A stretch of 64,000 bases of DNA, from assembly GCF_001427125.1 (NCBI RefSeq), contig NZ_LMGK01000024.1, positions 14,115 to 78,114 on the forward strand. The letters run 5' to 3'. The notes under the pieces are model-generated. The model saw only the letters and a list, made by a program, of their open reading frames with translations. It made no database searches and had not been told where the DNA came from. Source of the DNA: Pseudomonas sp. Root562 (lineage in GTDB: Bacteria; Pseudomonadota; Gammaproteobacteria; Pseudomonadales; Pseudomonadaceae). The position numbers and the translations under genes are program-made. Shown here piece after piece: positions 1-64,000 of the stretch (the stretch's first letter is position 1; each line of letters begins with the position of its first letter).

Positions 1-660
1 CCCGGAAAGGTGCGGTCTACCAGACTCACCGCGACAAGCGCTTGTGGGGCCGCTTCGCTGCCCGGCGGGAGCAAGCTCCCTCGCCACAAAAGCTCTCTAC
101 TACAAAGGAATGATGATCGTTCCCACGCTCTGCGTGGGAATGCAGCCCGGGACGCTCCGCGTCCCGGCGGGAGCAAGCTCCCTCGCCACAAAAGCTCTCT
201 ACTACAAAGGAATGATGATCGTTCCCACGCTCTGCGTGGGAATGCAGCCCGGGACGCTCCGCGTCCCCATTCAAAGGCCGAACGCAGAGCGCCCGCGGAA
301 GCATTCCCACGCTCTGCGTGGGAATGATTGACTCACCGAACCGTGGCGAGGGAGCTTGCTCCCGCTCGGCTGCGCAGCAGTCGTAAGCCCGGAAAGGTGC
401 GGTCTACCAGACTCACCGCGACAAGCGCTTTTGGGGCCGCTTCGCTGCCCAGCGGGAGCAAGCTCCCTCGCCACAAAAGCTCTCTACTACAAAGGAATAC
501 CCGGAAAGGTGCGGTCTACCAGACTCACCGCGACAAGCGCTTTTGGGGCCGCTTCGCTGCCCAGCGGGAGCAAGCTCCCTCGCCACAAAAGCTCTCTACT
601 ACAAAGGAATCAGCACTGTGATGATCGTTCCCACGCTCTGCGTGGGAACGATCAGCTGAG
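1..660. repeat. Compound intergenic repeat array downstream of araH
   Basis: No gene is supported in these 660 bases. They are built from a few repeated modules. A 111-bp unit beginning CCCGGAAAGGTGCGG occurs at 1-111, 388-498 and 500-610; the last two are direct tandem copies with a 112-bp period. A 102-bp unit is tandemly repeated at about 61-162 and 163-265. Embedded are REP-like palindromes (GGGAGCAAGCTCCC with flanking CGCCACA) and short hairpins of the form TTCCCACGC-tct-GCGTGGGAA. Small open frames here are by-products of the repeats. Confidence 0.85.
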
Positions 661-663
661 GGG

Positions 664-1635
664 TTAGCGCTGTTTGAGACGGTCGATCACCACCGCCAGC
701 AACAGGATCGAGCCGCGGATCACGTACTGGTAAAAGGTGTCGATGTTCTTCAGGTTCATCGCGTTCTCGATGATTGCCAGAATCAGCACCCCGGCGATCA
801 CGTGCCGGATCATGCCAATCCCGCCGCTCAACGAAACCCCGCCCAGTACACACGCAGAAATCACCGTCAGCTCGAAACCCTGGCCGATCATCGGCTGACC
901 GGAGGTCATGCGCGAGGCGAGGATTACGCCGGCCAACGCACCGATTACACCGTGCACGGCGAAGATGATGATCTTGGTCCGGTCAACGTTGACCCCGGCC
1001 AGCAGCGCCGCTTCCTGGTTCCCGCCGATGGCCATGGTATTGCGGCCATAGGTCGTGTAGTTGAGCAACCAGCCGAAGAACAGGAAGCAGACGATCGTGA
1101 TCAGGATCGGCACCGGCACGCCGAACAGTTGGCCGTTACCAAAGACGAAGAACGACTCCTGGGAAACGCCCACCGCTTTGCCGTTGGCAAAGATGTACGC
1201 CAGGCCGCGGACGATCTGCATCGTTGCAAGCGTGGTGATCAACGCATTGACCCGCAGCTTGGCAATCACGATACCGTTGATCAGGCCCACGATCAGGCCC
1301 ATCACCAACGCCGCGCCGACGCCCAGCAACACGCTGTCGGTGTCGCGCATAACCACCGCCGCAACCACCCCGGCGCAGGCGATCACCGATCCCACCGACA
1401 GGTCGAAGTGCCCGGACGCCAGGCAATACAACATGGTGCACGCCGCGATCCCGGTCGTTGAAATCGCCAGCCCCAACCCGCGCATGTTCAATGGCGAAAG
1501 AAAGTTGTCGATCAGCAAAGTGCAGAGTACGAAGATCCCTACGGCCGCCAGCAGCATCACCCAGTCATCGAGAAAGCGCCGCAAGTCCAGGGGTTTGCGC
1601 GCAGTCGGCAGGGTTTCGTTTTGGGTTGTCATCAT
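664..1635 (-). CDS. araH: L-arabinose ABC transporter permease AraH
   Basis: Inner-membrane permease of a CUT2-type sugar importer, 323 aa, the usual size. It has a hydrophilic N-terminus and then about eight to ten hydrophobic segments. The BPD_transp_2 signature region is visible (SVGSVIACAGVVAAVV and the loop YGRNTMAIGGNQEAA). It follows the ATPase gene araG by a few bases, as the last gene of araFGH. A GTG two codons upstream is possible, but the ATG ATG pair is better placed after AGAGGTG. Assignment to arabinose rather than another pentose rests on the neighbouring lactonase and dehydrogenase. Confidence 0.88.
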   Translation of the reverse strand: MMTTQNETLPTARKPLDLRRFLDDWVMLLAAVGIFVLCTLLIDNFLSPLNMRGLGLAISTTGIAACTMLYCLASGHFDLSVGSVIACAGVVAAVVMRDTDSVLLGVGAALVMGLIVGLINGIVIAKLRVNALITTLATMQIVRGLAYIFANGKAVGVSQESFFVFGNGQLFGVPVPILITIVCFLFFGWLLNYTTYGRNTMAIGGNQEAALLAGVNVDRTKIIIFAVHGVIGALAGVILASRMTSGQPMIGQGFELTVISACVLGGVSLSGGIGMIRHVIAGVLILAIIENAMNLKNIDTFYQYVIRGSILLLAVVIDRLKQR

Positions 1636-1644
1636 AGTCACCTC

Positions 1645-3186
1645 TCAGTTCGCCACGCCGTCAGCGCGTTGGCGCGGCAAAGCCAGTTGCAGCAAGTTGG
1701 ATTCATTGGCCTGTTCGCGGCTCAGTTCGCCACGCAGCGCGCCTTCGCACAGCACCAGGATGCGGTCGGAAATGCCCATCACTTCCATCAGGTCGCTGGA
1801 CACCACGATCACCGAAATACCGTCCGCCGCCAGGTTATGGATGATCTGGTAGATCTCGGCCTTGGCGCCGATGTCGATGCCACGGGTCGGCTCGTCGAGC
1901 AGCAGGACTTTCATCGGCATCGACAGCCAGCGGCCGAGAATGGCCTTCTGTTGATTGCCGCCGGACAGGTACATGATTTTCTGTGCTGCGCTCGGCGTCT
2001 TCACTTTCAGCGCCTTGATCTGCTTGTCGGCATTGCCCTTTTCCCACAGGCCGCGCAACAGGCAACCGAAGGTGGAATGCGCGCCGCGTGCGCTGATATT
2101 GATGTTCTCGGCAACACTGGAGAGCGGCATGATGCCCTCCTTCTTGCGGTCTTCGGGACACAGCAGAATCCCCGCCGAAATCGCGTCGCGGGGCGAGCGC
2201 AGTTTCAGCTCGTGCCCACGTAACTCAAGGCGCCCGGCGGTGTTGCGCTCCAGGCCGCTGAGCATCCGGAACAACTCCGTGCGCCCCGCCCCAACCAGGC
2301 CGAACAACCCGAGGATCTCGCCTTTGTGCGCTTCGAAGCTCACCGGTTCGCGCAGACCCGGGCCGAGCAGGCCGTCAACCTTCAACGCCACCGCGCCACG
2401 CGGGCGCGGGCGATAATCGTAGATGTCCTGGATGTCGCGACCGACCATGCACGTGACCAGGTGATCGTGGGTCAGCTCGCGCATGTCTTCGAAAGTACGC
2501 ACGTAACGGCCGTCCTTGAACACCGTCACCGCGTTGCAGATACGGAACACTTCTTCCATGCGATGAGAAACGTAGAGCACCACTTTGCCTTCATCGCGCA
2601 GGCGGCCGATGATCGCCATCAAGCGATCGATCTCCCGCGCCGACAGGCTGCTGGTGGGTTCGTCAAAAGCTATGACATGGGCGCCACGGGACAGCGCCTT
2701 GGCGATTTCCACCAGTTGCCGCTGGCCAAGCGACAGCCGCCCGACCTTCTGCTGCGGGTCGATTTCGTCGGCCAGGCCCTTGAGACAGGCCAATGCCTGC
2801 TGACGCAACGTGCTGCGATTGATCAGGCCGAAACTGGCCGGCAAATGTCCGAGAAACAGGTTTTCCGCCACGGTCATTTCCGGCACCAGGTGCAGCTCCT
2901 GGTGGATCACCGCGACGCCACTGCCGATGCTGTCGGCGGTGGATTTGAATGCCATCGTCTGCTCGCCGATCTGCAGATTGCCGCTGCTGGGGATGTAAGC
3001 GCCGCCGAGAATTTTAAGCAGCGTCGACTTGCCGGCGCCGTTCTCGCCCATCAAGGCGTGAACCTGCCCCGGATGAGCGACGAAGTTGATGTTGTCCAGC
3101 GCCTTCACCCCGGGAAAGATCTTGCCGATCCCGTTGAAGCGCAAGCTGCCGCCTGCATTGTGTTGTATTTGTGTTTGCGCGTGCAT
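1645..3186 (-). CDS. araG: L-arabinose ABC transporter ATP-binding protein AraG
   Basis: Sugar-importer ATPase of 513 aa with two ABC domains in tandem, typical of CUT2 systems. The first domain carries Walker A GENGAGKST, signature LSLGQRQLVEIAKAL and Walker B VIAFDEPTSSL. The second has the degenerate Walker A GLVGAGRTEL, the signature LSGGNQQKAIL and VLLLDEPTRGID. ATG at 3186 is preferred over a GTG five codons upstream because AGAGGTGG lies just before it. It drives uptake by AraF/AraH and sits between them. Substrate is inferred from context. Confidence 0.9.
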   Translation of the reverse strand: MHAQTQIQHNAGGSLRFNGIGKIFPGVKALDNINFVAHPGQVHALMGENGAGKSTLLKILGGAYIPSSGNLQIGEQTMAFKSTADSIGSGVAVIHQELHLVPEMTVAENLFLGHLPASFGLINRSTLRQQALACLKGLADEIDPQQKVGRLSLGQRQLVEIAKALSRGAHVIAFDEPTSSLSAREIDRLMAIIGRLRDEGKVVLYVSHRMEEVFRICNAVTVFKDGRYVRTFEDMRELTHDHLVTCMVGRDIQDIYDYRPRPRGAVALKVDGLLGPGLREPVSFEAHKGEILGLFGLVGAGRTELFRMLSGLERNTAGRLELRGHELKLRSPRDAISAGILLCPEDRKKEGIMPLSSVAENINISARGAHSTFGCLLRGLWEKGNADKQIKALKVKTPSAAQKIMYLSGGNQQKAILGRWLSMPMKVLLLDEPTRGIDIGAKAEIYQIIHNLAADGISVIVVSSDLMEVMGISDRILVLCEGALRGELSREQANESNLLQLALPRQRADGVAN

Positions 3187-3251
3187 AGCCCACCTCTTCA
3201 CACAGAACGGGCGGCCCCGTTGCCGAGGCCGCCGATGAAATCAACCAGCCT

Positions 3252-4256
3252 TCAATTCCACAGGCCGATCTTTTCCAGTTCCTGCTTGAAGTTGTCGCGG
3301 GTGATCAGCGTTACGTCGTCCATCGCCGTGTATTTCGGCGGCTCTTTGCCGGTGGTGACCCACTCGTACATCATGCTGGCGGTGTTGTAGCCTTCGATGT
3401 GCGGGCTCGGCAGCATCGAACCGAAGAAGCCGCTGTTGGGCTTTTTCAGTTCGCCGATGGCGTCGGTGCCATTGATGCCGATGCCGATCACGTTCGCTGC
3501 GGTAAAGCCGGCGGCTTCCGTGGCACGCACGCCGCCGAGCACGGTGTTGTCGTTCATGCCACCGATGATCAGGTTTTTCGCCGCGCCCGGCAGTTTCACC
3601 AGCGCCGAGTTGGTAGCGTCCATGCTGCCCGGTACGTCGAGGGTTTTCAGGGCGGCGAACAGGATATGGTCTTTTGGCATGCCGGCATCTTCCAACGCCT
3701 TGACCGAACCGTCGGTGCGTTTCTTGCCGGTGTCGAGTTCGTTGTAGGTGTTGATTACCGCGTAGGTGTCTTTCCACTCCCAGCCGCGTTTTTTCGCCTC
3801 GGTGGCCATGGCGCTGCCCTGCTTCTGGCCAACTTCAAAGGCGGCCATGCCGAGGTACGGCACCTCTTCCATGAACTTGCCGCTGGCATCGACAAAGCGG
3901 TCATCCACAGCAATCACTTTCAGGCCGTTGAGCTTGGCCTTGGCCATGATTGCAGGACCGAGTGACACATCCGGCGGGCAGATCACGAAACCCTTGGCGC
4001 CGTTGGCCGCCAGGCTGTCGATGGCCGACAGGGTTTTCTCGCCGTCCGGCACGGCGATTTTGATCAGGGTAAAGCCCTTGTCTTTGCCGGCCTTTTCGGC
4101 AAACGCCCATTCCGTCTGGAACCAGGGCTCCTCCGCTTGCTTGACCAGAAATCCGATTTTCACCTCTTCAGCCGCCAGCAGCGTGCTGCTCAGGCTGACC
4201 GCCGAAACCGCCAGGGCGGCACAGCACAGGGTTCGGATGGCATGACGACGATTCAT
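3252..4256 (-). CDS. araF: L-arabinose ABC transporter substrate-binding protein AraF
   Basis: Periplasmic sugar-binding protein, 334 aa, with a cleavable Sec signal (MNRRHAIRTLCCAALAVSAV, then ...LAAEEVKIGF). The type 1 periplasmic-binding fold includes GFLVKQAEEPWFQTEWAF, close to E. coli AraF. ATG 4256 follows AAGGAG with good spacing; the in-frame extension upstream lacks a ribosome site. It is the first gene of araFGH, about 127 bp downstream of the dehydrogenase gene. A palindrome (4328-4342) and an A-rich stretch overlapping the ribosome site (4268-4281) lie in that gap. D-galactose or L-fucose cannot be excluded as ligands. Confidence 0.9.
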   Translation of the reverse strand: MNRRHAIRTLCCAALAVSAVSLSSTLLAAEEVKIGFLVKQAEEPWFQTEWAFAEKAGKDKGFTLIKIAVPDGEKTLSAIDSLAANGAKGFVICPPDVSLGPAIMAKAKLNGLKVIAVDDRFVDASGKFMEEVPYLGMAAFEVGQKQGSAMATEAKKRGWEWKDTYAVINTYNELDTGKKRTDGSVKALEDAGMPKDHILFAALKTLDVPGSMDATNSALVKLPGAAKNLIIGGMNDNTVLGGVRATEAAGFTAANVIGIGINGTDAIGELKKPNSGFFGSMLPSPHIEGYNTASMMYEWVTTGKEPPKYTAMDDVTLITRDNFKQELEKIGLWN

Positions 4257-4267
4257 AAGCTGACTCC

Positions 4268-4281
4268 TTGTTATTTTTCTT
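4268..4281 (-). promoter_or_regulatory. Putative Crc/Hfq A-rich site at the araF ribosome site
   Basis: On the mRNA strand the sequence AAGAAAAATAACAAGGAG directly precedes and overlaps the araF Shine-Dalgarno. It fits the AAnAAnAA motif bound by Hfq/Crc during catabolite repression in Pseudomonas. The match is visible; the function is inferred. Confidence 0.5.
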
Positions 4282-4327
4282 GAGCGTTCTTTGAAAGCCA
4301 TAAGGCGGTGTAGCCGTACTACTAATA

Positions 4328-4342
4328 GTCATATCGTATGAT
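4328..4342. promoter_or_regulatory. Candidate operator upstream of araF
   Basis: Inverted repeat GTCATA-TCG-TATGAT, with 5 of 6 half-site positions matching and a 3-bp spacer, 72 bp upstream of the araF start. A related element, AATCAT-CAT-ATGATT, lies upstream of the GntR-family gene (7002-7016). On the minus strand both sit in a shared CCAATCAT...ATTAG frame. They are candidate binding sites of the co-encoded regulator. Confidence 0.5.
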
Positions 4343-4383
4343 GATTGGATTTCAGGCGTAATTTTCCACCTCAATCCGTTCAT

Positions 4384-5214
4384 TCAGTCGTGGTACATCA
4401 CCGAGCGACCACCATCGATGGTGATGCAGGATGCGTTGATGAACGGCGCTTCATCACTGGCCAGGAATACAGCCGTCATGGCCACTTCTTGCGGCTGGCC
4501 GATGCGCTTGGGCGGATGCAATTCCAAAGCGCGCTGACGCTCAGCGTGTGGATCGGCAAAACCGTTCCAGTAGTCGACGTTCAATTGAGTCTCGATGTAG
4601 CCCGGGGCGATGGCGTTGACCCGGATACCTTTGGGCGCGTATTCGATCCCCAGGGCGCGGGTCAGGCCGAGCAAGCCGTGCTTGGCCACCGGATAGGGAA
4701 AACAGCCCGGAATGATATGAGAAGAATGAGTGGACGCGATGTTGATGATGCTGCCGACGCCTTGCTCGATCATCTGCGGCAATACAGCCTTGCAGCCGAA
4801 CCAGGCGCCATCGAGATCAATGGCGAAGCAGCGGCGCCAGTCCTCTTCGGTCATTTGCAGTGGGTCACGAAACACGTTGACCCCGGCACAGTTGACCAGC
4901 ACGTCGATCCGACCGTGACGTTCTACAGCCAGTCTGGCCATGGCATGCAGATCTTGCTGTTGCGAAACGTCGGCCTTGATCGCCAGCACATCAGCCCCTT
5001 GGCCTCGCCAATACGCGGCGACTGCTTCGACTTTCCCGGCCTGGATATCGCTGATGATCAGCTTGGCCTGTTGCGACGCAAAAGACCCAACAATCGCCTC
5101 GCCGATGCCCTGGGCGGCGCCGGTCAGCAGCACTACCTTGTTTTTCAGACGCTCGCCCTTGGGCGGCGTGGGCGCCGCCGGCAAAGAAAGGGGTTCAGCC
5201 ATGGATCGCTGCAT
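4384..5214 (-). CDS. SDR-family sugar 1-dehydrogenase (L-arabinose/D-galactose type)
   Basis: Classical short-chain dehydrogenase, 276 aa. It has the Rossmann motif TGAAQGIG near residue 31, NCAGV, the catalytic serine in NIASTHSSH, and YPVAK as the YxxxK pair. It probably oxidises the imported aldose to its lactone with NAD(P)+, the first step of the non-phosphorylative pentose pathway. The next upstream gene, a lactonase, would take the product. An ATG after AGGTGA at 5214 is chosen; a GTG one codon earlier is too close to that site. Exact sugar specificity cannot be read from the sequence. Confidence 0.72.
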   Translation of the reverse strand: MQRSMAEPLSLPAAPTPPKGERLKNKVVLLTGAAQGIGEAIVGSFASQQAKLIISDIQAGKVEAVAAYWRGQGADVLAIKADVSQQQDLHAMARLAVERHGRIDVLVNCAGVNVFRDPLQMTEEDWRRCFAIDLDGAWFGCKAVLPQMIEQGVGSIINIASTHSSHIIPGCFPYPVAKHGLLGLTRALGIEYAPKGIRVNAIAPGYIETQLNVDYWNGFADPHAERQRALELHPPKRIGQPQEVAMTAVFLASDEAPFINASCITIDGGRSVMYHD

Positions 5215-5224
5215 CACTTCACCT

Positions 5225-5239
5225 GTTTTGTTTTTTTAA
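5225..5239 (-). promoter_or_regulatory. A-rich putative Crc/Hfq site upstream of the sugar dehydrogenase
   Basis: The mRNA reads AAAAAAACAAAACAGGTG just before the start codon. This A-rich CA-type stretch includes the Shine-Dalgarno and resembles the sites before araF and the lactonase gene. Confidence 0.4.
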
Positions 5240-5327
5240 GTGTGAGTGCGTGTAACTGATGAAGCCGACTATAAACCCGGCTCGCAGATAATCTCAATAT
5301 ATATATTTGCATCCCATATTTAGGGAT

Positions 5328-6203
5328 TTATCCCGAGAACCGAGTACACAGCTTTCCTGGCACGTCCACCCGAATCGCCAACACCGCCCCATCCAGCGGG
5401 TGACCGAGCGGGCTCGCGGCACTGGTGATGTACAGGGTTTTCAGGTCGGCATCGCCGAACACACAACTGGTCGGACGGCTGACAGGCAATTCGATTATCC
5501 GATCGACTTTGCCGTCCGGCGTCAGCCTGAGCAGGCAGCTGCCGTCCCAGCGGGCGTTCCAGATAAATCCCTCGGTATCCATCGCCGAGCCGTCCGGGCC
5601 GCCGCGTGCATGAGGGCCGAACCAGGGTTGCGCGGGCTCGAGATTGCCGTCGGTGCGGATGAAGTGCCGATACAACGTGCCGTCCAGGCTGTCGCCGAAA
5701 TACACGGTGGTCGCGTCATCGCTCCACAGCAGCGTGTTGGGAATGCCTGATCCGCGCAGCAACGGCGTCACCCGCGCATCGCTATCGATACGGAACAACC
5801 CGCCCGAGCGGCGCTCGATGGGCAAGTCTTCGCCCTGTTCGCCGATGTTGTTTTGCATGGTGCCAAGCCAGAGCCGACCCTGAGCATCGCAGCGGGCTTC
5901 GTTGGCGCGGTTGCCCGGTTGCGGATCGGCAACGCACAACAGCGTCAGCCGCGGCTCGAGCCCTGGGGAATCAAGATCAAGGCGGTACACGCCGCTGCTC
6001 AACGTCACCAGAGCATCACCGCTTTCACAGGGGATAAACGCAGAAACATGCTCAGGCATCTGCCAGATCTGCACATTCGCGCCGATCAGCCGCAACGCTT
6101 GCTTGCCGGCGATATCCACCCAGTACAACGCCTGGGTCGGCGCATCCCAGAAGGGGCCTTCGCCCAGCTGTGCCCGATGTTCGGTGACCGCGGTCAACGT
6201 CAT
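5328..6203 (-). CDS. SMP-30/gluconolaconase-family sugar lactonase
   Basis: Cytoplasmic six-bladed beta-propeller lactonase of the SMP-30/Gnl/LRE family, 291 aa. Family landmarks are LGEGPFWD near residue 13 with its metal-binding Glu, the central NEARCDAQGRLWLGTM, and GGPDGSAMDTEGFIWNARW with the conserved Asp. It would open the aldonolactone made by the adjacent dehydrogenase. AGGAGG stands seven bases before the ATG. About 113 bp separate it from the dehydrogenase gene on the same strand. Most likely an L-arabinolactonase. Confidence 0.8.
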   Translation of the reverse strand: MTLTAVTEHRAQLGEGPFWDAPTQALYWVDIAGKQALRLIGANVQIWQMPEHVSAFIPCESGDALVTLSSGVYRLDLDSPGLEPRLTLLCVADPQPGNRANEARCDAQGRLWLGTMQNNIGEQGEDLPIERRSGGLFRIDSDARVTPLLRGSGIPNTLLWSDDATTVYFGDSLDGTLYRHFIRTDGNLEPAQPWFGPHARGGPDGSAMDTEGFIWNARWDGSCLLRLTPDGKVDRIIELPVSRPTSCVFGDADLKTLYITSAASPLGHPLDGAVLAIRVDVPGKLCTRFSG

Positions 6204-6217
6204 GAAACCTCCTGCAT

Positions 6218-6232
6218 TGTTATTGTTTTTAT
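6218..6232 (-). promoter_or_regulatory. Putative Crc/Hfq site upstream of the lactonase
   Basis: The mRNA sequence AAAAACAATAACAATG lies directly before the AGGAGG of the lactonase gene and contains overlapping AAnAAnAA matches. It is the clearest of the three such motifs in this operon. Confidence 0.5.
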
Positions 6233-6247
6233 CCGTGGTGCTTTTTG

Positions 6248-6964
6248 TCAGCCCGCTTTTTTATCGGCCATGACTTGAGGGTAATAGCGCTTGATCGCCA
6301 GGTCGGCGTTATCGATCAGGGTCATGCAAGCCCAGACGCCCCGCGCGGCATCCCGGGCGGCGATGGCATCGGCCATGTCTTTATGAATGGGCAAGGTGCG
6401 GCGCAGTTCGTCGGGGTCGGCAGCGGACACTTCGAAACACACCGCCAATAGCGCACCGAGGGCCGGGATCATTTGTTCAATGAATTGGTTGTGGCTGGCG
6501 GCAAGAATGCACTCATGGAATATCTGATCCGCGCGGTTGTAATCGACACCGCTTTCCACCGCCCTTTCCAGCGCGTTGTAGGCCAGCAGCACGGCTTTAA
6601 CCTGCTCGGCATTCGCCCGCTCGCAAGCCCAGCGCACGGCCATGGGCTCGATGGTGCGACGCAGGTCGAGCAAGTCATCGACGAAGTTTTCCGGCAATCC
6701 GCTGCGTGACAACCAGCCTACGACTTGTGGATCGAAGAGATTCCAGCGCCGCACCGGCAACACCCGCGTGCCGACTTTCGGCCCGACTTCGAGCATGCCC
6801 TTGGCAACCAGAGTCTTGATGGCTTCGCGAATGACGGTGCGGCTGACCCCGAGCTGCTCGCCGAGATCGGCTTCGACCTTGAGCGTTTCCCCGGGTTTGA
6901 TCTGCCCGGTCGCGATCCAGCAACCCAGCCAATCGACCGTCGACGCATGAAAGCTGCTGGACAT
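6248..6964 (-). CDS. FCD-domain GntR-family transcriptional regulator
   Basis: DNA-binding regulator of the FadR subfamily, 238 aa. An N-terminal winged helix-turn-helix (about residues 10-70, including EQLGVSRTVIREAIKTL) is followed by an all-helical FCD ligand-binding domain (about 90-225). That domain has DLRRTIEPMAVRWA, the metal-site region DQIFHECILAASHN and a conserved HKDMADAI. It is the first gene of the sugar operon and probably represses it, with sugar, lactone or a later intermediate as inducer. ATG 6964 follows GAGGTG; a GTG two codons upstream overlaps that site. Confidence 0.85.
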   Translation of the reverse strand: MSSSFHASTVDWLGCWIATGQIKPGETLKVEADLGEQLGVSRTVIREAIKTLVAKGMLEVGPKVGTRVLPVRRWNLFDPQVVGWLSRSGLPENFVDDLLDLRRTIEPMAVRWACERANAEQVKAVLLAYNALERAVESGVDYNRADQIFHECILAASHNQFIEQMIPALGALLAVCFEVSAADPDELRRTLPIHKDMADAIAARDAARGVWACMTLIDNADLAIKRYYPQVMADKKAG

Positions 6965-7001
6965 GGACACCTCAAAGCCGTTCGCAATGGATGCCCACGC
7001 T

Positions 7002-7016
7002 AATCATCATATGATT
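7002..7016. promoter_or_regulatory. Candidate autoregulatory operator upstream of the GntR gene
   Basis: Perfect inverted repeat AATCAT-CAT-ATGATT with a 3-bp spacer, 38 bp upstream of the regulator start. On the minus strand a TTGACA hexamer (7019-7024) abuts it as a possible -35. The site therefore overlaps the likely promoter, as expected for a repressor of its own operon. Compare 4328-4342. Confidence 0.5.
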
Positions 7017-7053
7017 GGTTGTCAATTTGATTTTTTGAACACACAACCCTCAA

Positions 7054-7141
7054 TAGGAGCGAACCTGCTCGCGATGGCGATGTAACAAGCAACCAGGATG
7101 TTGAATGTCACGACCTCATCGCGAGCAGGCTCGCTCCTACA
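7054..7141. repeat. REP pair (inverted, GAGCRRGCTCGC family)
   Basis: Two inverted copies of TAGGAGCGARCCTGCTCGCGATG separated by about 40 bp, in the gap between the GntR gene and the DUF1285 gene. The same family recurs at 40651-40749 and, in a variant form, at 59576-59668. Confidence 0.85.
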
Positions 7142-7151
7142 GGGTTTTGCG

Positions 7152-7712
7152 TCAGGGCTCGAGGCCAATGGGGAAGAACTCGCCGCCGCTCCAAACACCC
7201 AGCCAACGCTGCCCGTCCAGTTCACGGCTCACCGCCAGTTCCACCAATTGATAGAACACATTGCGATGGATCAGCGCTTCGAGGTTGGTGCGCACATGCA
7301 CATAGGGCGCGGGTTCTTGTGTGAGCGGATCAATCACCACGCGAATCGGGTGTTCAGCACCGGCTTCGGTGGTTTCGTCGACATTGGTGGTGAAGCGCAA
7401 AACCTGCTGTTCACCCTCGCCTTCCACGTCCACGGCAATCGCCACAAACGGCGCGTCATCGACTTTGATGCCAACCTTTTCAACCGGGGTAATCAGAAAG
7501 TAATCATCGCCGTCGCGGCGAATGATCGTGGAGAACAGCTTGACCATCGGCTTGCGTCCAATCGGCGTGCCCAGGTAGTACCAGGTACCGTCCCGGGCGA
7601 TGCGCATATCGATATCGCCGCAGAAGTCAGGATTCCACAAGTGGACCGGTGGCAAGCCTTTGGTCTTGGGGATTTGCCCCAACAGGTCGTTGGCTTTTTG
7701 CGGGCCACTCAT
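7152..7712 (-). CDS. DUF1285-family protein
   Basis: Conserved cytoplasmic protein of 186 aa with no signal peptide or membrane segment. It matches DUF1285 proteins by its [18 protein letters not shown] start, [20 protein letters not shown] and a C-terminal [14 protein letters not shown]. Biochemical function is unknown. GGAGAA precedes the ATG at 7712. The start lies 16 bp after the stop of the DUF4823 lipoprotein gene, so the two are probably cotranscribed. Confidence 0.8.
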
Positions 7713-7728
7713 GGCGTTCTCCTTGAAA

Positions 7729-8337
7729 TTACTGATCGCTGAGGCCCAACAGGCCACGAGCATATTGCTCCAGTGGCGGGCCCATCAGGTCTTCGGGTTT
7801 TTCGTCGTGGAACGTCAGCAAACCGCCACGACTCTTGATACGTGCAGTATCAATCAAATACTGGGTGCTGGTCTCGATCAACATGATTTGAATCACGCCG
7901 GTATCGACGCCAAGGCGATCCACGGCTTCCTGATCCAGCCACTCATCGGAGTTGCCGATGCGGTCATCGGATTTGGCGAATCGCGTGTAAAGCAGATAAT
8001 GCGCACCCAGGGCACGGGCTTCGCTCATCGCCTGATCGAGGCCTTCCGGCACGCGCGCGCGGCGCACCATCGGAAAGTATTCGATGAAGCCGTCGAAGGC
8101 GACTTCGGCGATCACGTTTGGCCGAGGGTACACGGCACTGCCCGGCGGCACGAACGCGCCCTGAGCGATGTAGACGAACGAGTCCGGCTGAATGCGCAGG
8201 TTGTTCACGCGGCGGCTGTCGCTGTGATCCAGCAGGCCTGCATCGCTCATATGGTAGCGAGTCCCTTCGGCCATATCGCTGACGTTCATGCAGCCACCGA
8301 GCGCCAAAACGGCCAGCAGCAAAACCAGGCTACGCAT
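7729..8337 (-). CDS. DUF4823-family lipoprotein
   Basis: Predicted lipoprotein of 202 aa. The N-terminus [16 protein letters not shown] is a short signal with a lipobox; Cys16 would be acylated and Asn18 disfavours inner-membrane retention. The rest is soluble, with [18 protein letters not shown] and [14 protein letters not shown], as in DUF4823 proteins. Function is unknown; a place in the cell envelope is inferred from the lipobox. It heads a two-gene unit with the DUF1285 gene. An upstream in-frame extension runs into a REP element and is not coding. Confidence 0.78.
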
Positions 8338-8442
8338 CCTATCCTCCAGAGGCCGGTGACGGAAAACCGGCGAATGGCCGTGGGATGCAGATTTTGCGCC
8401 ATTCCTTGCGATCACGGATATTTCCGGATTGATCATGTGGCC

Positions 8443-8562
8443 TGTGGCGAGGGAGCTTGCTCCCGCTCGGCTGCGCAGCAGTCGTAAATACTGAGGAATA
8501 CTGTGTATTTGATCATTTAGGGCTGCTTCGCACCCCAGCGGGAGCAAGCTCCCCCGCCACAG
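8443..8562. repeat. REP pair (GAGGGAGCTTGCTCCC family)
   Basis: Inverted copies of TGTGGCGAGGGAGCTTGCTCCCGCT and its complement, about 70 bp apart, between moaA and the DUF4823 gene. Same family as in 1-660 and 21628-21700. Confidence 0.85.
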
Positions 8563-8569
8563 GGGTCAA

Positions 8570-9538
8570 TCAGCCGCCGATAATCTTCATGACGGTAGCG
8601 CCACCTGAGAACGCCACCTCCTGCTTGTCCCCAAGGGCTTTCACCAGCAATCGCTGCAAGGCCGGCAACGCCTGATGGCGCGGCTTGTCCAGCAAATCAC
8701 CGACATAGTGGCGATTGCTCGACGACAGGCAGCCATGCAGCCATCCTGTGGAGGAAAGACGCAAGCGCGAACAAGTCCGACAGAACGGCACGCTTTCATT
8801 GGCGATCACGCCGAAATGCCCAAGCCCGGGAATCTCGTAGCGCACCGCCGTCGCATCCACCGGCGCATCGGCCTGCAAATATTCATAACGCTCGCCGATC
8901 AGACTCAGCAATTGCTGCAGGCTGACGAACTGTTGCAGAAAGCCATTGGAGTCGCTGGCCAGGTGGCCCATGCGCATCAACTCGATGAAGCGCAGCTCAT
9001 AACCCCGCTCCAGGCAATAATCGAGCAACGGCATCACCTGATCGAGGTTCTGCCCGCGCAGCGGCACCATGTTCACCTTGATCTTCATGCCGGCCTTGCG
9101 TGCCTGATCCATGCCGTCTAGCACGGTAGCCAGGTCGCCGCCACGGGCAATGCTGCGGAAGGCGCTGGCGTCGAGGGTATCGAGGGAAACGTTGATGCGC
9201 CGAATACCTGCATCCACCAACAGCGGCAGTTTCTTCGCCAGCAACTGACCATTGGTGGTCAGGCTGATGTCTTGCAGGCCCATCTGCCCGACCGCATTCA
9301 TGAAGGTTTCGAGTTTGGGGCTGACCAGCGGTTCGCCACCGGTGATGCGCAAACGCTCGATGCCGGCCGCTTCGATCAGATAGGCCACACCACGCGCCAT
9401 GGCCTCTGCCGACAGTTCATCCTGCGCAGCCACCAACCGCTTGCCATTGGGCACGCAGTAGGTACAGGCGTAATTGCAGGCTGATGTCAGGCTGACTCGC
9501 AAATTGCGAAAACGCCTGCCTTGACGGTCAACGATCAT
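8570..9538 (-). CDS. moaA: GTP 3',8-cyclase MoaA
   Basis: Radical-SAM enzyme of molybdenum cofactor biosynthesis, converting GTP to 3',8-cyclo-GTP; 322 aa. The SAM cluster Cys21-x3-Cys25-x2-Cys28 (CNYACTYC) and GGEPL are present. The C-terminal GTP-binding cluster is CRTC...GC, and the essential C-terminal Gly-Gly is there (ending MKIIGG). ATG 9538 follows GGAG; a GTG two codons upstream is less likely. It stands alone without moaBCDE, suggesting one of more than one moaA copy in the genome. The product could feed the molybdoenzyme encoded at 29926-32711. Confidence 0.92.
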   Translation of the reverse strand: MIVDRQGRRFRNLRVSLTSACNYACTYCVPNGKRLVAAQDELSAEAMARGVAYLIEAAGIERLRITGGEPLVSPKLETFMNAVGQMGLQDISLTTNGQLLAKKLPLLVDAGIRRINVSLDTLDASAFRSIARGGDLATVLDGMDQARKAGMKIKVNMVPLRGQNLDQVMPLLDYCLERGYELRFIELMRMGHLASDSNGFLQQFVSLQQLLSLIGERYEYLQADAPVDATAVRYEIPGLGHFGVIANESVPFCRTCSRLRLSSTGWLHGCLSSSNRHYVGDLLDKPRHQALPALQRLLVKALGDKQEVAFSGGATVMKIIGG

Positions 9539-9565
9539 GGCCACTCCGGCGAAAGGATATTCGGA

Positions 9566-9601
9566 TTGCTAAAACTTGACTCACAAATCAAGTTTTAGCA
9601 A
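9566..9601. repeat. Perfect 14-bp inverted repeat between the TetR gene and moaA
   Basis: TTGCTAAAACTTGA at 9566-9579 and its exact complement at 9588-9601, with an 8-nt loop. The stem is AT-rich, without a GC-rich core or a downstream T-run. It lies 28 bp upstream of the moaA start, so it is more likely an operator or mRNA hairpin than a terminator. Confidence 0.7.
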
Positions 9602-9676
9602 GTCCTATGCCTGAGTATATTCCTGCGGTACTGCCTCATGTAGCGAAATCATGGGGCAATAAGGCTGCTGAATGGC

Positions 9677-10315
9677 TCAGCTGCTCGGGGTGTCGGTGTC
9701 GCGCTTGCGCTTGTTGCCCATGCGCACACCGATGTCCATCAGGAACTGGAAGAACCCTTCCTGATCTTCCAGCACATTGCTCCAGAACGGCGAGTGATAC
9801 AGCGCTACCGCGCCGTGCACCAACGCCCAGGACGCGCAGTAATGGAAGTACGGCGGCACGTCTTCGAGCTTGCCTTCGCTGATCCGGCCCTTGATCAACA
9901 GGGTCAGGCGTTCGAAGTTCGAGGCACGGATCTTGTGCAGCTCCTCGATCATCTCCGGGACCTGGTTGCCCTTGACCACCTTTTCTTCCAGGCGATCGAA
10001 CAAGCGATAACGTTGCGGATCGCGCATGCGGAATTCGAAATAGGCGCGGGACAGGGCTTCCTTGTCCTTGTCGACGTCGGCCGAATGCAGCAATTCGTTC
10101 AAATCGCGCTCGTAATCGAGCATCAGGCGCAGATAAATCTCGGCCTTGGATTTGAAGTGCTTGTAGATCGTGCCTTTGCCGATACCGACGGCATCAGCAA
10201 TCATCTCGACGGTGACACTGTCTTCACCTTGTTCGAGGAACAGCTTGAGCGCGGTATCGAGAATTTCTTGCTCGCGGCGACGAAACTCACGGACCTTACG
10301 AGGTTCTTTATGCAT
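9677..10315 (-). CDS. TetR/AcrR-family transcriptional regulator
   Basis: Regulator of 212 aa. The N-terminal helix-turn-helix (about residues 14-60) includes VTVEMIADAVGIGKGTIYKHF, typical of TetR. The C-terminal helical domain has DLNELLHSADVDKDKEALSRAY and a Lys/Arg-rich tail. It corresponds in position to the TetR gene next to the pilZ/fab cluster of P. aeruginosa (PA2957 by memory). Ligand and targets are not evident. The palindrome at 9566-9601 on its downstream side, before moaA, is a possible target. Confidence 0.82.
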   Translation of the reverse strand: MHKEPRKVREFRRREQEILDTALKLFLEQGEDSVTVEMIADAVGIGKGTIYKHFKSKAEIYLRLMLDYERDLNELLHSADVDKDKEALSRAYFEFRMRDPQRYRLFDRLEEKVVKGNQVPEMIEELHKIRASNFERLTLLIKGRISEGKLEDVPPYFHYCASWALVHGAVALYHSPFWSNVLEDQEGFFQFLMDIGVRMGNKRKRDTDTPSS

Positions 10316-10507
10316 AAGAAAAGGTCTGTAGGGGTCAAAATTCGAAGCCGCGTATTATGCCTAACTTGCGCCAAAATGCACGGATCATCCGACCATATCT
10401 GTGTTTTCTGGTCATTTTGCGCACGCTGCAAGGTTGATGAGAACTCTTCTGAAGCGCCCGTATTCCAAATTTGTTTAAAAACCCCGGTTCTCAAACTGGA
10501 CTGGGCG

Positions 10508-10514
10508 CAATACT
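10508..10514 (+). promoter_or_regulatory. Possible sigma-S type -10 element for the RgsA RNA
   Basis: CAATACT resembles the sigma-S -10 consensus CTATACT and stands about 7 bp before the expected RNA start. No convincing -35 is seen, which is acceptable for sigma-S promoters. This is inferred from the sequence and from what is known of rgsA control. Confidence 0.35.
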
Positions 10515-10520
10515 GATCAA

Positions 10521-10648
10521 TACTTGAACTGTCGGCGGGACATCTCCCCCAAGTGTCACGCCGATATTGGTACCAACGGACCGCGTACCATTGTTTTACT
10601 CCTAATGGTCTTAACCCGGATTCACCCCCCAGAACCCGGGTTTTTTTT
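10521..10648 (+). ncRNA. rgsA: Small RNA RgsA (P16)
   Basis: The gap between the TetR gene and tatD, both on the minus strand, holds a plus-strand terminator. It pairs AACCCGG (10613-10619) with CCGGGTT (10636-10642) and continues as T to 10648. An RNA of about 120-128 nt ending there, with a C-rich single-stranded segment (ACATCTCCCCCAAGTGTCAC), fits RgsA. RgsA is a Gac/RpoS-controlled stress-response RNA that I recall lies next to tatD in Pseudomonas. The 5' end is approximate. The identification rests on position, size and terminator, not on an alignment. Confidence 0.65.
10613..10648 (+). terminator. Rho-independent terminator on the plus strand (end of RgsA)
   Basis: A seven-base-pair GC-rich stem, 16-nt loop and a run of eight T. 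It points opposite to both flanking protein genes, which is why a small RNA is expected upstream. Confidence 0.75.
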
Positions 10649-10710
10649 GCCTGCGATTTAACGACCAAAGCCCCGTGGGCGCGGCCCCAGGCTGCGATTT
10701 GTTTCTGGCG

Positions 10711-11502
10711 TTACGACACTGCCCTGACATGCGCCAGGGGAAACAATCGCTGGAAGTTTTCGGTGGTCTGTTCAGCAAATCGCTCGTAGGACTCGCCGCG
10801 CAACATTGCCAGAAATTCCGCAACTTCTCGCACGTACTGCGGCAGGTTCGGTTTGCCGCGATGAGGAATCGGTGCCAGGTACGGCGAATCGGTTTCCACC
10901 AGCAAGCGGTCCGCCGGCACCTTGCTCGCCACATCACGTAATGCGTCCGCGTTGCGGAACGTGACTATCCCCGACAGGGAAATGTAATACCCCATGTCCA
11001 GCGCGGCTTTCGCCATGTCCCAATCTTCGGTGAAACAGTGCAACACGCCCGCCTGAGGCAATGCCGCTTCGCGCAGCAGGTTCAGGGTATCGGCGCGCGC
11101 ACCACGGGTATGAATGATCACTGGCTTGCCGGTCTGCTGTGCAGCTTGCAAGTGCAATCTGAACGATTCCTGCTGTAACTCGGCTGCCTCGGGCTCGTAG
11201 TGATAATCCAGACCGGTTTCCCCGATCGCCACTACGCGCGGGTGATTGAGTTCCTGCAACAGCCAGTCCAGCGCGGGTGCGGCGCCGGGCTGCACATCCA
11301 GCGGATGCACGCCGACCGAGCAGTCCACGTCGTCGTATTTCTCGGCCAGGGCTTTGACCTCGGCAGCGTTGTCGACGCTGACGCCGATACACAGAAAGTG
11401 CCCTACCCCGCGCTGACGTGCCGCATCCAGTGCGGCATCGAGGGAACCGTCGTGGGCGGCAAGGTCAAGGCGATCAAGGTGGCAATGGGAATCTACGAGC
11501 AT
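10711..11502 (-). CDS. TatD-family metal-dependent hydrolase/DNase
   Basis: Cytoplasmic metallohydrolase of 263 aa with the TatD signature set: DSHCHLD at residues 4-10, GETGLDY, the metal His in HTRGAR, and ETDSPYLAP near the C-terminus. The family has 3'-5' exonuclease or deoxyribonuclease activity. It closely resembles the YcfH subgroup, which in many gamma-proteobacteria follows holB, as here. It starts just after pilZ and is probably the last gene of the mltG-tmk-holB-pilZ transcript. Confidence 0.85.
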   Translation of the reverse strand: MLVDSHCHLDRLDLAAHDGSLDAALDAARQRGVGHFLCIGVSVDNAAEVKALAEKYDDVDCSVGVHPLDVQPGAAPALDWLLQELNHPRVVAIGETGLDYHYEPEAAELQQESFRLHLQAAQQTGKPVIIHTRGARADTLNLLREAALPQAGVLHCFTEDWDMAKAALDMGYYISLSGIVTFRNADALRDVASKVPADRLLVETDSPYLAPIPHRGKPNLPQYVREVAEFLAMLRGESYERFAEQTTENFQRLFPLAHVRAVS

Positions 11503-11517
11503 AAAAATGGCTGCAAC

Positions 11518-11874
11518 TTACATCGTATGAGTGGGACGGTCGGACTTCAGTGCTCCGGCCAGATGGGTTTCGATTCGACTGCGAGCGGTGTCGTCACCGT
11601 CGCCGAACTGTACGCCGACACCGGCGGCACGGTTACCCTGCGCGCCTTTGGGCGTGACCCAGGCGACCTTTCCGGCCACCGGGATTTTTTCCGGCTCATC
11701 CATAAGATGCAGCAGCATGAATACCTCATCGCCCAACTTGTAGCTCTTGTTGGTCGGGATAAACAGGCCACCGTTCTTGATGAACGGCATGTAGGCCGCG
11801 TAAAGCACGGATTTGTCCTTGATGGTGAGCGACAAAATGCCGTTGCGTGGCCCCGGGCTGACAGATTCGTTCAT
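11518..11874 (-). CDS. pilZ: Type IV pilus biogenesis protein PilZ
   Basis: Single PilZ-domain protein of 118 aa, the size of the founding PilZ. It begins MNESVSPGPRNGILSLTIKD. It lacks the N-terminal RxxxR motif that binds cyclic di-GMP, as is known for this PilZ type, which acts through PilB and FimX in pilus assembly. GGAGG precedes the ATG at 11874. It lies between holB and tatD, the standard Pseudomonas arrangement. Confidence 0.9.
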   Translation of the reverse strand: MNESVSPGPRNGILSLTIKDKSVLYAAYMPFIKNGGLFIPTNKSYKLGDEVFMLLHLMDEPEKIPVAGKVAWVTPKGAQGNRAAGVGVQFGDGDDTARSRIETHLAGALKSDRPTHTM

Positions 11875-11916
11875 GCTGACCTCCACTGCTGATGCACAGA
11901 GTCTAGGCGCAGACCG

Positions 11917-13537
<1,621 letters not shown>

Positions 13538-13547
13538 TTAGTCAGAA

Positions 13548-14771
13548 TCATTGCGGGTTTTGCGGCGCGGCTGCATCCGGTGCGGGCGTAGGTGCAGGTT
13601 CTTGTGGCGGCACTTGCGGCAAAGCCTCGGGAGTGATGTTGGGAGATGCGGCCGGGATCGGCGTCTGGTCCGGCTCAGCCTGAGGCTCTTCGGTTTGAGG
13701 TTCCTCAATCGCATTTTCCGGCGATTCGGGCGCAGTCACCGGTGCGGGGCTGGAACGGTAATCGGCGCGACGCTTGAGCTGATACTCTCGCACGGCATTG
13801 TTGTGGGCATCCAGGTCATCGGAAAACACATGGCTGCCATCACCGCGAGCAACGAAATAGAGGCTGCTGCCCTCCACCGGATTCAGCGCCGCGTGGATCG
13901 CTTCACGGCCAACCATGGCTATCGGAGTCGGCGGCAGGCCGGAAATCATATAGGTGTTGTAAGGCGTCGCTTCCTTGAGATGGGCGCGAGTCAGCTTGCC
14001 GTTGTAACGATCGCCCAGGCCATAAATGACCGTCGGATCAGTTTGCAACAGCATGCCCATCGCCATGCGCCGCACGAACACGCCGGCAATCTGCCCGCGC
14101 TCCTGTGGCACGCCGGTTTCCTTCTCCACCAGCGAGGCCATGATCAGGGCCTGATACGGACCGCTGTAGGGCAAATCGGAGGCACGCTGATTCCACTCCT
14201 TCGCCAACACTTCATCGAGACGGTCGTAGGCCGTCTTCAGCAGCTCGACGTCGGTCATGCCCCGCACGAAACGATAGGTGTCGGGGAAGAACCGTCCTTC
14301 CGGGAAAACCCCGGTATGACCAAGCTTGTCCATGACCTGGCTGTCGCTCAGACCGTCAAGGGTTTGCTCGATCTTTTCCTCTTTGGCCAGCGCCGCACGG
14401 ACTTGATGGAAATTCCAGCCTTCGACCAGCGTCAGGCTGTATTGCACCATTTCACCGCGCTTCCACAGGTCGATCAGACCTTCGACTGTCATGCCGGGCG
14501 TCATGCGGTATTCGCCGCTGTGCAAAGGCTGCTTGGGCAGGTTGAAGCGCCAGTAAACGCGCAACCAGAACGCATCCTTGATGATGCCGTCGGCTTCCAT
14601 TCGCAAAAAGGTGCGGTTCGGTGTGGTGCCTTTGGGCACCTCCAGCAATTCTTCCTGAGTAATGTTCAGCGGCTGAACCAGCGCCGAATGAATTTTCCAG
14701 GCAGAAGCACCCAACATCAGCCCCGCCAGAACCAGTCCGGTTTCCAGCAGCAGCAAGAATTTACGTCTCAC
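13548..14771 (-). CDS. mltG: Endolytic murein transglycosylase MltG
   Basis: Inner-membrane transglycosylase that cleaves nascent glycan strands; 407 aa. An N-terminal anchor (about residues 5-25) is followed by the YceG domain with LTLVEGWNFHQVRAAL, ASLVEKETGVPQERG (catalytic Glu) and DPTVIYGLGDRYNG. The last 70 or so residues are a Pro/Glu/Ala-rich tail that lengthens it beyond the E. coli protein (340 aa) and looks disordered. Its start lies 3 bases after the pabC stop. Confidence 0.93.
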   Translation of the reverse strand: MRRKFLLLLETGLVLAGLMLGASAWKIHSALVQPLNITQEELLEVPKGTTPNRTFLRMEADGIIKDAFWLRVYWRFNLPKQPLHSGEYRMTPGMTVEGLIDLWKRGEMVQYSLTLVEGWNFHQVRAALAKEEKIEQTLDGLSDSQVMDKLGHTGVFPEGRFFPDTYRFVRGMTDVELLKTAYDRLDEVLAKEWNQRASDLPYSGPYQALIMASLVEKETGVPQERGQIAGVFVRRMAMGMLLQTDPTVIYGLGDRYNGKLTRAHLKEATPYNTYMISGLPPTPIAMVGREAIHAALNPVEGSSLYFVARGDGSHVFSDDLDAHNNAVREYQLKRRADYRSSPAPVTAPESPENAIEEPQTEEPQAEPDQTPIPAASPNITPEALPQVPPQEPAPTPAPDAAAPQNPQ

Positions 14772-14774
14772 GTA

Positions 14775-15590
14775 TCAAACATCCAGTAGCGCACGGGCAA
14801 TGGTTTGAAGTTTACGGGTGAGCGGCCCAACCGGCCAGCTCAGTGCGCCACAGGCATGCACTGGCCACACGCCATAAACGCTGTTGCAGACAAAGACTTC
14901 ATCTGCCGATTGCAGCTGATCCAGCGTGATATCGGTGATTTGCGTGGGAATGCCCAGTGACTCGGCTTGAAACAATAATTCGGCACGCATCACCCCTTCC
15001 ACGCCGCAGCGGTTCAGATCGGCGGTGATCAGCACGTCATCGCATACCATGAACAGGTTGCTGAACACTCCCTCGATGACGCGGCCAGCCCGGTCGAGCA
15101 TCAAGCCCTCGGCATGGTCGCTATCTTGCCATTCGGAACGGGCGAGCACCTGTTCCAACCGATTCAAGTGTTTGAGTCCGGCAAGCAGGGGCTGATCTGA
15201 AAGGCGTGTAGTACAGGGAAACAAGCGGATGCCTTGCTCGGCATGCGCGGCTGGATACGTCGCCGGAGGATTACCCAGCAAGATGCGGCGGGCTTGAACA
15301 GAGGGGTCAAAGGCATATCCGCGCAAACTGTCACCACGGGTGATGATCAGCTTGAGAACGCCTTCGTCGAGCTTTGCAGCGTAGTTGAGCAGCTCTGTAA
15401 CCATGGTGCCATGATCGAGGTTGATTGCCAGCCGCTGACACCCTCTGGTCAACCGCAATACATGGCGATCCAGCATCACCGGGAAACCATTGCGCACGGC
15501 GATGGTCTCGAACAAACCATCGCCGTAAGCCAGGCCGCGATCTTTCAGCGACAGCGTGTCAGCCGGCTGACCGTCGACCCAGCTTTCCAT
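14775..15590 (-). CDS. pabC: Aminodeoxychorismate lyase
   Basis: PLP-dependent class IV enzyme that splits 4-amino-4-deoxychorismate to p-aminobenzoate and pyruvate for folate synthesis; 271 aa. DRGLAYGDGLFETI near the N-terminus and GLKHLNRLEQVLAR with the PLP-binding lysine are diagnostic. The ATG at 15590 overlaps the fabF stop in TGATG; a TTG one codon upstream is not needed. It lies between fabF and mltG as in E. coli. Confidence 0.92.
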   Translation of the reverse strand: MESWVDGQPADTLSLKDRGLAYGDGLFETIAVRNGFPVMLDRHVLRLTRGCQRLAINLDHGTMVTELLNYAAKLDEGVLKLIITRGDSLRGYAFDPSVQARRILLGNPPATYPAAHAEQGIRLFPCTTRLSDQPLLAGLKHLNRLEQVLARSEWQDSDHAEGLMLDRAGRVIEGVFSNLFMVCDDVLITADLNRCGVEGVMRAELLFQAESLGIPTQITDITLDQLQSADEVFVCNSVYGVWPVHACGALSWPVGPLTRKLQTIARALLDV

Positions 15591-16834
15591 CAACCTGCGA
15601 ACCGGCGGAACACCAGCGAGCCGTTGGTGCCGCCAAAACCGAAGGAGTTGGACAGAACCACATCGATATCCATGTTGCGCGCCGTGTGCGGTACGAAATC
15701 GAGATCGCAGCCTTCATCCGGCTCATCCAGGTTGATGGTCGGTGGTGCCACCTGGCTGTTGATCGCCAGCACGCTGAAGATCGCTTCAACCGCGCCGGCC
15801 GCACCGAGCAGGTGACCGGTCATCGACTTGGTAGAACTGACCGCCAGGTTGTAGGCGTGCTCGCCGAACACCGACTTGATCGCACTGACTTCCGCGAGGT
15901 CGCCGGCAGGAGTCGAAGTACCGTGGGCATTGATGTACTGCACTTGGTCGCCATTGATTTTGGCATCGCGCAGCGCATTGGTGATGCAGCGGGCAGCACC
16001 GGCGCCGTCGGCGGGTGGCGAGGTCATGTGGTAAGCATCGCCGCTGGTACCGAAACCGATCAGCTCGGCATAAATGGTCGCGCCACGGGCCTTGGCGTGC
16101 TCCAGTTCTTCCAGAACCAGCGCACCGGCACCGTTGGACAATACGAAGCCATCGCGGCCCTTGTCCCATGGACGGCTGGCGCGGGTCGGCTCGTCATTGC
16201 GGGTCGACAGTGCGCGGGAGGCACCAAAGCCGCCCATGCCCAGGCCGCAGGCGGCCATTTCGGCGCCACCGGCAATCATCACGTCAGCTTCGTCGTACAT
16301 GATGTTGCGCGCTGCCATGCCGATGCAGTGCGTACCGGTGGTACATGCCGTGGCGATGGCATAGTTAGGCCCCTGTGCACCCAGGTGGATGGACAGGAAG
16401 CCGGAAATCATATTGATGATCGAGCCGGGTACGAAAAACGGAGAAATCCGTCGCGGGCCGGTTTCGTGCAGCGTGCGGCTGGTTTCTTCGATATTGGTCA
16501 AGCCGCCAATACCCGAACCCATGGCCACGCCGATGCGCTCGCGGTTGGCGTCGGTGACTTCCAGGCCCGCATTGCGCACTGCCTGAAAACCTGCGGCCAG
16601 ACCGTACTGAATGAACAGGTCGAGCTTGCGTGCTTCCTTGAGCGACAGGTATTCCTCGACATTGAAGCCCTTTACCGAGCCGCCAAAACGGGTGGAATAG
16701 GCAGAAAGGTCGGTGTGTTCGATCAGACCAATGCCACTGCGGCCAGCCAGAATGCCCTGCCAACTGCTCGGCACATCCGTGCCCAGTGGCGACAACATAC
16801 CCATACCGGTGACTACGACGCGTCTACGCGACAC
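15590..16834 (-). CDS. fabF: Beta-ketoacyl-ACP synthase II
   Basis: Elongating condensing enzyme of type II fatty acid synthesis, 414 aa. The Cys-His-His triad is Cys164 (in ATACTTGTH), His304 (in [11 protein letters not shown]) and His341 ([13 protein letters not shown]). It carries out C16 to C18 elongation and temperature adaptation in the family. It follows acpP by 109 bp, a gap that contains a strong terminator-like hairpin (16881-16914), so fabF expression may depend on read-through. Confidence 0.95.
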
Positions 16835-16880
16835 AGCACTCTCCTTTTTTCAAATGACGACTTTGCATCAGGCCTAAAGA

Positions 16881-16914
16881 AAAAACCGCACGCCATGATG
16901 GCAGTGCGGTTTTT
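16881..16914 (-). terminator. Intercistronic terminator/attenuator between acpP and fabF
   Basis: AAAAACCGCAC (16881-16891) pairs with GTGCGGTTTTT (16904-16914), with an inner GCCA/TGGC stem. On the minus strand it ends in six T. It would stop most acpP transcripts while allowing some read-through to fabF, matching the far higher demand for acyl carrier protein. Confidence 0.8.
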
Positions 16915-16943
16915 CCATGACAGCAAGCAACGATTACAAACTA

Positions 16944-17180
16944 TTACGCCTGATGGCTAGTAACGTAGTCGATTGCAGCTTGTACAGTAGTGATCTTCTC
17001 AGCTTCTTCGTCAGGGATTTCGGTCTCGAATTCCTCTTCCAGAGCCATCACCAGCTCAACGGTGTCAAGGGAGTCAGCACCCAGGTCTTCAACGAAGGAA
17101 GCAGTGTTGACCACTTCTTCTTCTTTAACGCCCAGTTGCTCGGCAACGATTTTCTTGACGCGCTCTTCGATGGTGCTCAT
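16944..17180 (-). CDS. acpP: Acyl carrier protein
   Basis: Small acidic carrier of acyl chains in fatty acid synthesis, 78 aa. Ser37 in [12 protein letters not shown] takes the 4'-phosphopantetheine arm. It is highly acidic, with a four-helix bundle pattern. It has its own likely promoter (17233-17260) and a downstream hairpin, so it probably also makes a short monocistronic mRNA. Confidence 0.97.
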
Positions 17181-17232
17181 ACCTTGTTTTCACTCCTAAT
17201 GGACAAATTCAGGCAGCTGGCCAGTGGGTAAG

Positions 17233-17260
17233 TGTATAGAAAGACTTTTCAGTTTTTCAA
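17233..17260 (-). promoter_or_regulatory. Probable acpP promoter
   Basis: On the minus strand a TTGAAA -35 (17255-17260), a 16-bp spacer and a TATACA -10 (17233-17238), about 52 bp upstream of the acpP start. The -35 lies within a perfect palindrome (17247-17266). Confidence 0.55.
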
Positions 17261-17266
17261 CTGAAA
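17247..17266. promoter_or_regulatory. Palindrome overlapping the acpP -35 region
   Basis: TTTCAGTT-tttc-AACTGAAA, perfect 8-bp half-sites with a 4-bp spacer, covering the putative -35 hexamer of acpP. This is a candidate operator for a fatty-acid regulator; no family consensus was matched. Confidence 0.45.
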
Positions 17267-17372
17267 GCTTCACTCCTCAAACCCGGTGACCCTCTGCCTA
17301 TAAATAGATTGCAGCTTTATAACGGATTTTAGACAGCTCGTATGACATTTTTTTTGAAGCAATCCGTCACAT

Positions 17373-18116
17373 TTAACTCATGTACATCCCGCCGTTCACC
17401 GGGATTGTAGCCCCAGTAACGTAAGCCGCACCGTCGGAGGCAAGAAAAGCGACCACAGACGCGATCTCTTGAGCTTGTCCCAGACGACCCAGCGGAATCT
17501 GCGTCTGCAAGGCTTCACGCTGTGCCTCGGGCAGTTCGCGGGTCATATCGGTATCAATGAACCCTGGAGTCACCGAGTTTACCGTAATCGAACGCGAACC
17601 GACTTCACGCGCCAGTGCACGGCTGAAACCTTCCAGACCGGCCTTGGCGGCAGCGTAGTTTACTTGGCCTGCGTTGCCCATGGCACCCACAACCGAGCCA
17701 ATACTGATAATTCGTCCCCAACGGGCTTTGGTCATACCGCGCAAAACGCCCTTGGACAGGCGGAACAGACTGTTCAGGTTGGTATCGACAACGTCATGCC
17801 ACTCGTCGTCTTTCATGCGCATCATCAGGTTATCGCGGGTGATACCGGCATTGTTGACCAGAATCGCCGGCGCACCGAACTGCTCCTGAATGCTCGCCAG
17901 GACAGCCGCCACGGACTCGTCGCTGGTGACATTGAGCTCAATGCCGGTGCCCTGGATACCGTTTTCCTTCAAAGTGGCGGCAATACGCTCGGCACCCGAA
18001 GCGGTGGTCGCGGTGCCAACAACGATGGCGCCCTGACGACCCAGCTCCAGGGCGATGGCCTGGCCGATGCCACGGCTTGCACCGGTGACCAGTGCAACTT
18101 TACCTTGCAGACTCAT
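17373..18116 (-). CDS. fabG: 3-oxoacyl-ACP reductase
   Basis: NADPH-dependent reductase of fatty acid synthesis, 247 aa. TGASRGIGQAIA (residues 10-21), NNAGITRDNLMMRM, the catalytic serine in ISIGSVVG and NYAAAKAG with the Tyr-x3-Lys pair are all canonical FabG. ATG 18116 follows AGGAG; the in-frame extension upstream overlaps fabD and lacks a ribosome site. It follows fabD by 16 bp. Confidence 0.95.
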   Translation of the reverse strand: MSLQGKVALVTGASRGIGQAIALELGRQGAIVVGTATTASGAERIAATLKENGIQGTGIELNVTSDESVAAVLASIQEQFGAPAILVNNAGITRDNLMMRMKDDEWHDVVDTNLNSLFRLSKGVLRGMTKARWGRIISIGSVVGAMGNAGQVNYAAAKAGLEGFSRALAREVGSRSITVNSVTPGFIDTDMTRELPEAQREALQTQIPLGRLGQAQEIASVVAFLASDGAAYVTGATIPVNGGMYMS

Positions 18117-18132
18117 GCAAGTTTCTCCTGAT

Positions 18133-19071
18133 TCAGGCCAACGCTGCACGGGCGGCAGCGAAAGCGTCTGGGGTATTGAGGTTGGAAGTCGATACGCCTT
18201 CGGCGCAGCGTTTGTTCAGGCCGGCGAGCACTTTGCCAGGACCGCACTCGACCAGATTGGTCGCACCCTTGGCTGCCAGCGCCTGGACCGACTCGACCCA
18301 GCGTACAGGCTTGTAAAGCTGTTCAAGCAGATCGCGCTTGAGGGTTTCCAGATCGGCAGGCACATCGGCACTGACGTTCTGCACCAGCGGAATTTGCGGA
18401 GCCTGCCAGTCGATCGCTGCGATCGACTCGGCAAAACGCTCAGCAGCCGGACGCATCAGCTCGCAGTGCGACGGCACGCTGACCGGCAACGGCATGGCAC
18501 GCTTGGCACCACGCGCCTTGCAACCTTCGATGGCACGCTCGACCGCGGCCTTGGCACCGGCGATCACCACCTGGCCAGGGGAGTTGAAGTTGACCGCGCT
18601 GACCACTTCACCTTGCGCCGCTTCGGCGCAGGCTGCCAGCACATCGGCGTCGTCCAGACCAAGGATCGCGGCCATGCCGCCCTGCCCGGCCGGAACGGCT
18701 TCCTGCATCAACTGACCACGACGCTCGACCAGCTTCACCGCGTCGCCGAGGCTCAGGCTGCCAGCGGCAACCAGTGCGCTGTATTCACCCAGGCTGTGAC
18801 CGGCAACATAAGCCGGGCGCGCGCCGCCTTCTGCCAGCCACAAGCGCCACAGGGCGATCGAAGCGGTCAGGATTGCCGGTTGGGTTTTATCGGTTTGATT
18901 GAGTTGCTCTTCCGGCCCTTGCTGGGTCAGTGCCCACAGGTCGTAACCCAGAGCATCGGAGGCTTCTTTGAATGTTTCGAGGACAACCGGATGTTGCGCG
19001 CCCAACTCGGCCAGCATGCCGAGGGACTGCGAACCTTGTCCCGGAAAGACGAATGCGAGGGAAGCAGACAT
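18133..19071 (-). CDS. fabD: Malonyl-CoA:ACP transacylase
   Basis: Transfers malonyl from CoA to ACP; 312 aa. FVFPGQGSQSLGM at the N-terminus, catalytic Ser93 in GHSLGEYSAL and the catalytic His in VSVPSHCELM are present. The start at 19071 is supported by AGGGG upstream and by family length; the 20-residue upstream extension is rejected. It lies 126 bp after plsX. Confidence 0.95.
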   Translation of the reverse strand: MSASLAFVFPGQGSQSLGMLAELGAQHPVVLETFKEASDALGYDLWALTQQGPEEQLNQTDKTQPAILTASIALWRLWLAEGGARPAYVAGHSLGEYSALVAAGSLSLGDAVKLVERRGQLMQEAVPAGQGGMAAILGLDDADVLAACAEAAQGEVVSAVNFNSPGQVVIAGAKAAVERAIEGCKARGAKRAMPLPVSVPSHCELMRPAAERFAESIAAIDWQAPQIPLVQNVSADVPADLETLKRDLLEQLYKPVRWVESVQALAAKGATNLVECGPGKVLAGLNKRCAEGVSTSNLNTPDAFAAARAALA

Positions 19072-19197
19072 GTAACAAGCCCCTAATGATCTTGTCGTCG
19101 GAGAATTGACGTCCCGCCATCGGGGACGCAAGAAACTGACAGTTGGATGGCCAATTGAACTGAGCGGTCACATTTAAGCATTGTCCGACGAAAACGC

Positions 19198-20208
19198 CTA
19201 AAGCAACAAATCCTCCAGACGACCGTGAATGCGTTCTGGCAGATTTTCCTGAATTTCGATCAAGGCGCGGGAAATAGCACTCTGAAAACCCTGCACCCCG
19301 GCGGAACCGTGGCTTTTAACGACAATACCCTGCAAGCCGAGAAAGCTCGCGCCGTTATGTCGCGCCGGCGCCAGGTCAGCCTGCAGACGCTTCATCAGCG
19401 GCAGCGCCAACGCACCCACCATGCGCGAAGGCAGGCTTTTCTTGAACAACGCTTCGATTCGCCCGGCGATCATGGTCGCCAGCCCCTCGCTGGACTTGAG
19501 CAGGATATTGCCGACAAACCCGTCGCACACCACCACGTCCGCCTCGCCACGGTACAAGCCGTCACCTTCGACGAAACCGATGTAGTTGATACCACGGGCA
19601 CTTTGCAACAAGGTTGCAGCCAGCTTGACCTGCTGATTGCCCTTGATGTCCTCGGTGCCGATGTTCAGCAAGGCCACCCGTGGACGAACAATACCCAAGG
19701 TTTCTGCCGCGACCGAGCCCATCACTGCAAATTGCAGCAGATGTTCGGCACTGCAATCGACATTGGCCCCCAGGTCGAGCAACTGGCAGTAACCTTTCTG
19801 CGTCGGAATCGCCGCCACCATGGCCGGGCGATCGATACCCGGCAACGTCTTGAGCACAAACCGCGACAACGCCATCAACGCGCCGGTATTGCCAGCACTG
19901 ACACACGCCTGAACCTTGCCGTCGCGCAATAACTCAAGCGCCACGCGCATCGACGAATCGGGCTTGCCACGCAGGGCCTGGGCAGGTTTCTCGTCCATGG
20001 TGATGACTTCGGACGCCGGAGCAATCGACAGGCGCGCGCGATCCACAGCCGAATGGCCAGCGATCAGTTCTTCAAGAAGGGAGGGTTGACCGACGAGGGT
20101 CAGGTGTAGCGAGGGTGTAGCAGACAGGCAAGCAAGGCTGGCCTGGACAATGCTGCGGGGACCGAAGTCCCCGCCCATTGCGTCAATCGCGATGACTTGA
20201 GCGGACAA
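19198..20208 (-). CDS. plsX: Phosphate acyltransferase PlsX
   Basis: Makes acyl-phosphate from acyl-ACP for phospholipid synthesis; 336 aa, the usual size. It begins with [12 protein letters not shown], with [31 protein letters not shown] and [15 protein letters not shown] further on. It follows rpmF by 4 bp, the conserved yceD-rpmF-plsX-fab order. Confidence 0.95.
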
Positions 20209-20212
20209 GTGA

Positions 20213-20395
20213 TTACTCGTCAGCGCCCTTGTCGATCACTTTACGGCCACGGTATACGCCTTCTGGCGATACGTGGTGACGCAGGTGAACTTCACCGGTG
20301 GTTTTTTCTACAGACAGGGTGCTAGCCTCGAGAGCGTCGTGCGAACGGCGCATGTCACGGGCAGAGCGGGATTTTTTGTTCTGCTGAACAGCCAT
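20213..20395 (-). CDS. rpmF: 50S ribosomal protein L32
   Basis: Basic ribosomal protein of 60 aa beginning [20 protein letters not shown]. It lacks the CxxC zinc motifs found in some L32 proteins, as normal for gamma-proteobacteria. It lies 13 bp after yceD and 4 bp before plsX, coupling ribosome and lipid synthesis. Confidence 0.97.
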
Positions 20396-20408
20396 AATTG
20401 ATTAACTC

Positions 20409-20936
20409 CTAAACGTTTGGGTCACGCTTTAACTGCGCCAATACACTGAACGGGTTGGACCGCGTTACCTCGTCCTCGCTCGGTTCGGGCTCATCTGCTC
20501 CCGCCGGCTGCTGGCATTCTTCCGGATGATGAGCAGGCACAATGGGCAAGGCGAGCAGAAGCTCCTCCTCGATCAGTGACTGCAGATCCAATGGATCTTC
20601 GCCCAGTTCCAGCACGTCATAACCTTTCGGCAACGACTGGGTATTCGCACCCTCCTTCACCACAGCATAACTGCATTCGCTATGGATCGGCAGGGTGACC
20701 AGCTCAAGACAACGCTGGCAAACCATTTTGACTTCAGTGTCGATAAAGCTGTGAATTACCACAGATTTACGTTCATCTCGTTCAAAAACGAATTTAGCCT
20801 GCACCGTACCGACATTGTCGGAAAGCGGGTCGCAGAGTCTCTCCAAATCGGCCAGCAGCATTTCACCTTGAAGGGTGGTGCCACGGTCAGCCAATTTGCG
20901 CGGGTCAACGTGAGGTGGAATCGGGTCATTCAACAT
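20409..20936 (-). CDS. yceD: YceD-family (DUF177) protein, 23S rRNA accumulation protein
   Basis: 175 aa, acidic. The DUF177 core has VCQRCLEL (CxxC-like), followed by LGEDPLDLQSLIEEELLLALPIVP, and a C-terminal NPFSVLAQLKRD. Members are needed for 23S rRNA accumulation in E. coli and plants. ATG 20936 is taken from family N-termini (MLNDPIPPHVDPRKL), although its ribosome site is weak; an ATG eight codons upstream is the alternative. It is divergent from maf. Confidence 0.85.
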   Translation of the reverse strand: MLNDPIPPHVDPRKLADRGTTLQGEMLLADLERLCDPLSDNVGTVQAKFVFERDERKSVVIHSFIDTEVKMVCQRCLELVTLPIHSECSYAVVKEGANTQSLPKGYDVLELGEDPLDLQSLIEEELLLALPIVPAHHPEECQQPAGADEPEPSEDEVTRSNPFSVLAQLKRDPNV

Positions 20937-21041
20937 AGGCGCAGCATTATAGGGATGCACCCGCCCATGTCAAAGGAAATTCAGCCCTGTCCGTCACTTG
21001 GAAGCCTCGCTAGAATTCGCACCTGCCATTTGGAGTTGCGC

Positions 21042-21620
21042 ATGCTGCCTTTATTACTTGCTTCCAGCTCGGTCTATCGCCGGGATTTGCTGGCCCGCCT
21101 GCGGCTGCCGTTCACTTGCAGCTCTCCGGACATTGATGAAAGCCATCGCCCCGGCGAGCCTGCCATTGATCTGGTAAAACGTCTCGCCGAGCACAAAGCC
21201 CGCGCACTGGCGCACAGCCATGCCGCTCATCTGATCATCGGTTCCGACCAGGTCGCCGTACTCGGCGACAAGATTATCGGCAAACCCCACACCTTCGAAA
21301 AGGCCCGCGAACAGCTGCTGGCCTCAAGCGGTGCCAGCGTGACCTTCCTGACTGGACTGGCGCTGCTCAACAGCGAGACCGGCCACTGCCAGGTCGACTG
21401 CGTGCCGTTCACCGTACACATGCGCACACTCGAGGCAGCGCGCATCGAACGCTACCTGCACGCCGAGCAGCCCTACGATTGCGCGGGCAGCTTCAAGGCC
21501 GAAGGCCTGGGTGTGAGCCTGTTTCAAAGCACCGAAGGTCCTGACGCCACCAGCCTTGTCGGCCTGCCGCTGATCCGCCTGATCGACATGCTGCTGGCCG
21601 AGGGCGTGCAAATCCCCTGA
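21042..21620 (+). CDS. Maf-family nucleotide pyrophosphatase (YceF type, 7-methyl-GTP)
   Basis: House-cleaning pyrophosphatase of 192 aa. LLLASSSVYRRDLLARL at the N-terminus, IIGSDQVAVLG with the catalytic Asp, and KPHTFEKAREQL are Maf features. Position next to yceD-rpmF and the sequence suggest the YceF subgroup, which removes 7-methyl-GTP. The ATG at 21042 follows TGGAG. It is divergent from yceD with about 105 bp between starts. The longer open frame upstream is antisense to yceD and is not coding. Confidence 0.87.
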   Translation: MLPLLLASSSVYRRDLLARLRLPFTCSSPDIDESHRPGEPAIDLVKRLAEHKARALAHSHAAHLIIGSDQVAVLGDKIIGKPHTFEKAREQLLASSGASVTFLTGLALLNSETGHCQVDCVPFTVHMRTLEAARIERYLHAEQPYDCAGSFKAEGLGVSLFQSTEGPDATSLVGLPLIRLIDMLLAEGVQIP

Positions 21621-21627
21621 GGCATCC

Positions 21628-21700
21628 TGTGGCGAGGGAGCTTGTCGGATCGCTTTTGGGGCCGCTTCGCGCCCCTGCGGGAGCAAGCTCCCTCGCCACG
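21628..21700. repeat. REP element (GAGGGAGCTTG family)
   Basis: An inverted pair, TGTGGCGAGGGAGCTTG and GGGAGCAAGCTCCCTCGCCAC, between the convergent maf and sppA genes. Confidence 0.8.
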
Positions 21701-21770
21701 GGCACAATGTTCACCCTCAAGTGAACAGCATTACGCAAATGTGGGGCCGGTTTTCTTGATTGTGTCGAAA

Positions 21771-22760
21771 TCAGCGCAACGACGGACCGTTGAACCCCAT
21801 CCACATCGCCAAATGCTCAGCCACGCTGGCACCAAGCTTTTTCGAGAAGCGGTCGAATGGCGATTCCTGAACGGTGAAGTCGACCAGTTCTTTTTCCCCG
21901 ATTACATCACGCGCAACCGAACTGGCATTGCCCAGGCCATCCACCAGCCCCAGCGGCAAAGCCTGCTCGCCAGACCATACGAGGCCGGAAAACAGCTCCG
22001 GATGCTCTTTGTCCTTCAGGCGATCGCCCCGACCCTGCTTGACGCTGTTGATGAACTGCTTGTGCGTGGTGTCGAGCACGCCTTGCCAGAACGCTGTTTC
22101 TTCAGGCTTTTGCGGCTGGAACGGATCAAGAAAGGACTTGTGCTCGCCCGAGGTGTAGGTGCGACGCTCGACACCCAGCTTTTCCATGGTGCCGACGAAA
22201 CCGTACCCGGCCGCCGTCACACCGATGGAACCCACCAGACTCGCCTTGTCGGCGTAGATCTGATCGGCAGCACTGGCGATGTAGTAGGCACCGGAAGCAC
22301 CCAGATCGGAAATCACTGCGTAGAGCTTGGTATCAGGGTGCAGACCACGCAAACGACGGATCTCGTCATAGACGTAGCCTGACTGCACCGGACTGCCACC
22401 CGGGCTGTTGATGCGCAGGATGACACCTTTGACCTTCTTGTCCTCAAAGGCCGCACGCAGACTGCCAACGATATTGTCGGCGCTGGCCGGCTCCTTGTCG
22501 GCGATCATGCCATTGATGTCGATCAGCGCGGTGTAGTTGCCGCTGCGGGTAGCGGCTTTTTCCATGTCCATCAGCGGCGAGAACAACAACAGCGCGCCAA
22601 ACAGGTACACAAAGGTCAACAGCTTGAAGAAAATCCCCCAACGCCGGGAACGGCGCTGCTCCTGAACGCCCGCCAGCAAGGTTTTTTCCAACAGCTTCCA
22701 GCTCTTCTCGTCACCGCTCTCTGCGCTCGCCTTGGCGGGTGCTTTCCATTCGTCGGTCAT
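21771..22760 (-). CDS. sppA: Signal peptide peptidase SppA (S49 peptidase, short form)
   Basis: Membrane-anchored serine protease of 329 aa that degrades cleaved signal peptides. A cytoplasmic N-terminus is followed by one membrane helix (about residues 40-62). The protease domain has LRINSPGGSPVQSG, the nucleophile Ser in DLGASGAYYIAS, SLVGSIGV and the probable general-base Lys in SGEHKSFLDPF. It is half the length of E. coli SppA, like the single-domain SppA of Bacillus. It starts 24 bp after the HAD phosphatase gene. Confidence 0.9.
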   Translation of the reverse strand: MTDEWKAPAKASAESGDEKSWKLLEKTLLAGVQEQRRSRRWGIFFKLLTFVYLFGALLLFSPLMDMEKAATRSGNYTALIDINGMIADKEPASADNIVGSLRAAFEDKKVKGVILRINSPGGSPVQSGYVYDEIRRLRGLHPDTKLYAVISDLGASGAYYIASAADQIYADKASLVGSIGVTAAGYGFVGTMEKLGVERRTYTSGEHKSFLDPFQPQKPEETAFWQGVLDTTHKQFINSVKQGRGDRLKDKEHPELFSGLVWSGEQALPLGLVDGLGNASSVARDVIGEKELVDFTVQESPFDRFSKKLGASVAEHLAMWMGFNGPSLR

Positions 22761-22784
22761 GACATCTACCCCAGCAAAAACGTA

Positions 22785-23447
22785 TTAAGCCGGCTGACTC
22801 AGCCAGGCATGCAATTCTGAAAAGTGATCGATGGCCAAGCGAGGCTCGAACAGCTTCAACGACTCGATCGATTGGGCGCCATAGCTGACCGCGACCGAAT
22901 CCATGCCGGCGTTGCGCGCCATCTGCAAATCGAAGGATGAGTCGCCGACCATCAGCGCCTGTTCCGGGCGAACCTCGCAATGCGCAAGAATCTGCTCAAG
23001 CATCAGTGGGTGAGGCTTGCTGGCGGTTTCGTCGGCGGCACGAGTGATATCGAAATAGTCAGCCCAACCGTGCGCATTCAACACCCGATCCAACCCACGC
23101 CGAGCCTTGCCCGTTGCGACTGCCAGGTGATATCCCTCGGCGCGAAACGCCTGCATCGATTCAACCACCCCCTCGAACAACGGAGAAGGCACCGCCTCCG
23201 AGGCGATGTAGTGGTCGGCATAGTGCTCGCGAAAGGCGATCAGCTCGCTATCGCTGATGTCCGGATACAGCGTGCGGATCGCCTCCGGCAACCCCAGCCC
23301 GATGATGCCCTTGACGGCGAGATCATCGCGCAATTGAAAACCGGATCGCTCGGACGCCACATGCATCGCTTCGACAATCCGACCAATGGAATCAGCCAGG
23401 GTGCCATCCCAATCGAATATCAGCAGTTTGTAATCAGATGGGCGCAC
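22785..23447 (-). CDS. HAD-superfamily phosphatase (Gph-like)
   Basis: Hydrolase of 220 aa with HAD motifs: [10 protein letters not shown] (nucleophile Asp12, acid Asp14), the Thr motif in [11 protein letters not shown], the Lys in SKPHPLML, and [15 protein letters not shown] helical cap follows motif I, as in phosphoglycolate phosphatases. Substrate is not defined by sequence. The start overlaps rluC by 14 bases, so the two are coupled. Confidence 0.85.
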
Positions 23448-24396
23448 TCAATCGCTCCACAGTCTTGGCCCACATTTCGTCGACCGGCGCCTGCAACTTG
23501 AGTTCACCGCCATCGGGCAGCGGCACGGTCAGCATGTAGGCGTGCAGGAACAGCCGCTTGCCGCCCAGATCACGGATTTCCTTGCTGAAATCGTCATCAC
23601 CGTACTTGCTGTCGCCGGCAATACAGTGCCCGGCGTGCAAGGTATGGACGCGGATCTGGTGGGTACGGCCGGTAATAGGCTTGGCTTCGATCAGGGTGGC
23701 AAAGTCGCCAAAGCGACGCAGGACCTTGAACACGGTCACGGACTCTTTGCCCTCTTCCTCGTCCACCTCGACCATTCGCTCGCCGGAGCGCAGGTTGCTC
23801 TTGCCGAGCGACGCCCGGACCTGCTTGATCGAGGACGCCCAGTTACCGCGAACCAGCGCCATGTAGCGCTTGTCGACGCCATCGCCGCGCAGTGCCGTAT
23901 GCAAGTGACGCAACATGCTGCGCTTCTTGGCGATCATCAGCAGGCCGGAAGTGTCGCGGTCCAGACGGTGAACCAGTTCCAGCTCCTTGCAATCGGGACG
24001 CAACTGACGAAAGGCTTCGATCACCCCGTAATTCAAGCCACTGCCGCCGTGAACCGCAATGCCGCAAGGCTTGTTGATCACGAGCAGCGCCTTGTCTTCG
24101 TAGACAATCGAGGCCTCGAGTCGCTGCAGCAGGCCTTGTGCCAGCGGCACGGGTTCGTCGCGCTCAGGCACGCGAACCGGCGGCACGCGCACGATATCGC
24201 CCGCCTGCAGCTTGTATTCGGGCTTGATCCGACCTTTGTTCACCCGCACTTCGCCTTTGCGCAAAATGCGATAAATCAAGGTCTTGGGCACGCCTTTGAG
24301 CCGAGCGAGAAGGAAGTTATCAATACGTTGGCCGGCATATTCCGGCGAGACCTCAAGCAGTTGTACGCCTGGGGTCGAAGGGGCAGTAGTCGTCAT
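23434..24396 (-). CDS. rluC: 23S rRNA pseudouridine(955/2504/2580) synthase RluC
   Basis: 320 aa. An N-terminal S4 RNA-binding domain ([20 protein letters not shown], about residues 18-75) precedes the RluA-family catalytic domain. The catalytic Asp is in [15 protein letters not shown], and GRTHQIRVH follows. It diverges from rne, as in E. coli and P. aeruginosa. No ribosome site was checked beyond the normal length. Confidence 0.92.
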
Positions 24397-24425
24397 GGCG
24401 CGGATGATAACAATTTTTTATGGAA

Positions 24426-24454
24426 TTGAAGCACTTAATCATTGCTGCTATAGT
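24426..24454 (+). promoter_or_regulatory. rne promoter
   Basis: TTGAAG (24426-24431), a 17-bp spacer and TATAGT (24449-24454). Transcription would start near 24461 and leave a leader of about 636 nt before rne. It is the only clear sigma-70 match found in the rluC-rne gap. Confidence 0.65.
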
Positions 24455-24460
24455 CGCGAA

Positions 24461-25096
24461 CGCCGCCAAAAGCGGCCTGGACAGCGGAGCAACGGTCAAA
24501 AACCGACCCTGACCAACGCAATTCACCAGGACGCGAGGCCGTCCTACGGGGCTTTCGCTACGTAACGGTGGAGTTTGCAGGTGTAACGAGCGCAGGTGAC
24601 ATGAGGCCTGAATCACGCCGCAAAGCAGAGTTTTGACTCGTTTTGCGCGCCATATTCACGGCCAGTTCACAAAGTGCAGTCAGCTGCGAATGACCCCGAG
24701 CGAACGCTTCGGAAACATTGCCTAAATTAGCCATGATGCGTGACCTCCCCTTTCGGAGCTCACGGTAAATGCCAACCCGCTGCGGATTCTGCGCGCGGCA
24801 GCACCCGAATTATCAGGGATACGTGTAGGGTGGAGATGCACAACCGCTGGACTGTGTAGCAATAGGCTTTATCAAGACGCTTCATCTCGTCCACAGCCGC
24901 CGGTTGATTCCTCCTCCTGACTGAGTGCTTAAGTAGCCACAGCAAGCAGGACGCGTACGTCGCGATGCAGGCCCACATTGGCCGGACATCGCTGGACACG
25001 GGAATGGCCAACCACTCCCGACGCACCTGACACCGACCGTGAGAAGTCGTGTGTGCCGAACGCCGTTTCCGGCAGCCCGGAAACCGACGGTACTAC
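24461..25096 (+). promoter_or_regulatory. rne: Long 5' leader of rne
   Basis: About 636 nt without a supported gene, lying between the rne promoter and ATG. It contains several hairpins. The last is a perfect stem, GTTTCCGG (25065-25072) and CCGGAAAC (25077-25084), 12 nt before the start codon, where a good Shine-Dalgarno is missing. In E. coli RNase E represses itself by cutting a 360-nt leader. A similar role is inferred here; the sequence does not look like the enterobacterial rne leader. Confidence 0.65.
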
Positions 25097-28000
25097 ATGA
25101 AAAGAATGCTGATTAACGCAACTCAACCTGAAGAGTTGCGTGTTGCACTGGTAGATGGCCAACGCCTCTACGACCTGGACATCGAATCCGGTGCACGCGA
25201 GCAGAAGAAGGCCAACATCTATAAAGGCCGGATTACTCGCATCGAACCAAGCCTTGAGGCTGCCTTTGTCGATTTCGGCTCCGAGCGCCACGGCTTCCTG
25301 CCCCTCAAAGAAATCTCCCGCGAATACTTCAAGAAAGCCCCGGAAGGTCGCGTCAATATCAAGGACGTCCTGAGCGAAGGCCAGGAAGTCATCGTTCAGG
25401 TCGAAAAAGAAGAACGTGGCAACAAGGGCGCCGCCCTGACCACCTTCATCAGCCTGGCCGGTCGTTACCTGGTGCTGATGCCGAACAACCCGCGTGCCGG
25501 CGGCATCTCCCGTCGCATCGAAGGCGAAGAGCGCAACGAACTGCGTGAAGCGCTGAACGGCCTGGTTGCACCGGCCGACATGGGCCTGATCGTGCGCACT
25601 GCCGGCCTGGGCCGCAGCAGCGAAGAAATGCAGTGGGACCTCGATTACCTGCTGCAACTGTGGACCGCCATCAAAGAAGCCTCGCTGGACCGCGCCGCGC
25701 CGTTCCTGATCTACCAGGAAAGCAACGTGATCATCCGCGCCATCCGCGATTACCTGCGCCAGGACATCGGCGAAGTGCTGATCGACAGCGTTGAAGCCCA
25801 GGACGAAGCCCTGACCTTCATCCGCCAGGTGATGCCGCAGTACGCCAGCAAGATCAAGCTGTACGAAGACAGCGTTCCGCTGTTCAACCGCTTCCAGATC
25901 GAAAGCCAGATCGAAACCGCCTTCCAGCGCGTTGTCGAACTGCCTTCCGGCGGCTCCATCGTCATCGATCCGACCGAAGCCCTGGTGTCCATCGACATCA
26001 ACTCGGCGCGCGCCACCAAAGGCAGCGACATCGAAGAAACCGCCCTGCAGACCAACCTCGAAGCCGCCGAAGAAATCGCCCGTCAGTTGCGCCTGCGCGA
26101 CATCGGCGGCCTGATTGTCATCGACTTCATCGACATGACCCCTGCCAAGAACCAGCGCGCCGTGGAAGAGAAAGTCCGCGAATGCCTGGAAGCCGACCGC
26201 GCTCGCGTGCAAGTCGGTCGCATCTCGCGCTTCGGTTTGCTGGAAATGTCCCGTCAGCGCCTGCGTCCATCCCTGGGCGAAAGCAGCGGCATCGTCTGCC
26301 CGCGTTGCAACGGCACCGGCATCATCCGTGACGTTGAATCGCTGTCCCTGGCGATCCTGCGCCTGATCGAAGAAGAAGCCCTGAAAGACCGCACCGCCGA
26401 AGTTCGCGCACAAGTGCCGATCCCGGTGGCCGCGTTCCTGCTCAACGAAAAACGCAACTCGATCACCAAGATCGAACTGCGCACCCGCGCCCGCATCGTC
26501 ATTCTGCCGAACGATCACCTCGAGACGCCGCACTTCGAAGTGCAACGCCTGCGTGATGACAGCCCGGAAGCCGCGACCAACCAGTCCAGCTACGAAATCG
26601 CCGCTGCCGCTGCCGAAATCGAAGAAGTCCAGCCAGCCGCTGCGACCCGCACCCTGGTTCGCCAGGAAGCCGCGGTCAAGACCGCTCCGGCCCGCGCCAA
26701 TGCTCCGGTTCCGACCGAAGTGGTCGCAGCACCTGTTGCCGCCCCTGCCGCCGCGCCAGAGCCAAGCCTGTTCAAGGGCCTGGTGAAGTCGCTGGTCAGC
26801 CTGTTCGCCACCAAGGAAGAGCCAGTGGCTCCCGTTGTGGTCGAGAAGCCGGCTACCGAGCGTCCTGCTCGCAACGAAGAGCGTCGCAACGGTCGCCAAC
26901 AGAGCCGCAACCGTAACGGTCGCCGCGATGAAGAACGCAAGCCGCGCGAGGAACGTGCACCGCGTGAAGAACGCGCACCACGTGAACCACGCGAAGAGCG
27001 TCAACCACGCGAAGCCCGGGAAGAGACTCCAGCCGTAGCCCGCGAAGAACGCGCTCCACGCGCTCCGCGTGAAGAACGTGCACCACGCGCTCCACGTGAA
27101 GATCGCAAGCCACGTGGCGAGCGTGAAGAACGCGTACGTGAACTGCGTGAGCCACTGGATGCTGCCCCGGCCGCTGCTGCGAGCGTGGAAGAACGTCCGG
27201 CCCGCCAGCCACGCGAAGAACGCGCTCCACGCCCACCGCGTGAAGAACGTCAGCCGCGTGCCGAGCAAGCCGCTGCCGCTGTAGCCGAAGAAGAACTGCC
27301 AACCAACGAAGAGCAACTGCAGGAAGATGGTCAGGAAGGCGCCGAAGGCGATCGTCCACGCCGCCGCTCCCGTGGTCAGCGTCGCCGCAGCAACCGTCGC
27401 GAGCGTCAGCGTGATGCCAACGGCAACGTGATCGAAGGTTCGGAAGAGTCCGAAGCTGGCGACAACGCTGAAGCGCCAAGCACTGCCGATCTGGCCGCCG
27501 GCCTGGCTGTTACCGCAGCCGTTGCCAGCAGCGTGATCAGCGCTCCGGCCGAAGCACAAGCTCACGAGCAAGCCGAACGCGCCACTGCCGCCACCCTGGA
27601 GACTGCTCCAGTTGAAGCGCCAGTCGTTGAAGCGACCACGCCGGTAGAAGTAACCGCTTCGCCGGAAATCGAAGTGGCCCAGGCACCAGAAGCACAACCT
27701 GTGGTTGAAGCGCCTGCTGAACCAGCCGCGGTTGCCGAGGCGCCTGCGGTGGTTGCAGAACCGGTTGTTGAAACCGTGACTGAAACCGTTCGTGAAGTCC
27801 GCGAAGAGCAAACTGCGTTCAACTGGGTCGCCGAGCCAGCCGTTGCCGAAACTCCAGCACCGGCTGCCGAAGCTGAAGTGCCTGCAGCGTCGGTTTCCGA
27901 ACCGGTCGTTGCCGCTGCCGAGCCAGCCCCGGTTGTAGAAGCACCGGTCGTCGCCGAAGCGCCAGCACCTGTCGTTGAAGCGGCTCCGGTCAGCGCCCTG

Positions 28001-28291
28001 ACGCCAAGCGGCCGTGCGCCGAACGACCCGCGTGAAGTGCGTCGTCGCAAGCGTGAAGAAGAGCGCCTGCAGAAGGAAGCCGAACTGGCTGCCGCTGCTG
28101 CTCAGACTGAAGCTGCTGTCGCGGCACCGGTTGCTGCCGAAGTGGTCGAGGCAGCACCTGCCCCGGCTGCCGAAGTCGCCGCCGAGCAGGTTGAGTCGGT
28201 GATCGAGGAAGCACCGCGCTCCGTACAGGAAGCGGTAGAGCAACACGAACAAGCCGAGGAAAAGGAACACGAGCCTAAACCACTCGTCTGA
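25097..28291 (+). CDS. rne: Ribonuclease E
   Basis: Endoribonuclease and degradosome scaffold, 1064 aa. An S1 domain (about residues 38-119) and DNase I-like domain are followed by the catalytic pair Asp300 and Asp343 and the zinc-link CPRC (401-404), numbered within three residues of E. coli. After about residue 520 the protein is low-complexity. An Arg/Glu block with repeated PREERAPR units (about 588-685) is followed by [18 protein letters not shown] (about 754-773) and a long Ala/Pro/Val/Glu tail. The Arg-rich parts are probable RNA-binding sites. ATG 25097 gives the family N-terminus [10 protein letters not shown]. Confidence 0.96.
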
Positions 28292-28305
28292 TTCCGTCGG
28301 TCAGT

Positions 28306-28342
28306 AAAAAGCCCCGCCTGGCGAACCCAGGCGGGGCTTTTT
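28306..28342 (+). terminator. rne terminator
   Basis: GCCCCGCCTGG (28311-28321) pairs with CCAGGCGGGGC (28327-28337) around CGAAC. A-run before and T-run after, so it can also serve the minus-strand gene ending at 28359. Confidence 0.93.
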
Positions 28343-28358
28343 ATTGTTTGATTAAAGC

Positions 28359-28946
28359 TTAAAAGATCAACTTCTCCGGCACGTCCACGTCCCACAACAC
28401 ACCAGGATCATCCACCGCGACTTCAACCACGCGCCCCTGTGCAAACAGCGGCTTGGCCCCGCGATCACCTGACAGCGCCATCAACCCTGAACCAAAACTG
28501 CGGCCAAAACCCACCGGATGGCCATATTCGCCGTCCTGCACCGGCACACTGATACAGTCGTCAGCCACCTGCGCCGCAACGTGTTCAATGCTCGAAGGCA
28601 GGATGAACGGCATATCCCCCAACACCATCAACCACCCACCGAGCTGCGCACAAGCCGCCACGCCAGCGGCGATGCTGTCACCCATTCCCGTGGATTCGAC
28701 CAGCACGATCTCGCAGCCATAAGCCTTGGCCATCCGAATCACCTGCGGGCGATCCGCCGTGGTGACCAGCACACGTTGGTCCAACGTGGCCGGCAGATTC
28801 ACCAGCACCTGCTCGATCACCGAACGGACAGCGCCATCCCGCCCTTTACAGTCCGCCAGCAACTTGTCTTTTTCCTCACCCGCCACCTGCCGGAACCGAC
28901 TGCCCTGCCCCGCCGCCAGAACGATGACTCCGATGGGCTCGTTCAT
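28359..28946 (-). CDS. MocA-like molybdenum cofactor cytidylyltransferase
   Basis: Nucleotidyltransferase of 195 aa with the MobA-like signature VLAAGQGSRF near residue 9 and GMGDSIAAGVAAC, followed by VLGDMPFILPSS with the metal-binding Asp. Members charge molybdopterin with CMP for xanthine-oxidase-type enzymes. That fits its place as last gene of an operon encoding such an enzyme. Its start overlaps the XdhC-like gene in ATGA. Confidence 0.8.
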   Translation of the reverse strand: MNEPIGVIVLAAGQGSRFRQVAGEEKDKLLADCKGRDGAVRSVIEQVLVNLPATLDQRVLVTTADRPQVIRMAKAYGCEIVLVESTGMGDSIAAGVAACAQLGGWLMVLGDMPFILPSSIEHVAAQVADDCISVPVQDGEYGHPVGFGRSFGSGLMALSGDRGAKPLFAQGRVVEVAVDDPGVLWDVDVPEKLIF

Positions 28947-29926
28947 ACGCCCTCCCGCAACGGTTTTTTCTGTTTCAACTCAACACCGTTCTTGATCGCC
29001 ACAATCTCGGCCATCAGCGACAACGCGATTTCCGCCGGGCTGTGGCTGCCAATGTGCAGGCCGATCGGGCCATGCAGCCGTTCGATGGACTGTTGCGACA
29101 AACCCAGCTGCGCGAGGTTTTCCCGGCGCTTGTGGCTGTTGATCCGCGAGCCCAATGCGCCAACATAGAATGCTTTGGAATCCAGGGCGGTGAGCAGCGC
29201 CATGTCGTCCAGCCGCGGGTCGTGCGTCAGCGCAACAATCGCTGTGCGCTCGTCGGTCTGGATGCTGAGCACTGCGTCGTCGGGCATGCCCGAGACGAAG
29301 CGCCCGTGCTGTTCCTCCCAACCGTAGACGAATTCAGTGCGCGGATCGCAGATCAGCACTTCGAAATCCAGCAGTCGTGCCATTTCGGCGACATATCGGG
29401 ACAATTGTCCCGCGCCGATCAGTAGCAGGCGCCAGCGCGGACCATAAATGGCCCGCAGCGTCTTTCCATCAAACGTCAGCACGTCCGATTTGTCGGCCGC
29501 TTGCAAAAGCACTTTGCCCGATTCGATATCCAGCGAACGCGCGACGATTTGATGATCCTCGCAGCGCGTCAGCAACTCGGCCACCCAATCCACATCGCCG
29601 ACCCGCTCTTCGGTCAAACGCAACGTGCCACCACAGGGCAAACCGAAACGTGCGGCCTCCTCGCGGGTGACGCCATAGGTAATCAACTGCACCGGCGGCC
29701 CGTCGCAGGGCATTCGACCGTCATGCAACCGCGCAATCAGGTCATCTTCGACGCAACCGCCGGACACTGAGCCGATTACGACACCGTCCTCGCGCAACGC
29801 GAGCATCGCACCCGGCGCCCGGGGCGCGGTGCCCCAGGTCTGGACCACGCTGTACAACACCACTCGCTTTCCGGCGCGGCGCCACTCCAGCACGCTGCGC
29901 AGGACGTTCAGATCGACGCTGTCCAT
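28943..29926 (-). CDS. XdhC/CoxI-family molybdoenzyme maturation factor
   Basis: 327 aa. The N-terminal XdhC_CoxI domain has GTAPRAPGAMLALREDG and GSVSGGCVEDD. The C-terminal Rossmann domain has LLIGAGQLSRYVAEMARLL and CDPR. XdhC proteins protect and sulfurate the molybdenum cofactor before insertion. Overlap with the large-subunit gene in TGATG and with the mocA-like gene in ATGA places it in one tightly coupled operon. Confidence 0.85.
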   Translation of the reverse strand: MDSVDLNVLRSVLEWRRAGKRVVLYSVVQTWGTAPRAPGAMLALREDGVVIGSVSGGCVEDDLIARLHDGRMPCDGPPVQLITYGVTREEAARFGLPCGGTLRLTEERVGDVDWVAELLTRCEDHQIVARSLDIESGKVLLQAADKSDVLTFDGKTLRAIYGPRWRLLLIGAGQLSRYVAEMARLLDFEVLICDPRTEFVYGWEEQHGRFVSGMPDDAVLSIQTDERTAIVALTHDPRLDDMALLTALDSKAFYVGALGSRINSHKRRENLAQLGLSQQSIERLHGPIGLHIGSHSPAEIALSLMAEIVAIKNGVELKQKKPLREGV

Positions 29927-32244
29927 CAGGCTTGCGCCTTGCGCCAGTCTTGCAGTTGATAGCGAACCGGCAGGTCGCGAATGCGTTTGCCGGTGGCGGC
30001 GAAGATCGCGTTACACAGCGCCGGGGCAATCGGCGGCACACCCGGCTCACCCACACCGCCCAAGGGTACGGTGCCGGGTGGTGTGACCAGATGCACAGCG
30101 ACTTCCTTCGGTGCCAGCGACATGCGCGCCACTTCGTACATGTGGAAGTTATCCTGCTGGACCTTGCCATCCTTGAAGCTGATCTCGCCCAGCACCGCAT
30201 TGCCCAGCCCCATCACGCAGGCGCCTTCAAACTGCGCGCGAATCCGCTCGGGATTGATCTGCGGCCCACAATCCACGGCGATGTCAGCCTTGTGCACGAG
30301 CAACGTGCCATCGTCTTTGACTTCGACCTCGATCACCGCCGCCACGTAGGTGACGAAGCTGTAATGTACCGCCAGCCCCAGGCCCCGGCCCTTCGGCAAC
30401 TCGCGGCCCCAACCCGCGGCTTTGGCAGCGGTTTCCAGCACGGTACGCAGTCGCCCGGTATCGATCGGATAGCGCTCGGGCGATTCGCCGTAGTTCCATT
30501 CCTCACTCAGGGTGCGCGGATCGATCTGCCGGTCCGGTCCGAGCAACTTGATCTGGTACTTGAGCGGGTCTTGCCCGGCCTTGTGCGCCAGTTCGTCGAT
30601 AAAGCTCTGGATCGCGAAACCATGCGGGATGTTCGACACCGAGCGATACCAGCCCACGCGGGTGTGCACGGTGGCTTCGGGGTTTTCCAGGCGCACATTC
30701 GGGATGGCGTAGGCCATGTTGGTGAAGCCCATGCCCAACTCGAAAGCCGCCTCGTGATTCATGCCCGGCGCGAACAATGCGGTAATGCTCGGCGCAACCG
30801 TCCGGTGCAGCCAACCTGATGGCAGGCCGTCCTTGTTCAGGCTGGCCTTGAGGTATTCGGCCGAGACGGTGTGGAAGTAGGAACAATGAATATCGTCTTC
30901 ACGGGTCCATTGCACACGCACAGCCTTGCCGGGGAACTCTTTGGCGAGAATGGCCGCTTCGATGATGAAGTCGGGTTTGGACTTGCGACCGAAACCGCCG
31001 CCAAGCAAGGTCACGTTGAACGTGACGTTATCGAACGGCAGACCCAGACGCTCGCCGATCCGTTCGCGGGTGACCTGTGGCGCCTGACTTGGCCCCCACG
31101 CTTCACAGGCGCCATCCTTGTAGCGGGCGATGGCGACCATCGGCTCCATTGGCGATTGCGACAGGTGCGGCAGATAGTAGGAGGCCTCCAGCGTGCTGTC
31201 GGCGCTGCTCATGGCTTCGTCGATGTTGCCGGTATTGCGGACGACTTTGCCTGGCTTGAGGGAGGCGGCTTCGAGTTCCTTGCGGTAGGCGATCGAATCG
31301 TAGCTGGCATTGGCGCCGTCATCCCACTCGATTTTCAGCGCTTCGCGGCCCTTGATCGCCGCCCAGGTATTGTTCGCCACCACGGCGATTCCGCCCAATG
31401 GTTGGAACTCCGATGGCAGCGGACGACTTTCGATCTGCAGCACCTTGACCACGCCCGGGACTTTCATCGCCGCAGTGGCATCGAAGCTTTTGACCTTGCC
31501 ACCGTAGACCGCAGGCCGGGCAATGGTGGCGTACAACATGCCGTCGAAATGCACATCGGCGCCATACACTGCCCGGCCGTTGACAATGTCGTCACCGTCG
31601 ATGGCCTTGCTGCCTTCCTTGCCGATGTAGCGAAATTCCGAGGGTTGCTTGAGCTTCAGGCTGTCCCGCGGCGGAACGGCCAAGGCACCGGCGGCTGCGG
31701 CCAGCGCGCCATACTCCAGTTCACGGCCGGACGGCTTGTGGATGACTTTGTGCAGCTGCGCATGGCATTCGCCGACCGGCACTTTCCACTGATCGGCAGC
31801 GGCCTGCTCCAGCATGGTCCGCGCGGCGGCGCCACAGCGGCGCATCGGCTCGTACCAGTGGCGCATGCTGCGCGAACCGTCGGTGTCCTGGTTGCCGAAG
31901 CGCACTTCGTCACCCGGCGCCTGCCGCACTTTGACTCGCGCCCAATCAGCTTCCAGTTCATCGGCAACCACCATGGTCAGACTGGTGCGCACGCCCTGGC
32001 CCATTTCCGAACGGTTGCAAACAACGGTTACCGTGCCATCGGCGGCGATGCTGACGTACACCTTGGGGTCATCCACCCAACCATTGGGCATGCCGTCGGC
32101 GCCGAATTTCTTCACTTCTTCGGCAAACGCGTCTTGCCAGCCCCAGCTTGCGGCAACCACCAGGGCACCCGCAGCGCCCACGCCCTTGAGAAAACCACGG
32201 CGACTGAGGTTGCTCAGGGCGAAATCCATTGGTAACTGGCTCAT
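29926..32244 (-). CDS. Molybdopterin-binding large subunit of an isoquinoline/aldehyde oxidoreductase-type enzyme
   Basis: 772 aa. A twin-arginine signal ([20 protein letters not shown]) predicts export of the folded enzyme to the periplasm. The body has the molybdenum hydroxylase domains of the IorB type, including [29 protein letters not shown] near the C-terminus and [19 protein letters not shown]. It pairs with the 2Fe-2S subunit gene upstream (overlap ATGA). No FAD subunit gene is present, as usual for IorAB-like enzymes that pass electrons to cytochrome c. Substrate unknown; an aldehyde or N-heterocycle is likely. Confidence 0.82.
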
Positions 32245-32711
32245 GCCTTGGCCTCCTTCAGGTGGGTGGATGCCTGGCGGATGGCAGTCTTGATGCGGTT
32301 ATAAGTGCCGCAGCGGCAGATATTGCCGACCATCGCCTCTTCGATCTGTTCGTCGCTGGGGTTCGGGTTGGTCTTGAGCAGGGCCGTGGCGGACATGATT
32401 TGTCCACCCTGGCAGTAACCGCATTGGGCCACCGCCGTATCGAGCCAGGCTTGTTGCACCACTTTACCTACCGGGTCGGCATGCAGGTTGTCGATGGTGG
32501 TGACGTTCTGTCCGACCACCGAGCCGATCGGCGTGATGCAACTACGCGCCGGCGCACCTCCGATATGAATGGTGCACGCGCCGCACAGGCCCATGCCGCA
32601 GCCGAATTTGGTGCCGTTATAGCCCGCCACGTCGCGGATAGCCCAGAGCAGCGGCATGTCCTCGGTGACGTCGAGTTGATGGTCTTGACCGTTGAGTTTC
32701 AGGGTAATCAT
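32241..32711 (-). CDS. 2Fe-2S small subunit of the molybdenum hydroxylase (IorA-like)
   Basis: 156 aa. An N-terminal plant-type ferredoxin fold carries CGMGLCGAC...C for one 2Fe-2S cluster. The C-terminal helical domain has CGYCQGGQ and CRCGTY for the second. It is the electron-transfer partner of the following large subunit. Without its own signal it is presumably carried out by the twin-arginine signal of that partner. ATG 32711 is taken; a GTG two codons upstream is possible and neither has a strong ribosome site. Confidence 0.85.
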   Translation of the reverse strand: MITLKLNGQDHQLDVTEDMPLLWAIRDVAGYNGTKFGCGMGLCGACTIHIGGAPARSCITPIGSVVGQNVTTIDNLHADPVGKVVQQAWLDTAVAQCGYCQGGQIMSATALLKTNPNPSDEQIEEAMVGNICRCGTYNRIKTAIRQASTHLKEAKA

Positions 32712-32895
32712 GGGCACGCCCGCATATTTCTTGAGTTATGGGGTCGAGCAATCTGCCGTTGGATCTTGGTTCGGAACGCAGATCGGCTCAGGCTAATCGG
32801 CTCTCTTGCGCAAACGGCAGCGTCTGCACCGGGCCTTTGGTAGAACAAATCGTTTGCATCGTTAGCTGACTAAGTTAACCCAGCATTAACAAAAA

Positions 32896-32925
32896 AGCCC
32901 TGCACAATGGTCATTGTGCAGGGCT
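32896..32925 (-). terminator. murB operon terminator
   Basis: A 14-bp perfect stem, AGCCCTGCACAATG and its complement, around GT. On the minus strand it is followed by six T, just downstream of the murB stop. Confidence 0.9.
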
Positions 32926-32951
32926 TGAGAATCAGTCCTGAAAGCTTAGCT

Positions 32952-33971
32952 TCAATACCGGTTCGGCTCCATTTCCAGTTCGACATGAAAACGTTCTGAA
33001 ATGTCTTTCTGAATACGCTGCGCCAGGTCGAGCAATTGCAACCCCGTGGCGCTGCCGTAGTTGACCAGCACCAGCGCCTGCAATTTATGCACGCCCGCGT
33101 CGGCATCACGGAAACCTTTCCAGCCTGCCCGCTCGATCAGCCAACCGGCGGCGATTTTCATCTGCCCGTCGGGTTGCGCATAGGCCACCAGATCCGGGTA
33201 TTGGATTTTGAGCTGCGCGACAAGCGCCGCTGGCACCAACGGATTCTTGAAGAAACTGCCGGCATTGCCCAGTACCGCCGGGTCCGGCAGTTTTTCGTTG
33301 CGAATGCTGCAAATGGCCTGGCTGACATCGCTGGCGGTCGGGTGCTCGATGCCTTGCTCGGTCAGGCGCTGACGCACCGGGCCGTATTCCAGATGCAATG
33401 GCGCGACACGGTTGAGGGCAAAGCGAACGCGCAAAATCAGCCAGCGCCCCGGTTGCTGTTTGAACAAACTGTCGCGGTAGGCGAAGTTGCACTCTTGCAG
33501 GCTGAAGTCGCGCAGTTCGCCACTCTGGCGATCAAGCGCGGTCAGACCGGCGAATACGTCCTTGATCTCGACCCCGTAAGCGCCGATGTTCTGCATGGGT
33601 GCTGCACCGACGGTGCCGGGAATCAGGCTGAGGTTTTCCAGGCCCGACAAGCCCTGTGCCAACGTGTGCTGCACGAACGGATGCCAAGGCTCACCAGCCT
33701 CGGCCTCAATCACCACGTTGTTGCCATCGTCGCTCACCACACGAATCCCGCGGGTGGCCATGCGCAGCACCAATGACTGGATATCCGCCGTCAGCAGCAA
33801 ATTGCTGCCACCACCGATTACCAGCACCGGCACCTTATGCTCCAGCCCGTAGGCCAAGGCCTCCCGTACATCGGCGTCGCTATGGGCCTGGGCAAATAAC
33901 CGTGCCTGGACATCCACGCCAAAGCTGTTGAACGGCTTGAGCGAAACCTGCGACCGAACCTGCAAACTCAT
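32952..33971 (-). CDS. murB: UDP-N-acetylenolpyruvoylglucosamine reductase
   Basis: FAD enzyme making UDP-N-acetylmuramate, 339 aa, of the E. coli-like type I. NSFGVDVQA at the N-terminus, the FAD-binding VIGGGSNLLLT, PGTVGAAPMQNIGAYGVE, and GNAGSFFKNP with the catalytic Ser. Last gene of the exbB-exbD-lpxK-ycaR-kdsB-ptp-murB operon; its start overlaps the phosphatase gene in ATGA. Confidence 0.95.
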   Translation of the reverse strand: MSLQVRSQVSLKPFNSFGVDVQARLFAQAHSDADVREALAYGLEHKVPVLVIGGGSNLLLTADIQSLVLRMATRGIRVVSDDGNNVVIEAEAGEPWHPFVQHTLAQGLSGLENLSLIPGTVGAAPMQNIGAYGVEIKDVFAGLTALDRQSGELRDFSLQECNFAYRDSLFKQQPGRWLILRVRFALNRVAPLHLEYGPVRQRLTEQGIEHPTASDVSQAICSIRNEKLPDPAVLGNAGSFFKNPLVPAALVAQLKIQYPDLVAYAQPDGQMKIAAGWLIERAGWKGFRDADAGVHKLQALVLVNYGSATGLQLLDLAQRIQKDISERFHVELEMEPNRY

Positions 33972-34432
33972 AACCGTCCCTTCAGTTCGATCACCAGCAA
34001 ATCACTGGCGCGCTCGATCAGATCCAGCACCTGCTCAAAGCCTTGGTCGCCGTCGTAATACGGGTCCGGGACTTCGTCGATTTCCACCTGATAGCGGCGC
34101 AGGAACAAATCCAGCTCAGCCTTGCCCTTTGCCGGTTGCAAAGCCTTGAGGTGGAGCAGATTGCTGTTGTCCATCGCCAGGATCAGGTCGTAGGTGGCGA
34201 AATCAGCTTTGGTCACTTGCTGGGCGCGTTGGGCTGACAGATCGTAGCCACGCAGCTTCGCCGCCGCCTGGCTGCGCTTGTCCGGCGCCCTGCCGACATG
34301 CCAGTCGCCGGTGCCGGCAGAGGCGACTTCGACCTGACCGGCCAGCCCCGCCTCACGCAGTTTGTGGCGCAACACGCCTTCAGCCGTGGGTGAACGGCAG
34401 ATGTTGCCCAGGCAGACAAACAGAACCCGCAT
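33968..34432 (-). CDS. Low-molecular-weight protein tyrosine phosphatase
   Basis: 154 aa. The active-site loop CLGNICRSP lies at residues 7-15, and the general-acid Asp is in DEVPDPYYDG. It is a cytoplasmic phosphotyrosine phosphatase; the PA2978/Wzb-like location between kdsB and murB suggests a link to envelope or exopolysaccharide control, which is inferred. Overlaps kdsB (TGATG) and murB (ATGA). Confidence 0.9.
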   Translation of the reverse strand: MRVLFVCLGNICRSPTAEGVLRHKLREAGLAGQVEVASAGTGDWHVGRAPDKRSQAAAKLRGYDLSAQRAQQVTKADFATYDLILAMDNSNLLHLKALQPAKGKAELDLFLRRYQVEIDEVPDPYYDGDQGFEQVLDLIERASDLLVIELKGRL

Positions 34433-35196
34433 CAGGCCTCCAGCAGGCGACGAACGCGCTCAAGGTCTTCAACAGTATCGACGCCCGGAGGTGGCGCGAT
34501 CAGCGCATCGGCGACGTGAATGCGCACGCCGTGCCACAGGGCCCGCAACTGTTCCAGGCACTCGGTGTTTTCCAGCCAGCATGGCCCCCAGCTGACGAAG
34601 TCATTCAGGAAACCGGCGCGGTAGGCGTAGATGCCGATATGGCGACGATACGGCACGCCTTCCGGCAATTGCTCGCGGCTCTGGGCGAACGCGTCCCGTG
34701 CCCATGGCAGCGTGGCACGACTGAAGGTCAGCGCCAGGCCATTGAGGTCGCTGACCACTTTCACCACGTTGGGATTGAACAGGGTTTCCACGTCGTCGAT
34801 CGGCTCGGCCAGGGTGGCCATGCGCGCTTCGGTATGCAGAGCCAGGTTGGCGGCGACTTGATCGATCACGCTCGCCGGGATCAACGGCTCATCACCCTGG
34901 ACATTGACTACGATAGCGTCAGGAGCAAGGCCCAGTTTCGCCGCGACTTCCGCCAGGCGATCGGTGCCGGAGTTGTGGTCTTCACGGGTCAGCACCACTT
35001 CGGCACCAAAGCCCTCGCAGGCCTCGACGATGCGCGCGTCATCAGTGGCAACCACCACACGCTGGGCGCTGCTTTTGCTTGCCTGTTCCCAGACGTGCTG
35101 GATCATCGGCTTGCCGGCGATCAACAGCAGCGGTTTGCCGGGCAAACGGGTGGAGGCGTAGCGCGATGGAATGACAACGGTAAAGGCTGTGGTCAT
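34432..35196 (-). CDS. kdsB: 3-deoxy-manno-octulosonate cytidylyltransferase
   Basis: Activates Kdo to CMP-Kdo for lipopolysaccharide; 254 aa. [20 protein letters not shown] at the N-terminus, [26 protein letters not shown] and [13 protein letters not shown] are family motifs. Overlaps the Trm112-like gene upstream and the phosphatase gene downstream. Confidence 0.95.
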
Positions 35197-35378
35197 TTAT
35201 CCAGACGCTCGTCGGTGGTCAGGGTGCGGGCTTCGGTTTCGAGCATCACCGGAATGCCATCGCGAATCGGGTACGCGAGGCCAGCGCCCTTGCTGATCAG
35301 CTCGGTCTTGTCGGCGCTGAGCTTGAGCGGGCCTTTGCAGACCGGGCAAGCGAGGATGTCGAGCAATTTGGTGTCCAT
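35193..35378 (-). CDS. ycaR: Trm112-family protein (YcaR)
   Basis: Small protein of 61 aa with a CPVCKGPL motif, the remnant of a zinc-knuckle. The conserved C-terminal half [17 protein letters not shown] is present. Members of this family partner methyltransferases in eukaryotes; the bacterial role is unclear. It lies between lpxK and kdsB, a conserved arrangement. The second ATG (35378) is better spaced from AGGGA than the first. Confidence 0.85.
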
Positions 35379-35403
35379 GAGCATTCCCTGGATAAAAACG
35401 GAT

Positions 35404-36414
35404 TTAAGGCAAGAGACGAGCCGGCAACAGGCGCATCAATTGCGTATCGAACCAGGCCACGAAGGCCGGCGTCGGCACAGCATCGACCGCCAGGTACCAC
35501 CAGTCGGCAGCGGCGAAGGCACGGCACTTCACCGCGTCCTTTTCGGTCATCACCAACGGCAATGACGGGGTGAAATTCAAGGCCTGCAGGCTGTATTCGG
35601 CATGGTCGGCGAACGCGTGCGGGACTGGTTGCCAGTGTAGCGTTTCGAGGGTCTTGAAGAAACGCTGCGGATTGCCGATCCCGGCCACCGCGTGCAATGC
35701 CTGGCCCGAGGGAAAGTGATCGAGGTGACGTCGTTCGCCGCTTCGCAGATTGACCAGCGCAGTGGGTTGCAATTGAAAAGCAAACCCATCCTCACGATCG
35801 GCGGTGGCGCCGTTGTAGAGCACCGCGTCCACACTTTGCAGGCGCTCGGCCGGTTCGCGCAAAGGCCCGGCCGGCAAACAACGCCGATTACCCAGGCCAC
35901 GGGCGGCGTCGATCAACACCAGCTCCAGATCCCGGGCCATTCGGTAATGCTGCATGCCATCATCGGACAGGATCAAATCCAGCGGTTCACTCGCCAGCAA
36001 GGCTTTGACGGCGTTGCTGCGGTTCGGGTCGATCATCAGCGGCACGCCGGTGCGCTGGACGATCAACAGCGGTTCGTCACCGGCAATTTCCGCGCTGTGC
36101 TGCGCTTCGACTCGCCATGGCAACTGTGGCGGTTTGGCGCCGTAGCCACGACTGACCACACCGACCCGCAAACCGCTGCGCTGGCAGTGATCGATCATCC
36201 ACAAAATCAACGGCGTCTTGCCGGTGCCACCGACTGTAATGTTGCCCACCACGATCAGCGGCACCGGTGGCTGATAGATTTCCCCCTCGCCCGCCAAAAA
36301 GCGTTTGCGCTTTTTATCGACCACACGCCGATACAACCACTCCAGTGGCTGCAACAGCTTCAGCGCGGGATGGCCTCGGTACCATGCGGCTAACAGGCGA
36401 TCGGACATGGCCAT
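35404..36414 (-). CDS. lpxK: Tetraacyldisaccharide 4'-kinase LpxK
   Basis: Inner-membrane-associated kinase that phosphorylates the lipid A precursor; 336 aa. An N-terminal hydrophobic/amphipathic stretch precedes the P-loop [10 protein letters not shown], with [21 protein letters not shown] (catalytic Asp/His) and PAGPLREP. The start overlaps the exbD stop in TGATG; an ATG two codons in is the alternative. Confidence 0.93.
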
Positions 36415-36842
36415 CAGGGCGCGGGCGGCGCCGCCTCGACTGTGGTCATGCGCAAGTGGCTGAAGCCAAGTTTGCCAGCGGCGTCCATCGCGGTGACGAC
36501 GGACTGATGCTGGGACTTACCATCGGCACTGATCGACAGCGGCCGGCTGGTATCGCCGTTGGACTCCTTCTGCAATGCGTCCATCAGGCTGGCCAGATCA
36601 CTTTTGGGTAGCACCTGGTTGTTGACCGAGAACACGCCGTCGGCACTGATGGCGATATCCAGCGGCTTGTTCTGGTCTTCGGCGGGCGATCCACTGACCG
36701 CTTCGGGAAGATCGACACGCAGCTGGGTTTCACGGGTGAATGTGGTGGTCACAACGAAAAACAGCAGCAGGATAAACACCACATCGATCAGCGACGCGAG
36801 GTTGATGTCCACTGTTTCCCGCGGTTTGCGGCGGAATTTCAC
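36414..36842 (-). CDS. exbD: ExbD/TolR-family biopolymer transport protein
   Basis: 142 aa, with one N-terminal membrane helix carrying the functional Asp ([18 protein letters not shown]) and a periplasmic domain. It works with ExbB as a proton-driven stator. Starts with GTG, which overlaps the exbB stop (GTGA). No tonB gene follows, so it is the second-type exbBD pair found beside lpxK in many proteobacteria, where a role in energising envelope transport is supposed. Confidence 0.87.
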
Positions 36843-37474
36843 GCTTTGCCCTCAGCCAGATCCACGTCGCGGTCGCCCTGCACCACTTCGACCAGTTTGA
36901 TCGCTTCCTGCTCCATCCCCACCACCAGCTCATCGATCCGGCGTTGCAGGAATCGATGGAAGAACACTGCCGGGATACCGACCATCAAACCGGCAGCCGT
37001 GGTGATCAGGGCCTTGGAGATACCACCGGCCAGCACCGACGCGTTGGTGGTCATGCCATTGCCGGTGAATGCGCTGAAAATATCGATCATGCCCAACACC
37101 GTACCGAGCAAGCCCAGCAGCGGCGCCATGGCGGCAATTGTGCCGAGCGCGTTGATGTAGCGCTCCAGATCGTGGATGACCCGTGCGGCAGCTTCTTCGA
37201 TGCACTCTTTCATGATCTCGCGACCATGCTTGGAGTTGGCAAGGCCCGCGGCCAGGATTTCACCCAACGGCGAGTTGGCGCGCAGTTCCTTGAGCCTGTC
37301 CTTGTTGAGTTTCTTGTCCTTGATCCAGACCCAGACCTGACCGAGCAAATGCTCCGGCGTCACGCGGCTGGCCCGCAGGGTCCACAGACGCTCGGCAACG
37401 ATTGCCATGGCCGCGATGGAACTCAGGATGATCGGCAGCATCATCCAGCCGCCGGATTTGACCAATTCCCACAC
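36839..37474 (-). CDS. exbB: ExbB/TolQ/MotA-family proton channel protein
   Basis: About 211 aa with three membrane segments: near residues 9-31, 115-140 (MAPLLGLLGTVLGMIDIFSAF) and 150-180 (ALITTAAGLMVGIPAVFFHRF). A GTG at 37474 (reading VWELVKSGG) is preferred because GAGGGG stands 9 bases before it. An upstream GTG at 37504 would add ten residues but lacks a ribosome site. First gene of the seven-gene envelope operon; a 98-bp gap separates it from comEC. Confidence 0.87.
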   Translation of the reverse strand: MWELVKSGGWMMLPIILSSIAAMAIVAERLWTLRASRVTPEHLLGQVWVWIKDKKLNKDRLKELRANSPLGEILAAGLANSKHGREIMKECIEEAAARVIHDLERYINALGTIAAMAPLLGLLGTVLGMIDIFSAFTGNGMTTNASVLAGGISKALITTAAGLMVGIPAVFFHRFLQRRIDELVVGMEQEAIKLVEVVQGDRDVDLAEGKA

Positions 37475-37572
37475 AGTGTCAGTCCCCTCGAAAAAGTGCG
37501 CCACTCTAACATAGGGGGTGGACGCACCGAAGACCGTGATGTCGCATCCGGTCGGGCTTTAGTAACGCTCGG

Positions 37573-39807
37573 TTATTGAACCGATACTGGCGGGACGCGC
37601 CAGAACCGCCGCTCCAGACGCATCGAGCGGGGAGATTCAAACCGCCCCAGTTGCAGATGAATGGCACCTTCATGCGCACTGTCATGGATCGCAATGCCAC
37701 GCTTGAGATAGCGCGCCACGACGGTTGGGTGCGGATGGCCGAATGAATTGCCATGCCCACGAGAAATCAGCACCGCTTTAGGCTGCAAGCCATTGAGCAA
37801 CGCCATGGACGACGAACTGCGGCTGCCATGATGCGGTGCCTGCAACCAGTCGGTCGGTACGGCCAATGGACTGTCGAGCAGCGATCGCTCGGCGGCGGCA
37901 TCGATATCACCGGTCAACAACAAGCGCTCGTCATTGGCTTCGATCTGCAAAACACAGGACTTTTGATTGCTGACACCGGCTGATGACCATTGCCAGAGCC
38001 GGAACTTCACCCCGTCCCAGATCCATTGCCGGTCGGTTTCACAGGCCTGGGCTTGCAACTCGGCAGGCAGTGCCAGCGGATCGCCACTGATGACACGCTT
38101 CACAGCCAACCCCTTGGCGACCGCCAGGGCGCCGCCGGCATGATCGGCGTCGGCGTGGCTGATCAGCATCAAATCGAGCTCTTTTACGCCAAGCTTGCGC
38201 AATGAAGGCAACACCACCCGTTCGCCCAGATCGAAATCACCGAAGCGCGGGCCGGTGTCATACAGCAAGGCCTGATGGCGAGTGCGCACCAGGATCGCCA
38301 GGCCTTGCCCGACGTCCAGCTGCCAGATGTCGGCGATTCCTTCGGGCAACTCTGCCCGTGGAGGAAACACCAGCAACAGCAGCATCGGCCACCCCAACGG
38401 ACGCATTGGCACGCCCTGGGGCAACAACAGAAGTAAGGCGCCCATGGCCCCCACGCACCCTACCCAGAACGGGATCGCCATGGGCACCCACGCTGCAATC
38501 CGCCCAGCGACCAATGCCAACCCCTTGAACAAAAAATCGATCAAACCGCCCGCCAGCCACAACAGGCCTTCCCCTACGTGAGGCAGTGGCAATAACAGAG
38601 TGCCGAGCAATGCAGGAGGCAATACCAGCAGACTGATCCATGGCACTGCCAGCAAATTGACCAATGGTCCGCTGACACTGATCGGCAATCCCAGCACCAA
38701 CAGCAATGGCAGCAGGCCAATCGCGATCAGCCATTGGGCGCGGGTCCAGGTTTGCCACCAGCGCCAGGGGCCGAGACGACCGCCAAAGGTAAAAATCAAA
38801 ACCGCGACTGCGGCGAAGGACAGCCAGAATCCCGGTTGCAGACTGGCCAGCGGGTCTAGCAGCAATACGCCATTGAGCGCCAGCAATAACGGCCACCAGG
38901 CACCCAGGTGACGAAAACGCAGACGCCACAACAACACCAGACCGATCATCAGACAGGCACGGCGAACCGGGACTTCAAACCCGGCCAACAATCCGTAAAC
39001 CAGCGCGGCGATGAATGCCAGGCCGCAAGCCCAGGGCAGCCAAGGGAGGCGAGTTGGCCAGAGTCCATAGCGGGCCAGACCGGCGATCAGCAAGTACACC
39101 ACGCCCGCCAGCAATCCAATGTGCTGACCGGAAATCACCAGCAAGTGCACGGTGCCGGTGTCTTGCAACACTTGCCAGTCTTCGCGGCTGAGCCCGGCAC
39201 CATCGCCCAGCACCAACGCCGCCAGTGCCCCCGTTCGACCCTGTGCATCCACCGCCAGCAATCTTTGGCGGATGCCGTCACGCCAGGCCCATCGCGCCTC
39301 AACCAGTCGCGCGCCATCCTTGACCGTACCCGTCGCACCAATGCGCTGCGCCAACAGCCAAGCTTCGTAATCGAAGGCATGCGGATTGAGCAAGCCGGCA
39401 GGACGCTTCAACTTGACCGCCAATCGCCAGCGCTCGCCACTTTTCACCGGCGGGCCGTCGTACCAGGCCAGGCGCATGAGCGACGGCACGTCTGCGTGTC
39501 GCGACGTTGCCTGCGCCAATTCAAATCGAACAACCGCCTCGCCGTTCTCGGGCAATCCCGTCACCCGCCCTTCGACCCATCGGGTTTCACCGTCCAGATC
39601 CGGCGCCAAGCGGTCATCCAATGCCCAATGGGCCTGCGCGCAACCCCAACTCAAACCGAACAGAAAAAACGCCACCGGATAAGTTCTGAACGGCAGCAAC
39701 ATCAAACCCACAACCGGCATCAACAGCCACAACCCGACCGGCGGCAATGCCGGTAAAAAACGCAAGGCCAGCAGACCCAACGCCAGCGCCATCATCCCTG
39801 TGCGCAT
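37573..39807 (-). CDS. comEC: ComEC/Rec2 DNA-uptake channel
   Basis: Inner-membrane DNA import protein, 744 aa. An N-terminal segment with two or three hydrophobic stretches and an OB-like soluble domain (about residues 60-190) precedes the Competence domain with multiple helices (about 200-480). The C-terminal metallo-beta-lactamase-like domain has LMISHADADHAGG and APHHGSRSS. It is needed for natural transformation in the family. ATG 39807 follows AAGGA; the 11-residue upstream extension does not. Confidence 0.9.
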   Translation of the reverse strand: MRTGMMALALGLLALRFLPALPPVGLWLLMPVVGLMLLPFRTYPVAFFLFGLSWGCAQAHWALDDRLAPDLDGETRWVEGRVTGLPENGEAVVRFELAQATSRHADVPSLMRLAWYDGPPVKSGERWRLAVKLKRPAGLLNPHAFDYEAWLLAQRIGATGTVKDGARLVEARWAWRDGIRQRLLAVDAQGRTGALAALVLGDGAGLSREDWQVLQDTGTVHLLVISGQHIGLLAGVVYLLIAGLARYGLWPTRLPWLPWACGLAFIAALVYGLLAGFEVPVRRACLMIGLVLLWRLRFRHLGAWWPLLLALNGVLLLDPLASLQPGFWLSFAAVAVLIFTFGGRLGPWRWWQTWTRAQWLIAIGLLPLLLVLGLPISVSGPLVNLLAVPWISLLVLPPALLGTLLLPLPHVGEGLLWLAGGLIDFLFKGLALVAGRIAAWVPMAIPFWVGCVGAMGALLLLLPQGVPMRPLGWPMLLLLVFPPRAELPEGIADIWQLDVGQGLAILVRTRHQALLYDTGPRFGDFDLGERVVLPSLRKLGVKELDLMLISHADADHAGGALAVAKGLAVKRVISGDPLALPAELQAQACETDRQWIWDGVKFRLWQWSSAGVSNQKSCVLQIEANDERLLLTGDIDAAAERSLLDSPLAVPTDWLQAPHHGSRSSSSMALLNGLQPKAVLISRGHGNSFGHPHPTVVARYLKRGIAIHDSAHEGAIHLQLGRFESPRSMRLERRFWRVPPVSVQ

Positions 39808-39943
39808 AAGCCCGTCCTTGAGAGTCCCGACCTTAGGCATAGTCGTCTGGCGGCACGCTCGTCGTTATCAATTGTCACAAAGTCTGAATGGGCGCTTCAT
39901 GGAATCGAGACATACTTGCCGCCTTGACCGACCGAGAATCCCT

Positions 39944-40459
39944 ATGCCCCGGCGATTATTCAAACGTTACATGCCAGACCCGACCAGCATCAGGGAACAT
40001 AAATCCTTACGCTTTCTCGGCACGCTGCTGCATGACCCGAACCTCTGGCACCTCAATCGCCACTCCGTCGCACGGGCCATGGCGGTTGGCTTGTTTGCGG
40101 CTTTTCTGCCGATTCCGTTGCAGATGCTGCTGGCCGCGACCCTTGCCATCGTGGTGCGCGGCAATATGCCGATTGCAGTAAGCCTGGTCTGGCTGACCAA
40201 TCCGATCACCATGCCGGCAGTGTTCTTTTGTACCTATCAGACCGGCGCGTGGTTGCTGGATGTTCCCGCGCGGCATCTGCCGGATGAGCTGACCTGGGAA
40301 TGGATCAGCGGCGAGCTGTCGACCTTGTGGCAGCCGTTTTTGCTGGGGTCGGTGGTGACGGGGGTGGTGTTGGGAGCGTTGGCTTATTGCCTGGTGATGC
40401 TGTATTGGCGCTGGTGGGTCGCGCGGCAGTGGAGGCGGCGCAAGCAGAGTCGGATGTGA
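39944..40459 (+). CDS. DUF2062-family membrane protein
   Basis: 171 aa. A basic N-terminus (MPRRLFKRYMPDP) is followed by the DUF2062 core with VARAMAVGLFAAFLPIPLQM, SLVWLTNPITMPAVFF and a final membrane segment before a basic RQWRRRKQSRM tail. Function unknown; the family is often near comEC and lol genes. It is divergent from comEC, with start codons 136 bp apart. ATG 39944 gives the standard family N-terminus. Confidence 0.85.
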   Translation: MPRRLFKRYMPDPTSIREHKSLRFLGTLLHDPNLWHLNRHSVARAMAVGLFAAFLPIPLQMLLAATLAIVVRGNMPIAVSLVWLTNPITMPAVFFCTYQTGAWLLDVPARHLPDELTWEWISGELSTLWQPFLLGSVVTGVVLGALAYCLVMLYWRWWVARQWRRRKQSRM

Positions 40460-40564
40460 TGGGGTGTCTTTGAGGTTGGTCGTACGTACCGTTACAGAAA
40501 CCGAGGCGACCCTCGAGCCGACCTCGCTGAGGTCGAATGCATTCCCATACGGCACCGCGCCCTT

Positions 40565-40834
40565 TGTGGGAGCTGGCTTGTCGGGTCGCCGCATCGCAGC
40601 GATGGCGGCCAGACAATCAGCCATGATTTTGCGGATATAGCCGTTCCCACGTAGGAGCGAGCCTGCTCGCGATGGTCGTCAACGATAACGCGCCTTGGCT
40701 GGATGGTCGCGGTGTCTGGACGTTTTTCGCGAGCAGGCTCGCTCCTACAATGGGATGGGGGGTATCAGGTAGAGATTGGTCGGCTGTCAGGCCGTCATCG
40801 CTGCGATGCGGCGACCCGACAAGCCAGCTCCCAC
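40565..40834. repeat. Cluster of REP elements after the DUF2062 gene
   Basis: Three elements in 270 bp. GTGGGAGCTGGCTTGTCGGG with a CGCATCGCAGCGATG palindrome occurs at 40565-40612. An inverted pair of GTAGGAGCGAGCCTGCTCGC lies at 40651-40749. A reverse copy of the first family is at about 40781-40834. No gene is present. Confidence 0.85.
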
Positions 40835-40917
40835 TTGAAATGCGTACAATCCAGACAAACAGGCCGGCCGGTAGGCCGCCTCGGCCCTCTTGTTTCACCC
40901 GCCCCATCGGCAGGCTG

Positions 40918-41160
40918 AGTGGAGGCGTTTATCCGGGGGTGGGCGCGTAGCGCCGTGCGGCGTAGCCGCACACATCGAGAGGAGGTTGAAGCGAAGCCAA
41001 CCGGAGGCGATGCCCCCGGATGAATGCCGGAGCGAAGGTACCCCGAGCCCCAGCGAGGGGCCGTACGTAAGGGGCGAGCGTTTTTTGGTTACTTTTTTTG
41101 GCGCTTGTAAAAAAGTGACTCGCCGTAAGGGCGAAACCATAAGTGGCCGTTACCGCAGAA
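40918..41160. repeat. Larger multicopy-type intergenic element
   Basis: About 240 bp without a supported gene, built of GC-rich direct and inverted words: GCCGTGCGGCGTAGCCGCAC, GGAGGCGATGCCCCCGGATG, GCCCCAGCGAGGGGCC. Then comes a T-rich part, GCGTTTTTTGGTTACTTTTT, and AAAAAAGTGACTCGCCGTAA. I recognise this arrangement as one that recurs between genes in fluorescent pseudomonads, where it is often mis-annotated as small ORFs. That is from memory and needs a genome search. Confidence 0.6.
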
Positions 41161-41196
41161 ACGGATATACACCCAAAATCCCCAAGAAAAACATCC

Positions 41197-41976
41197 TCAG
41201 GTCCGCATCCCCCGCCCACTCACCAACAACCGCGCACACCCAAAATACAAAATCACCGTCGCCACCACCATGAAGGCAATCGCCACGCTGATCCGGATAT
41301 CCGAAACCCCAAGAATGCCGTAGCGGAAGGCGTTGACCATGTGCAGAACAGGGTTGGCCAACGACACTGTCTGCCAGAACGGCGGCAACAGCGTAATCGA
41401 ATAAAACACCCCGCCCAGATAGGTCAACGGCGTCAGCACGAACGTCGGGATGATTGAAATGTCATCGAAGTTGCGCGCAAACACGGCGTTGATGAAGCCC
41501 AGCAGCGAGAAAATCGTCGCCGTCAGCACCACCACCAGGATGGTCACGCCCAGGTGATGCACTTGCAGATGGGTGAAGAACAGCGACAACAAGGTCACGA
41601 TGATCCCGACCATCAACCCGCGCAACACGCCGCCCAGGACGTAGCCGATCAGAATCGTGTGTGGCGAGACCGGTGAAACCATCAGTTCTTCGATGGAACG
41701 CTGGAACTTGCTGCCGAAGAAACTCGACACCACGTTGCCGTAGGAGTTGGTGATCACCGACATCATGATCAGCCCCGGCACGATGTACTCCATGTAGGTG
41801 AAGCCGCCCATGTCGCCGATTTGCCGGCCGATCAGGTTACCAAAGATCACGAAATACAGAACCATGGTGATGGCCGGTGGCAGCAGGGTCTGCGGCCAGA
41901 TCCGGGTGAAGCGCCGGATTTCGCGGTAAACGATGGTGTTGAGGGCGACGAGGTTGGGTTGCAGCTCGGAACTCAT
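41197..41976 (-). CDS. ABC-2 type transporter permease
   Basis: 259 aa with about six membrane segments and the ABC-2 core, YMEYIVPGLIMMSVITNSYGNVVSSFFGSKFQRSIEELMVSPVS read in parts. The C-terminal segment contains FVLTPLTYLGGVFYSITLLPPFWQ. Resembles YadH of E. coli. Overlaps the ATPase gene by 4 bases (ATGA). Cargo unknown. Confidence 0.87.
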   Translation of the reverse strand: MSSELQPNLVALNTIVYREIRRFTRIWPQTLLPPAITMVLYFVIFGNLIGRQIGDMGGFTYMEYIVPGLIMMSVITNSYGNVVSSFFGSKFQRSIEELMVSPVSPHTILIGYVLGGVLRGLMVGIIVTLLSLFFTHLQVHHLGVTILVVVLTATIFSLLGFINAVFARNFDDISIIPTFVLTPLTYLGGVFYSITLLPPFWQTVSLANPVLHMVNAFRYGILGVSDIRISVAIAFMVVATVILYFGCARLLVSGRGMRT

Positions 41977-42905
41977 ACCGCCACCTTCGACAGATTTTTC
42001 TCCACCAGGGACACGAACAACTCCTCAAGGCGATTGGTTTTATTTCGCAGGCTCAACACTTCAATATTTTGCTGGGCAAGCTGGGTGAACAGCGCAGTGA
42101 TCCCCATCGACTTGTCCACCTGGACTTCCAGCGTGTGGCCGTCAAGCAGACGTGATGGATAACCGAGCAACTGGGGTGGCGCACTGAGGCTGTTCTTCAG
42201 ATCCAGCAGGAAGGTCTCGACGTGCAACTGGCCGAGCAGCTGCTTCATGCTGGTGTTCTCGACGATGGTGCCGTGGTCGATGATGCCGATGTTGCGGCAC
42301 AGCTGTTCAGCCTCTTCCAGGTAGTGCGTGGTGAGGATGATGGTGATGCCTTTCTGATTCAGTTCGGTGAGGAAGGTCCACATCGAACGACGCAGTTCGA
42401 TGTCGACGCCGGCAGTCGGTTCGTCGAGGATCAACAGACGTGGTTCGTGAACCAGCGCGCGGGCAATCATCAGACGACGCTTCATGCCACCCGACAGTGA
42501 ACGTGATGGCACGTCGCGCTTGTCCCACAGGCCGAGCTGGGTCAAGTACTGCTCAGCGCGTTCCTTGGCGACTTTCGACGGGATGCCGTAGTAACCGGCC
42601 TGGGTCACGACGATGTCGAAGGTCTTTTCGAACTGGTTGAAGTTGAATTCCTGGGGCACGACGCCAATGCAGCGCTTGAGTTGCGCAGGGTTCTTGTCCA
42701 GGTCATGACCGAAGATATTCACCGTGCCACTGGTCTTGTTCACCAGGGTCGAAAGAATGCCGATGGTCGTGGATTTGCCGGCACCGTTGGGGCCGAGCAG
42801 AGCGAAAAAGTCACCTTCGGCGACATCCAGATCGATACCACTCAAGGCCTGGAAACCGTTGCCGTAGGTTTTGGTTAGCTGCCGGATGGACAGAGCGGAA
42901 CTCAT
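41973..42905 (-). CDS. ABC transporter ATP-binding protein (YadG-like)
   Basis: 310 aa. Walker A GPNGAGKSTTIGI (near 39), Q-loop PQEFNF, signature SLSGGMKRRLMIARAL, Walker B LLILDEPTAGVD and a His switch LTTHYLEEAE. The DrrA-like C-terminal extension (after about 215) is present. Partner of the following permease; direction of transport is probably export. Confidence 0.9.
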   Translation of the reverse strand: MSSALSIRQLTKTYGNGFQALSGIDLDVAEGDFFALLGPNGAGKSTTIGILSTLVNKTSGTVNIFGHDLDKNPAQLKRCIGVVPQEFNFNQFEKTFDIVVTQAGYYGIPSKVAKERAEQYLTQLGLWDKRDVPSRSLSGGMKRRLMIARALVHEPRLLILDEPTAGVDIELRRSMWTFLTELNQKGITIILTTHYLEEAEQLCRNIGIIDHGTIVENTSMKQLLGQLHVETFLLDLKNSLSAPPQLLGYPSRLLDGHTLEVQVDKSMGITALFTQLAQQNIEVLSLRNKTNRLEELFVSLVEKNLSKVAV

Positions 42906-43037
42906 ATCGGATTACGCACCAAGAAGGGAAGAAAAGGATAAATAAGGGCGAGCGGCGAACAACACAACCACAGTGCACCGCCGCAATGTTGCTTGTCCCC
43001 GCCGCACAAGTACAGTCAAGCGTGTCGATAGTAAGTA

Positions 43038-43661
43038 TTAAGTCAACGCAGTCATGACCGCTTTCTGATAGGCCGGACGCTGCTTCAAACGGGCGTACCA
43101 GGCCTGAAGATGGGGCAGCGGCGCGCGCTCGATCGGCATCTCGAACCAGGCATAAATGAAACTGCCGAGGGGAATATCGCCCATGCCGATTTCATCGCCG
43201 GACAGGTATGGTTTGTTCGCCAGCGCCTGATCGGCCATTGCCAGCAAGCCTTCGCATTCGGTGATCGCCGCCTTGATGGCAGACCAATCCTGCTGCTCTG
43301 CGGGAGTGCGCAATACGCCCCAGAACACGGTGCGAAACGGCCCGGCGAAACTGGAGGTGGTCCAGTCCATCCACTTGTCAGCAGTGGCCCGCGCTCGCAG
43401 ATCGGTTGGATACCACGCGGTGTCGGCCGCATGCCTGGCCATCAGATAACGCACGATGGCGTTCGATTCCCACAACACAAAACCATCGTCCTCAATCACC
43501 GGCACACGGCCGTTGGGGTTCATGGCGCGATACTCGGGCGTATCGACAACACCAAAGGCGCCGCCCGCATCGATGGCTTCATACGCCAGCCCCAACTCTT
43601 CGGCGGCCCACAACGGCTTTCTGACATTCGATGAATTTTTCCGACCCCAGATCTTCAGCAT
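43038..43661 (-). CDS. Glutathione S-transferase family protein
   Basis: 207 aa. An N-terminal thioredoxin-like domain begins KIWGRKNSSNVRKPLWAAEELG, with Ser in the active-site position and the cis-Pro region NGRVPVIEDDG, followed by VLWESNAIVRYL. An all-helical C-terminal domain includes PYLSGDEIGMGDIPLGSFIY. Substrate unknown. Likely cytosolic. PA2813-like by position and sequence, from memory. Confidence 0.87.
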   Translation of the reverse strand: MLKIWGRKNSSNVRKPLWAAEELGLAYEAIDAGGAFGVVDTPEYRAMNPNGRVPVIEDDGFVLWESNAIVRYLMARHAADTAWYPTDLRARATADKWMDWTTSSFAGPFRTVFWGVLRTPAEQQDWSAIKAAITECEGLLAMADQALANKPYLSGDEIGMGDIPLGSFIYAWFEMPIERAPLPHLQAWYARLKQRPAYQKAVMTALT

Positions 43662-43704
43662 GACCGCCTCTCGATTGATGAATGCGCAGGCAGCATACGC
43701 CGGA

Positions 43705-44364
43705 TCAGGTTCGACTCAAATCGCTCTGCATGTCACCCAGCAACGGCGACAGTTGTTCGCCGAACAGATGCGGATAACACTTTTCCAGGTGCTCGAAAAA
43801 GAATGCCTCAGGCACATCGGCAAACTGGCCGTGATCGACGAGGTACTCCATCAGTTTCTCGCCGTCGCGGTTGAACGGATGGAAAACACTGTCATTGATG
43901 CCATCGAATTCCAGCGGCGCCACATTGAACAACTCGCAGAGTTTCTGGTTGAACGCCGGGGTCGCCTTGACCCAGCGACCCTGCAGGTAGAACTCGGTGT
44001 AGCCGTGCATGGCGAACATGTCGCTCTTGAGCAGCTCGAGCAGGCGCGGCGTCGACAAATGATTGCGCACATCCGCCAGGCCGATCCGCGCCGCAATGCC
44101 GCAATGCCGCGCGGCACCGGCCAGCAGCGTGGCTTTGGGCACGCAATAACTCTCCCCGGCCGCCAGGGCGTAACTGCCGCACAAAGTCTGCGGATCGCGA
44201 CTGAAGGTGTACGGGTTGTAGCGCACGGCCTCGCGCACCGCGTAATAAAGGCTGATCGCCTGCTCAAGCGGGTCGCGACTGCTGCCACGGTGTTTTTCGG
44301 CGAACTCCACCACCGAGGGATGGTCACTATCGATGAAGCGGCCGGGGCTTAGGTACTCATGCAT
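43705..44364 (-). CDS. Transglutaminase-like domain protein
   Basis: 219 aa. The transglutaminase/protease core is complete: Cys in GESYCVPKATLLAGAARHCG, His in MHGYTEFYLQG and the Asp position in KATPAFN. Flanking features are LSPGRFIDSDHP and ISLYYAVREAVRYN. Start ATG 44364 follows CAGGAG; a longer frame upstream runs to 44487 without a ribosome site. Biochemical role unknown, probably peptidase-like. Divergent from fadE. Confidence 0.82.
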   Translation of the reverse strand: MHEYLSPGRFIDSDHPSVVEFAEKHRGSSRDPLEQAISLYYAVREAVRYNPYTFSRDPQTLCGSYALAAGESYCVPKATLLAGAARHCGIAARIGLADVRNHLSTPRLLELLKSDMFAMHGYTEFYLQGRWVKATPAFNQKLCELFNVAPLEFDGINDSVFHPFNRDGEKLMEYLVDHGQFADVPEAFFFEHLEKCYPHLFGEQLSPLLGDMQSDLSRT

Positions 44365-44611
44365 GCGACGATCTCCTGGGGAAGCCCCGAGTCTATCGAG
44401 AGGTTCAGCACAGAGATAACGACGTTTCGGCCAAATATGAGCGCTTAGCCGCCCGTTAAATGAACGATTTACCAGGCCTGTTGCCAACCGGACCTACAGA
44501 AATCATCCGGGATTTCCCACGTTTTCAATCACCTCGCTCCGACCCCCCTGTTTTGCGGATGCCGTCTAAGCTCTGTGGGTTGGCTCGCCCTGGTTTCACG
44601 GAGGATTAAAT

Positions 44612-47059
44612 ATGCTGCTGTTGTGGATACTGGTTCTGGTTGTCGGGATCGCTTATTTAGCCCACCGTCGCATCGTCCCGCTGCCCGCCATGGGCATCGT
44701 GGCTGTCTACCTGCTGGCAATGGGCATCTTCAGCCGCGCGCCGGGCTGGCTGTTGCTGGTTTTCTGGCTTTTGCTCGCTGCGGTCGCTGCGCCGTTACTG
44801 CTGCCTGACCTGCGCCGCAAATTCTTCAGCGCGCCGATGTTCAACTGGTTCCAGAAAACCCTGCCGCCCATGTCGCAAACCGAACGCGACGCCATTGAAG
44901 CGGGTACGGTGTGGTGGGATGGCGAACTGTTCAGTGGTCGTCCGGACTGGAACAAACTGCTGTCCTACCCCAAGGTACAACTGAGCGAAGAGGAACAGGC
45001 CTTCATTGACGGCCCGACCGAAGAACTCTGCGCCATGGTCAGTGACTACCAGATCGGTCAAACCATGGACCTGCCAGCCGAGGCCTGGACGTACATCAAG
45101 GAAAACGGTTTCTTCGCCCTGATCATCCCCAAGGAATTTGGGGGCAAAGGCTTCTCGGCGTATGCCCACTCACAAGTGGCGATGAAACTGGCCAGCCACA
45201 GTGGCGACCTCGCCTCCACCGTGATGGTCCCCAACTCCCTCGGTCCCGCTGAGTTGCTGCTGCATTACGGCACCGACGAGCAACGTAACCACTACCTGCC
45301 ACGCCTGGCACGGGGCGACGATATTCCGTGTTTCGCCCTCACCGGCCCAATGGCCGGCTCCGACGCCGGCGGCATGCCCGACACCGGGGTGATCTGCAAA
45401 GGTGAGTGGGAAGGCCAGGAAACCCTGGGCCTGCGTCTTAACTGGGAAAAGCGCTACATCACCCTGGGGCCTGTCGCCACCCTGCTCGGCCTCGCCTTCA
45501 AGGCTTACGACCCGGACCATCTGCTGGGCGACAAAGAAGACCTGGGCATCAGCCTCGCGCTGATTCCGACCGACATTCCCGGCGTAGAAATCGGTCGTCG
45601 TCACCTGCCACTGGGCGCAGCGTTCATGAACGGTCCGAACTCCGGCAAGGACGTTTTCATCCCGCTGGAGTTCCTCATCGGCGGCCAGGAAATGCTCGGC
45701 AAAGGCTGGATGATGCTGATGAATTGCCTGTCGGTCGGGCGTTCGATTTCCCTGCCGGCGGTGGGTACCGGCATGGCCAAGTTCACCAGCCTGGTGACAG
45801 GCCAGTACGCGCAGATTCGCGAACAGTTCAACGTGCCGATTGCGGCGTTCGAAGGCATTCAGGAATCCATGGCCCGCATCGGCGGCAACGCCTGGATGAT
45901 GGATGCCGCGCGGATGCTGACGGCCAATGCGGTGGACCTGGGCGAGAAACCTTCGGTGCTGTCGGCGATTCTCAAGTATCACCTCACCGAACGGGGCCGT
46001 GAATGCATCAGCCACGCCATGGATGTACACGGCGGCAAGGCGATCATCCAGGGACCGAACAATTACCTCGCGCGCAAATGGTGTGGCGCGCCGATTTTCA
46101 TTACCGTCGAGGGCGCGAACATTCTTTCGCGCAATCTGATGATCTTCGGTCAGGGGGCCATTCGCTGCCATCCTTTCGTCCTCAAGGAAATGGCCCTGGC
46201 CACCCGTGAAGACAAGGATCAGGCACTGGTTGAATTCGATGGCCTGTTGCTCAGGCACATCGGATTTGCCGTCAGCAATGCCGCGAGCACGCTGGTGCTG
46301 AATCTCGGGTTCGGCCACCTCGAACATATGCCGGGCGACAGGCTCAGCCAGGGTTATTTCCGCGCTCTCAACCGGCAGGCTGCTGCGTTCGCATTGCTGG
46401 CCGATCTCAGCATGATGCTGCTCGGTGGCGAATTGAAACGCCGCGAACGCCTGTCGGCACGCCTGGGCGATGTACTCAGCAACATGTACCTGGCCAGCGC
46501 CGCGCTCAAGCGCTACAACGACCTCGACGCGCCGGAACACATGGAGCCGCTGTTTGCCTGGGCCATGGAGGAAAGCCTCGGCCAGGCCGAACGGGCCATG
46601 GATGAATTGCTCAACAACTTCCCGAACAAAGTCCTGGCGTGTGTGCTGCGGGTGATCGTGTTCCCGTTCGGTCGTCGCCACAAAGGGCCTTCCGACAAGC
46701 TGGGCGCACAGGTTGCTGCGGTTATCGGTCGGGCCAAAGGTGACCCGGCGCTGGAGGAAGTGCTCCTGGGTTGCTACCGCCCGCAATCGCTGGAAGACCC
46801 GGTCGGCGCCCTGCAACATGCCTGCAACCTGTCGGGCGCTGCGCAATCCTTGCAGAAAAAACTGCATGTGGCGCTCAAGAGCGGTCAGGTCAAACCGGTC
46901 GCAGGCGAGCACGTGATCGATGCAGCGCTGGAGGCCGGCGTGTTGCAACCGGTGGAAGCGCAAGCCCTGCGTGACGCCGAGGCGGCGCGGCGCAAGGTGA
47001 TCGATGTCGATGACTTCGACAAAGAGGAGCTGGCGATAGCCGCGGGGAAGGTCCGCTGA
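44612..47059 (+). CDS. fadE: Long-chain acyl-CoA dehydrogenase FadE
   Basis: First oxidation step of fatty-acid beta-oxidation; 815 aa, near-identical in length to E. coli FadE. Two or three hydrophobic segments (residues 1-65) anchor it to the membrane. The acyl-CoA dehydrogenase domain spans about 80-500, including PKEFGGKGFSAYAHSQVA, CFALTGPMAGSDAGG and HAMDVHGGKAIIQGPNNY. The C-terminal DUF1974 region follows. GGAGG precedes the ATG, and the hairpin at 47085-47123 terminates it. Confidence 0.93.
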   Translation: MLLLWILVLVVGIAYLAHRRIVPLPAMGIVAVYLLAMGIFSRAPGWLLLVFWLLLAAVAAPLLLPDLRRKFFSAPMFNWFQKTLPPMSQTERDAIEAGTVWWDGELFSGRPDWNKLLSYPKVQLSEEEQAFIDGPTEELCAMVSDYQIGQTMDLPAEAWTYIKENGFFALIIPKEFGGKGFSAYAHSQVAMKLASHSGDLASTVMVPNSLGPAELLLHYGTDEQRNHYLPRLARGDDIPCFALTGPMAGSDAGGMPDTGVICKGEWEGQETLGLRLNWEKRYITLGPVATLLGLAFKAYDPDHLLGDKEDLGISLALIPTDIPGVEIGRRHLPLGAAFMNGPNSGKDVFIPLEFLIGGQEMLGKGWMMLMNCLSVGRSISLPAVGTGMAKFTSLVTGQYAQIREQFNVPIAAFEGIQESMARIGGNAWMMDAARMLTANAVDLGEKPSVLSAILKYHLTERGRECISHAMDVHGGKAIIQGPNNYLARKWCGAPIFITVEGANILSRNLMIFGQGAIRCHPFVLKEMALATREDKDQALVEFDGLLLRHIGFAVSNAASTLVLNLGFGHLEHMPGDRLSQGYFRALNRQAAAFALLADLSMMLLGGELKRRERLSARLGDVLSNMYLASAALKRYNDLDAPEHMEPLFAWAMEESLGQAERAMDELLNNFPNKVLACVLRVIVFPFGRRHKGPSDKLGAQVAAVIGRAKGDPALEEVLLGCYRPQSLEDPVGALQHACNLSGAAQSLQKKLHVALKSGQVKPVAGEHVIDAALEAGVLQPVEAQALRDAEAARRKVIDVDDFDKEELAIAAGKVR

Positions 47060-47084
47060 TCAAACCGAGCCGCTACACCATGTA

Positions 47085-47123
47085 AAAACGGGCGCAGGAG
47101 CTTTATACTCCCGCGCCCGTTTT
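47085..47123 (+). terminator. fadE terminator
   Basis: AAAACGGGCGC (47085-47095) pairs with GCGCCCGTTTT (47113-47123), with an extra GGAG/CTCC stem inside. It ends 20 bp before the next gene, which may have its own promoter or rely on read-through. Confidence 0.85.
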
Positions 47124-47142
47124 GCTCTTGAGGACTTATCTC

Positions 47143-47550
47143 GTGTCCAACATCGTTGCCGATCATCTCGTATTGCTCGACCACCTGCGCAGCATCCTGG
47201 TCGCCGTAGGTGAGGCCGAACAGGTTCCCGACGAAAGCCATGCCTTGTTCCTGGAGCGCTTCGACGAACTGCTTGCACTGCTGCCGGTCGACCCGATCGA
47301 AAGCCAATACCTGGGCCAGGACATCCTGTGCCAGGTGATCACCCGCTACCCGCAAATCGCTCACCTGGTCCCGCGCGACCTGCTGTGGTACTTCGCTGGC
47401 GACTGCCTGCACTACATGCCTGATGACGAAATCGATCTGTATCAGGCATTGGAAGAACGTCGCTTCGAAGCCGAACAGAACGACGAGCCGTTTGACTGGA
47501 ACCAGGAAAAGCAGCTACTGGCGTTGTCCAACCAGGACAGCAAGCACTGA
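47143..47550 (+). CDS. PA2817-family hypothetical protein
   Basis: Soluble acidic protein of 135 aa, all-helical by pattern, with HLVPRDLLWYFAGDCLHYMPDDEI in the C-terminal half (conserved Trp and Cys) and no membrane segment. I match it to the small gene downstream of fadE in P. aeruginosa. A GTG at 47143 with GAGG upstream is preferred; an ATG seven codons earlier lacks a ribosome site. Function unknown. Confidence 0.75.
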   Translation: MSNIVADHLVLLDHLRSILVAVGEAEQVPDESHALFLERFDELLALLPVDPIESQYLGQDILCQVITRYPQIAHLVPRDLLWYFAGDCLHYMPDDEIDLYQALEERRFEAEQNDEPFDWNQEKQLLALSNQDSKH

Positions 47551-47568
47551 TCTGAAAGACGCTGTATG

Positions 47569-47602
47569 AAAAGGCCCGCATGCTGAACATGCGGGCCTTT
47601 TT
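47569..47602. terminator. Bidirectional terminator between convergent genes
   Basis: GGCCCGCATG (47573-47582) and CATGCGGGCC (47588-47597) around CTGAA, flanked by A- and T-runs. It separates the PA2817-like gene from the LysR gene and marks the left edge of the accessory segment. Confidence 0.9.
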
Positions 47603-47628
47603 GTTTTGCCGACAGATCGAGTCTTTAC

Positions 47629-48627
47629 TCAGAACAACCCGTCACTCTCGGGCAGTTCATACTCCGATACCGCCGTACTCAAGCTGCCCGACTTGCCCGG
47701 CTTGCCCAACGTCGGCTCTTTCTCCAGGCACTCCACCAGGTAATCGATCAACACCCGAAGCTTGGGCGGCAGGTATCGGGTTGGCGAATGCAGTAACCAG
47801 GCGCCGCCGTGGTAGGACGCCAGGAAGGTCCAGTCCGGCAGCACTTGCACCATCAACCCCTTCTCCAGGGCTCGGCGCGCCGTGAAGTAAGGCAGGCTGC
47901 CAATGCCGATGTGCTGCAATACCGCGCCAAACCGCACGCCCGTGTGATTGGCGGCATAGCGCCCGCGCACGCCGACAGTGACCAGCTTGTTGCCTTTCTT
48001 GAACTTCCACCGCGCATCGCTCGGGGTTTCCCCCAGATAAATGCAACTGTGGTTGAGCAAGTCATGGGGATGAGCCGGTGTTCCATGTTCGGCCAGATAC
48101 TGCGGTGTCGCGCAGAGCATATGGTCGATCGTCAGCAACTGACGCCCCACCAACCCAGCAGGCGGCCGATCGGTAATGCGTATCGCCAGGTCGACGTGAT
48201 CGTCGATCAAATCCACCTGACGATCCTCGAGCAACAACTCCACATCCACTTTCGGATAACGGCGCAAGAACTCCGGCATATGCGGATGGATCACGATCCG
48301 ACCCACCGCTTTCGGCACACTGAGACGCACCACCCCCTCTGGCTCATCGGTGAACTGACCACTGATCTCCATCACTGAACGGGCAGCGTTGACCATCTCC
48401 TGGCACCGTTTGAACACCTCTTCCCCGCCGTCGCTCAAACGCAGCTTGCGCGTGGTGCGTTGCAGGAGTCGCGTCGCGAGCGCTTTCTCCAGTCGCGAAA
48501 TACTGCGGCTGACCGCCGAGGGTGAAGAGCCCAATTGACGTGCCGCTTCGGAGAAGCTGCCGGTCTCGACAACCTTGACGAAAATCGCCATTTCACCAAG
48601 AAGAGGCAACGGTAGATTTATGCTCAC
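47629..48627 (-). CDS. LysR-family transcriptional regulator
   Basis: 332 aa. An N-terminal winged HTH (about residues 10-68) with FSEAARQLGSSPSAVSRSISRLE, then a periplasmic-binding-like effector domain with DLAIRITDRPPAGLVGRQL. This domain resembles the CrgA-type group. It ends in an extended Lys/Gly-rich C-terminus (after about 300). Start is GTG at 48627 with a weak ribosome site. Divergent from the alaX-like operon with 91 bp between, so it very likely controls that operon. Effector unknown. Confidence 0.85.
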   Translation of the reverse strand: MSINLPLPLLGEMAIFVKVVETGSFSEAARQLGSSPSAVSRSISRLEKALATRLLQRTTRKLRLSDGGEEVFKRCQEMVNAARSVMEISGQFTDEPEGVVRLSVPKAVGRIVIHPHMPEFLRRYPKVDVELLLEDRQVDLIDDHVDLAIRITDRPPAGLVGRQLLTIDHMLCATPQYLAEHGTPAHPHDLLNHSCIYLGETPSDARWKFKKGNKLVTVGVRGRYAANHTGVRFGAVLQHIGIGSLPYFTARRALEKGLMVQVLPDWTFLASYHGGAWLLHSPTRYLPPKLRVLIDYLVECLEKEPTLGKPGKSGSLSTAVSEYELPESDGLF

Positions 48628-48657
48628 AACGCAACAGTCCTTTGATGTTTGAACGGA

Positions 48658-48686
48658 TTATCACGCTATTCCACCCTTCATATAAT
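48658..48686 (+). promoter_or_regulatory. Promoter of the alaX-oxygenase-lysE operon
   Basis: TTATCA (48658-48663), a 17-bp spacer and a perfect TATAAT (48681-48686). Transcription would begin near 48693, leaving a leader of about 26 nt. Confidence 0.6.
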
Positions 48687-48705
48687 AAAAAACAGAATTT
48701 TTTAT
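48685..48705. promoter_or_regulatory. AT-rich palindrome next to the operon -10 element
   Basis: ATAAAAAA-cagaa-TTTTTTAT, perfect 8-bp arms with a 5-bp spacer. It touches the -10 and covers the expected start. It could be a repressor site or part of the LysR control region (the 5-bp spacing is shorter than the classic T-N11-A box). Confidence 0.5.
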
Positions 48706-48718
48706 TCGAGCACGGAAC

Positions 48719-49345
48719 ATGACGCTTCGCCTGTTTTTCCATAGTGATGAGCTCAAGGCCAACGTGGAAGTCCTGGACTGCACGCCACACGAGAGCGAAT
48801 TCGCCGTGGTACTGCGCGCAACACTGTTCCACCCGCAAGGCGGTGGGCAACCCTTCGATACCGGCTGGATTGGCGAAAGCCGAGTGCTGCGCGTAGTCCA
48901 GGACCCGGACCGGATCGTCCACTTCGTCGACAGTCCGGTAAAAATCGGTATGACCCAGATCCGGATCGACGAAGAGCGTCGCCATTTCAATACACGCATG
49001 CATTCAGCCGGCCACCTGATCGGTCATTTCGTCCAGGCCATGGGCTGGATGCCGATCAAGGCGCATCACTGGCCTGGCGAAGGGCGTGTGCAGTTCAAAC
49101 CGACGGAATCGGCCCGGGAAGTTGAAGCGCAAACCCTGCAGGGAGGCATCGAGCAGTGGATCGCCCACGACCTGCCGCGCTTGATATCACTGCGCGAAGG
49201 CGCCCGGGAAATAGGTTTCGGTGAACTGCCCGCCTACGGTTGCGGCGGCACCCATGTACGTAGCCTCAAGGAATTGGGCACGGTCACGATCGAATCCCTT
49301 TCGCAAAAGAAAGGGACGTTATCCGTCCACTACCACGTGGACTGA
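48719..49345 (+). CDS. Free-standing alanyl-tRNA editing protein (AlaX type)
   Basis: 208 aa. It is the isolated editing domain of alanyl-tRNA synthetase, which hydrolyses mischarged aminoacyl-tRNA (usually Ser-tRNA-Ala). Motifs: GGGQ (residues 41-44), the zinc-binding H95-x3-H99 and C175-GGT-H179. No catalytic or tRNA-binding synthetase part is present, so it acts in trans. Its place before an amino-acid-type oxygenase and a LysE exporter suggests it clears tRNA charged with a related non-protein amino acid; this is inferred. Ribosome site is weak. Confidence 0.85.
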   Translation: MTLRLFFHSDELKANVEVLDCTPHESEFAVVLRATLFHPQGGGQPFDTGWIGESRVLRVVQDPDRIVHFVDSPVKIGMTQIRIDEERRHFNTRMHSAGHLIGHFVQAMGWMPIKAHHWPGEGRVQFKPTESAREVEAQTLQGGIEQWIAHDLPRLISLREGAREIGFGELPAYGCGGTHVRSLKELGTVTIESLSQKKGTLSVHYHVD

Positions 49346-49389
49346 GCCTTTGGGCGATGGCCCCCAAGCCATTGCCCGACGCCGGGAGG

Positions 49390-49407
49390 AGCCTGCACTC
49401 GCAGGCT
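49390..49407 (+). promoter_or_regulatory. Hairpin between the alaX-like and oxygenase genes
   Basis: AGCCTGC-actc-GCAGGCT, a perfect 7-bp stem in the 93-bp gap between the two genes, with no T-run. Possibly an mRNA processing or stability element that sets the ratio of the two products. Confidence 0.4.
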
Positions 49408-49438
49408 TCGTCGACTCTCTGATAGATGGACCTGAGAC

Positions 49439-50209
49439 ATGATGCTAGACGTCGAGCGTCTCGATGAGACGTGCATAAAAAAACTGGCCAATGAAGAAGT
49501 CCTCGCCATACGCGTAAAAAATTGGCTACCCACGCCGTTGGCGATGCAGATTGGCGACAAGATCCTCGCACCCGGCTTTGAAGGCTATATCAACGCGCCC
49601 AGTATCGGCCGTATCGGCATGGCGTTTTACGAGGCGGAAAACCAGCCGCTGTTGATAGAGGATTATTTCGAACGCGCCACCCGCAACATCGCGGAATTAC
49701 GCAACCGGTGTGCGCCCTACCCGTCGCCGGTCGACACCCTGCGCTGCATGCTCGACGAATCCTGGCCGGCGGGAGCGCACCTGGAAAACCTCTACGGACG
49801 CAAGATGTACGTCGGACTCTCCCGCGTGGTGAAACCCGGTGTGTGCTTTCTTGCCCATCACGACATCTTCGCCAAGGACGCCCCGGACAGCTTCCAGGCC
49901 AGAAGCCTGGAGGCGCAGTTCGCCTGCAACGTCTACCTGAACATGCCCACCGAAGGCGGTGCTCTGCAGATGTGGGACGACGACATTTCCCCGGAACAAT
50001 TCGACGAAATGCGCGGCGACAGTTACGGCATCGAACCGGCTTTGCTTGGTACGCCAGCGCTGGAGATTCTCCCCGCTCCCGGGGATTTCATCATGTTCAA
50101 CTCCCGCCGCATGCACTCAGTGACCCCGGGCGTGGCCGAACCACGCCTGAGTCTTTCATTTTTTGTCGGCTATCGCGGCACTGCTTCCCCCCTGACTTTC
50201 TGGAGTTGA
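49439..50209 (+). CDS. 2-Oxoglutarate/Fe(II)-dependent oxygenase
   Basis: 256 aa, no signal. The iron site His-x-Asp is His140-x-Asp142 (in LAHHDIFAKD), with distal His226 (RRMHSVTPG) and Arg236 ten residues on for 2-oxoglutarate. GGALQMWDDD and GDFIMFN fit the jellyroll. The architecture recalls the BesD-type free amino acid enzymes. Halogenases of that group have Gly where this has Asp142, so a hydroxylase or other oxidase is expected. Two ATGs (49439, 49442) are possible. The exporter gene follows after one base. Substrate unknown. Confidence 0.78.
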   Translation: MMLDVERLDETCIKKLANEEVLAIRVKNWLPTPLAMQIGDKILAPGFEGYINAPSIGRIGMAFYEAENQPLLIEDYFERATRNIAELRNRCAPYPSPVDTLRCMLDESWPAGAHLENLYGRKMYVGLSRVVKPGVCFLAHHDIFAKDAPDSFQARSLEAQFACNVYLNMPTEGGALQMWDDDISPEQFDEMRGDSYGIEPALLGTPALEILPAPGDFIMFNSRRMHSVTPGVAEPRLSLSFFVGYRGTASPLTFWS

Positions 50210-50210
50210 G

Positions 50211-50849
50211 ATGCTTTCAAATTACCTGGGTGAATTTCTGGCGCTGGCAATCGTGCACTTTCTCGCCGTGGTCGCCCCCGGTCCGGACTTCGCCGTAACC
50301 ATCCGCCAAAGCGTACGTTTTGGCCGATGGGTGGGGATCTGCACCGCACTGGGCATCGGCGCCGGCATTTCCGTGCATGTGCTGTATACGGTGCTGGGCG
50401 TCGGCGCTTTGATGCACACCACGCCATGGCTGCTCACGGTGGCCAAGGTCGTGGGCGCCGCCTACATCCTGTATCTGGGCGTCAGCCTGATTCGCAGCCA
50501 GCCCAGATCCGTACTCGAGGGCGATAAAATCACTGATGAACCGGTTATCCAGCAGACATCGCTGAAGGCCTTCACCACCGGTTTTCTGACCAACGCCACC
50601 AACCCGAAGGCCACACTGTTTTTCCTGGCGATTTTCACCACGCTCATCAGCGCCACCACACCACTGAAGATTCAGGCGCTCTACGGGGTGTGGATGTGCC
50701 TGGTAAACGCCCTGTGGTTTGTGATCGTGGCGCTGTTCTTTTCCAGCTCCAAGGTCAGACTGCTGTTCATGCGCATGGGCCATTGGTTTGAACGCACCAT
50801 GGGTGTGGTCCTGATTTTGTTTGCGGGGCGGTTGATGTTGTCGATGTAA
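50211..50849 (+). CDS. LysE/RhtB-family amino acid exporter
   Basis: 212 aa inner-membrane protein with about six hydrophobic segments. The signature PGPDFAVTIRQSVRFGR (about 24-40) and the TNATNPKATLFFLAIF segment are characteristic. GGAG within the end of the oxygenase gene and one base between stop and start show translational coupling. Family members export threonine, homoserine, lysine, leucine and analogues. The substrate is probably the product or substrate of the oxygenase. Confidence 0.88.
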   Translation: MLSNYLGEFLALAIVHFLAVVAPGPDFAVTIRQSVRFGRWVGICTALGIGAGISVHVLYTVLGVGALMHTTPWLLTVAKVVGAAYILYLGVSLIRSQPRSVLEGDKITDEPVIQQTSLKAFTTGFLTNATNPKATLFFLAIFTTLISATTPLKIQALYGVWMCLVNALWFVIVALFFSSSKVRLLFMRMGHWFERTMGVVLILFAGRLMLSM

Positions 50850-50964
50850 ACGCGCAGCAACTCCGATCTGGGCTTAGAAGAGTGGCGGCAAGATTCTGCC
50901 CCTCTTCGACTCCGTGAACCCTGGACCTCTGGCGAGAAGGCTTACGGTTCGATCCTTAAACTAC

Positions 50965-51864
50965 TCACTCAATCGCAACTTTAGCCTGAGTAGTGGCAAT
51001 CACCCTGTCGCCATAAGTAGCGTTGCAGACCACATCACAGAGTTTTCCGTCAGTAGACACGGAGGAGAAACAAGCACTGAACAGCAGTTGTTTATCGGCA
51101 GAAACCAGCTCGTCTGCCGCTAATGTCACATGTAAAAGCCTAAAGGGAGTAACCCGACCCACCTTATGATCCAGTAGCCGAGACATGACCTGACTCAGAC
51201 CATACATGACAACTGCCACGGGCCACGTCGGGTAGTCAGGGAAGTGTCCTTCACACCTGGCTGCCGAGAACCCAACACTTTCAGCAGTGATCTCCTGCTC
51301 ACTCAACGTAAGCACCGACAATGGGAACGCTTCAGCGTATGGAGAACTAACAGAGCTCGAGGTAGTGGGCACTAGATGGTTTGAGAAGAGCTTTTGAAAT
51401 GTCTTTTCTGACAGCACTTGGTAATCCACGGACAACTCTGCGTACAACTGCCCCTCGATCAACAGCTCGGTTCTTGCGAGCACCCTTTTTCGTGACCTTT
51501 CAACGATCTTAGCCCGAGCGGTCATCAACGGAGTTCGTCCATACCTCATGGGGTTGTACCGCAAATCCCAGTGAGCTCGTGAGGCCAAGTAATACACACG
51601 CTCTCCTTCAACCTGCGCCAGCGCAGCAGCGCACGACCCCAGGATAGCCAAGTGGCGCCCGGCCTCGGCCGTAGCCAATGGTCCGAGCTCGCTCCCCAGC
51701 GGTTGCTCAGGCTTGAAATCCCCCCAGATATCCCACTCGCCAGAGACTTTGTAGAGCGAATCAAATGCAAAATATGGGCGCTGTACTGCAATGCTCGTGG
51801 CCATCTGCGCCATGTTGACCGCAGTTCGATCTTTCTGAGTTGGAATCTGGAACACCTGACTCAT
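50965..51864 (-). CDS. Orphan double-hotdog protein (AfsA/FabZ-like)
   Basis: 299 aa with two hotdog-like halves (about residues 45-155 and 185-299). The first carries LGSELGPLATAEAGRHLAIL; the second has GHFPDYPTWPVAVVMYG (206-222), close to the FabZ/FabA active-site segment GHFPxxPxxPG but lacking its Gly. It may act on a thioester (dehydratase, thioesterase or AfsA-like acyl transfer). No acyl-carrier or synthase gene is adjacent. Its codon use looks less GC-rich than neighbours, suggesting acquisition. ATG 51864 follows GAAAGG. Function is unresolved. Confidence 0.6.
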   Translation of the reverse strand: MSQVFQIPTQKDRTAVNMAQMATSIAVQRPYFAFDSLYKVSGEWDIWGDFKPEQPLGSELGPLATAEAGRHLAILGSCAAALAQVEGERVYYLASRAHWDLRYNPMRYGRTPLMTARAKIVERSRKRVLARTELLIEGQLYAELSVDYQVLSEKTFQKLFSNHLVPTTSSSVSSPYAEAFPLSVLTLSEQEITAESVGFSAARCEGHFPDYPTWPVAVVMYGLSQVMSRLLDHKVGRVTPFRLLHVTLAADELVSADKQLLFSACFSSVSTDGKLCDVVCNATYGDRVIATTQAKVAIE

Positions 51865-51963
51865 GGCTGCCTTTCTTCCTATCGGTGATGACAAGAACAT
51901 TGCTTGACCCTGTGGCACATCTAAACAGTAGGGCAAAACCTACATGACCGAACCTGTCAAAAA

Positions 51964-52083
51964 TTACAGTTCGACTGCAAAGACGACCGACGGCACCAGA
52001 TTGCGGTCCACCCCTTCCGGGCAGCCCAGGTCTTCGAGCTTGGCCAGCCAACAAGAAATGGAAGTGTCATTGCTTGGCCCCGT
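51964..52083 (-). pseudogene. Possible 3' remnant of a protein gene beside tRNA-Gly
   Basis: A minus-strand frame of about 40 codons ends in a natural-looking C-terminus, LAKLEDLGCPEGVDRNLVPS then VVFAVEL and a TAA stop. It has no start codon; the frame is closed upstream by TAG near 52089. It reads like the tail of a truncated gene between the tRNA array and the hotdog gene. The parent family was not recognised. Confidence 0.4.
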
Positions 52084-52153
52084 TGGGGCCTAGAACAGCG
52101 CCAGCCCCCAAAATTTTGAGGGTGGAGTTCTTACCGGAAGAACACGCGCAAAC

Positions 52154-52185
52154 AAAAACGCCGCTCATTGCTGAGCGGCGTTTTT
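52154..52185 (-). terminator. tRNA operon terminator
   Basis: AAAAACGCCGCTCA (52154-52167), loop TTGC, and TGAGCGGCGTTTTT (52172-52185). Just downstream of the last tRNA-Gly. Confidence 0.93.
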
Positions 52186-52193
52186 GTTGAATA

Positions 52194-52269
<76 letters not shown>

Positions 52270-52272
52270 AAA

Positions 52273-52348
52273 TGGCGTCCCCTAGGGGACTCGAACCCCT
52301 GTTACCGCCGTGAAAGGGCGGTGTCCTAGGCCACTAGACGAAGGGGAC
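52273..52348 (-). tRNA. tRNA-Glu (TTC), copy 1
   Basis: 76 nt including CCA; begins GTCCCCTTCGTCTAG, anticodon TTC in CCCTTTCACGG. Identical to the copy at 52531-52606. Confidence 0.97.
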
Positions 52349-52452
52349 ACGCTGCCCGGAACACATGGTGTGTGTTTCGGTGCCCAGACCCGCATCCGAA
52401 GACTTGGTTCTGGTTTCACTCAGCCCTGCCCGAAAGCAACGCTGTTTAAAAT

Positions 52453-52528
<76 letters not shown>

Positions 52529-52530
52529 AT

Positions 52531-52606
52531 TGGCGTCCCCTAGGGGACTCGAACCCCTGTTACCGCCGTGAAAGGGCGGTGTCCTAGGCCACTAGACGAA
52601 GGGGAC
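52531..52606 (-). tRNA. tRNA-Glu (TTC), copy 2
   Basis: First tRNA of the transcript. 76 nt including CCA, followed after 2 bp by tRNA-Gly. Confidence 0.97.
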
Positions 52607-52667
52607 ACACTACAACATTCACTCCCTGCTTCGTTTCGCTGTGTGCTTTACGCTGCAAGTGGCGCGC

Positions 52668-52696
52668 ATTCTATGGATGGATTGAGAGGTCGTCAA
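52668..52696 (-). promoter_or_regulatory. tRNA operon promoter
   Basis: On the minus strand TTGACG (52691-52696), a 17-bp spacer and TAGAAT (52668-52673), followed by a GC-rich discriminator GCGCGCC typical of stringently controlled stable-RNA promoters. The rest of the 374-bp gap to the next gene holds an AT-rich tract (about 52701-52722) and nothing else I recognise. Confidence 0.8.
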
Positions 52697-52980
52697 CCCC
52701 CTGATATAAATTTATTTAAATCAATGACTTCGCCCTGCTTTGCGGCACTAATCCGGATTTTCCGCCGCCCGGTGTTTGGCGCCTATATTCTGACACTCGC
52801 CAAGGCGTTATAGTCGGCGTCGTCAGTGATGGCAATCCGCCCTATCGATGCCAGCATTCATATAAGAAGACTGCGGCCGATACAGAATGAGCCACATCGA
52901 CCCAACTCGTCGAGCGGCCCTAGGCGCCTATATGCCAAGCCACTACACTCGCACGCGAACCCTAAAAAGAGGTCTTACCG

Positions 52981-53751
52981 GTGACACCACTCATGATCAC
53001 CCTGCTCGTCGTAGCCGGGATCGCATTATTGATCGCCATTGGCTACATCAACCATGTGGTGGAAAACAACAAGCTGGAAAGGGCCCGTACCAAGGTTGAG
53101 CTCAATGATCGCCTGCGTCGTTGCGGCGAAATCACCGAGACCTTCCCCGGCCAATTGATGACACCGGCACTCAAGCTGCTGCTGACCCGCCTGGAGCTGA
53201 ACGTCTGCCAACGTCTGCTGAATCTGGAAAAGACCAGTTCCAACCTCAAGGCAAGGATTGGCGAGCTGGAAACCCTGGTCGCCCAGGGCGAATCGATTCC
53301 GGTCAACAACCCGCCGGCGCCGATCCAGACCGAGGCCAAGGCCAAGGACGTACGCTTCCTGCTCGAAGCCTTGCACGGCCAGATTACCCGCGCCGCACAA
53401 GACGGTTTCCTGCCGCCTAACGAAGCCAAGCGCTGGATCCGCGAGGTCCGCCATATTCTGGTGCTGCTGCACATCGAGTTCTTCAACAACCTCGGCCAGC
53501 ACTCGCTGCAACAGAATCAGCCCGGTCAGGCGCGCCTGGCGTTCGAACGTGGCGTGCAGTACCTGCGAAAACAGCAGGAACCGCAGATCTACGCCGAGCA
53601 ACTGGAATACCTGGAAAAACTCCTGGCCCGTGCCAATGCGCAAGTCATGGACCGCATTGCCCCGGTAGAAGGCGAAGTCAACCAACTGACCGAAGGCCTC
53701 AAAGACGTCGAGGCAGATGCGGACTGGAAAAAGAAAGTGATCTACGACTGA
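52981..53751 (+). CDS. Membrane-anchored coiled-coil hypothetical protein
   Basis: 256 aa. One N-terminal membrane helix (about residues 4-24), then a mostly helical cytoplasmic part with heptad patterns around LEKTSSNLKARIGELETLVAQ and a second conserved half, NEAKRWIREVRHILVLLHIEFFNNLG. A TPR-like stretch is possible near 175-215. A GTG at 52981 preceded by GAGGTC is preferred; an ATG four codons later is the alternative. Probably the gene next to these tRNAs in P. aeruginosa (PA2819 by memory). Function unknown. Confidence 0.7.
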   Translation: MTPLMITLLVVAGIALLIAIGYINHVVENNKLERARTKVELNDRLRRCGEITETFPGQLMTPALKLLLTRLELNVCQRLLNLEKTSSNLKARIGELETLVAQGESIPVNNPPAPIQTEAKAKDVRFLLEALHGQITRAAQDGFLPPNEAKRWIREVRHILVLLHIEFFNNLGQHSLQQNQPGQARLAFERGVQYLRKQQEPQIYAEQLEYLEKLLARANAQVMDRIAPVEGEVNQLTEGLKDVEADADWKKKVIYD

Positions 53752-53769
53752 TCACTCGTTAAAAAAAAC

Positions 53770-53795
53770 AAGCCACCGGGAAGGTGGCTTTTTTT
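53770..53795 (+). terminator. Terminator of the hypothetical gene
   Basis: AAGCCACC-gggaa-GGTGGCTT followed by T, preceded by an A-run, about 20 bp after the stop. Confidence 0.88.
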
Positions 53796-53830
53796 GGGCT
53801 GGATATGAGGTGGGCGTACCGCTGCGGGTA

Positions 53831-53893
53831 ACAGGTCGGCTGGCAGGTCGCTATCGCTGCGATGCGGCGACCCGACAAGCCAGCTCCCACAGC
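53831..53893. repeat. REP element (GGCTTGTCGGGTCGCC family)
   Basis: Contains CGCTATCGCTGCGATGCGGCG and GACAAGCCAGCTCCCAC, matching copies at 40565-40612 and 40781-40834. Between convergent genes. Confidence 0.8.
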
Positions 53894-53912
53894 GATTGAG
53901 GGCGACCAGAAA

Positions 53913-55877
53913 TCAAAGCCTGAAATGCCCCACCATCCCTTTCAACTCAGTCCCCAACTGCGCCAGTTCGATACTGGATGCCGCATTCCCCTGCATCGCC
54001 AGCGAAGACTGATCGGCACTGGCACGAATACTCGTGACACTGCGATTGATCTCCTCAGCCACTGAGCTTTGCTCCTCGGCTGCCGCCGCAATCTGTTGGT
54101 TCATCTGCTGAATCAAAGAAACTGCCGCGGCAATGCTCCCCAGCGCGCTCTCAGTTTGCAGCGCATCGCTGACCGCCAGCTTCACCAATTCGCCGCTGCT
54201 CTGAATCTGCTGCACCGACGTCTGCGCCGCTGCCCGCAAGGCGCTGACCAGCCGCTCGATTTCCTCGGTGGATTGCTGGGTCCGCTTGGCCAGGGCGCGG
54301 ACTTCGTCGGCCACCACCGCAAAGCCCCTGCCCTGCTCACCGGCACGGGCGGCTTCAATGGCGGCATTGAGCGCCAGCAGGTTGGTCTGTTCAGCCACAC
54401 TTTTGATAACACTGAGTACCGTGCCGATATTCTGGATTTCCGCACTCAGGCTTTCGATGCTTGAACTGGCTGAATTGGCCGAATCGGCCAGTTGCTCAAT
54501 CCGCACCATGCTTTGGCGCACCACTTGCTGGCCGCTCTCAACCTTGCCATCCGCCGTTTGCGCAGCCTGTGCCGCCTCCTCTGCGTTACGCGCGACATCG
54601 TGAACGGTGGCGGTCATCTGGTTCATCGCCGTGGCGACTTGTTCGGTTTCTTCCTTCTGACTGCTGACTTCAAGATTGGTCTGCTCAGTGACTGCCGACA
54701 GCGATTGCGCCGACGATGCCAACTGTTCGATGCCTGCCTGCAAACCGCTGACGATCTGGCTAAGACCCGCGCCCATCTGCTGCATCGCGTGCATCAGTTG
54801 GCCAATCTCGTCGCGACGGGTGACTTCGACAGTCCCGCTCAGATCCCCCGAGGCAATCTGCTGCGCCACACGGATAACGCTGCGCAGCGGCTCCACGATC
54901 AACCGGGTAATCGCCCAGGCGGCGATCAACCCGACCAGCAGCGCCAGAGCCGAAGAACCGATGATCAGCAGCGAATTCTTTTTCAGTTCCGTTTGCATCG
55001 ATTGGTCTTCGGCGATGTACGCCTGGTCCACCCGTTCCACCACTTGGCCGGCACGCTCATGCAGTTGCTGATAAACGTTTTTTTCCTGCTCCAGTAAACC
55101 GGTGTACTCGGCGAGCTTGTCGTTGAAACTGGCGATATGGCCGGTCACTTCATTGAGAACCGTCTGATATCCCTCATCCTTGACCGTGGTTTTCAATTGC
55201 TCGGCCTGGGTCAGTGCTTGACTGGCCTGTTCGATCTTGCCCTGTCCTGCACTGTCGTCGCCCTTGCGGCTCTGGTCCAGGCGTACGCGCGCTTCATTCA
55301 TGGCCTGGAGCATCAGGCGTGAAACCTGACTGACCTGATTGGCCTGCTCGATAAACTGCGCGCCGTCCTTGCCTTCGGAATCCTTGAGGGTGTAAGCGCC
55401 GTCATCGGCAAGCCCCGACTGCAACACATCAAGATTATTGGCAACGCTGGAGACCGACCAACTGGCCATTTCCAATGCCAGATCCTTGGCCTGGCTCAGC
55501 GAGACAAACTCGTCAAACGCCTTGCGATACGCCGCCAGGGACTGCTCGACGTCAGTCATCACCGGGACGTTCGCTGCCGACTCAGCCTTGAGCTGATTCG
55601 CCAGCGCGATCAGGCCGTCCACGCCTTCACGCAAAGCGTCGGCTGTTTTCGGGTTGCCGTGCAAGGCGTATTCCTGCTCCAGCAGCCGCACTTTGAGCAG
55701 ACCACTGTTGAGTGATGACATCTGCTTGAGCCCATCGAAGCGCTGGCTGATGGTGTGCAAGGACCACACGCCAATGGCCGCCACCAAGGCAGTCAACAGC
55801 AGCACAAGCACAAACCCGCCACCCAGTTTCTTTGCCATACCGAGGTTGGCAAAACGTCCTTGCACGGCCGAAATCAT
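53913..55877 (-). CDS. Methyl-accepting chemotaxis protein with HBM-like sensor
   Basis: Transmembrane chemoreceptor of 654 aa. TM1 (about 20-40), a periplasmic helical sensor of about 260 residues (40-300), TM2 (about 302-325), HAMP (about 325-378) and the cytoplasmic signalling tip with [38 protein letters not shown]. The long all-helical sensor resembles the HBM type, which senses organic acids, amines or amino acids depending on the member. No C-terminal CheR-binding pentapeptide is present (ends MVGHFRL). ATG 55877 follows AGGGGA; the 29-residue extension upstream is rejected. Confidence 0.88.
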
Positions 55878-55985
55878 TGCACGTAGTCCCCTGCCATAGT
55901 CTATGGATGCAGATTCGCAACGGGCCTGTGTCAACACAAGTCTCTGGCGCCTGAATAATGGCAAAAAGCTACGTCAACGTCGTTT

Positions 55986-57368
55986 TCAGAACGCTAGAGG
56001 TCGATTCACAGCGGTGGCCTGAAAGAATGCCCTGGCTCGCGGATCGCAAGCACAAGCCACATTGATGCGCTGCCAATCACTGGCTTCCCCCGTGGGACTG
56101 AATGCCGTCGCGCACGACAACACAACCCCGTGGCGTTGCGCCTCGGCTCGCACCCGGGCGCAGTCCATCGATCGTGAGCGCGCCCAGATGAACAAGCCGG
56201 CAGCGGGCTTGCCAAACACCTCCCACTCGGCGTCTTCAAGCAACTGCAAGGCAGCCTGTCGATCAGTGTTCAAGCGCTGTCTTTGGCGCTTCACCAACTT
56301 GCGATACGCGCCGCTGGCCAGCAGGCAGGCCAGCACCGATTCACAAAATCGGGATGCACCCATGCTGCTGATCATCTTGACTTCGGCCAGTCGTGCAATC
56401 ACTTCGGCACTGGCCACCACGAAGCCGACACGCAAAGAACTGCTGAGGGTTTTAGAGTAGCTGCCGACATAAATCACACTGTCATCCATGGCGGCGAGAC
56501 GCATGCCGGTACCGCTGTGAAGATCGGCGAAGACATCATCTTCGATCAGCATCACCTCCTGTTTTTTTGTCAGCTGCAGTACTCGTTGCGCCACCACAGG
56601 GACCAGGCTGCCGCCCGTAGGGTTGTGATGGAAGCTGTTGATGAACATTCCCTGCGGGCGGTGCTCGAGCAGTAGTTGTTCGAGAACGGCGACGTCTGGC
56701 CCATGCGGCGTTCGCGGTACCTCGAGCATGCGGATACCGTGCAGCCTGAGCAGATCGAACAACATCGGGTAGCCCGGACTCTCGACCACCACGCAATCCC
56801 CCGGCTTGAACAGCGTCCGCACGATCAGATCCAAACCCTGGCTGGCGCCTGCGGTGGTTACGATTCGATTGTCTTCAACATCGATGCCCAGCGGTTTCAG
56901 GCACTTGAGGATTTGTTCGCGCAGGGCGGGCAACCCCAAGGGTGAACTGTAGTTGAACAGGCCGGCCATATCGGTGCGGCTGACCTGGCGGATCGCATAA
57001 CTCAAATCATCCGTCTCGCGCCAACTTTCGGGCAGCCCGCCGTAGCCCAGTTGCAGTTCAGACGAAGCTCCAGGTTTTACTACTGCGCCTTCAAACCACA
57101 AGTCATCCTGTCGACCCTGGGCTGCGGGGGCTGGGGCTGCCACAACGAAACCGGCGCCCTGGCGAGACTCCAGCACGCCTTGCACCACCAGACGTTCGCA
57201 TGCCTCGACGACGCAGGATTGGCTGAGCAGGTTGATTCGCGCGATGCGTCGGACTGGCGGCAAGCGCGCGCCAGGCGCCAACTCATTGCAATGCAGCCAG
57301 CAGACCAGTGCGTCGACGATTTGCTGTACGACCGGCACCAATGCCTGTCGATCGATTCTCAATTCCAT
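55986..57368 (-). CDS. MocR-family PLP-dependent transcriptional regulator
   Basis: 460 aa. An N-terminal GntR-type winged HTH (about 10-75, including LPPVRRIARINLLSQSCVVEA) is fused to a type I aminotransferase fold. That fold has TTAGASQGLDLI, FHHNPTGGSL, LIEDDVFADLHSG and the PLP lysine in YVGSYSKTLSSSLRVGF. Such regulators sense PLP or amino acids. ATG 57368 is taken, though an upstream TTG has better spacing to AGGAG. The adjacent SDR gene is a possible target. Confidence 0.87.
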   Translation of the reverse strand: MELRIDRQALVPVVQQIVDALVCWLHCNELAPGARLPPVRRIARINLLSQSCVVEACERLVVQGVLESRQGAGFVVAAPAPAAQGRQDDLWFEGAVVKPGASSELQLGYGGLPESWRETDDLSYAIRQVSRTDMAGLFNYSSPLGLPALREQILKCLKPLGIDVEDNRIVTTAGASQGLDLIVRTLFKPGDCVVVESPGYPMLFDLLRLHGIRMLEVPRTPHGPDVAVLEQLLLEHRPQGMFINSFHHNPTGGSLVPVVAQRVLQLTKKQEVMLIEDDVFADLHSGTGMRLAAMDDSVIYVGSYSKTLSSSLRVGFVVASAEVIARLAEVKMISSMGASRFCESVLACLLASGAYRKLVKRQRQRLNTDRQAALQLLEDAEWEVFGKPAAGLFIWARSRSMDCARVRAEAQRHGVVLSCATAFSPTGEASDWQRINVACACDPRARAFFQATAVNRPLAF

Positions 57369-57501
57369 GAGCAAAAAAACTCCTGTGGATTCTGCCGAAA
57401 GCAGTTAATCACAGGAGCTCGTTGCGGGATGTGCGACAACGCCGCCAAAACCCCGGGTTTTAATCATTTGAAACACACTGCCCGGCGTATTCACCAAACG
57501 G

Positions 57502-57542
57502 AAAAAAATCTGTGGAAGTGAGTCTGCTCACTCCCGCAGATT
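57502..57542 (-). terminator. Terminator of the SDR gene
   Basis: AATCTGTGGAAGTGAG pairs with CTCACTCCCGCAGATT around TCTG, with two mismatches; on the minus strand followed by seven T. Confidence 0.75.
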
Positions 57543-57548
57543 GCGTTT

Positions 57549-58310
57549 TCAGAACGCCGTGACACCGCCATCCACCGCCAATGAATGCCCCGTGGTGAAC
57601 GCAGCGCCATCGCTGCACAGGTACAGCACTGCGCTGGCGATTTCCTCAACCTTGCCGATGCGACCTACCGGGTGCATGGCGTTGGCAAACTCGCCTTTCT
57701 TCGGGTCGGCTTCGTAAGCGCGGCGGAACATGTCGGTATCGATCACCGCCGGGCATACCGCATTGACGCGGATCTTTTTCTTGGCGTATTCGATGGCGGC
57801 GGATTTGGTAAGACCGATCACCGCGTGCTTGGAGGCCGCGTAGATACTCATCTTCGGCGCGGCGCCGAGGCCAGCCACCGAAGCGGTGTTGACGATTGCG
57901 CCGCCGCCCTGTGCCAGCAACAACGGCAACTGATACTTCATGCACAGCCAAACGCCTTTGACATTGACGCCCATGATCGCGTCGAACTCCTCGACAGTGC
58001 CTTCGGCCAATTTGCCTTTTTCGATCTCGATGCCGGCGTTGTTGAAGGCATAGTCGAGACGGCCGTAGGTATTGATGACTTCATCCATCAGGTTTTTTAC
58101 TTCGCTTTCAAGGGTGACGTTGCATCGCACGAAGCTCGCTTCACCGCCTGCCGTGCGAATCAGTGCCACCGTTCCTTCGCCGCCCGCCGTGTCCATGTCG
58201 GCGACAACCACCTTCAAGCCCTCGGCGGCGAACGCCTGGGCGGTGGCACGGCCGATACCATTGGCGGCGCCCGTCACTACGGCTACCTGACCGGAAAACG
58301 TCATGCTCAT
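57549..58310 (-). CDS. SDR-family oxidoreductase
   Basis: Classical short-chain dehydrogenase, 253 aa. TGAANGIGRATAQ (12-24), NNAGIEIEKG, Ser in NTASVAGLG and YAASK form the catalytic set. Asp of VADMD suggests NAD(H). Start ATG 58310 with GAGGACA upstream; another ATG two codons in is possible. It diverges from the MDR reductase gene, leaving 235 bp between starts. Substrate unknown. Confidence 0.85.
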   Translation of the reverse strand: MSMTFSGQVAVVTGAANGIGRATAQAFAAEGLKVVVADMDTAGGEGTVALIRTAGGEASFVRCNVTLESEVKNLMDEVINTYGRLDYAFNNAGIEIEKGKLAEGTVEEFDAIMGVNVKGVWLCMKYQLPLLLAQGGGAIVNTASVAGLGAAPKMSIYAASKHAVIGLTKSAAIEYAKKKIRVNAVCPAVIDTDMFRRAYEADPKKGEFANAMHPVGRIGKVEEIASAVLYLCSDGAAFTTGHSLAVDGGVTAF

Positions 58311-58545
58311 TGTTATGTCCTCGAAGAGAGTTGGCAGGGGATCGCGTTTTTCCAGTCTAGCCACAGCGGCCCCGGGCAAGGCAGCACTATCAGGTGGCCG
58401 GTTGCCTGCCCATGAGTTGCAGTGATGGAACTGCCGTACCAACTATCACTGCACTGGATAAACCTGCATTCGCCGCATCAGCCAAACTTGCGGCATCGCC
58501 CACGAAGGTCTATCAACAAGGCTTCATTCATCTTGAGTGCCTGTC

Positions 58546-59550
58546 ATGACATCCCAGACCAATCGCCAGTTCCTGCTCGCCAAACGCCCGGTGGGCGCAG
58601 CAACCCGCGAGACATTCACCTATCAGCAAGTACCGGTCGGCGAACCGGCGGCAGGTCAGATCCTGGTCAAGAACGAATACCTGTCCCTGGATCCGGCCAT
58701 GCGTGGCTGGATGAACGAGGGCAAGTCCTACATTCCGCCGGTGGGGCTCGGCGAGGTGATGCGCGCCTTGGGCGTCGGCAAGGTGGTTGCCTCGAACAAT
58801 CCGCAGTTCGCCGTCGGCGACTATGTCAACGGCGCGCTGGGCGTGCAGGACTATTTCCTCGGTGAGCCGCGGGGTTTCTACAAGGTCGATCCGCAACTCG
58901 CGCCGCTGCCGCGTTACTTGTCGGCGCTGGGCATGACCGGCATGACGGCTTATTTCGCATTGCTGGATGTCGGTGCCCCGAAGGCCGGTGAAACCGTAGT
59001 GCTTTCGGGCGCGGCCGGAGCGGTGGGCAGCATTGCCGGGCAAATTGCCAAGATCAAGGGATGCCGTGTGGTCGGCATCGCCGGCGGCGCCGACAAGTGC
59101 AAATTTCTGATCGAGGAACTGGGCTTCGACGGCGCCATCGACTACAAGAGCGAAGACGTCGTCGCCGGCCTCAAGCGCGAGTGCCCGAAAGGCGTCGATG
59201 TGTATTTCGATAACGTCGGCGGCGATATCCTCGACGCAGTACTCAGTCGCCTGAACATGAAGGCACGCGTGGTGATCTGCGGCGCCATCAGCCAGTACAA
59301 CAACAAGGAGGCGGTCAAGGGCCCGGCCAACTATCTATCGTTGCTGGTGAACCGCGCGCGCATGGAAGGCTTCGTGGTGATGGATTACGCCGCACAATTC
59401 GCCACGGCCGCGCAAGAAATGGCCGGTTGGATGGCCAAGGGGCAACTCAAGAGCAAGGAAGACATTGCCGAGGGACTGGAGACGTTCCCCGAGACGCTGA
59501 TGAAATTGTTCAGCGGGGAGAATTTCGGCAAGTTGGTTCTGAAGGTTTGA
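58546..59550 (+). CDS. NADP-dependent zinc-free MDR reductase (CurA/PTGR-like)
   Basis: 334 aa. LSLDPAMRGWMNEGKSYIPPVGLGEVM read in parts is the signature of NADPH-dependent enone/2-alkenal reductases. It lacks the zinc ligands of alcohol dehydrogenases. The nucleotide site is LSGAAGAVGSIAGQIAKIKGC, and GKLVLKV closes it. Probably reduces alpha,beta-unsaturated ketones or aldehydes. ATG 58546 is used; a GTG three codons upstream is possible. Confidence 0.87.
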   Translation: MTSQTNRQFLLAKRPVGAATRETFTYQQVPVGEPAAGQILVKNEYLSLDPAMRGWMNEGKSYIPPVGLGEVMRALGVGKVVASNNPQFAVGDYVNGALGVQDYFLGEPRGFYKVDPQLAPLPRYLSALGMTGMTAYFALLDVGAPKAGETVVLSGAAGAVGSIAGQIAKIKGCRVVGIAGGADKCKFLIEELGFDGAIDYKSEDVVAGLKRECPKGVDVYFDNVGGDILDAVLSRLNMKARVVICGAISQYNNKEAVKGPANYLSLLVNRARMEGFVVMDYAAQFATAAQEMAGWMAKGQLKSKEDIAEGLETFPETLMKLFSGENFGKLVLKV

Positions 59551-59575
59551 CGCTGTAACCGACTCAAAAAAAACC

Positions 59576-59668
59576 CTGTGGGAGCGGGCTTGCCCGCGAT
59601 GAGGGTGTGTCAGTCGAAATCAATGTTGACTGACACGCCGCTATCGCGAGCAGGCTCACTCCTACAGG
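59576..59668. repeat. REP pair, variant
   Basis: CTGTGGGAGCGGGCTTGCCCGCGATG and an inverted ATCGCGAGCAGGCTCACTCCTACAG, with an inner TGTCAGTCGAAATC...GACTGACAC stem, between convergent genes. Confidence 0.8.
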
Positions 59669-59680
59669 TTTTAGCGGTGT

Positions 59681-60379
59681 TTAGGCCAATTCAGCAACCA
59701 CGGCTGCCAACGCCTTGGCCGGATCGGCTGCCTGGCTGATCGGACGGCCGATCACCAGATAGTCGGAGCCGGCGTCCAGCGCCTGACGCGGGGTCAGGAT
59801 GCGGCGCTGGTCGTCCTGGGCGCTGCCCGCCGGACGAATCCCCGGGGTCACCAGTTGCAGCGACGGGTGCGCCGACTTCAGGGCCTGGGCTTCCAGGGCC
59901 GAACACACCAGACCGTCCATCCCGGCTTTTTCCGCCAGTGCGGCCAGGCGCAGCACCTGCTCTTGCGGTTCGATGTCCAGACCGATGCCCGCCAGGTCCT
60001 CGCGCTCCATGCTGGTCAACACGGTCACACCGATCAGCAGAGGCTGCGGGCCGCTGCGCTTGTCCAGCACTTCACGGCAGGCCGCCATCATGCGCAGGCC
60101 ACCGGAGCAATGTACGTTGACCATCCACACGCCCATTTCCGCTGCCGCTTTCACAGCCATGGCTGTGGTGTTGGGAATGTCGTGGAACTTGAGGTCCAGG
60201 AACACTTCGAAACCCTTGTCACGCAGGGTGCCGACGATTTCCGAGGCGCAGCTGGTGAAGAGTTCTTTACCGACTTTGACCCGGCACAGTTTCGGGTCCA
60301 ACTGATCGGCCAGCTTCAGTGCGGCGTCACGGGTAGGGAAATCCAGGGCGACGATGATAGGAGTCTGGCAGGCGGACAT
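59681..60379 (-). CDS. pyrF: Orotidine-5'-phosphate decarboxylase
   Basis: Last step of UMP synthesis, 232 aa. [14 protein letters not shown] at the N-terminus, the catalytic [10 protein letters not shown] with Lys/Asp network, and TPGIRPAG and VIGRPISQA phosphate-binding motifs. ATG 60379 fits the family; a long in-frame extension upstream has no ribosome site. 265 bp without features other than some A/T-rich sequence separate it from the next gene. Confidence 0.95.
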
Positions 60380-60644
60380 GAGTGGGCTCTCAGGCAAGTC
60401 GAAATCGGCGCGCATTGTAGCGGAACCAGCGGCGCTGCGGGACCCGATGATCGGTAAATCGTTGATCGCGTTCAGGCAAGCCAGCCATTTTTTGCACAAC
60501 GCGGCCATGGCGGCGAGTCAATAACGCGTTGGGGTTGTCTTCGCCCCGCAAAAAAAGGCGCAGCGCGAAGACCAACCGAATTTCAGTTGAGGGTTTGTCC
60601 TCAACTCTGGATCTCCCCAGAGGTAATCCGGGCAGACCGCTGAC

Positions 60645-61766
60645 TCAGCGTTTGCGCAAAATCACGCTACCGATCGAGTAACCGGCGCCGAACGAGCTGA
60701 GTACCGCCAGCGAGCCGGCCGGCAGGTCGTCCTGGTTCTTGTGGAACGAAATCACCGAACCGGCAGAACTGGTGTTGGCGTAGGTATCGAGAATCACCGG
60801 CGCTTCCTGTTCAGTGGCATCGCGTCCGAGCAGCTTCTTCACGATCAGGTGGTTCATGCTGAGGTTGGCCTGGTGTAGCCAGAAACGCTTCACATCGCTG
60901 ACGTTGAGCTGGTTTTCCTGCAGATGCTCACCGATCAGCTCGGCCACCATCGGGCAGACTTCCTTGAATACCTTGCGGCCTTCCTGGACGAACAGTTTGT
61001 CCTTGGCACCGATACCCTCTTCCGCTGCGCGGTTGAGGAAGCCGAAGTTGTTGCGGATGTTGTTGGAGAACTTCGTCAGCAGCTTGGTGCTGACGATGTC
61101 GAACTGGTACTCGGACGTGGCCAGGTCAGCGCGTTCGATGATCACGGCGGTGGCCGCATCGCCGAAGATGAAGTGACTGTCGCGGTCGCGAAAGTTCAGG
61201 TGGCCGGTGCAGACTTCCGGGTTGACCATCAGGATCGCCCGGGCCTGGCCCAGTTGCACGCTGTTGGCGGCCGTCTGGATGCCGAAGGTCGCTGAGGAGC
61301 ACGCCACGTTCATGTCGAAACCGAAACCCTGGATGCCCAGCGCTTCCTGAACTTCAATGGCAATGGCCGGGTAGGCGCGTTGCAGGTTGGAGCAGGCGAC
61401 GATCACGCCGTCGATGTCCGCGGCGGTCTTGCCGGCGCGTTGCAAGGCTTGTTCGGCAGCGCCGATGGCCATCTGGCACAGCACCGACCATTCGTCATTG
61501 GAGCGTTCCGGCAGGCGTGGTGCCATGCGTTGCGGGTCGAGGATGCCTTCCTTGTCCATGACAAAGCGGCTCTTGATGCCGGAAGCCTTTTCGATGAACG
61601 CTGCGCTGGATTCGGTCAAGGCTTCGATTTCGCCGCGTTCGATAGCGTCGGCGTTGTCGGCATTGAATTGAGCCACATAGGTATTGAAAGACTGCACCAG
61701 CTCTTCGTTGGAGATGCTGTTGGCCGGGGTGTACAGGCCGGTGCCACTGATGACGACGTTATGCAT
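60645..61766 (-). CDS. Beta-ketoacyl-ACP synthase III-like protein (PA3286 type)
   Basis: 373 aa, longer than FabH (about 317). The Cys-His-Asn triad of KAS III is visible: NVACSSATFG, WLHQANLSMN and TYANTSSAGS. It ends in a typical GYSIGSVILRKR. It matches the PA3286-type enzyme that condenses medium-chain acyl-CoA with malonyl-ACP, feeding beta-oxidation products to fatty acid synthesis (established for that protein). ATG 61766 gives the family N-terminus MHNVVISGTGLYTP. Confidence 0.87.
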   Translation of the reverse strand: MHNVVISGTGLYTPANSISNEELVQSFNTYVAQFNADNADAIERGEIEALTESSAAFIEKASGIKSRFVMDKEGILDPQRMAPRLPERSNDEWSVLCQMAIGAAEQALQRAGKTAADIDGVIVACSNLQRAYPAIAIEVQEALGIQGFGFDMNVACSSATFGIQTAANSVQLGQARAILMVNPEVCTGHLNFRDRDSHFIFGDAATAVIIERADLATSEYQFDIVSTKLLTKFSNNIRNNFGFLNRAAEEGIGAKDKLFVQEGRKVFKEVCPMVAELIGEHLQENQLNVSDVKRFWLHQANLSMNHLIVKKLLGRDATEQEAPVILDTYANTSSAGSVISFHKNQDDLPAGSLAVLSSFGAGYSIGSVILRKR

Positions 61767-62000
61767 GGTCGTGTCTCTAATCTGTTCAGGCAGAAAGCAT
61801 TGGCACCGTCGTACCAATACACAAAGGGTCTATTCCCATCCCGGGGACGCAAACCTGGCATCGCTTTATTCAGGCCTGCCCGCAGCGGCGAAGGCTCAAA
61901 ACCGCGGGGCCGGCGTTTATAGGCGCGAAGTTTGCCATAAACCTTGGATTTTGGCGCCTTTTTGCTGGATGAACCCTCTGTTACAGCCGCCAGAATAAAC

Positions 62001-62106
62001 CTGTGGGAGCGGCGGTGCGACGTTTCGACTTGCCCGCGATGACGGTGTATCAGGGCACACCGTTGGCGACTGACACGCCTTCTTCGCTGGCAAGCCAGCT
62101 CCCACA
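62001..62106. repeat. REP pair between hrpA and the KAS III gene
   Basis: CTGTGGGAGCGGCGG and CTGGCAAGCCAGCTCCCACAAG, plus an inner GGTGTATCAGGGCACACC. The rest of the 361-bp gap (61767-62127) shows no gene. Confidence 0.75.
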
Positions 62107-62127
62107 AGGTATTGCATCCGCCCCGGC

Positions 62128-64000
62128 CTACGGCTCGACTTGCGCCCACTGCTTGTTCAGGCGTTTGTCGGAGATCGGCACCTTGGTCCCCAATTGCTGG
62201 GCGAACAGCGAAACCCGGTATTCCTCGAGCCACCAGCGATACAGCTCGAGCTGCGGATCGCGCTTGCCTTCCTGGGCGTGTTTGTTGGCGCGGGTCTGGT
62301 ATTGCGTCCACAGGCCGGACAATTCGCCACTCCATACCCGGTCCCGTTGCACCTGGGCGCCGATTTTTTCGAAGCGCTGCTCAATCGCCTTGAGATAGCG
62401 CGGCAACTCTTTGAGCCATGGCATCGGTGTTTCGCGGACAAAGCCCGGATACACCAGATGACTCAACTGTTGCTTGATGTCGTTCAGGGCCACGGCCTGT
62501 GCCAGGTCGATCTTGCCCTTGAAGCGTTTTTGCAGGCCATGCCAGAGTTTGAGGATTTCCAGCGTCAGCTTCGCCACCCGCTCGGCATGCTCGGTCCAGG
62601 CGCCACGCTTGCGCTCGGCCAGCGACGCCAACCCCGCGCCGTCACGGGGCAACGGGTCTTCGCCCTCGAGAATGCAGCTGTCGAGGCTGGCCAGCAGAAT
62701 GTCTTCCACCAGTGCGTCGACGCGGCCCATGTCGCGGTACAGCAGGCCCAGTTCAGTCAGGCCCGGCAACTTGCCGCGCAGGAACTTCGCCGGTTCGGCC
62801 AATTGCTGCAGCAACAACCGCTGCAGTGCGCGACGATGCTGGAACTCGGCTTCGGCCGGGGTCGAGAACCGCCCTTCCTTGACCGTGCCCGCCTCTTCCA
62901 CCAGCGCCGGGTAGACCGTCATCGACAGCCCGGCGATCTTCTGCTGGGTTTTTTCGGCCACCGCGGCAAACACTTTCGGTTCCACCGGCTGCTGGCTCTT
63001 CGCGGTTTGCGGCACCGCCAACGCAGCCTGGCTCGCTTCGGCGAAACGCGCCGTCAGTTCAGCCAGATCGCGACCTTCGCCGAGGAACTTGCCCTGGGCG
63101 TCGACGATTTCCAGGTTCATCCGCAGATGGCTTTCGACCTGCTGCGCCGCCTCGCTCCAGGCTTCATCACTGACGCGGGCGCCGGTCATGCGCAGCAGCT
63201 CGCGCCCCAATGCCTGCGGCAATGAGCCCTCGGCAAACGTCATGCGCTGCAAGGCTGCCTTGACGAAGTCCGGCACCGGCACGAAATTCTTGCGCAAGGC
63301 CTTGGGCAGGTTGCGCACCAGGGCAATGCACTTGGCTTCGATCAGCCCCGGCACCAGCCATTCCAGGCGTTCCGGTGGCAGCATCGGCAACAGCGGCGCC
63401 GGTACGCGCAGGGTCACGCCGTCGCGCGGGTGATTCGGTTCGAAGTGGTAACTCAGGGCCAACTCCAGATCGCCGATGTGCAGCGTGTCCGGGTAATGCT
63501 GCGCGGTGACTTCACTGGCTTCGCGGGCCAGCACGTCTTCTTCGCGCATGATTAGCAGCTGCGGGTCTTTCTGGCTGTTGATCCGATACCAGCTGTCGAA
63601 CGTCGCGGTCTGGTGAATTTCCGCCGGCAGCCGCGCATCGTAGAAGGCGTACAGGGTTTCTTCATCGGCGAGAATGTCGCGGCGACGGGCCTTGGCTTCC
63701 AGTTCGTCGAGCTGCTCCAGCAGCTGCTTGTTGGCGGTCAGGCACTTGGCTTTCGATTGGATTTCACCGCGCACCAGCGCTTCGCGGATAAACAGCTCAC
63801 GCGACACCACCGGGTCGACCGGGCCGTAATGCACCGGCCGGCGACCGACCACAATCAGCCCGAACAGGGTGATCTGCTCGAACGCCACGACTTGCCCGCG
63901 CTTCTTCTCCCAATGGGGTTCGAAGTGGTTTTTCTTGATCAAATGCCCGGCCAGCGGTTCGATCCAGTCGGCATCGATCTTCGCCACCATTCGTGCGTAA
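62128..64000 (-). CDS. hrpA: ATP-dependent RNA helicase HrpA, C-terminal part
   Basis: The frame is open past the window edge; about 624 codons are present of a protein near 1300 aa. This part is the DUF3418 C-terminal region (FEQITLFGLIVVGRRPVHYGP, REALVRGEIQSKAKC, FVRETPMPWLKELPRYLKAI). The DEAH helicase motifs lie beyond the window. The ATG at 63990 is internal, not the start. HrpA acts on stalled translation complexes in E. coli. Confidence 0.9.
   Translation of the reverse strand, partial: YARMVAKIDADWIEPLAGHLIKKNHFEPHWEKKRGQVVAFEQITLFGLIVVGRRPVHYGPVDPVVSRELFIREALVRGEIQSKAKCLTANKQLLEQLDELEAKARRRDILADEETLYAFYDARLPAEIHQTATFDSWYRINSQKDPQLLIMREEDVLAREASEVTAQHYPDTLHIGDLELALSYHFEPNHPRDGVTLRVPAPLLPMLPPERLEWLVPGLIEAKCIALVRNLPKALRKNFVPVPDFVKAALQRMTFAEGSLPQALGRELLRMTGARVSDEAWSEAAQQVESHLRMNLEIVDAQGKFLGEGRDLAELTARFAEASQAALAVPQTAKSQQPVEPKVFAAVAEKTQQKIAGLSMTVYPALVEEAGTVKEGRFSTPAEAEFQHRRALQRLLLQQLAEPAKFLRGKLPGLTELGLLYRDMGRVDALVEDILLASLDSCILEGEDPLPRDGAGLASLAERKRGAWTEHAERVAKLTLEILKLWHGLQKRFKGKIDLAQAVALNDIKQQLSHLVYPGFVRETPMPWLKELPRYLKAIEQRFEKIGAQVQRDRVWSGELSGLWTQYQTRANKHAQEGKRDPQLELYRWWLEEYRVSLFAQQLGTKVPISDKRLNKQWAQVEP

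What the first reader, a model, noticed from the sequence alone, without database searches (positions are those of the whole stretch)
48628..50849. Regulated cassette pairing a tRNA-editing protein, an Fe/2-oxoglutarate oxygenase and an amino acid exporter
An AlaX-type editing protein, an oxygenase whose motifs fit free-amino-acid enzymes, and a LysE exporter form one operon facing a LysR regulator. The last two genes are coupled by a single base. The proposed logic: the oxygenase makes a hydroxylated amino acid, LysE exports it, and AlaX removes it from tRNA-Ala or a near relative when it is mischarged. That would be a production-plus-self-protection unit. Alternatively, the operon detoxifies an external amino acid analogue. 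I know of no named system with these three parts.
Basis: partly seen in the sequence, partly recalled or inferred. Interest (0 to 1): 0.8.

Follow-up and report, generated by a model that had tools for sequence, protein, structure and literature searches.

The report
Oxygenase, tRNA proofreader and exporter cassette
Three neighbouring bacterial genes, for an enzyme that probably hydroxylates an amino acid, a pump that probably exports it and a protein that probably clears it from transfer RNA, travel together across distant bacteria, and look like a compact unit for making a toxic amino acid safely.

Summary
LysR (−) and alaX, a PF13640 Fe/2OG oxygenase (OXY) and lysE (+) lie at the stated place; OXY and LysE genes are one base apart. 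62 of 298 Pseudomonas genomes carry an OXY of 89-100% identity; 45 of 45 of those fetched keep all four genes. Of the best 80 of 128 named relatives, 77 have alaX-OXY-lysE in this order (also in Alcaligenes, Xenorhabdus, Caldimonas); a 6.4 kb mobilizable Acinetobacter plasmid carries the trio too. OXY keeps HxD, so by that motif it is no halogenase; nearest solved folds are WelO5 and SadA, an amino-acid C3-hydroxylase. AlaX has the AlaX-M fold and zinc motif. Two results favour production plus self-protection over detoxification: Fe/2OG enzyme-AlaX-exporter recurs with other exporters (EamA, MFS) and in carrier-bound clusters, one for coronamic acid; and OXY seems to have been lost repeatedly while AlaX stayed, whereas OXY without AlaX was met once in 80. 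Substrate, product and tRNA are untested. A structured RNA lies between alaX and OXY in the P. fluorescens group. New variant of a known kind: non-protein amino acid plus private tRNA editor plus pump.

The parts
47629..48627 (-). LysR-type regulator, divergent from the cassette
   Evidence: HTH_1 and LysR_substrate above Pfam cut-offs. Upstream in 76 of 80 named relatives.
48628..48718 (.). 91 nt divergent promoter region; TTATCA-17-TATAAT at 48658-48686 is promoter-like; 9 nt inverted repeat with arms within 48684-48706
   Evidence: The surrounding sequence is conserved in the 22 near orthologs aligned; the promoter scan itself gives 1 hit against a shuffled mean of 1.0; the inverted repeat is not conserved.
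48719..49345 (+). AlaX-type tRNA-editing protein (AlaX-M size), HSAGH (95-99) and CGGTH (175-179), Thr35
   Evidence: pLDDT 94.8; nearest 3kew, 9iuw, 2e1b.
49352..49377 (+). stem-loop 1 between alaX and OXY
   Evidence: compensatory changes; seen in most but not all P. fluorescens-group orthologs.
49388..49409 (+). stem-loop 2; its 3' arm can instead pair with the ribosome-binding region of OXY
   Evidence: alternative helix.
49421..49433 (+). near-invariant GATAGATGGACCT just before the OXY start
49439..50209 (+). Fe(II)/2-oxoglutarate oxygenase (OXY), PF13640, H140-x-D142 ... H226, R129, R236, S238
50211..50849 (+). LysE-family amino acid exporter, one base after the OXY stop
   Evidence: (best NCBIfam hit TIGR00949, 146.7 bits, below its cut-off 183.95).

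Best explanation
A LysR-controlled unit that makes, exports and tolerates a small non-protein amino acid. OXY hydroxylates a free (or simply N-substituted) amino acid, most likely at an aliphatic carbon near the alpha carbon; LysE pumps the product out; AlaX hydrolyses the product from a tRNA that a synthetase has mischarged with it (tRNA-Ala, or another tRNA if this AlaX is not tRNA-specific). Shown: gene content, order, conservation, intact catalytic motifs, folds, recurrence of Fe/2OG enzyme plus AlaX plus exporter. Inferred: that the substrate is an amino acid, the position of hydroxylation, that the product is toxic, that AlaX clears it, that LysE exports it, that LysR controls all three. 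Loci with AlaX or AlaX-LysE but no OXY are read as immunity-only descendants.
For: Trio in this order in 77 of the best 80 of 128 named relatives and all four genes in 45 of 45 fetched of 62 Pseudomonas orthologs. On a 6,362-base mobilizable plasmid the four annotated genes are a MobC and a trio of AlaX (34%), OXY (55%) and LysE (56%). Exporter family changes while the logic stays: OXY-AlaX-EamA in L095, OXY-AlaX-MFS in Embleya. AlaX plus exporter also sit in clusters with an adenylation enzyme and a PhyH-type enzyme (annotated as chlorinating in the two plasmid records): the P. tremae coronamic acid cluster and genome G056 (AlaX-LysE), and a Salmonella plasmid and genome G031 (AlaX-EamA). OXY folds like WelO5 (Z 22.0) and SadA (Z 16.3), a C3-hydroxylase of N-substituted amino acids (PMC3665795 passages); HxD in 80 of 80 named loci. 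A relative lies beside besD in S. cattleya. OXY presence changes at least 6 times on a FadE tree, always with AlaX kept in the loci sampled.
Against: No substrate, product or tRNA is known. One Stenotrophomonas genome has OXY-LysE with no AlaX match at E <= 0.001 in 4.7 Mb. AlaX is common without OXY: 40 of 83 Pseudomonas genomes with a near AlaX lack the OXY ortholog, which a detoxification or general proofreading role also explains. The coronamic acid AlaX belongs to a different AlaX clade, so that precedent is analogous, not homologous. In two loci with OXY and AlaX (L082, L253) I saw no exporter beside them (three L082 neighbours scanned; annotation only for L253). Thr35, recalled as the residue that senses the serine hydroxyl, is Asn in three and Pro in one of the 33 AlaX rows of this clade as aligned, so a hydroxylated substrate is not implied for all. 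Distances of the three genes correlate (r 0.92-0.97), but equally with LysR, so this may be shared descent of the locus only.
Confidence: 0.55

Rival explanations
1. Three-layer detoxification of an amino acid met from outside (plant or microbial): LysR senses it, LysE expels it, AlaX removes it from tRNA, and OXY, an optional extra layer, hydroxylates it to a harmless form.
For: AlaX-LysE without OXY exists at the same locus (5 of 31 OXY-less fadE-site loci), on an Acinetobacter 15 kb plasmid with LysR and, as LysE-AlaX, in Priestia; AlaX alone in 26 of 31. A tRNA editor beside a degradation operon for a toxic amino acid is known: CtdA and canavanine (PMC10018355, passages).
Against: Detoxification predicts OXY without AlaX to be as tolerable as AlaX without OXY; only 1 of 80 named OXY loci lacks an AlaX in its genome. 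AlaX plus exporter recur inside carrier-bound clusters that build amino acids, which detoxification does not explain.
Confidence: 0.25
2. The hydroxylated amino acid is a non-toxic product (signal, nutrient or precursor) and AlaX is ordinary Ser/Gly-tRNA(Ala) proofreading that shares the LysR regulator.
For: Hil operons pair a LysR regulator and a PF13640 hydroxylase of free isoleucine, in some bacteria with an RhtA exporter, and a signal role was proposed there (PMC3684760, part 1 of 5 read). AlaX stands alone beside LysR in 26 of 31 OXY-less fadE-site loci.
Against: AlaX is kept next to OXY across separate exporters and two phyla, more than a shared regulator would need; no AlaX is among the Hil operon genes listed in the part of that paper that I read.
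Confidence: 0.13
3. OXY modifies a translation component (tRNA, EF-Tu or a ribosomal protein), and the cassette is a translation-quality unit.
For: The model also matches prolyl hydroxylases, from Z 13.0 downward; AlaX acts on tRNA.
Against: WelO5 (Z 22.0) and SadA (Z 16.3), small-molecule enzymes, stand clearly above PHD2 (Z 12.9) and the P. putida prolyl hydroxylase 4j25 (Z 12.2); a LysE, EamA or MFS exporter partner makes no sense for this role.
Confidence: 0.04

Closest known systems
Hil operon (HilR-HilA-HilB, RhtA in some), Pantoea / Pseudomonas / Xenorhabdus / Bacillus
   Same: LysR regulator, PF13640 dioxygenase, in some bacteria an amino acid exporter; free L-isoleucine hydroxylated (PMC3684760, part 1 of 5 read).
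   Different: No AlaX among the genes listed there; its core has HilB (PF10014), HilP and HilC, none seen among the eight proteins scanned here. OXY was not compared with HilA itself.
FthB/FthC of the fluorothreonine producer Streptomyces cattleya
   Same: Producer with a private standalone tRNA deacylase (FthB, fluorothreonyl-tRNA; PMC11295145 passage) and, as I recall, a dedicated exporter FthC.
   Different: FthB is ProXp-ST1-related (same passage), not AlaX; different chemistry; FthC recalled, not seen.
CtdA, canavanyl-tRNA(Arg) deacylase beside the canavanine degradation operon
   Same: Dedicated standalone editor next to enzymes for one non-protein amino acid, in Pseudomonas (PMC10018355 passages).
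   Different: Detoxification/utilisation, B3/4 domain protein, tRNA-Arg.
Coronamic acid (cma) cluster
   Same: Fe/2OG-type (PhyH) enzyme, AlaX and LysE in one cluster in P. tremae and genome G056.
   Different: Carrier-bound route with thioesterase; AlaX of another clade; LysE matches only weakly (27 bits, cut-off 25.6).
SadA and WelO5
   Same: Nearest solved folds of OXY; SadA hydroxylates C3 of N-substituted L-amino acids (PMC3665795 passages).
   Different: 15-18% identity; WelO5 is a halogenase with Gly in place of the Asp (its G166D variant is listed), OXY has HxD.
BesE (Streptomyces cattleya beta-ethynylserine pathway)
   Same: An OXY relative (30%) lies divergently beside besD, whose product matches 6nie. 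That it is BesE, an amino acid beta-hydroxylase, is recalled, not shown.
   Different: Acts, as recalled, on a gamma-glutamyl dipeptide; no AlaX beside it (the plasmid's AlaX match is about 74 kb away).

Membership tests
PF13640 Fe(II)/2OG oxygenase | Score above curated cut-off; HxD...H iron triad; two Arg that anchor 2OG | tested here: met
   38.1 vs 27 bits; H140, D142, H226, R129, R236 invariant in the 9 sequences of A1; HxD in 80 of 80. Correspondence to SadA H155/D157/H246, R141/R255 is by order and spacing only.
WelO5-type aliphatic halogenase | Gly or Ala in place of the Asp of HxD (recalled; G166 of WelO5 seen in a title) | tested here: not met
   HxD in all 80 named OXYs.
SadA-type amino acid C3-hydroxylase | Fold | tested here: met
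   Z 16.3, rmsd 4.2 over 222 residues, 18% identity; a broad fold only.
SadA-type amino acid C3-hydroxylase | Hydroxylation of an (N-substituted) amino acid at C3 | not testable with these tools
   Needs enzyme assay.
AlaX (AlaXp) trans-editing protein | HxxxH and CxxxH zinc motif, GGGQ loop | tested here: met
   Invariant in 18 of 18; HSAGH or HTAGH plus CGGTH in 78 of 78 named loci with an AlaX match.
AlaX (AlaXp) trans-editing protein | AlaX-M fold | tested here: met
   Model pLDDT 94.8; 2e1b TM 0.88/0.85, rmsd 2.0.
AlaX (AlaXp) trans-editing protein | Curated score cut-offs of PF07973 and NCBIfam AlaXM | tested here: not met
   22.2 vs 24 and 70.8 vs 300 bits: a divergent AlaX, not the AlaXM equivalog.
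AlaX (AlaXp) trans-editing protein | Deacylation of Ser- or Gly-tRNA(Ala) | not testable with these tools
   Needs mischarged tRNA assay.
LysE amino acid exporter | PF01810 above cut-off | tested here: met
   119.5 vs 25.6.
TIGR00949 homoserine/threonine exporter subfamily | Score above curated cut-off | tested here: not met
   146.7 vs 183.95 bits.
Hil operon | HilB (PF10014) next to a PF13640 HilA | tested here: not met
   No PF10014 among the eight neighbouring proteins scanned.
Self-protection unit of a non-protein amino acid producer | Candidate biosynthetic enzyme, tRNA editor and exporter linked | tested here: met
   76, 108, 109, 115, 123 for other versions.
Self-protection unit of a non-protein amino acid producer | Product toxic to a strain lacking the editor | not testable with these tools
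   Needs deletion strains.

The most novel reading that the evidence does not exclude
Fe/2OG enzyme plus AlaX plus exporter is a general, portable architecture by which bacteria of at least two phyla make small toxic amino acids. A divergent AlaX clade with HxxGH (Gly98 before the second zinc His, where the three solved AlaX relatives aligned have Leu or Gln) is an unrecognised family of self-resistance genes, recruited with LysE, EamA and MFS pumps and with both free-standing hydroxylases and carrier-bound halogenases; a second AlaX clade was recruited separately into coronamic acid clusters. AlaX next to a Fe/2OG enzyme could then be used to find such antimetabolites in genomes. In the P. 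fluorescens group the enzyme, but not its antidote, is further held by its own RNA switch.
Probability: 0.45. Interest if true: 0.78.

Novelty: new variant of a known kind. Interest (0 to 1): 0.62.

Why it matters
It would be a very small biosynthesis-and-immunity unit (three genes, small enough for a 6.4 kb plasmid) for an amino acid antimetabolite, and would give AlaX, usually seen as a general guard against Ser/Gly-tRNA(Ala), a specialised role in self-resistance. It makes a direct test possible: one oxygenase, 20 amino acids, one deacylase. It also offers a marker for finding new non-protein amino acids in genomes and poses the question why many Pseudomonas keep the proofreader after losing the enzyme.

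Tried and rejected
OXY as a halogenase: rejected, HxD kept in 80 of 80 named loci. OXY as a close BesD/HalD relative: not supported; BesD-type chains are not among the hits of the phmmer and profile searches with OXY (E up to 1, 0.1, 0.1), whose best hits are WelO5. Phage cargo: no match in phages, none confirmed in viral contigs. Known riboswitch: only three weak matches below their gathering scores in 47500-51000, all at 47537-47609, outside the cassette. Intergenic hairpins as a dispersed repeat: rejected, one full-length copy in the own genome, the other 21 hits short and weak, and one match per genome in 29 of 119. The inverted repeat at 48684-48706 as the LysR box: not conserved. Azetidine-2-carboxylate as the substrate or toxin: only a lead; PMC5741666 (passages) shows human AlaRS activates and rejects it, nothing ties it to this cassette. 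RNAalifold on 51 intergenic sequences aligned together (window and 50 of 63 distinct) gave little covariation; I then aligned the two length groups apart, that is, and left out 6 of the 63: L105, L112, L121, L125, L128, L140; of these L128 and L140 lack much of stem-loop 1. ORF lists come from a greedy longest-ORF picker and contain spurious frames; I relied on tblastn and Pfam for names. Literature: no paper held the terms AlaX, LysE, oxygenase and Pseudomonas together, nor three of LysE family, dioxygenase, alanyl-tRNA editing and hydroxy amino acid; none of the titles and abstract starts listed describes such a unit. PMC12123629 was looked up and held none of my terms in the part stored. 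Most subscription papers are not held, so absence from print is not shown.
Full report
What is there. In window 47629-50849 a LysR gene (−) faces three genes (+): alaX 48719-49345, an Fe/2OG oxygenase (OXY) 49439-50209 and lysE 50211-50849. OXY's stop and the lysE start are one base apart, as in 72 of 76 relatives measured. AlaX and OXY are 93 nt apart.

Conservation. OXY relatives were found in 81 of 298 genomes of the genus at E <= 0.001, of which 62 (the own genome included) have an 89-100% identical OXY. I fetched 45 of those 62; all 45 carry LysR, AlaX, OXY and LysE, with AlaX in two pieces in L064. In the 15 of these with longer flanks (L056-L070) fadE and PA2817 lie beside the cassette. 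A scan of named species genomes with an alignment led by the Caballeronia OXY found 128 relatives and kept the best 80: 77 have AlaX-OXY-LysE, 76 of them with LysR upstream; 1 has OXY-AlaX (L095); 2 have OXY-LysE. Of those 2, L161 starts at a contig end and its genome has an AlaX at another contig's end; L115 (Stenotrophomonas) has no AlaX match in the genome. Full trios outside the name Pseudomonas in this list: Alcaligenes (3), Xenorhabdus, Caldimonas and two Comamonadaceae MAGs. In a sample of 398 genomes of the phylum 7 matched at all, 4 of these (own genome included) at 63% or more, so the cassette is rare and patchy. Mean identity to the window over 63 near orthologs: OXY 92.5, LysR 91.0, LysE 87.2, AlaX 85.8%.

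Mobility. Plasmid records hold the trio in Acinetobacter johnsonii (6,362 bases, mobilizable) and in Photobacterium sp. GJ3; a 6,362-base Achromobacter record also matches OXY and AlaX. The Photobacterium frames are interrupted in the records. On the Acinetobacter plasmid the trio is followed by an ORF with integrase-core domains; its other unannotated ORFs were not searched. Phage and viral collections gave nothing.

The enzyme. All 80 named OXYs keep HxD. The AlphaFold model (pLDDT 79.2; residues 51-61 poor) is nearest to WelO5 (Z 22.0) and SadA (Z 16.3), well above prolyl hydroxylases (Z 13.0 and below). SadA hydroxylates C3 of N-substituted L-amino acids and binds 2OG through R141 and R255 (PMC3665795 passages); OXY has Arg at matching spacing (R129, R236), invariant over nine diverged relatives. 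Distant relatives of OXY sit in clusters that handle amino acids: with a cyclodipeptide synthase, MFS, luciferase-like and TonB genes (L031 type), beside a PLP decarboxylase (L053), near ORFs with weak, below-cut-off ATP-grasp and L-amino-acid-ligase matches (L055) and beside besD in Streptomyces cattleya. None of the L031-L055 loci has an AlaX or LysE match at the thresholds. The nature of the substrate is therefore inferred: an amino acid or small peptide.

The editor. AlaX has the AlaX-M fold, both zinc motifs and Thr35, which aligns with the Thr of solved AlaX-M in the same motif and which I recall as the residue that senses the serine hydroxyl. In the clade of 33 rows that holds the OXY-associated AlaX proteins the first zinc motif reads HxxGH (in 32 of 33; the other, L232, is a fragment), where 2e1b and 9iuw have Leu and 3kew Gln at the Gly position. 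This could widen the pocket; that is inference, and AlaX proteins without OXY in this clade share it. Thr35 is Asn in L228, L252 and L255 and Pro in L235 as aligned.

Which logic. Three further observations bear on it. First, the same triad recurs with other parts: OXY-AlaX-EamA in L095; OXY-AlaX-MFS on an Embleya plasmid (Actinomycetota, OXY 26%, AlaX 33%); OXY-AlaX with no exporter seen in Caballeronia and Undibacterium; adenylation enzyme, PhyH-type enzyme, AlaX, EamA pump and hydrolase/thioesterase on a Salmonella plasmid and in Pseudomonas genome G031; and coronamic acid clusters with AlaX and LysE on a P. tremae plasmid and in genome G056, with a third, G138, by gene layout and AlaX tree place only. 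The PhyH-type enzymes are annotated as chlorinating in the two plasmid records; for the two genomes that is inferred. The tree puts the cma AlaX proteins in a separate clade (100/99), so AlaX was probably recruited at least twice. I looked at 12 of the 39 plasmid records with an AlaX match, besides those already seen through OXY: in 6 a Fe/2OG gene or an exporter is close by (L249, L252, L253, L254, L255, L256); in 6 none is annotated (Chimaeribacter, Klebsiella, two Pantoea, Cupriavidus, A. venetianus), though that gene table is incomplete. Second, in Pseudomonas the AlaX gene is wider than OXY: 95 of 199 genomes match at E <= 0.001, 83 of them at 57% or more over most of the protein; by comparison, 43 of these 83 have the OXY ortholog and 40 do not. 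Of 35 loci fetched from genomes without the OXY ortholog beside AlaX, 31 lie at the same fadE site: 26 AlaX alone, 5 AlaX-LysE; OXY matched in 0 of 35. On a quick FadE tree of 103 loci (72 trio, some of them the same genome under two handles; 26 AlaX; 5 AlaX-LysE) OXY presence needs at least 6 changes and LysE at least 5; FadE is a neighbour gene, not a species tree. Because gene order is the same outside Pseudomonas, repeated loss is more likely than repeated insertion between alaX and lysE. Third, the converse, OXY without AlaX in the genome, was met once in 80. A producer may lose its enzyme and keep its immunity but not the reverse, which fits production; a detoxifier has no reason for this asymmetry, but a generally useful AlaX would also produce it.

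RNA between alaX and OXY. In the P. fluorescens group the gap holds two stem-loops. In 36 aligned sequences 5 of 18 pairs show changes on both sides, 96.9% of cells pair, covariation score 0.128 against a shuffled mean of 0.071 (0 of 500; slid versions at most 0.035). In the second group of 22, which includes the window, support is weaker: 4 of 19 pairs (14 of 500), score 0.153 against 0.132 (5 of 500; slid versions at most 0.080), pair types not exceptional (65 of 500). The structures were read from these sequences, which favours them in the slide control, and 6 of 63 distinct sequences were left out, two of which lack much of stem-loop 1. RNAalifold prefers an alternative in which the 3' arm of stem-loop 2 pairs with the near-invariant region before the OXY start, so a two-state control of OXY translation is possible; no ligand or effect is shown. 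A model of the element finds it in 29 of 119 genomes, once each, and by coordinates always directly before OXY; genome G002, which has OXY, is listed without a match. I saw no such element in the diverged trio loci printed (P. oryzihabitans, Alcaligenes and others), by eye.

Weighing. That the trio is a real functional unit is well supported. That it handles an amino acid is likely. That OXY makes, rather than destroys, the amino acid AlaX guards against is my preferred reading (0.55 for the whole statement), with detoxification at 0.25. Known parallels exist for the logic: Hil operons (PMC3684760, part 1 of 5 read), CtdA (PMC10018355, passages), FthB (PMC11295145, passage), so I file this as a new variant of a known kind. 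My searches listed no paper that describes AlaX in this role.

Noticed in passing
window 49346-49438: Structured RNA between alaX and OXY, covarying stem-loops and a near-invariant GATAGATGGACCT; in 29 of 119 Pseudomonas genomes, always directly before OXY; possible two-state control of OXY translation.
   Followed up: partly
window 50965-51936 (-): 323 aa protein with no Pfam, NCBIfam or PDB match, between lysE and the conserved gene at 52981; no tblastn match printed in the other loci at their thresholds, so perhaps an insertion in this strain or its near kin.
   Followed up: partly
L256 (Pseudomonas tremae plasmid), L258, L257: An AlaX gene sits in coronamic acid (or coronamic-like) clusters, followed by a LysE gene in L256 and L258; its aligned first zinc motif reads HFAAE instead of HxxxH, so its metal site may differ.
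   Followed up: partly
L255 (Salmonella plasmid), L228 (Pseudomonas G031): Adenylation enzyme, PhyH-type enzyme (annotated chlorinating in L255), AlaX (Asn at Thr35, CAGTH), EamA pump and hydrolase/thioesterase: looks like a small uncharacterised amino acid cluster.
   Followed up: partly
L031 and similar loci: Pseudomonas cluster of an OXY-like oxygenase (33-40%) with a cyclodipeptide synthase, MFS, luciferase-like monooxygenase, TonB receptor and NMT1-like protein (Pfam run on L031 only).
   Followed up: no
L217, L218: AlaX (43-44%) directly followed by a different LysE (33-34%) at another Pseudomonas locus, without OXY.
   Followed up: no
L115 1179-2576: Stenotrophomonas OXY-LysE without any AlaX match in the genome: the one exception to the pairing, 1.2 kb from a contig end.
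   Followed up: partly
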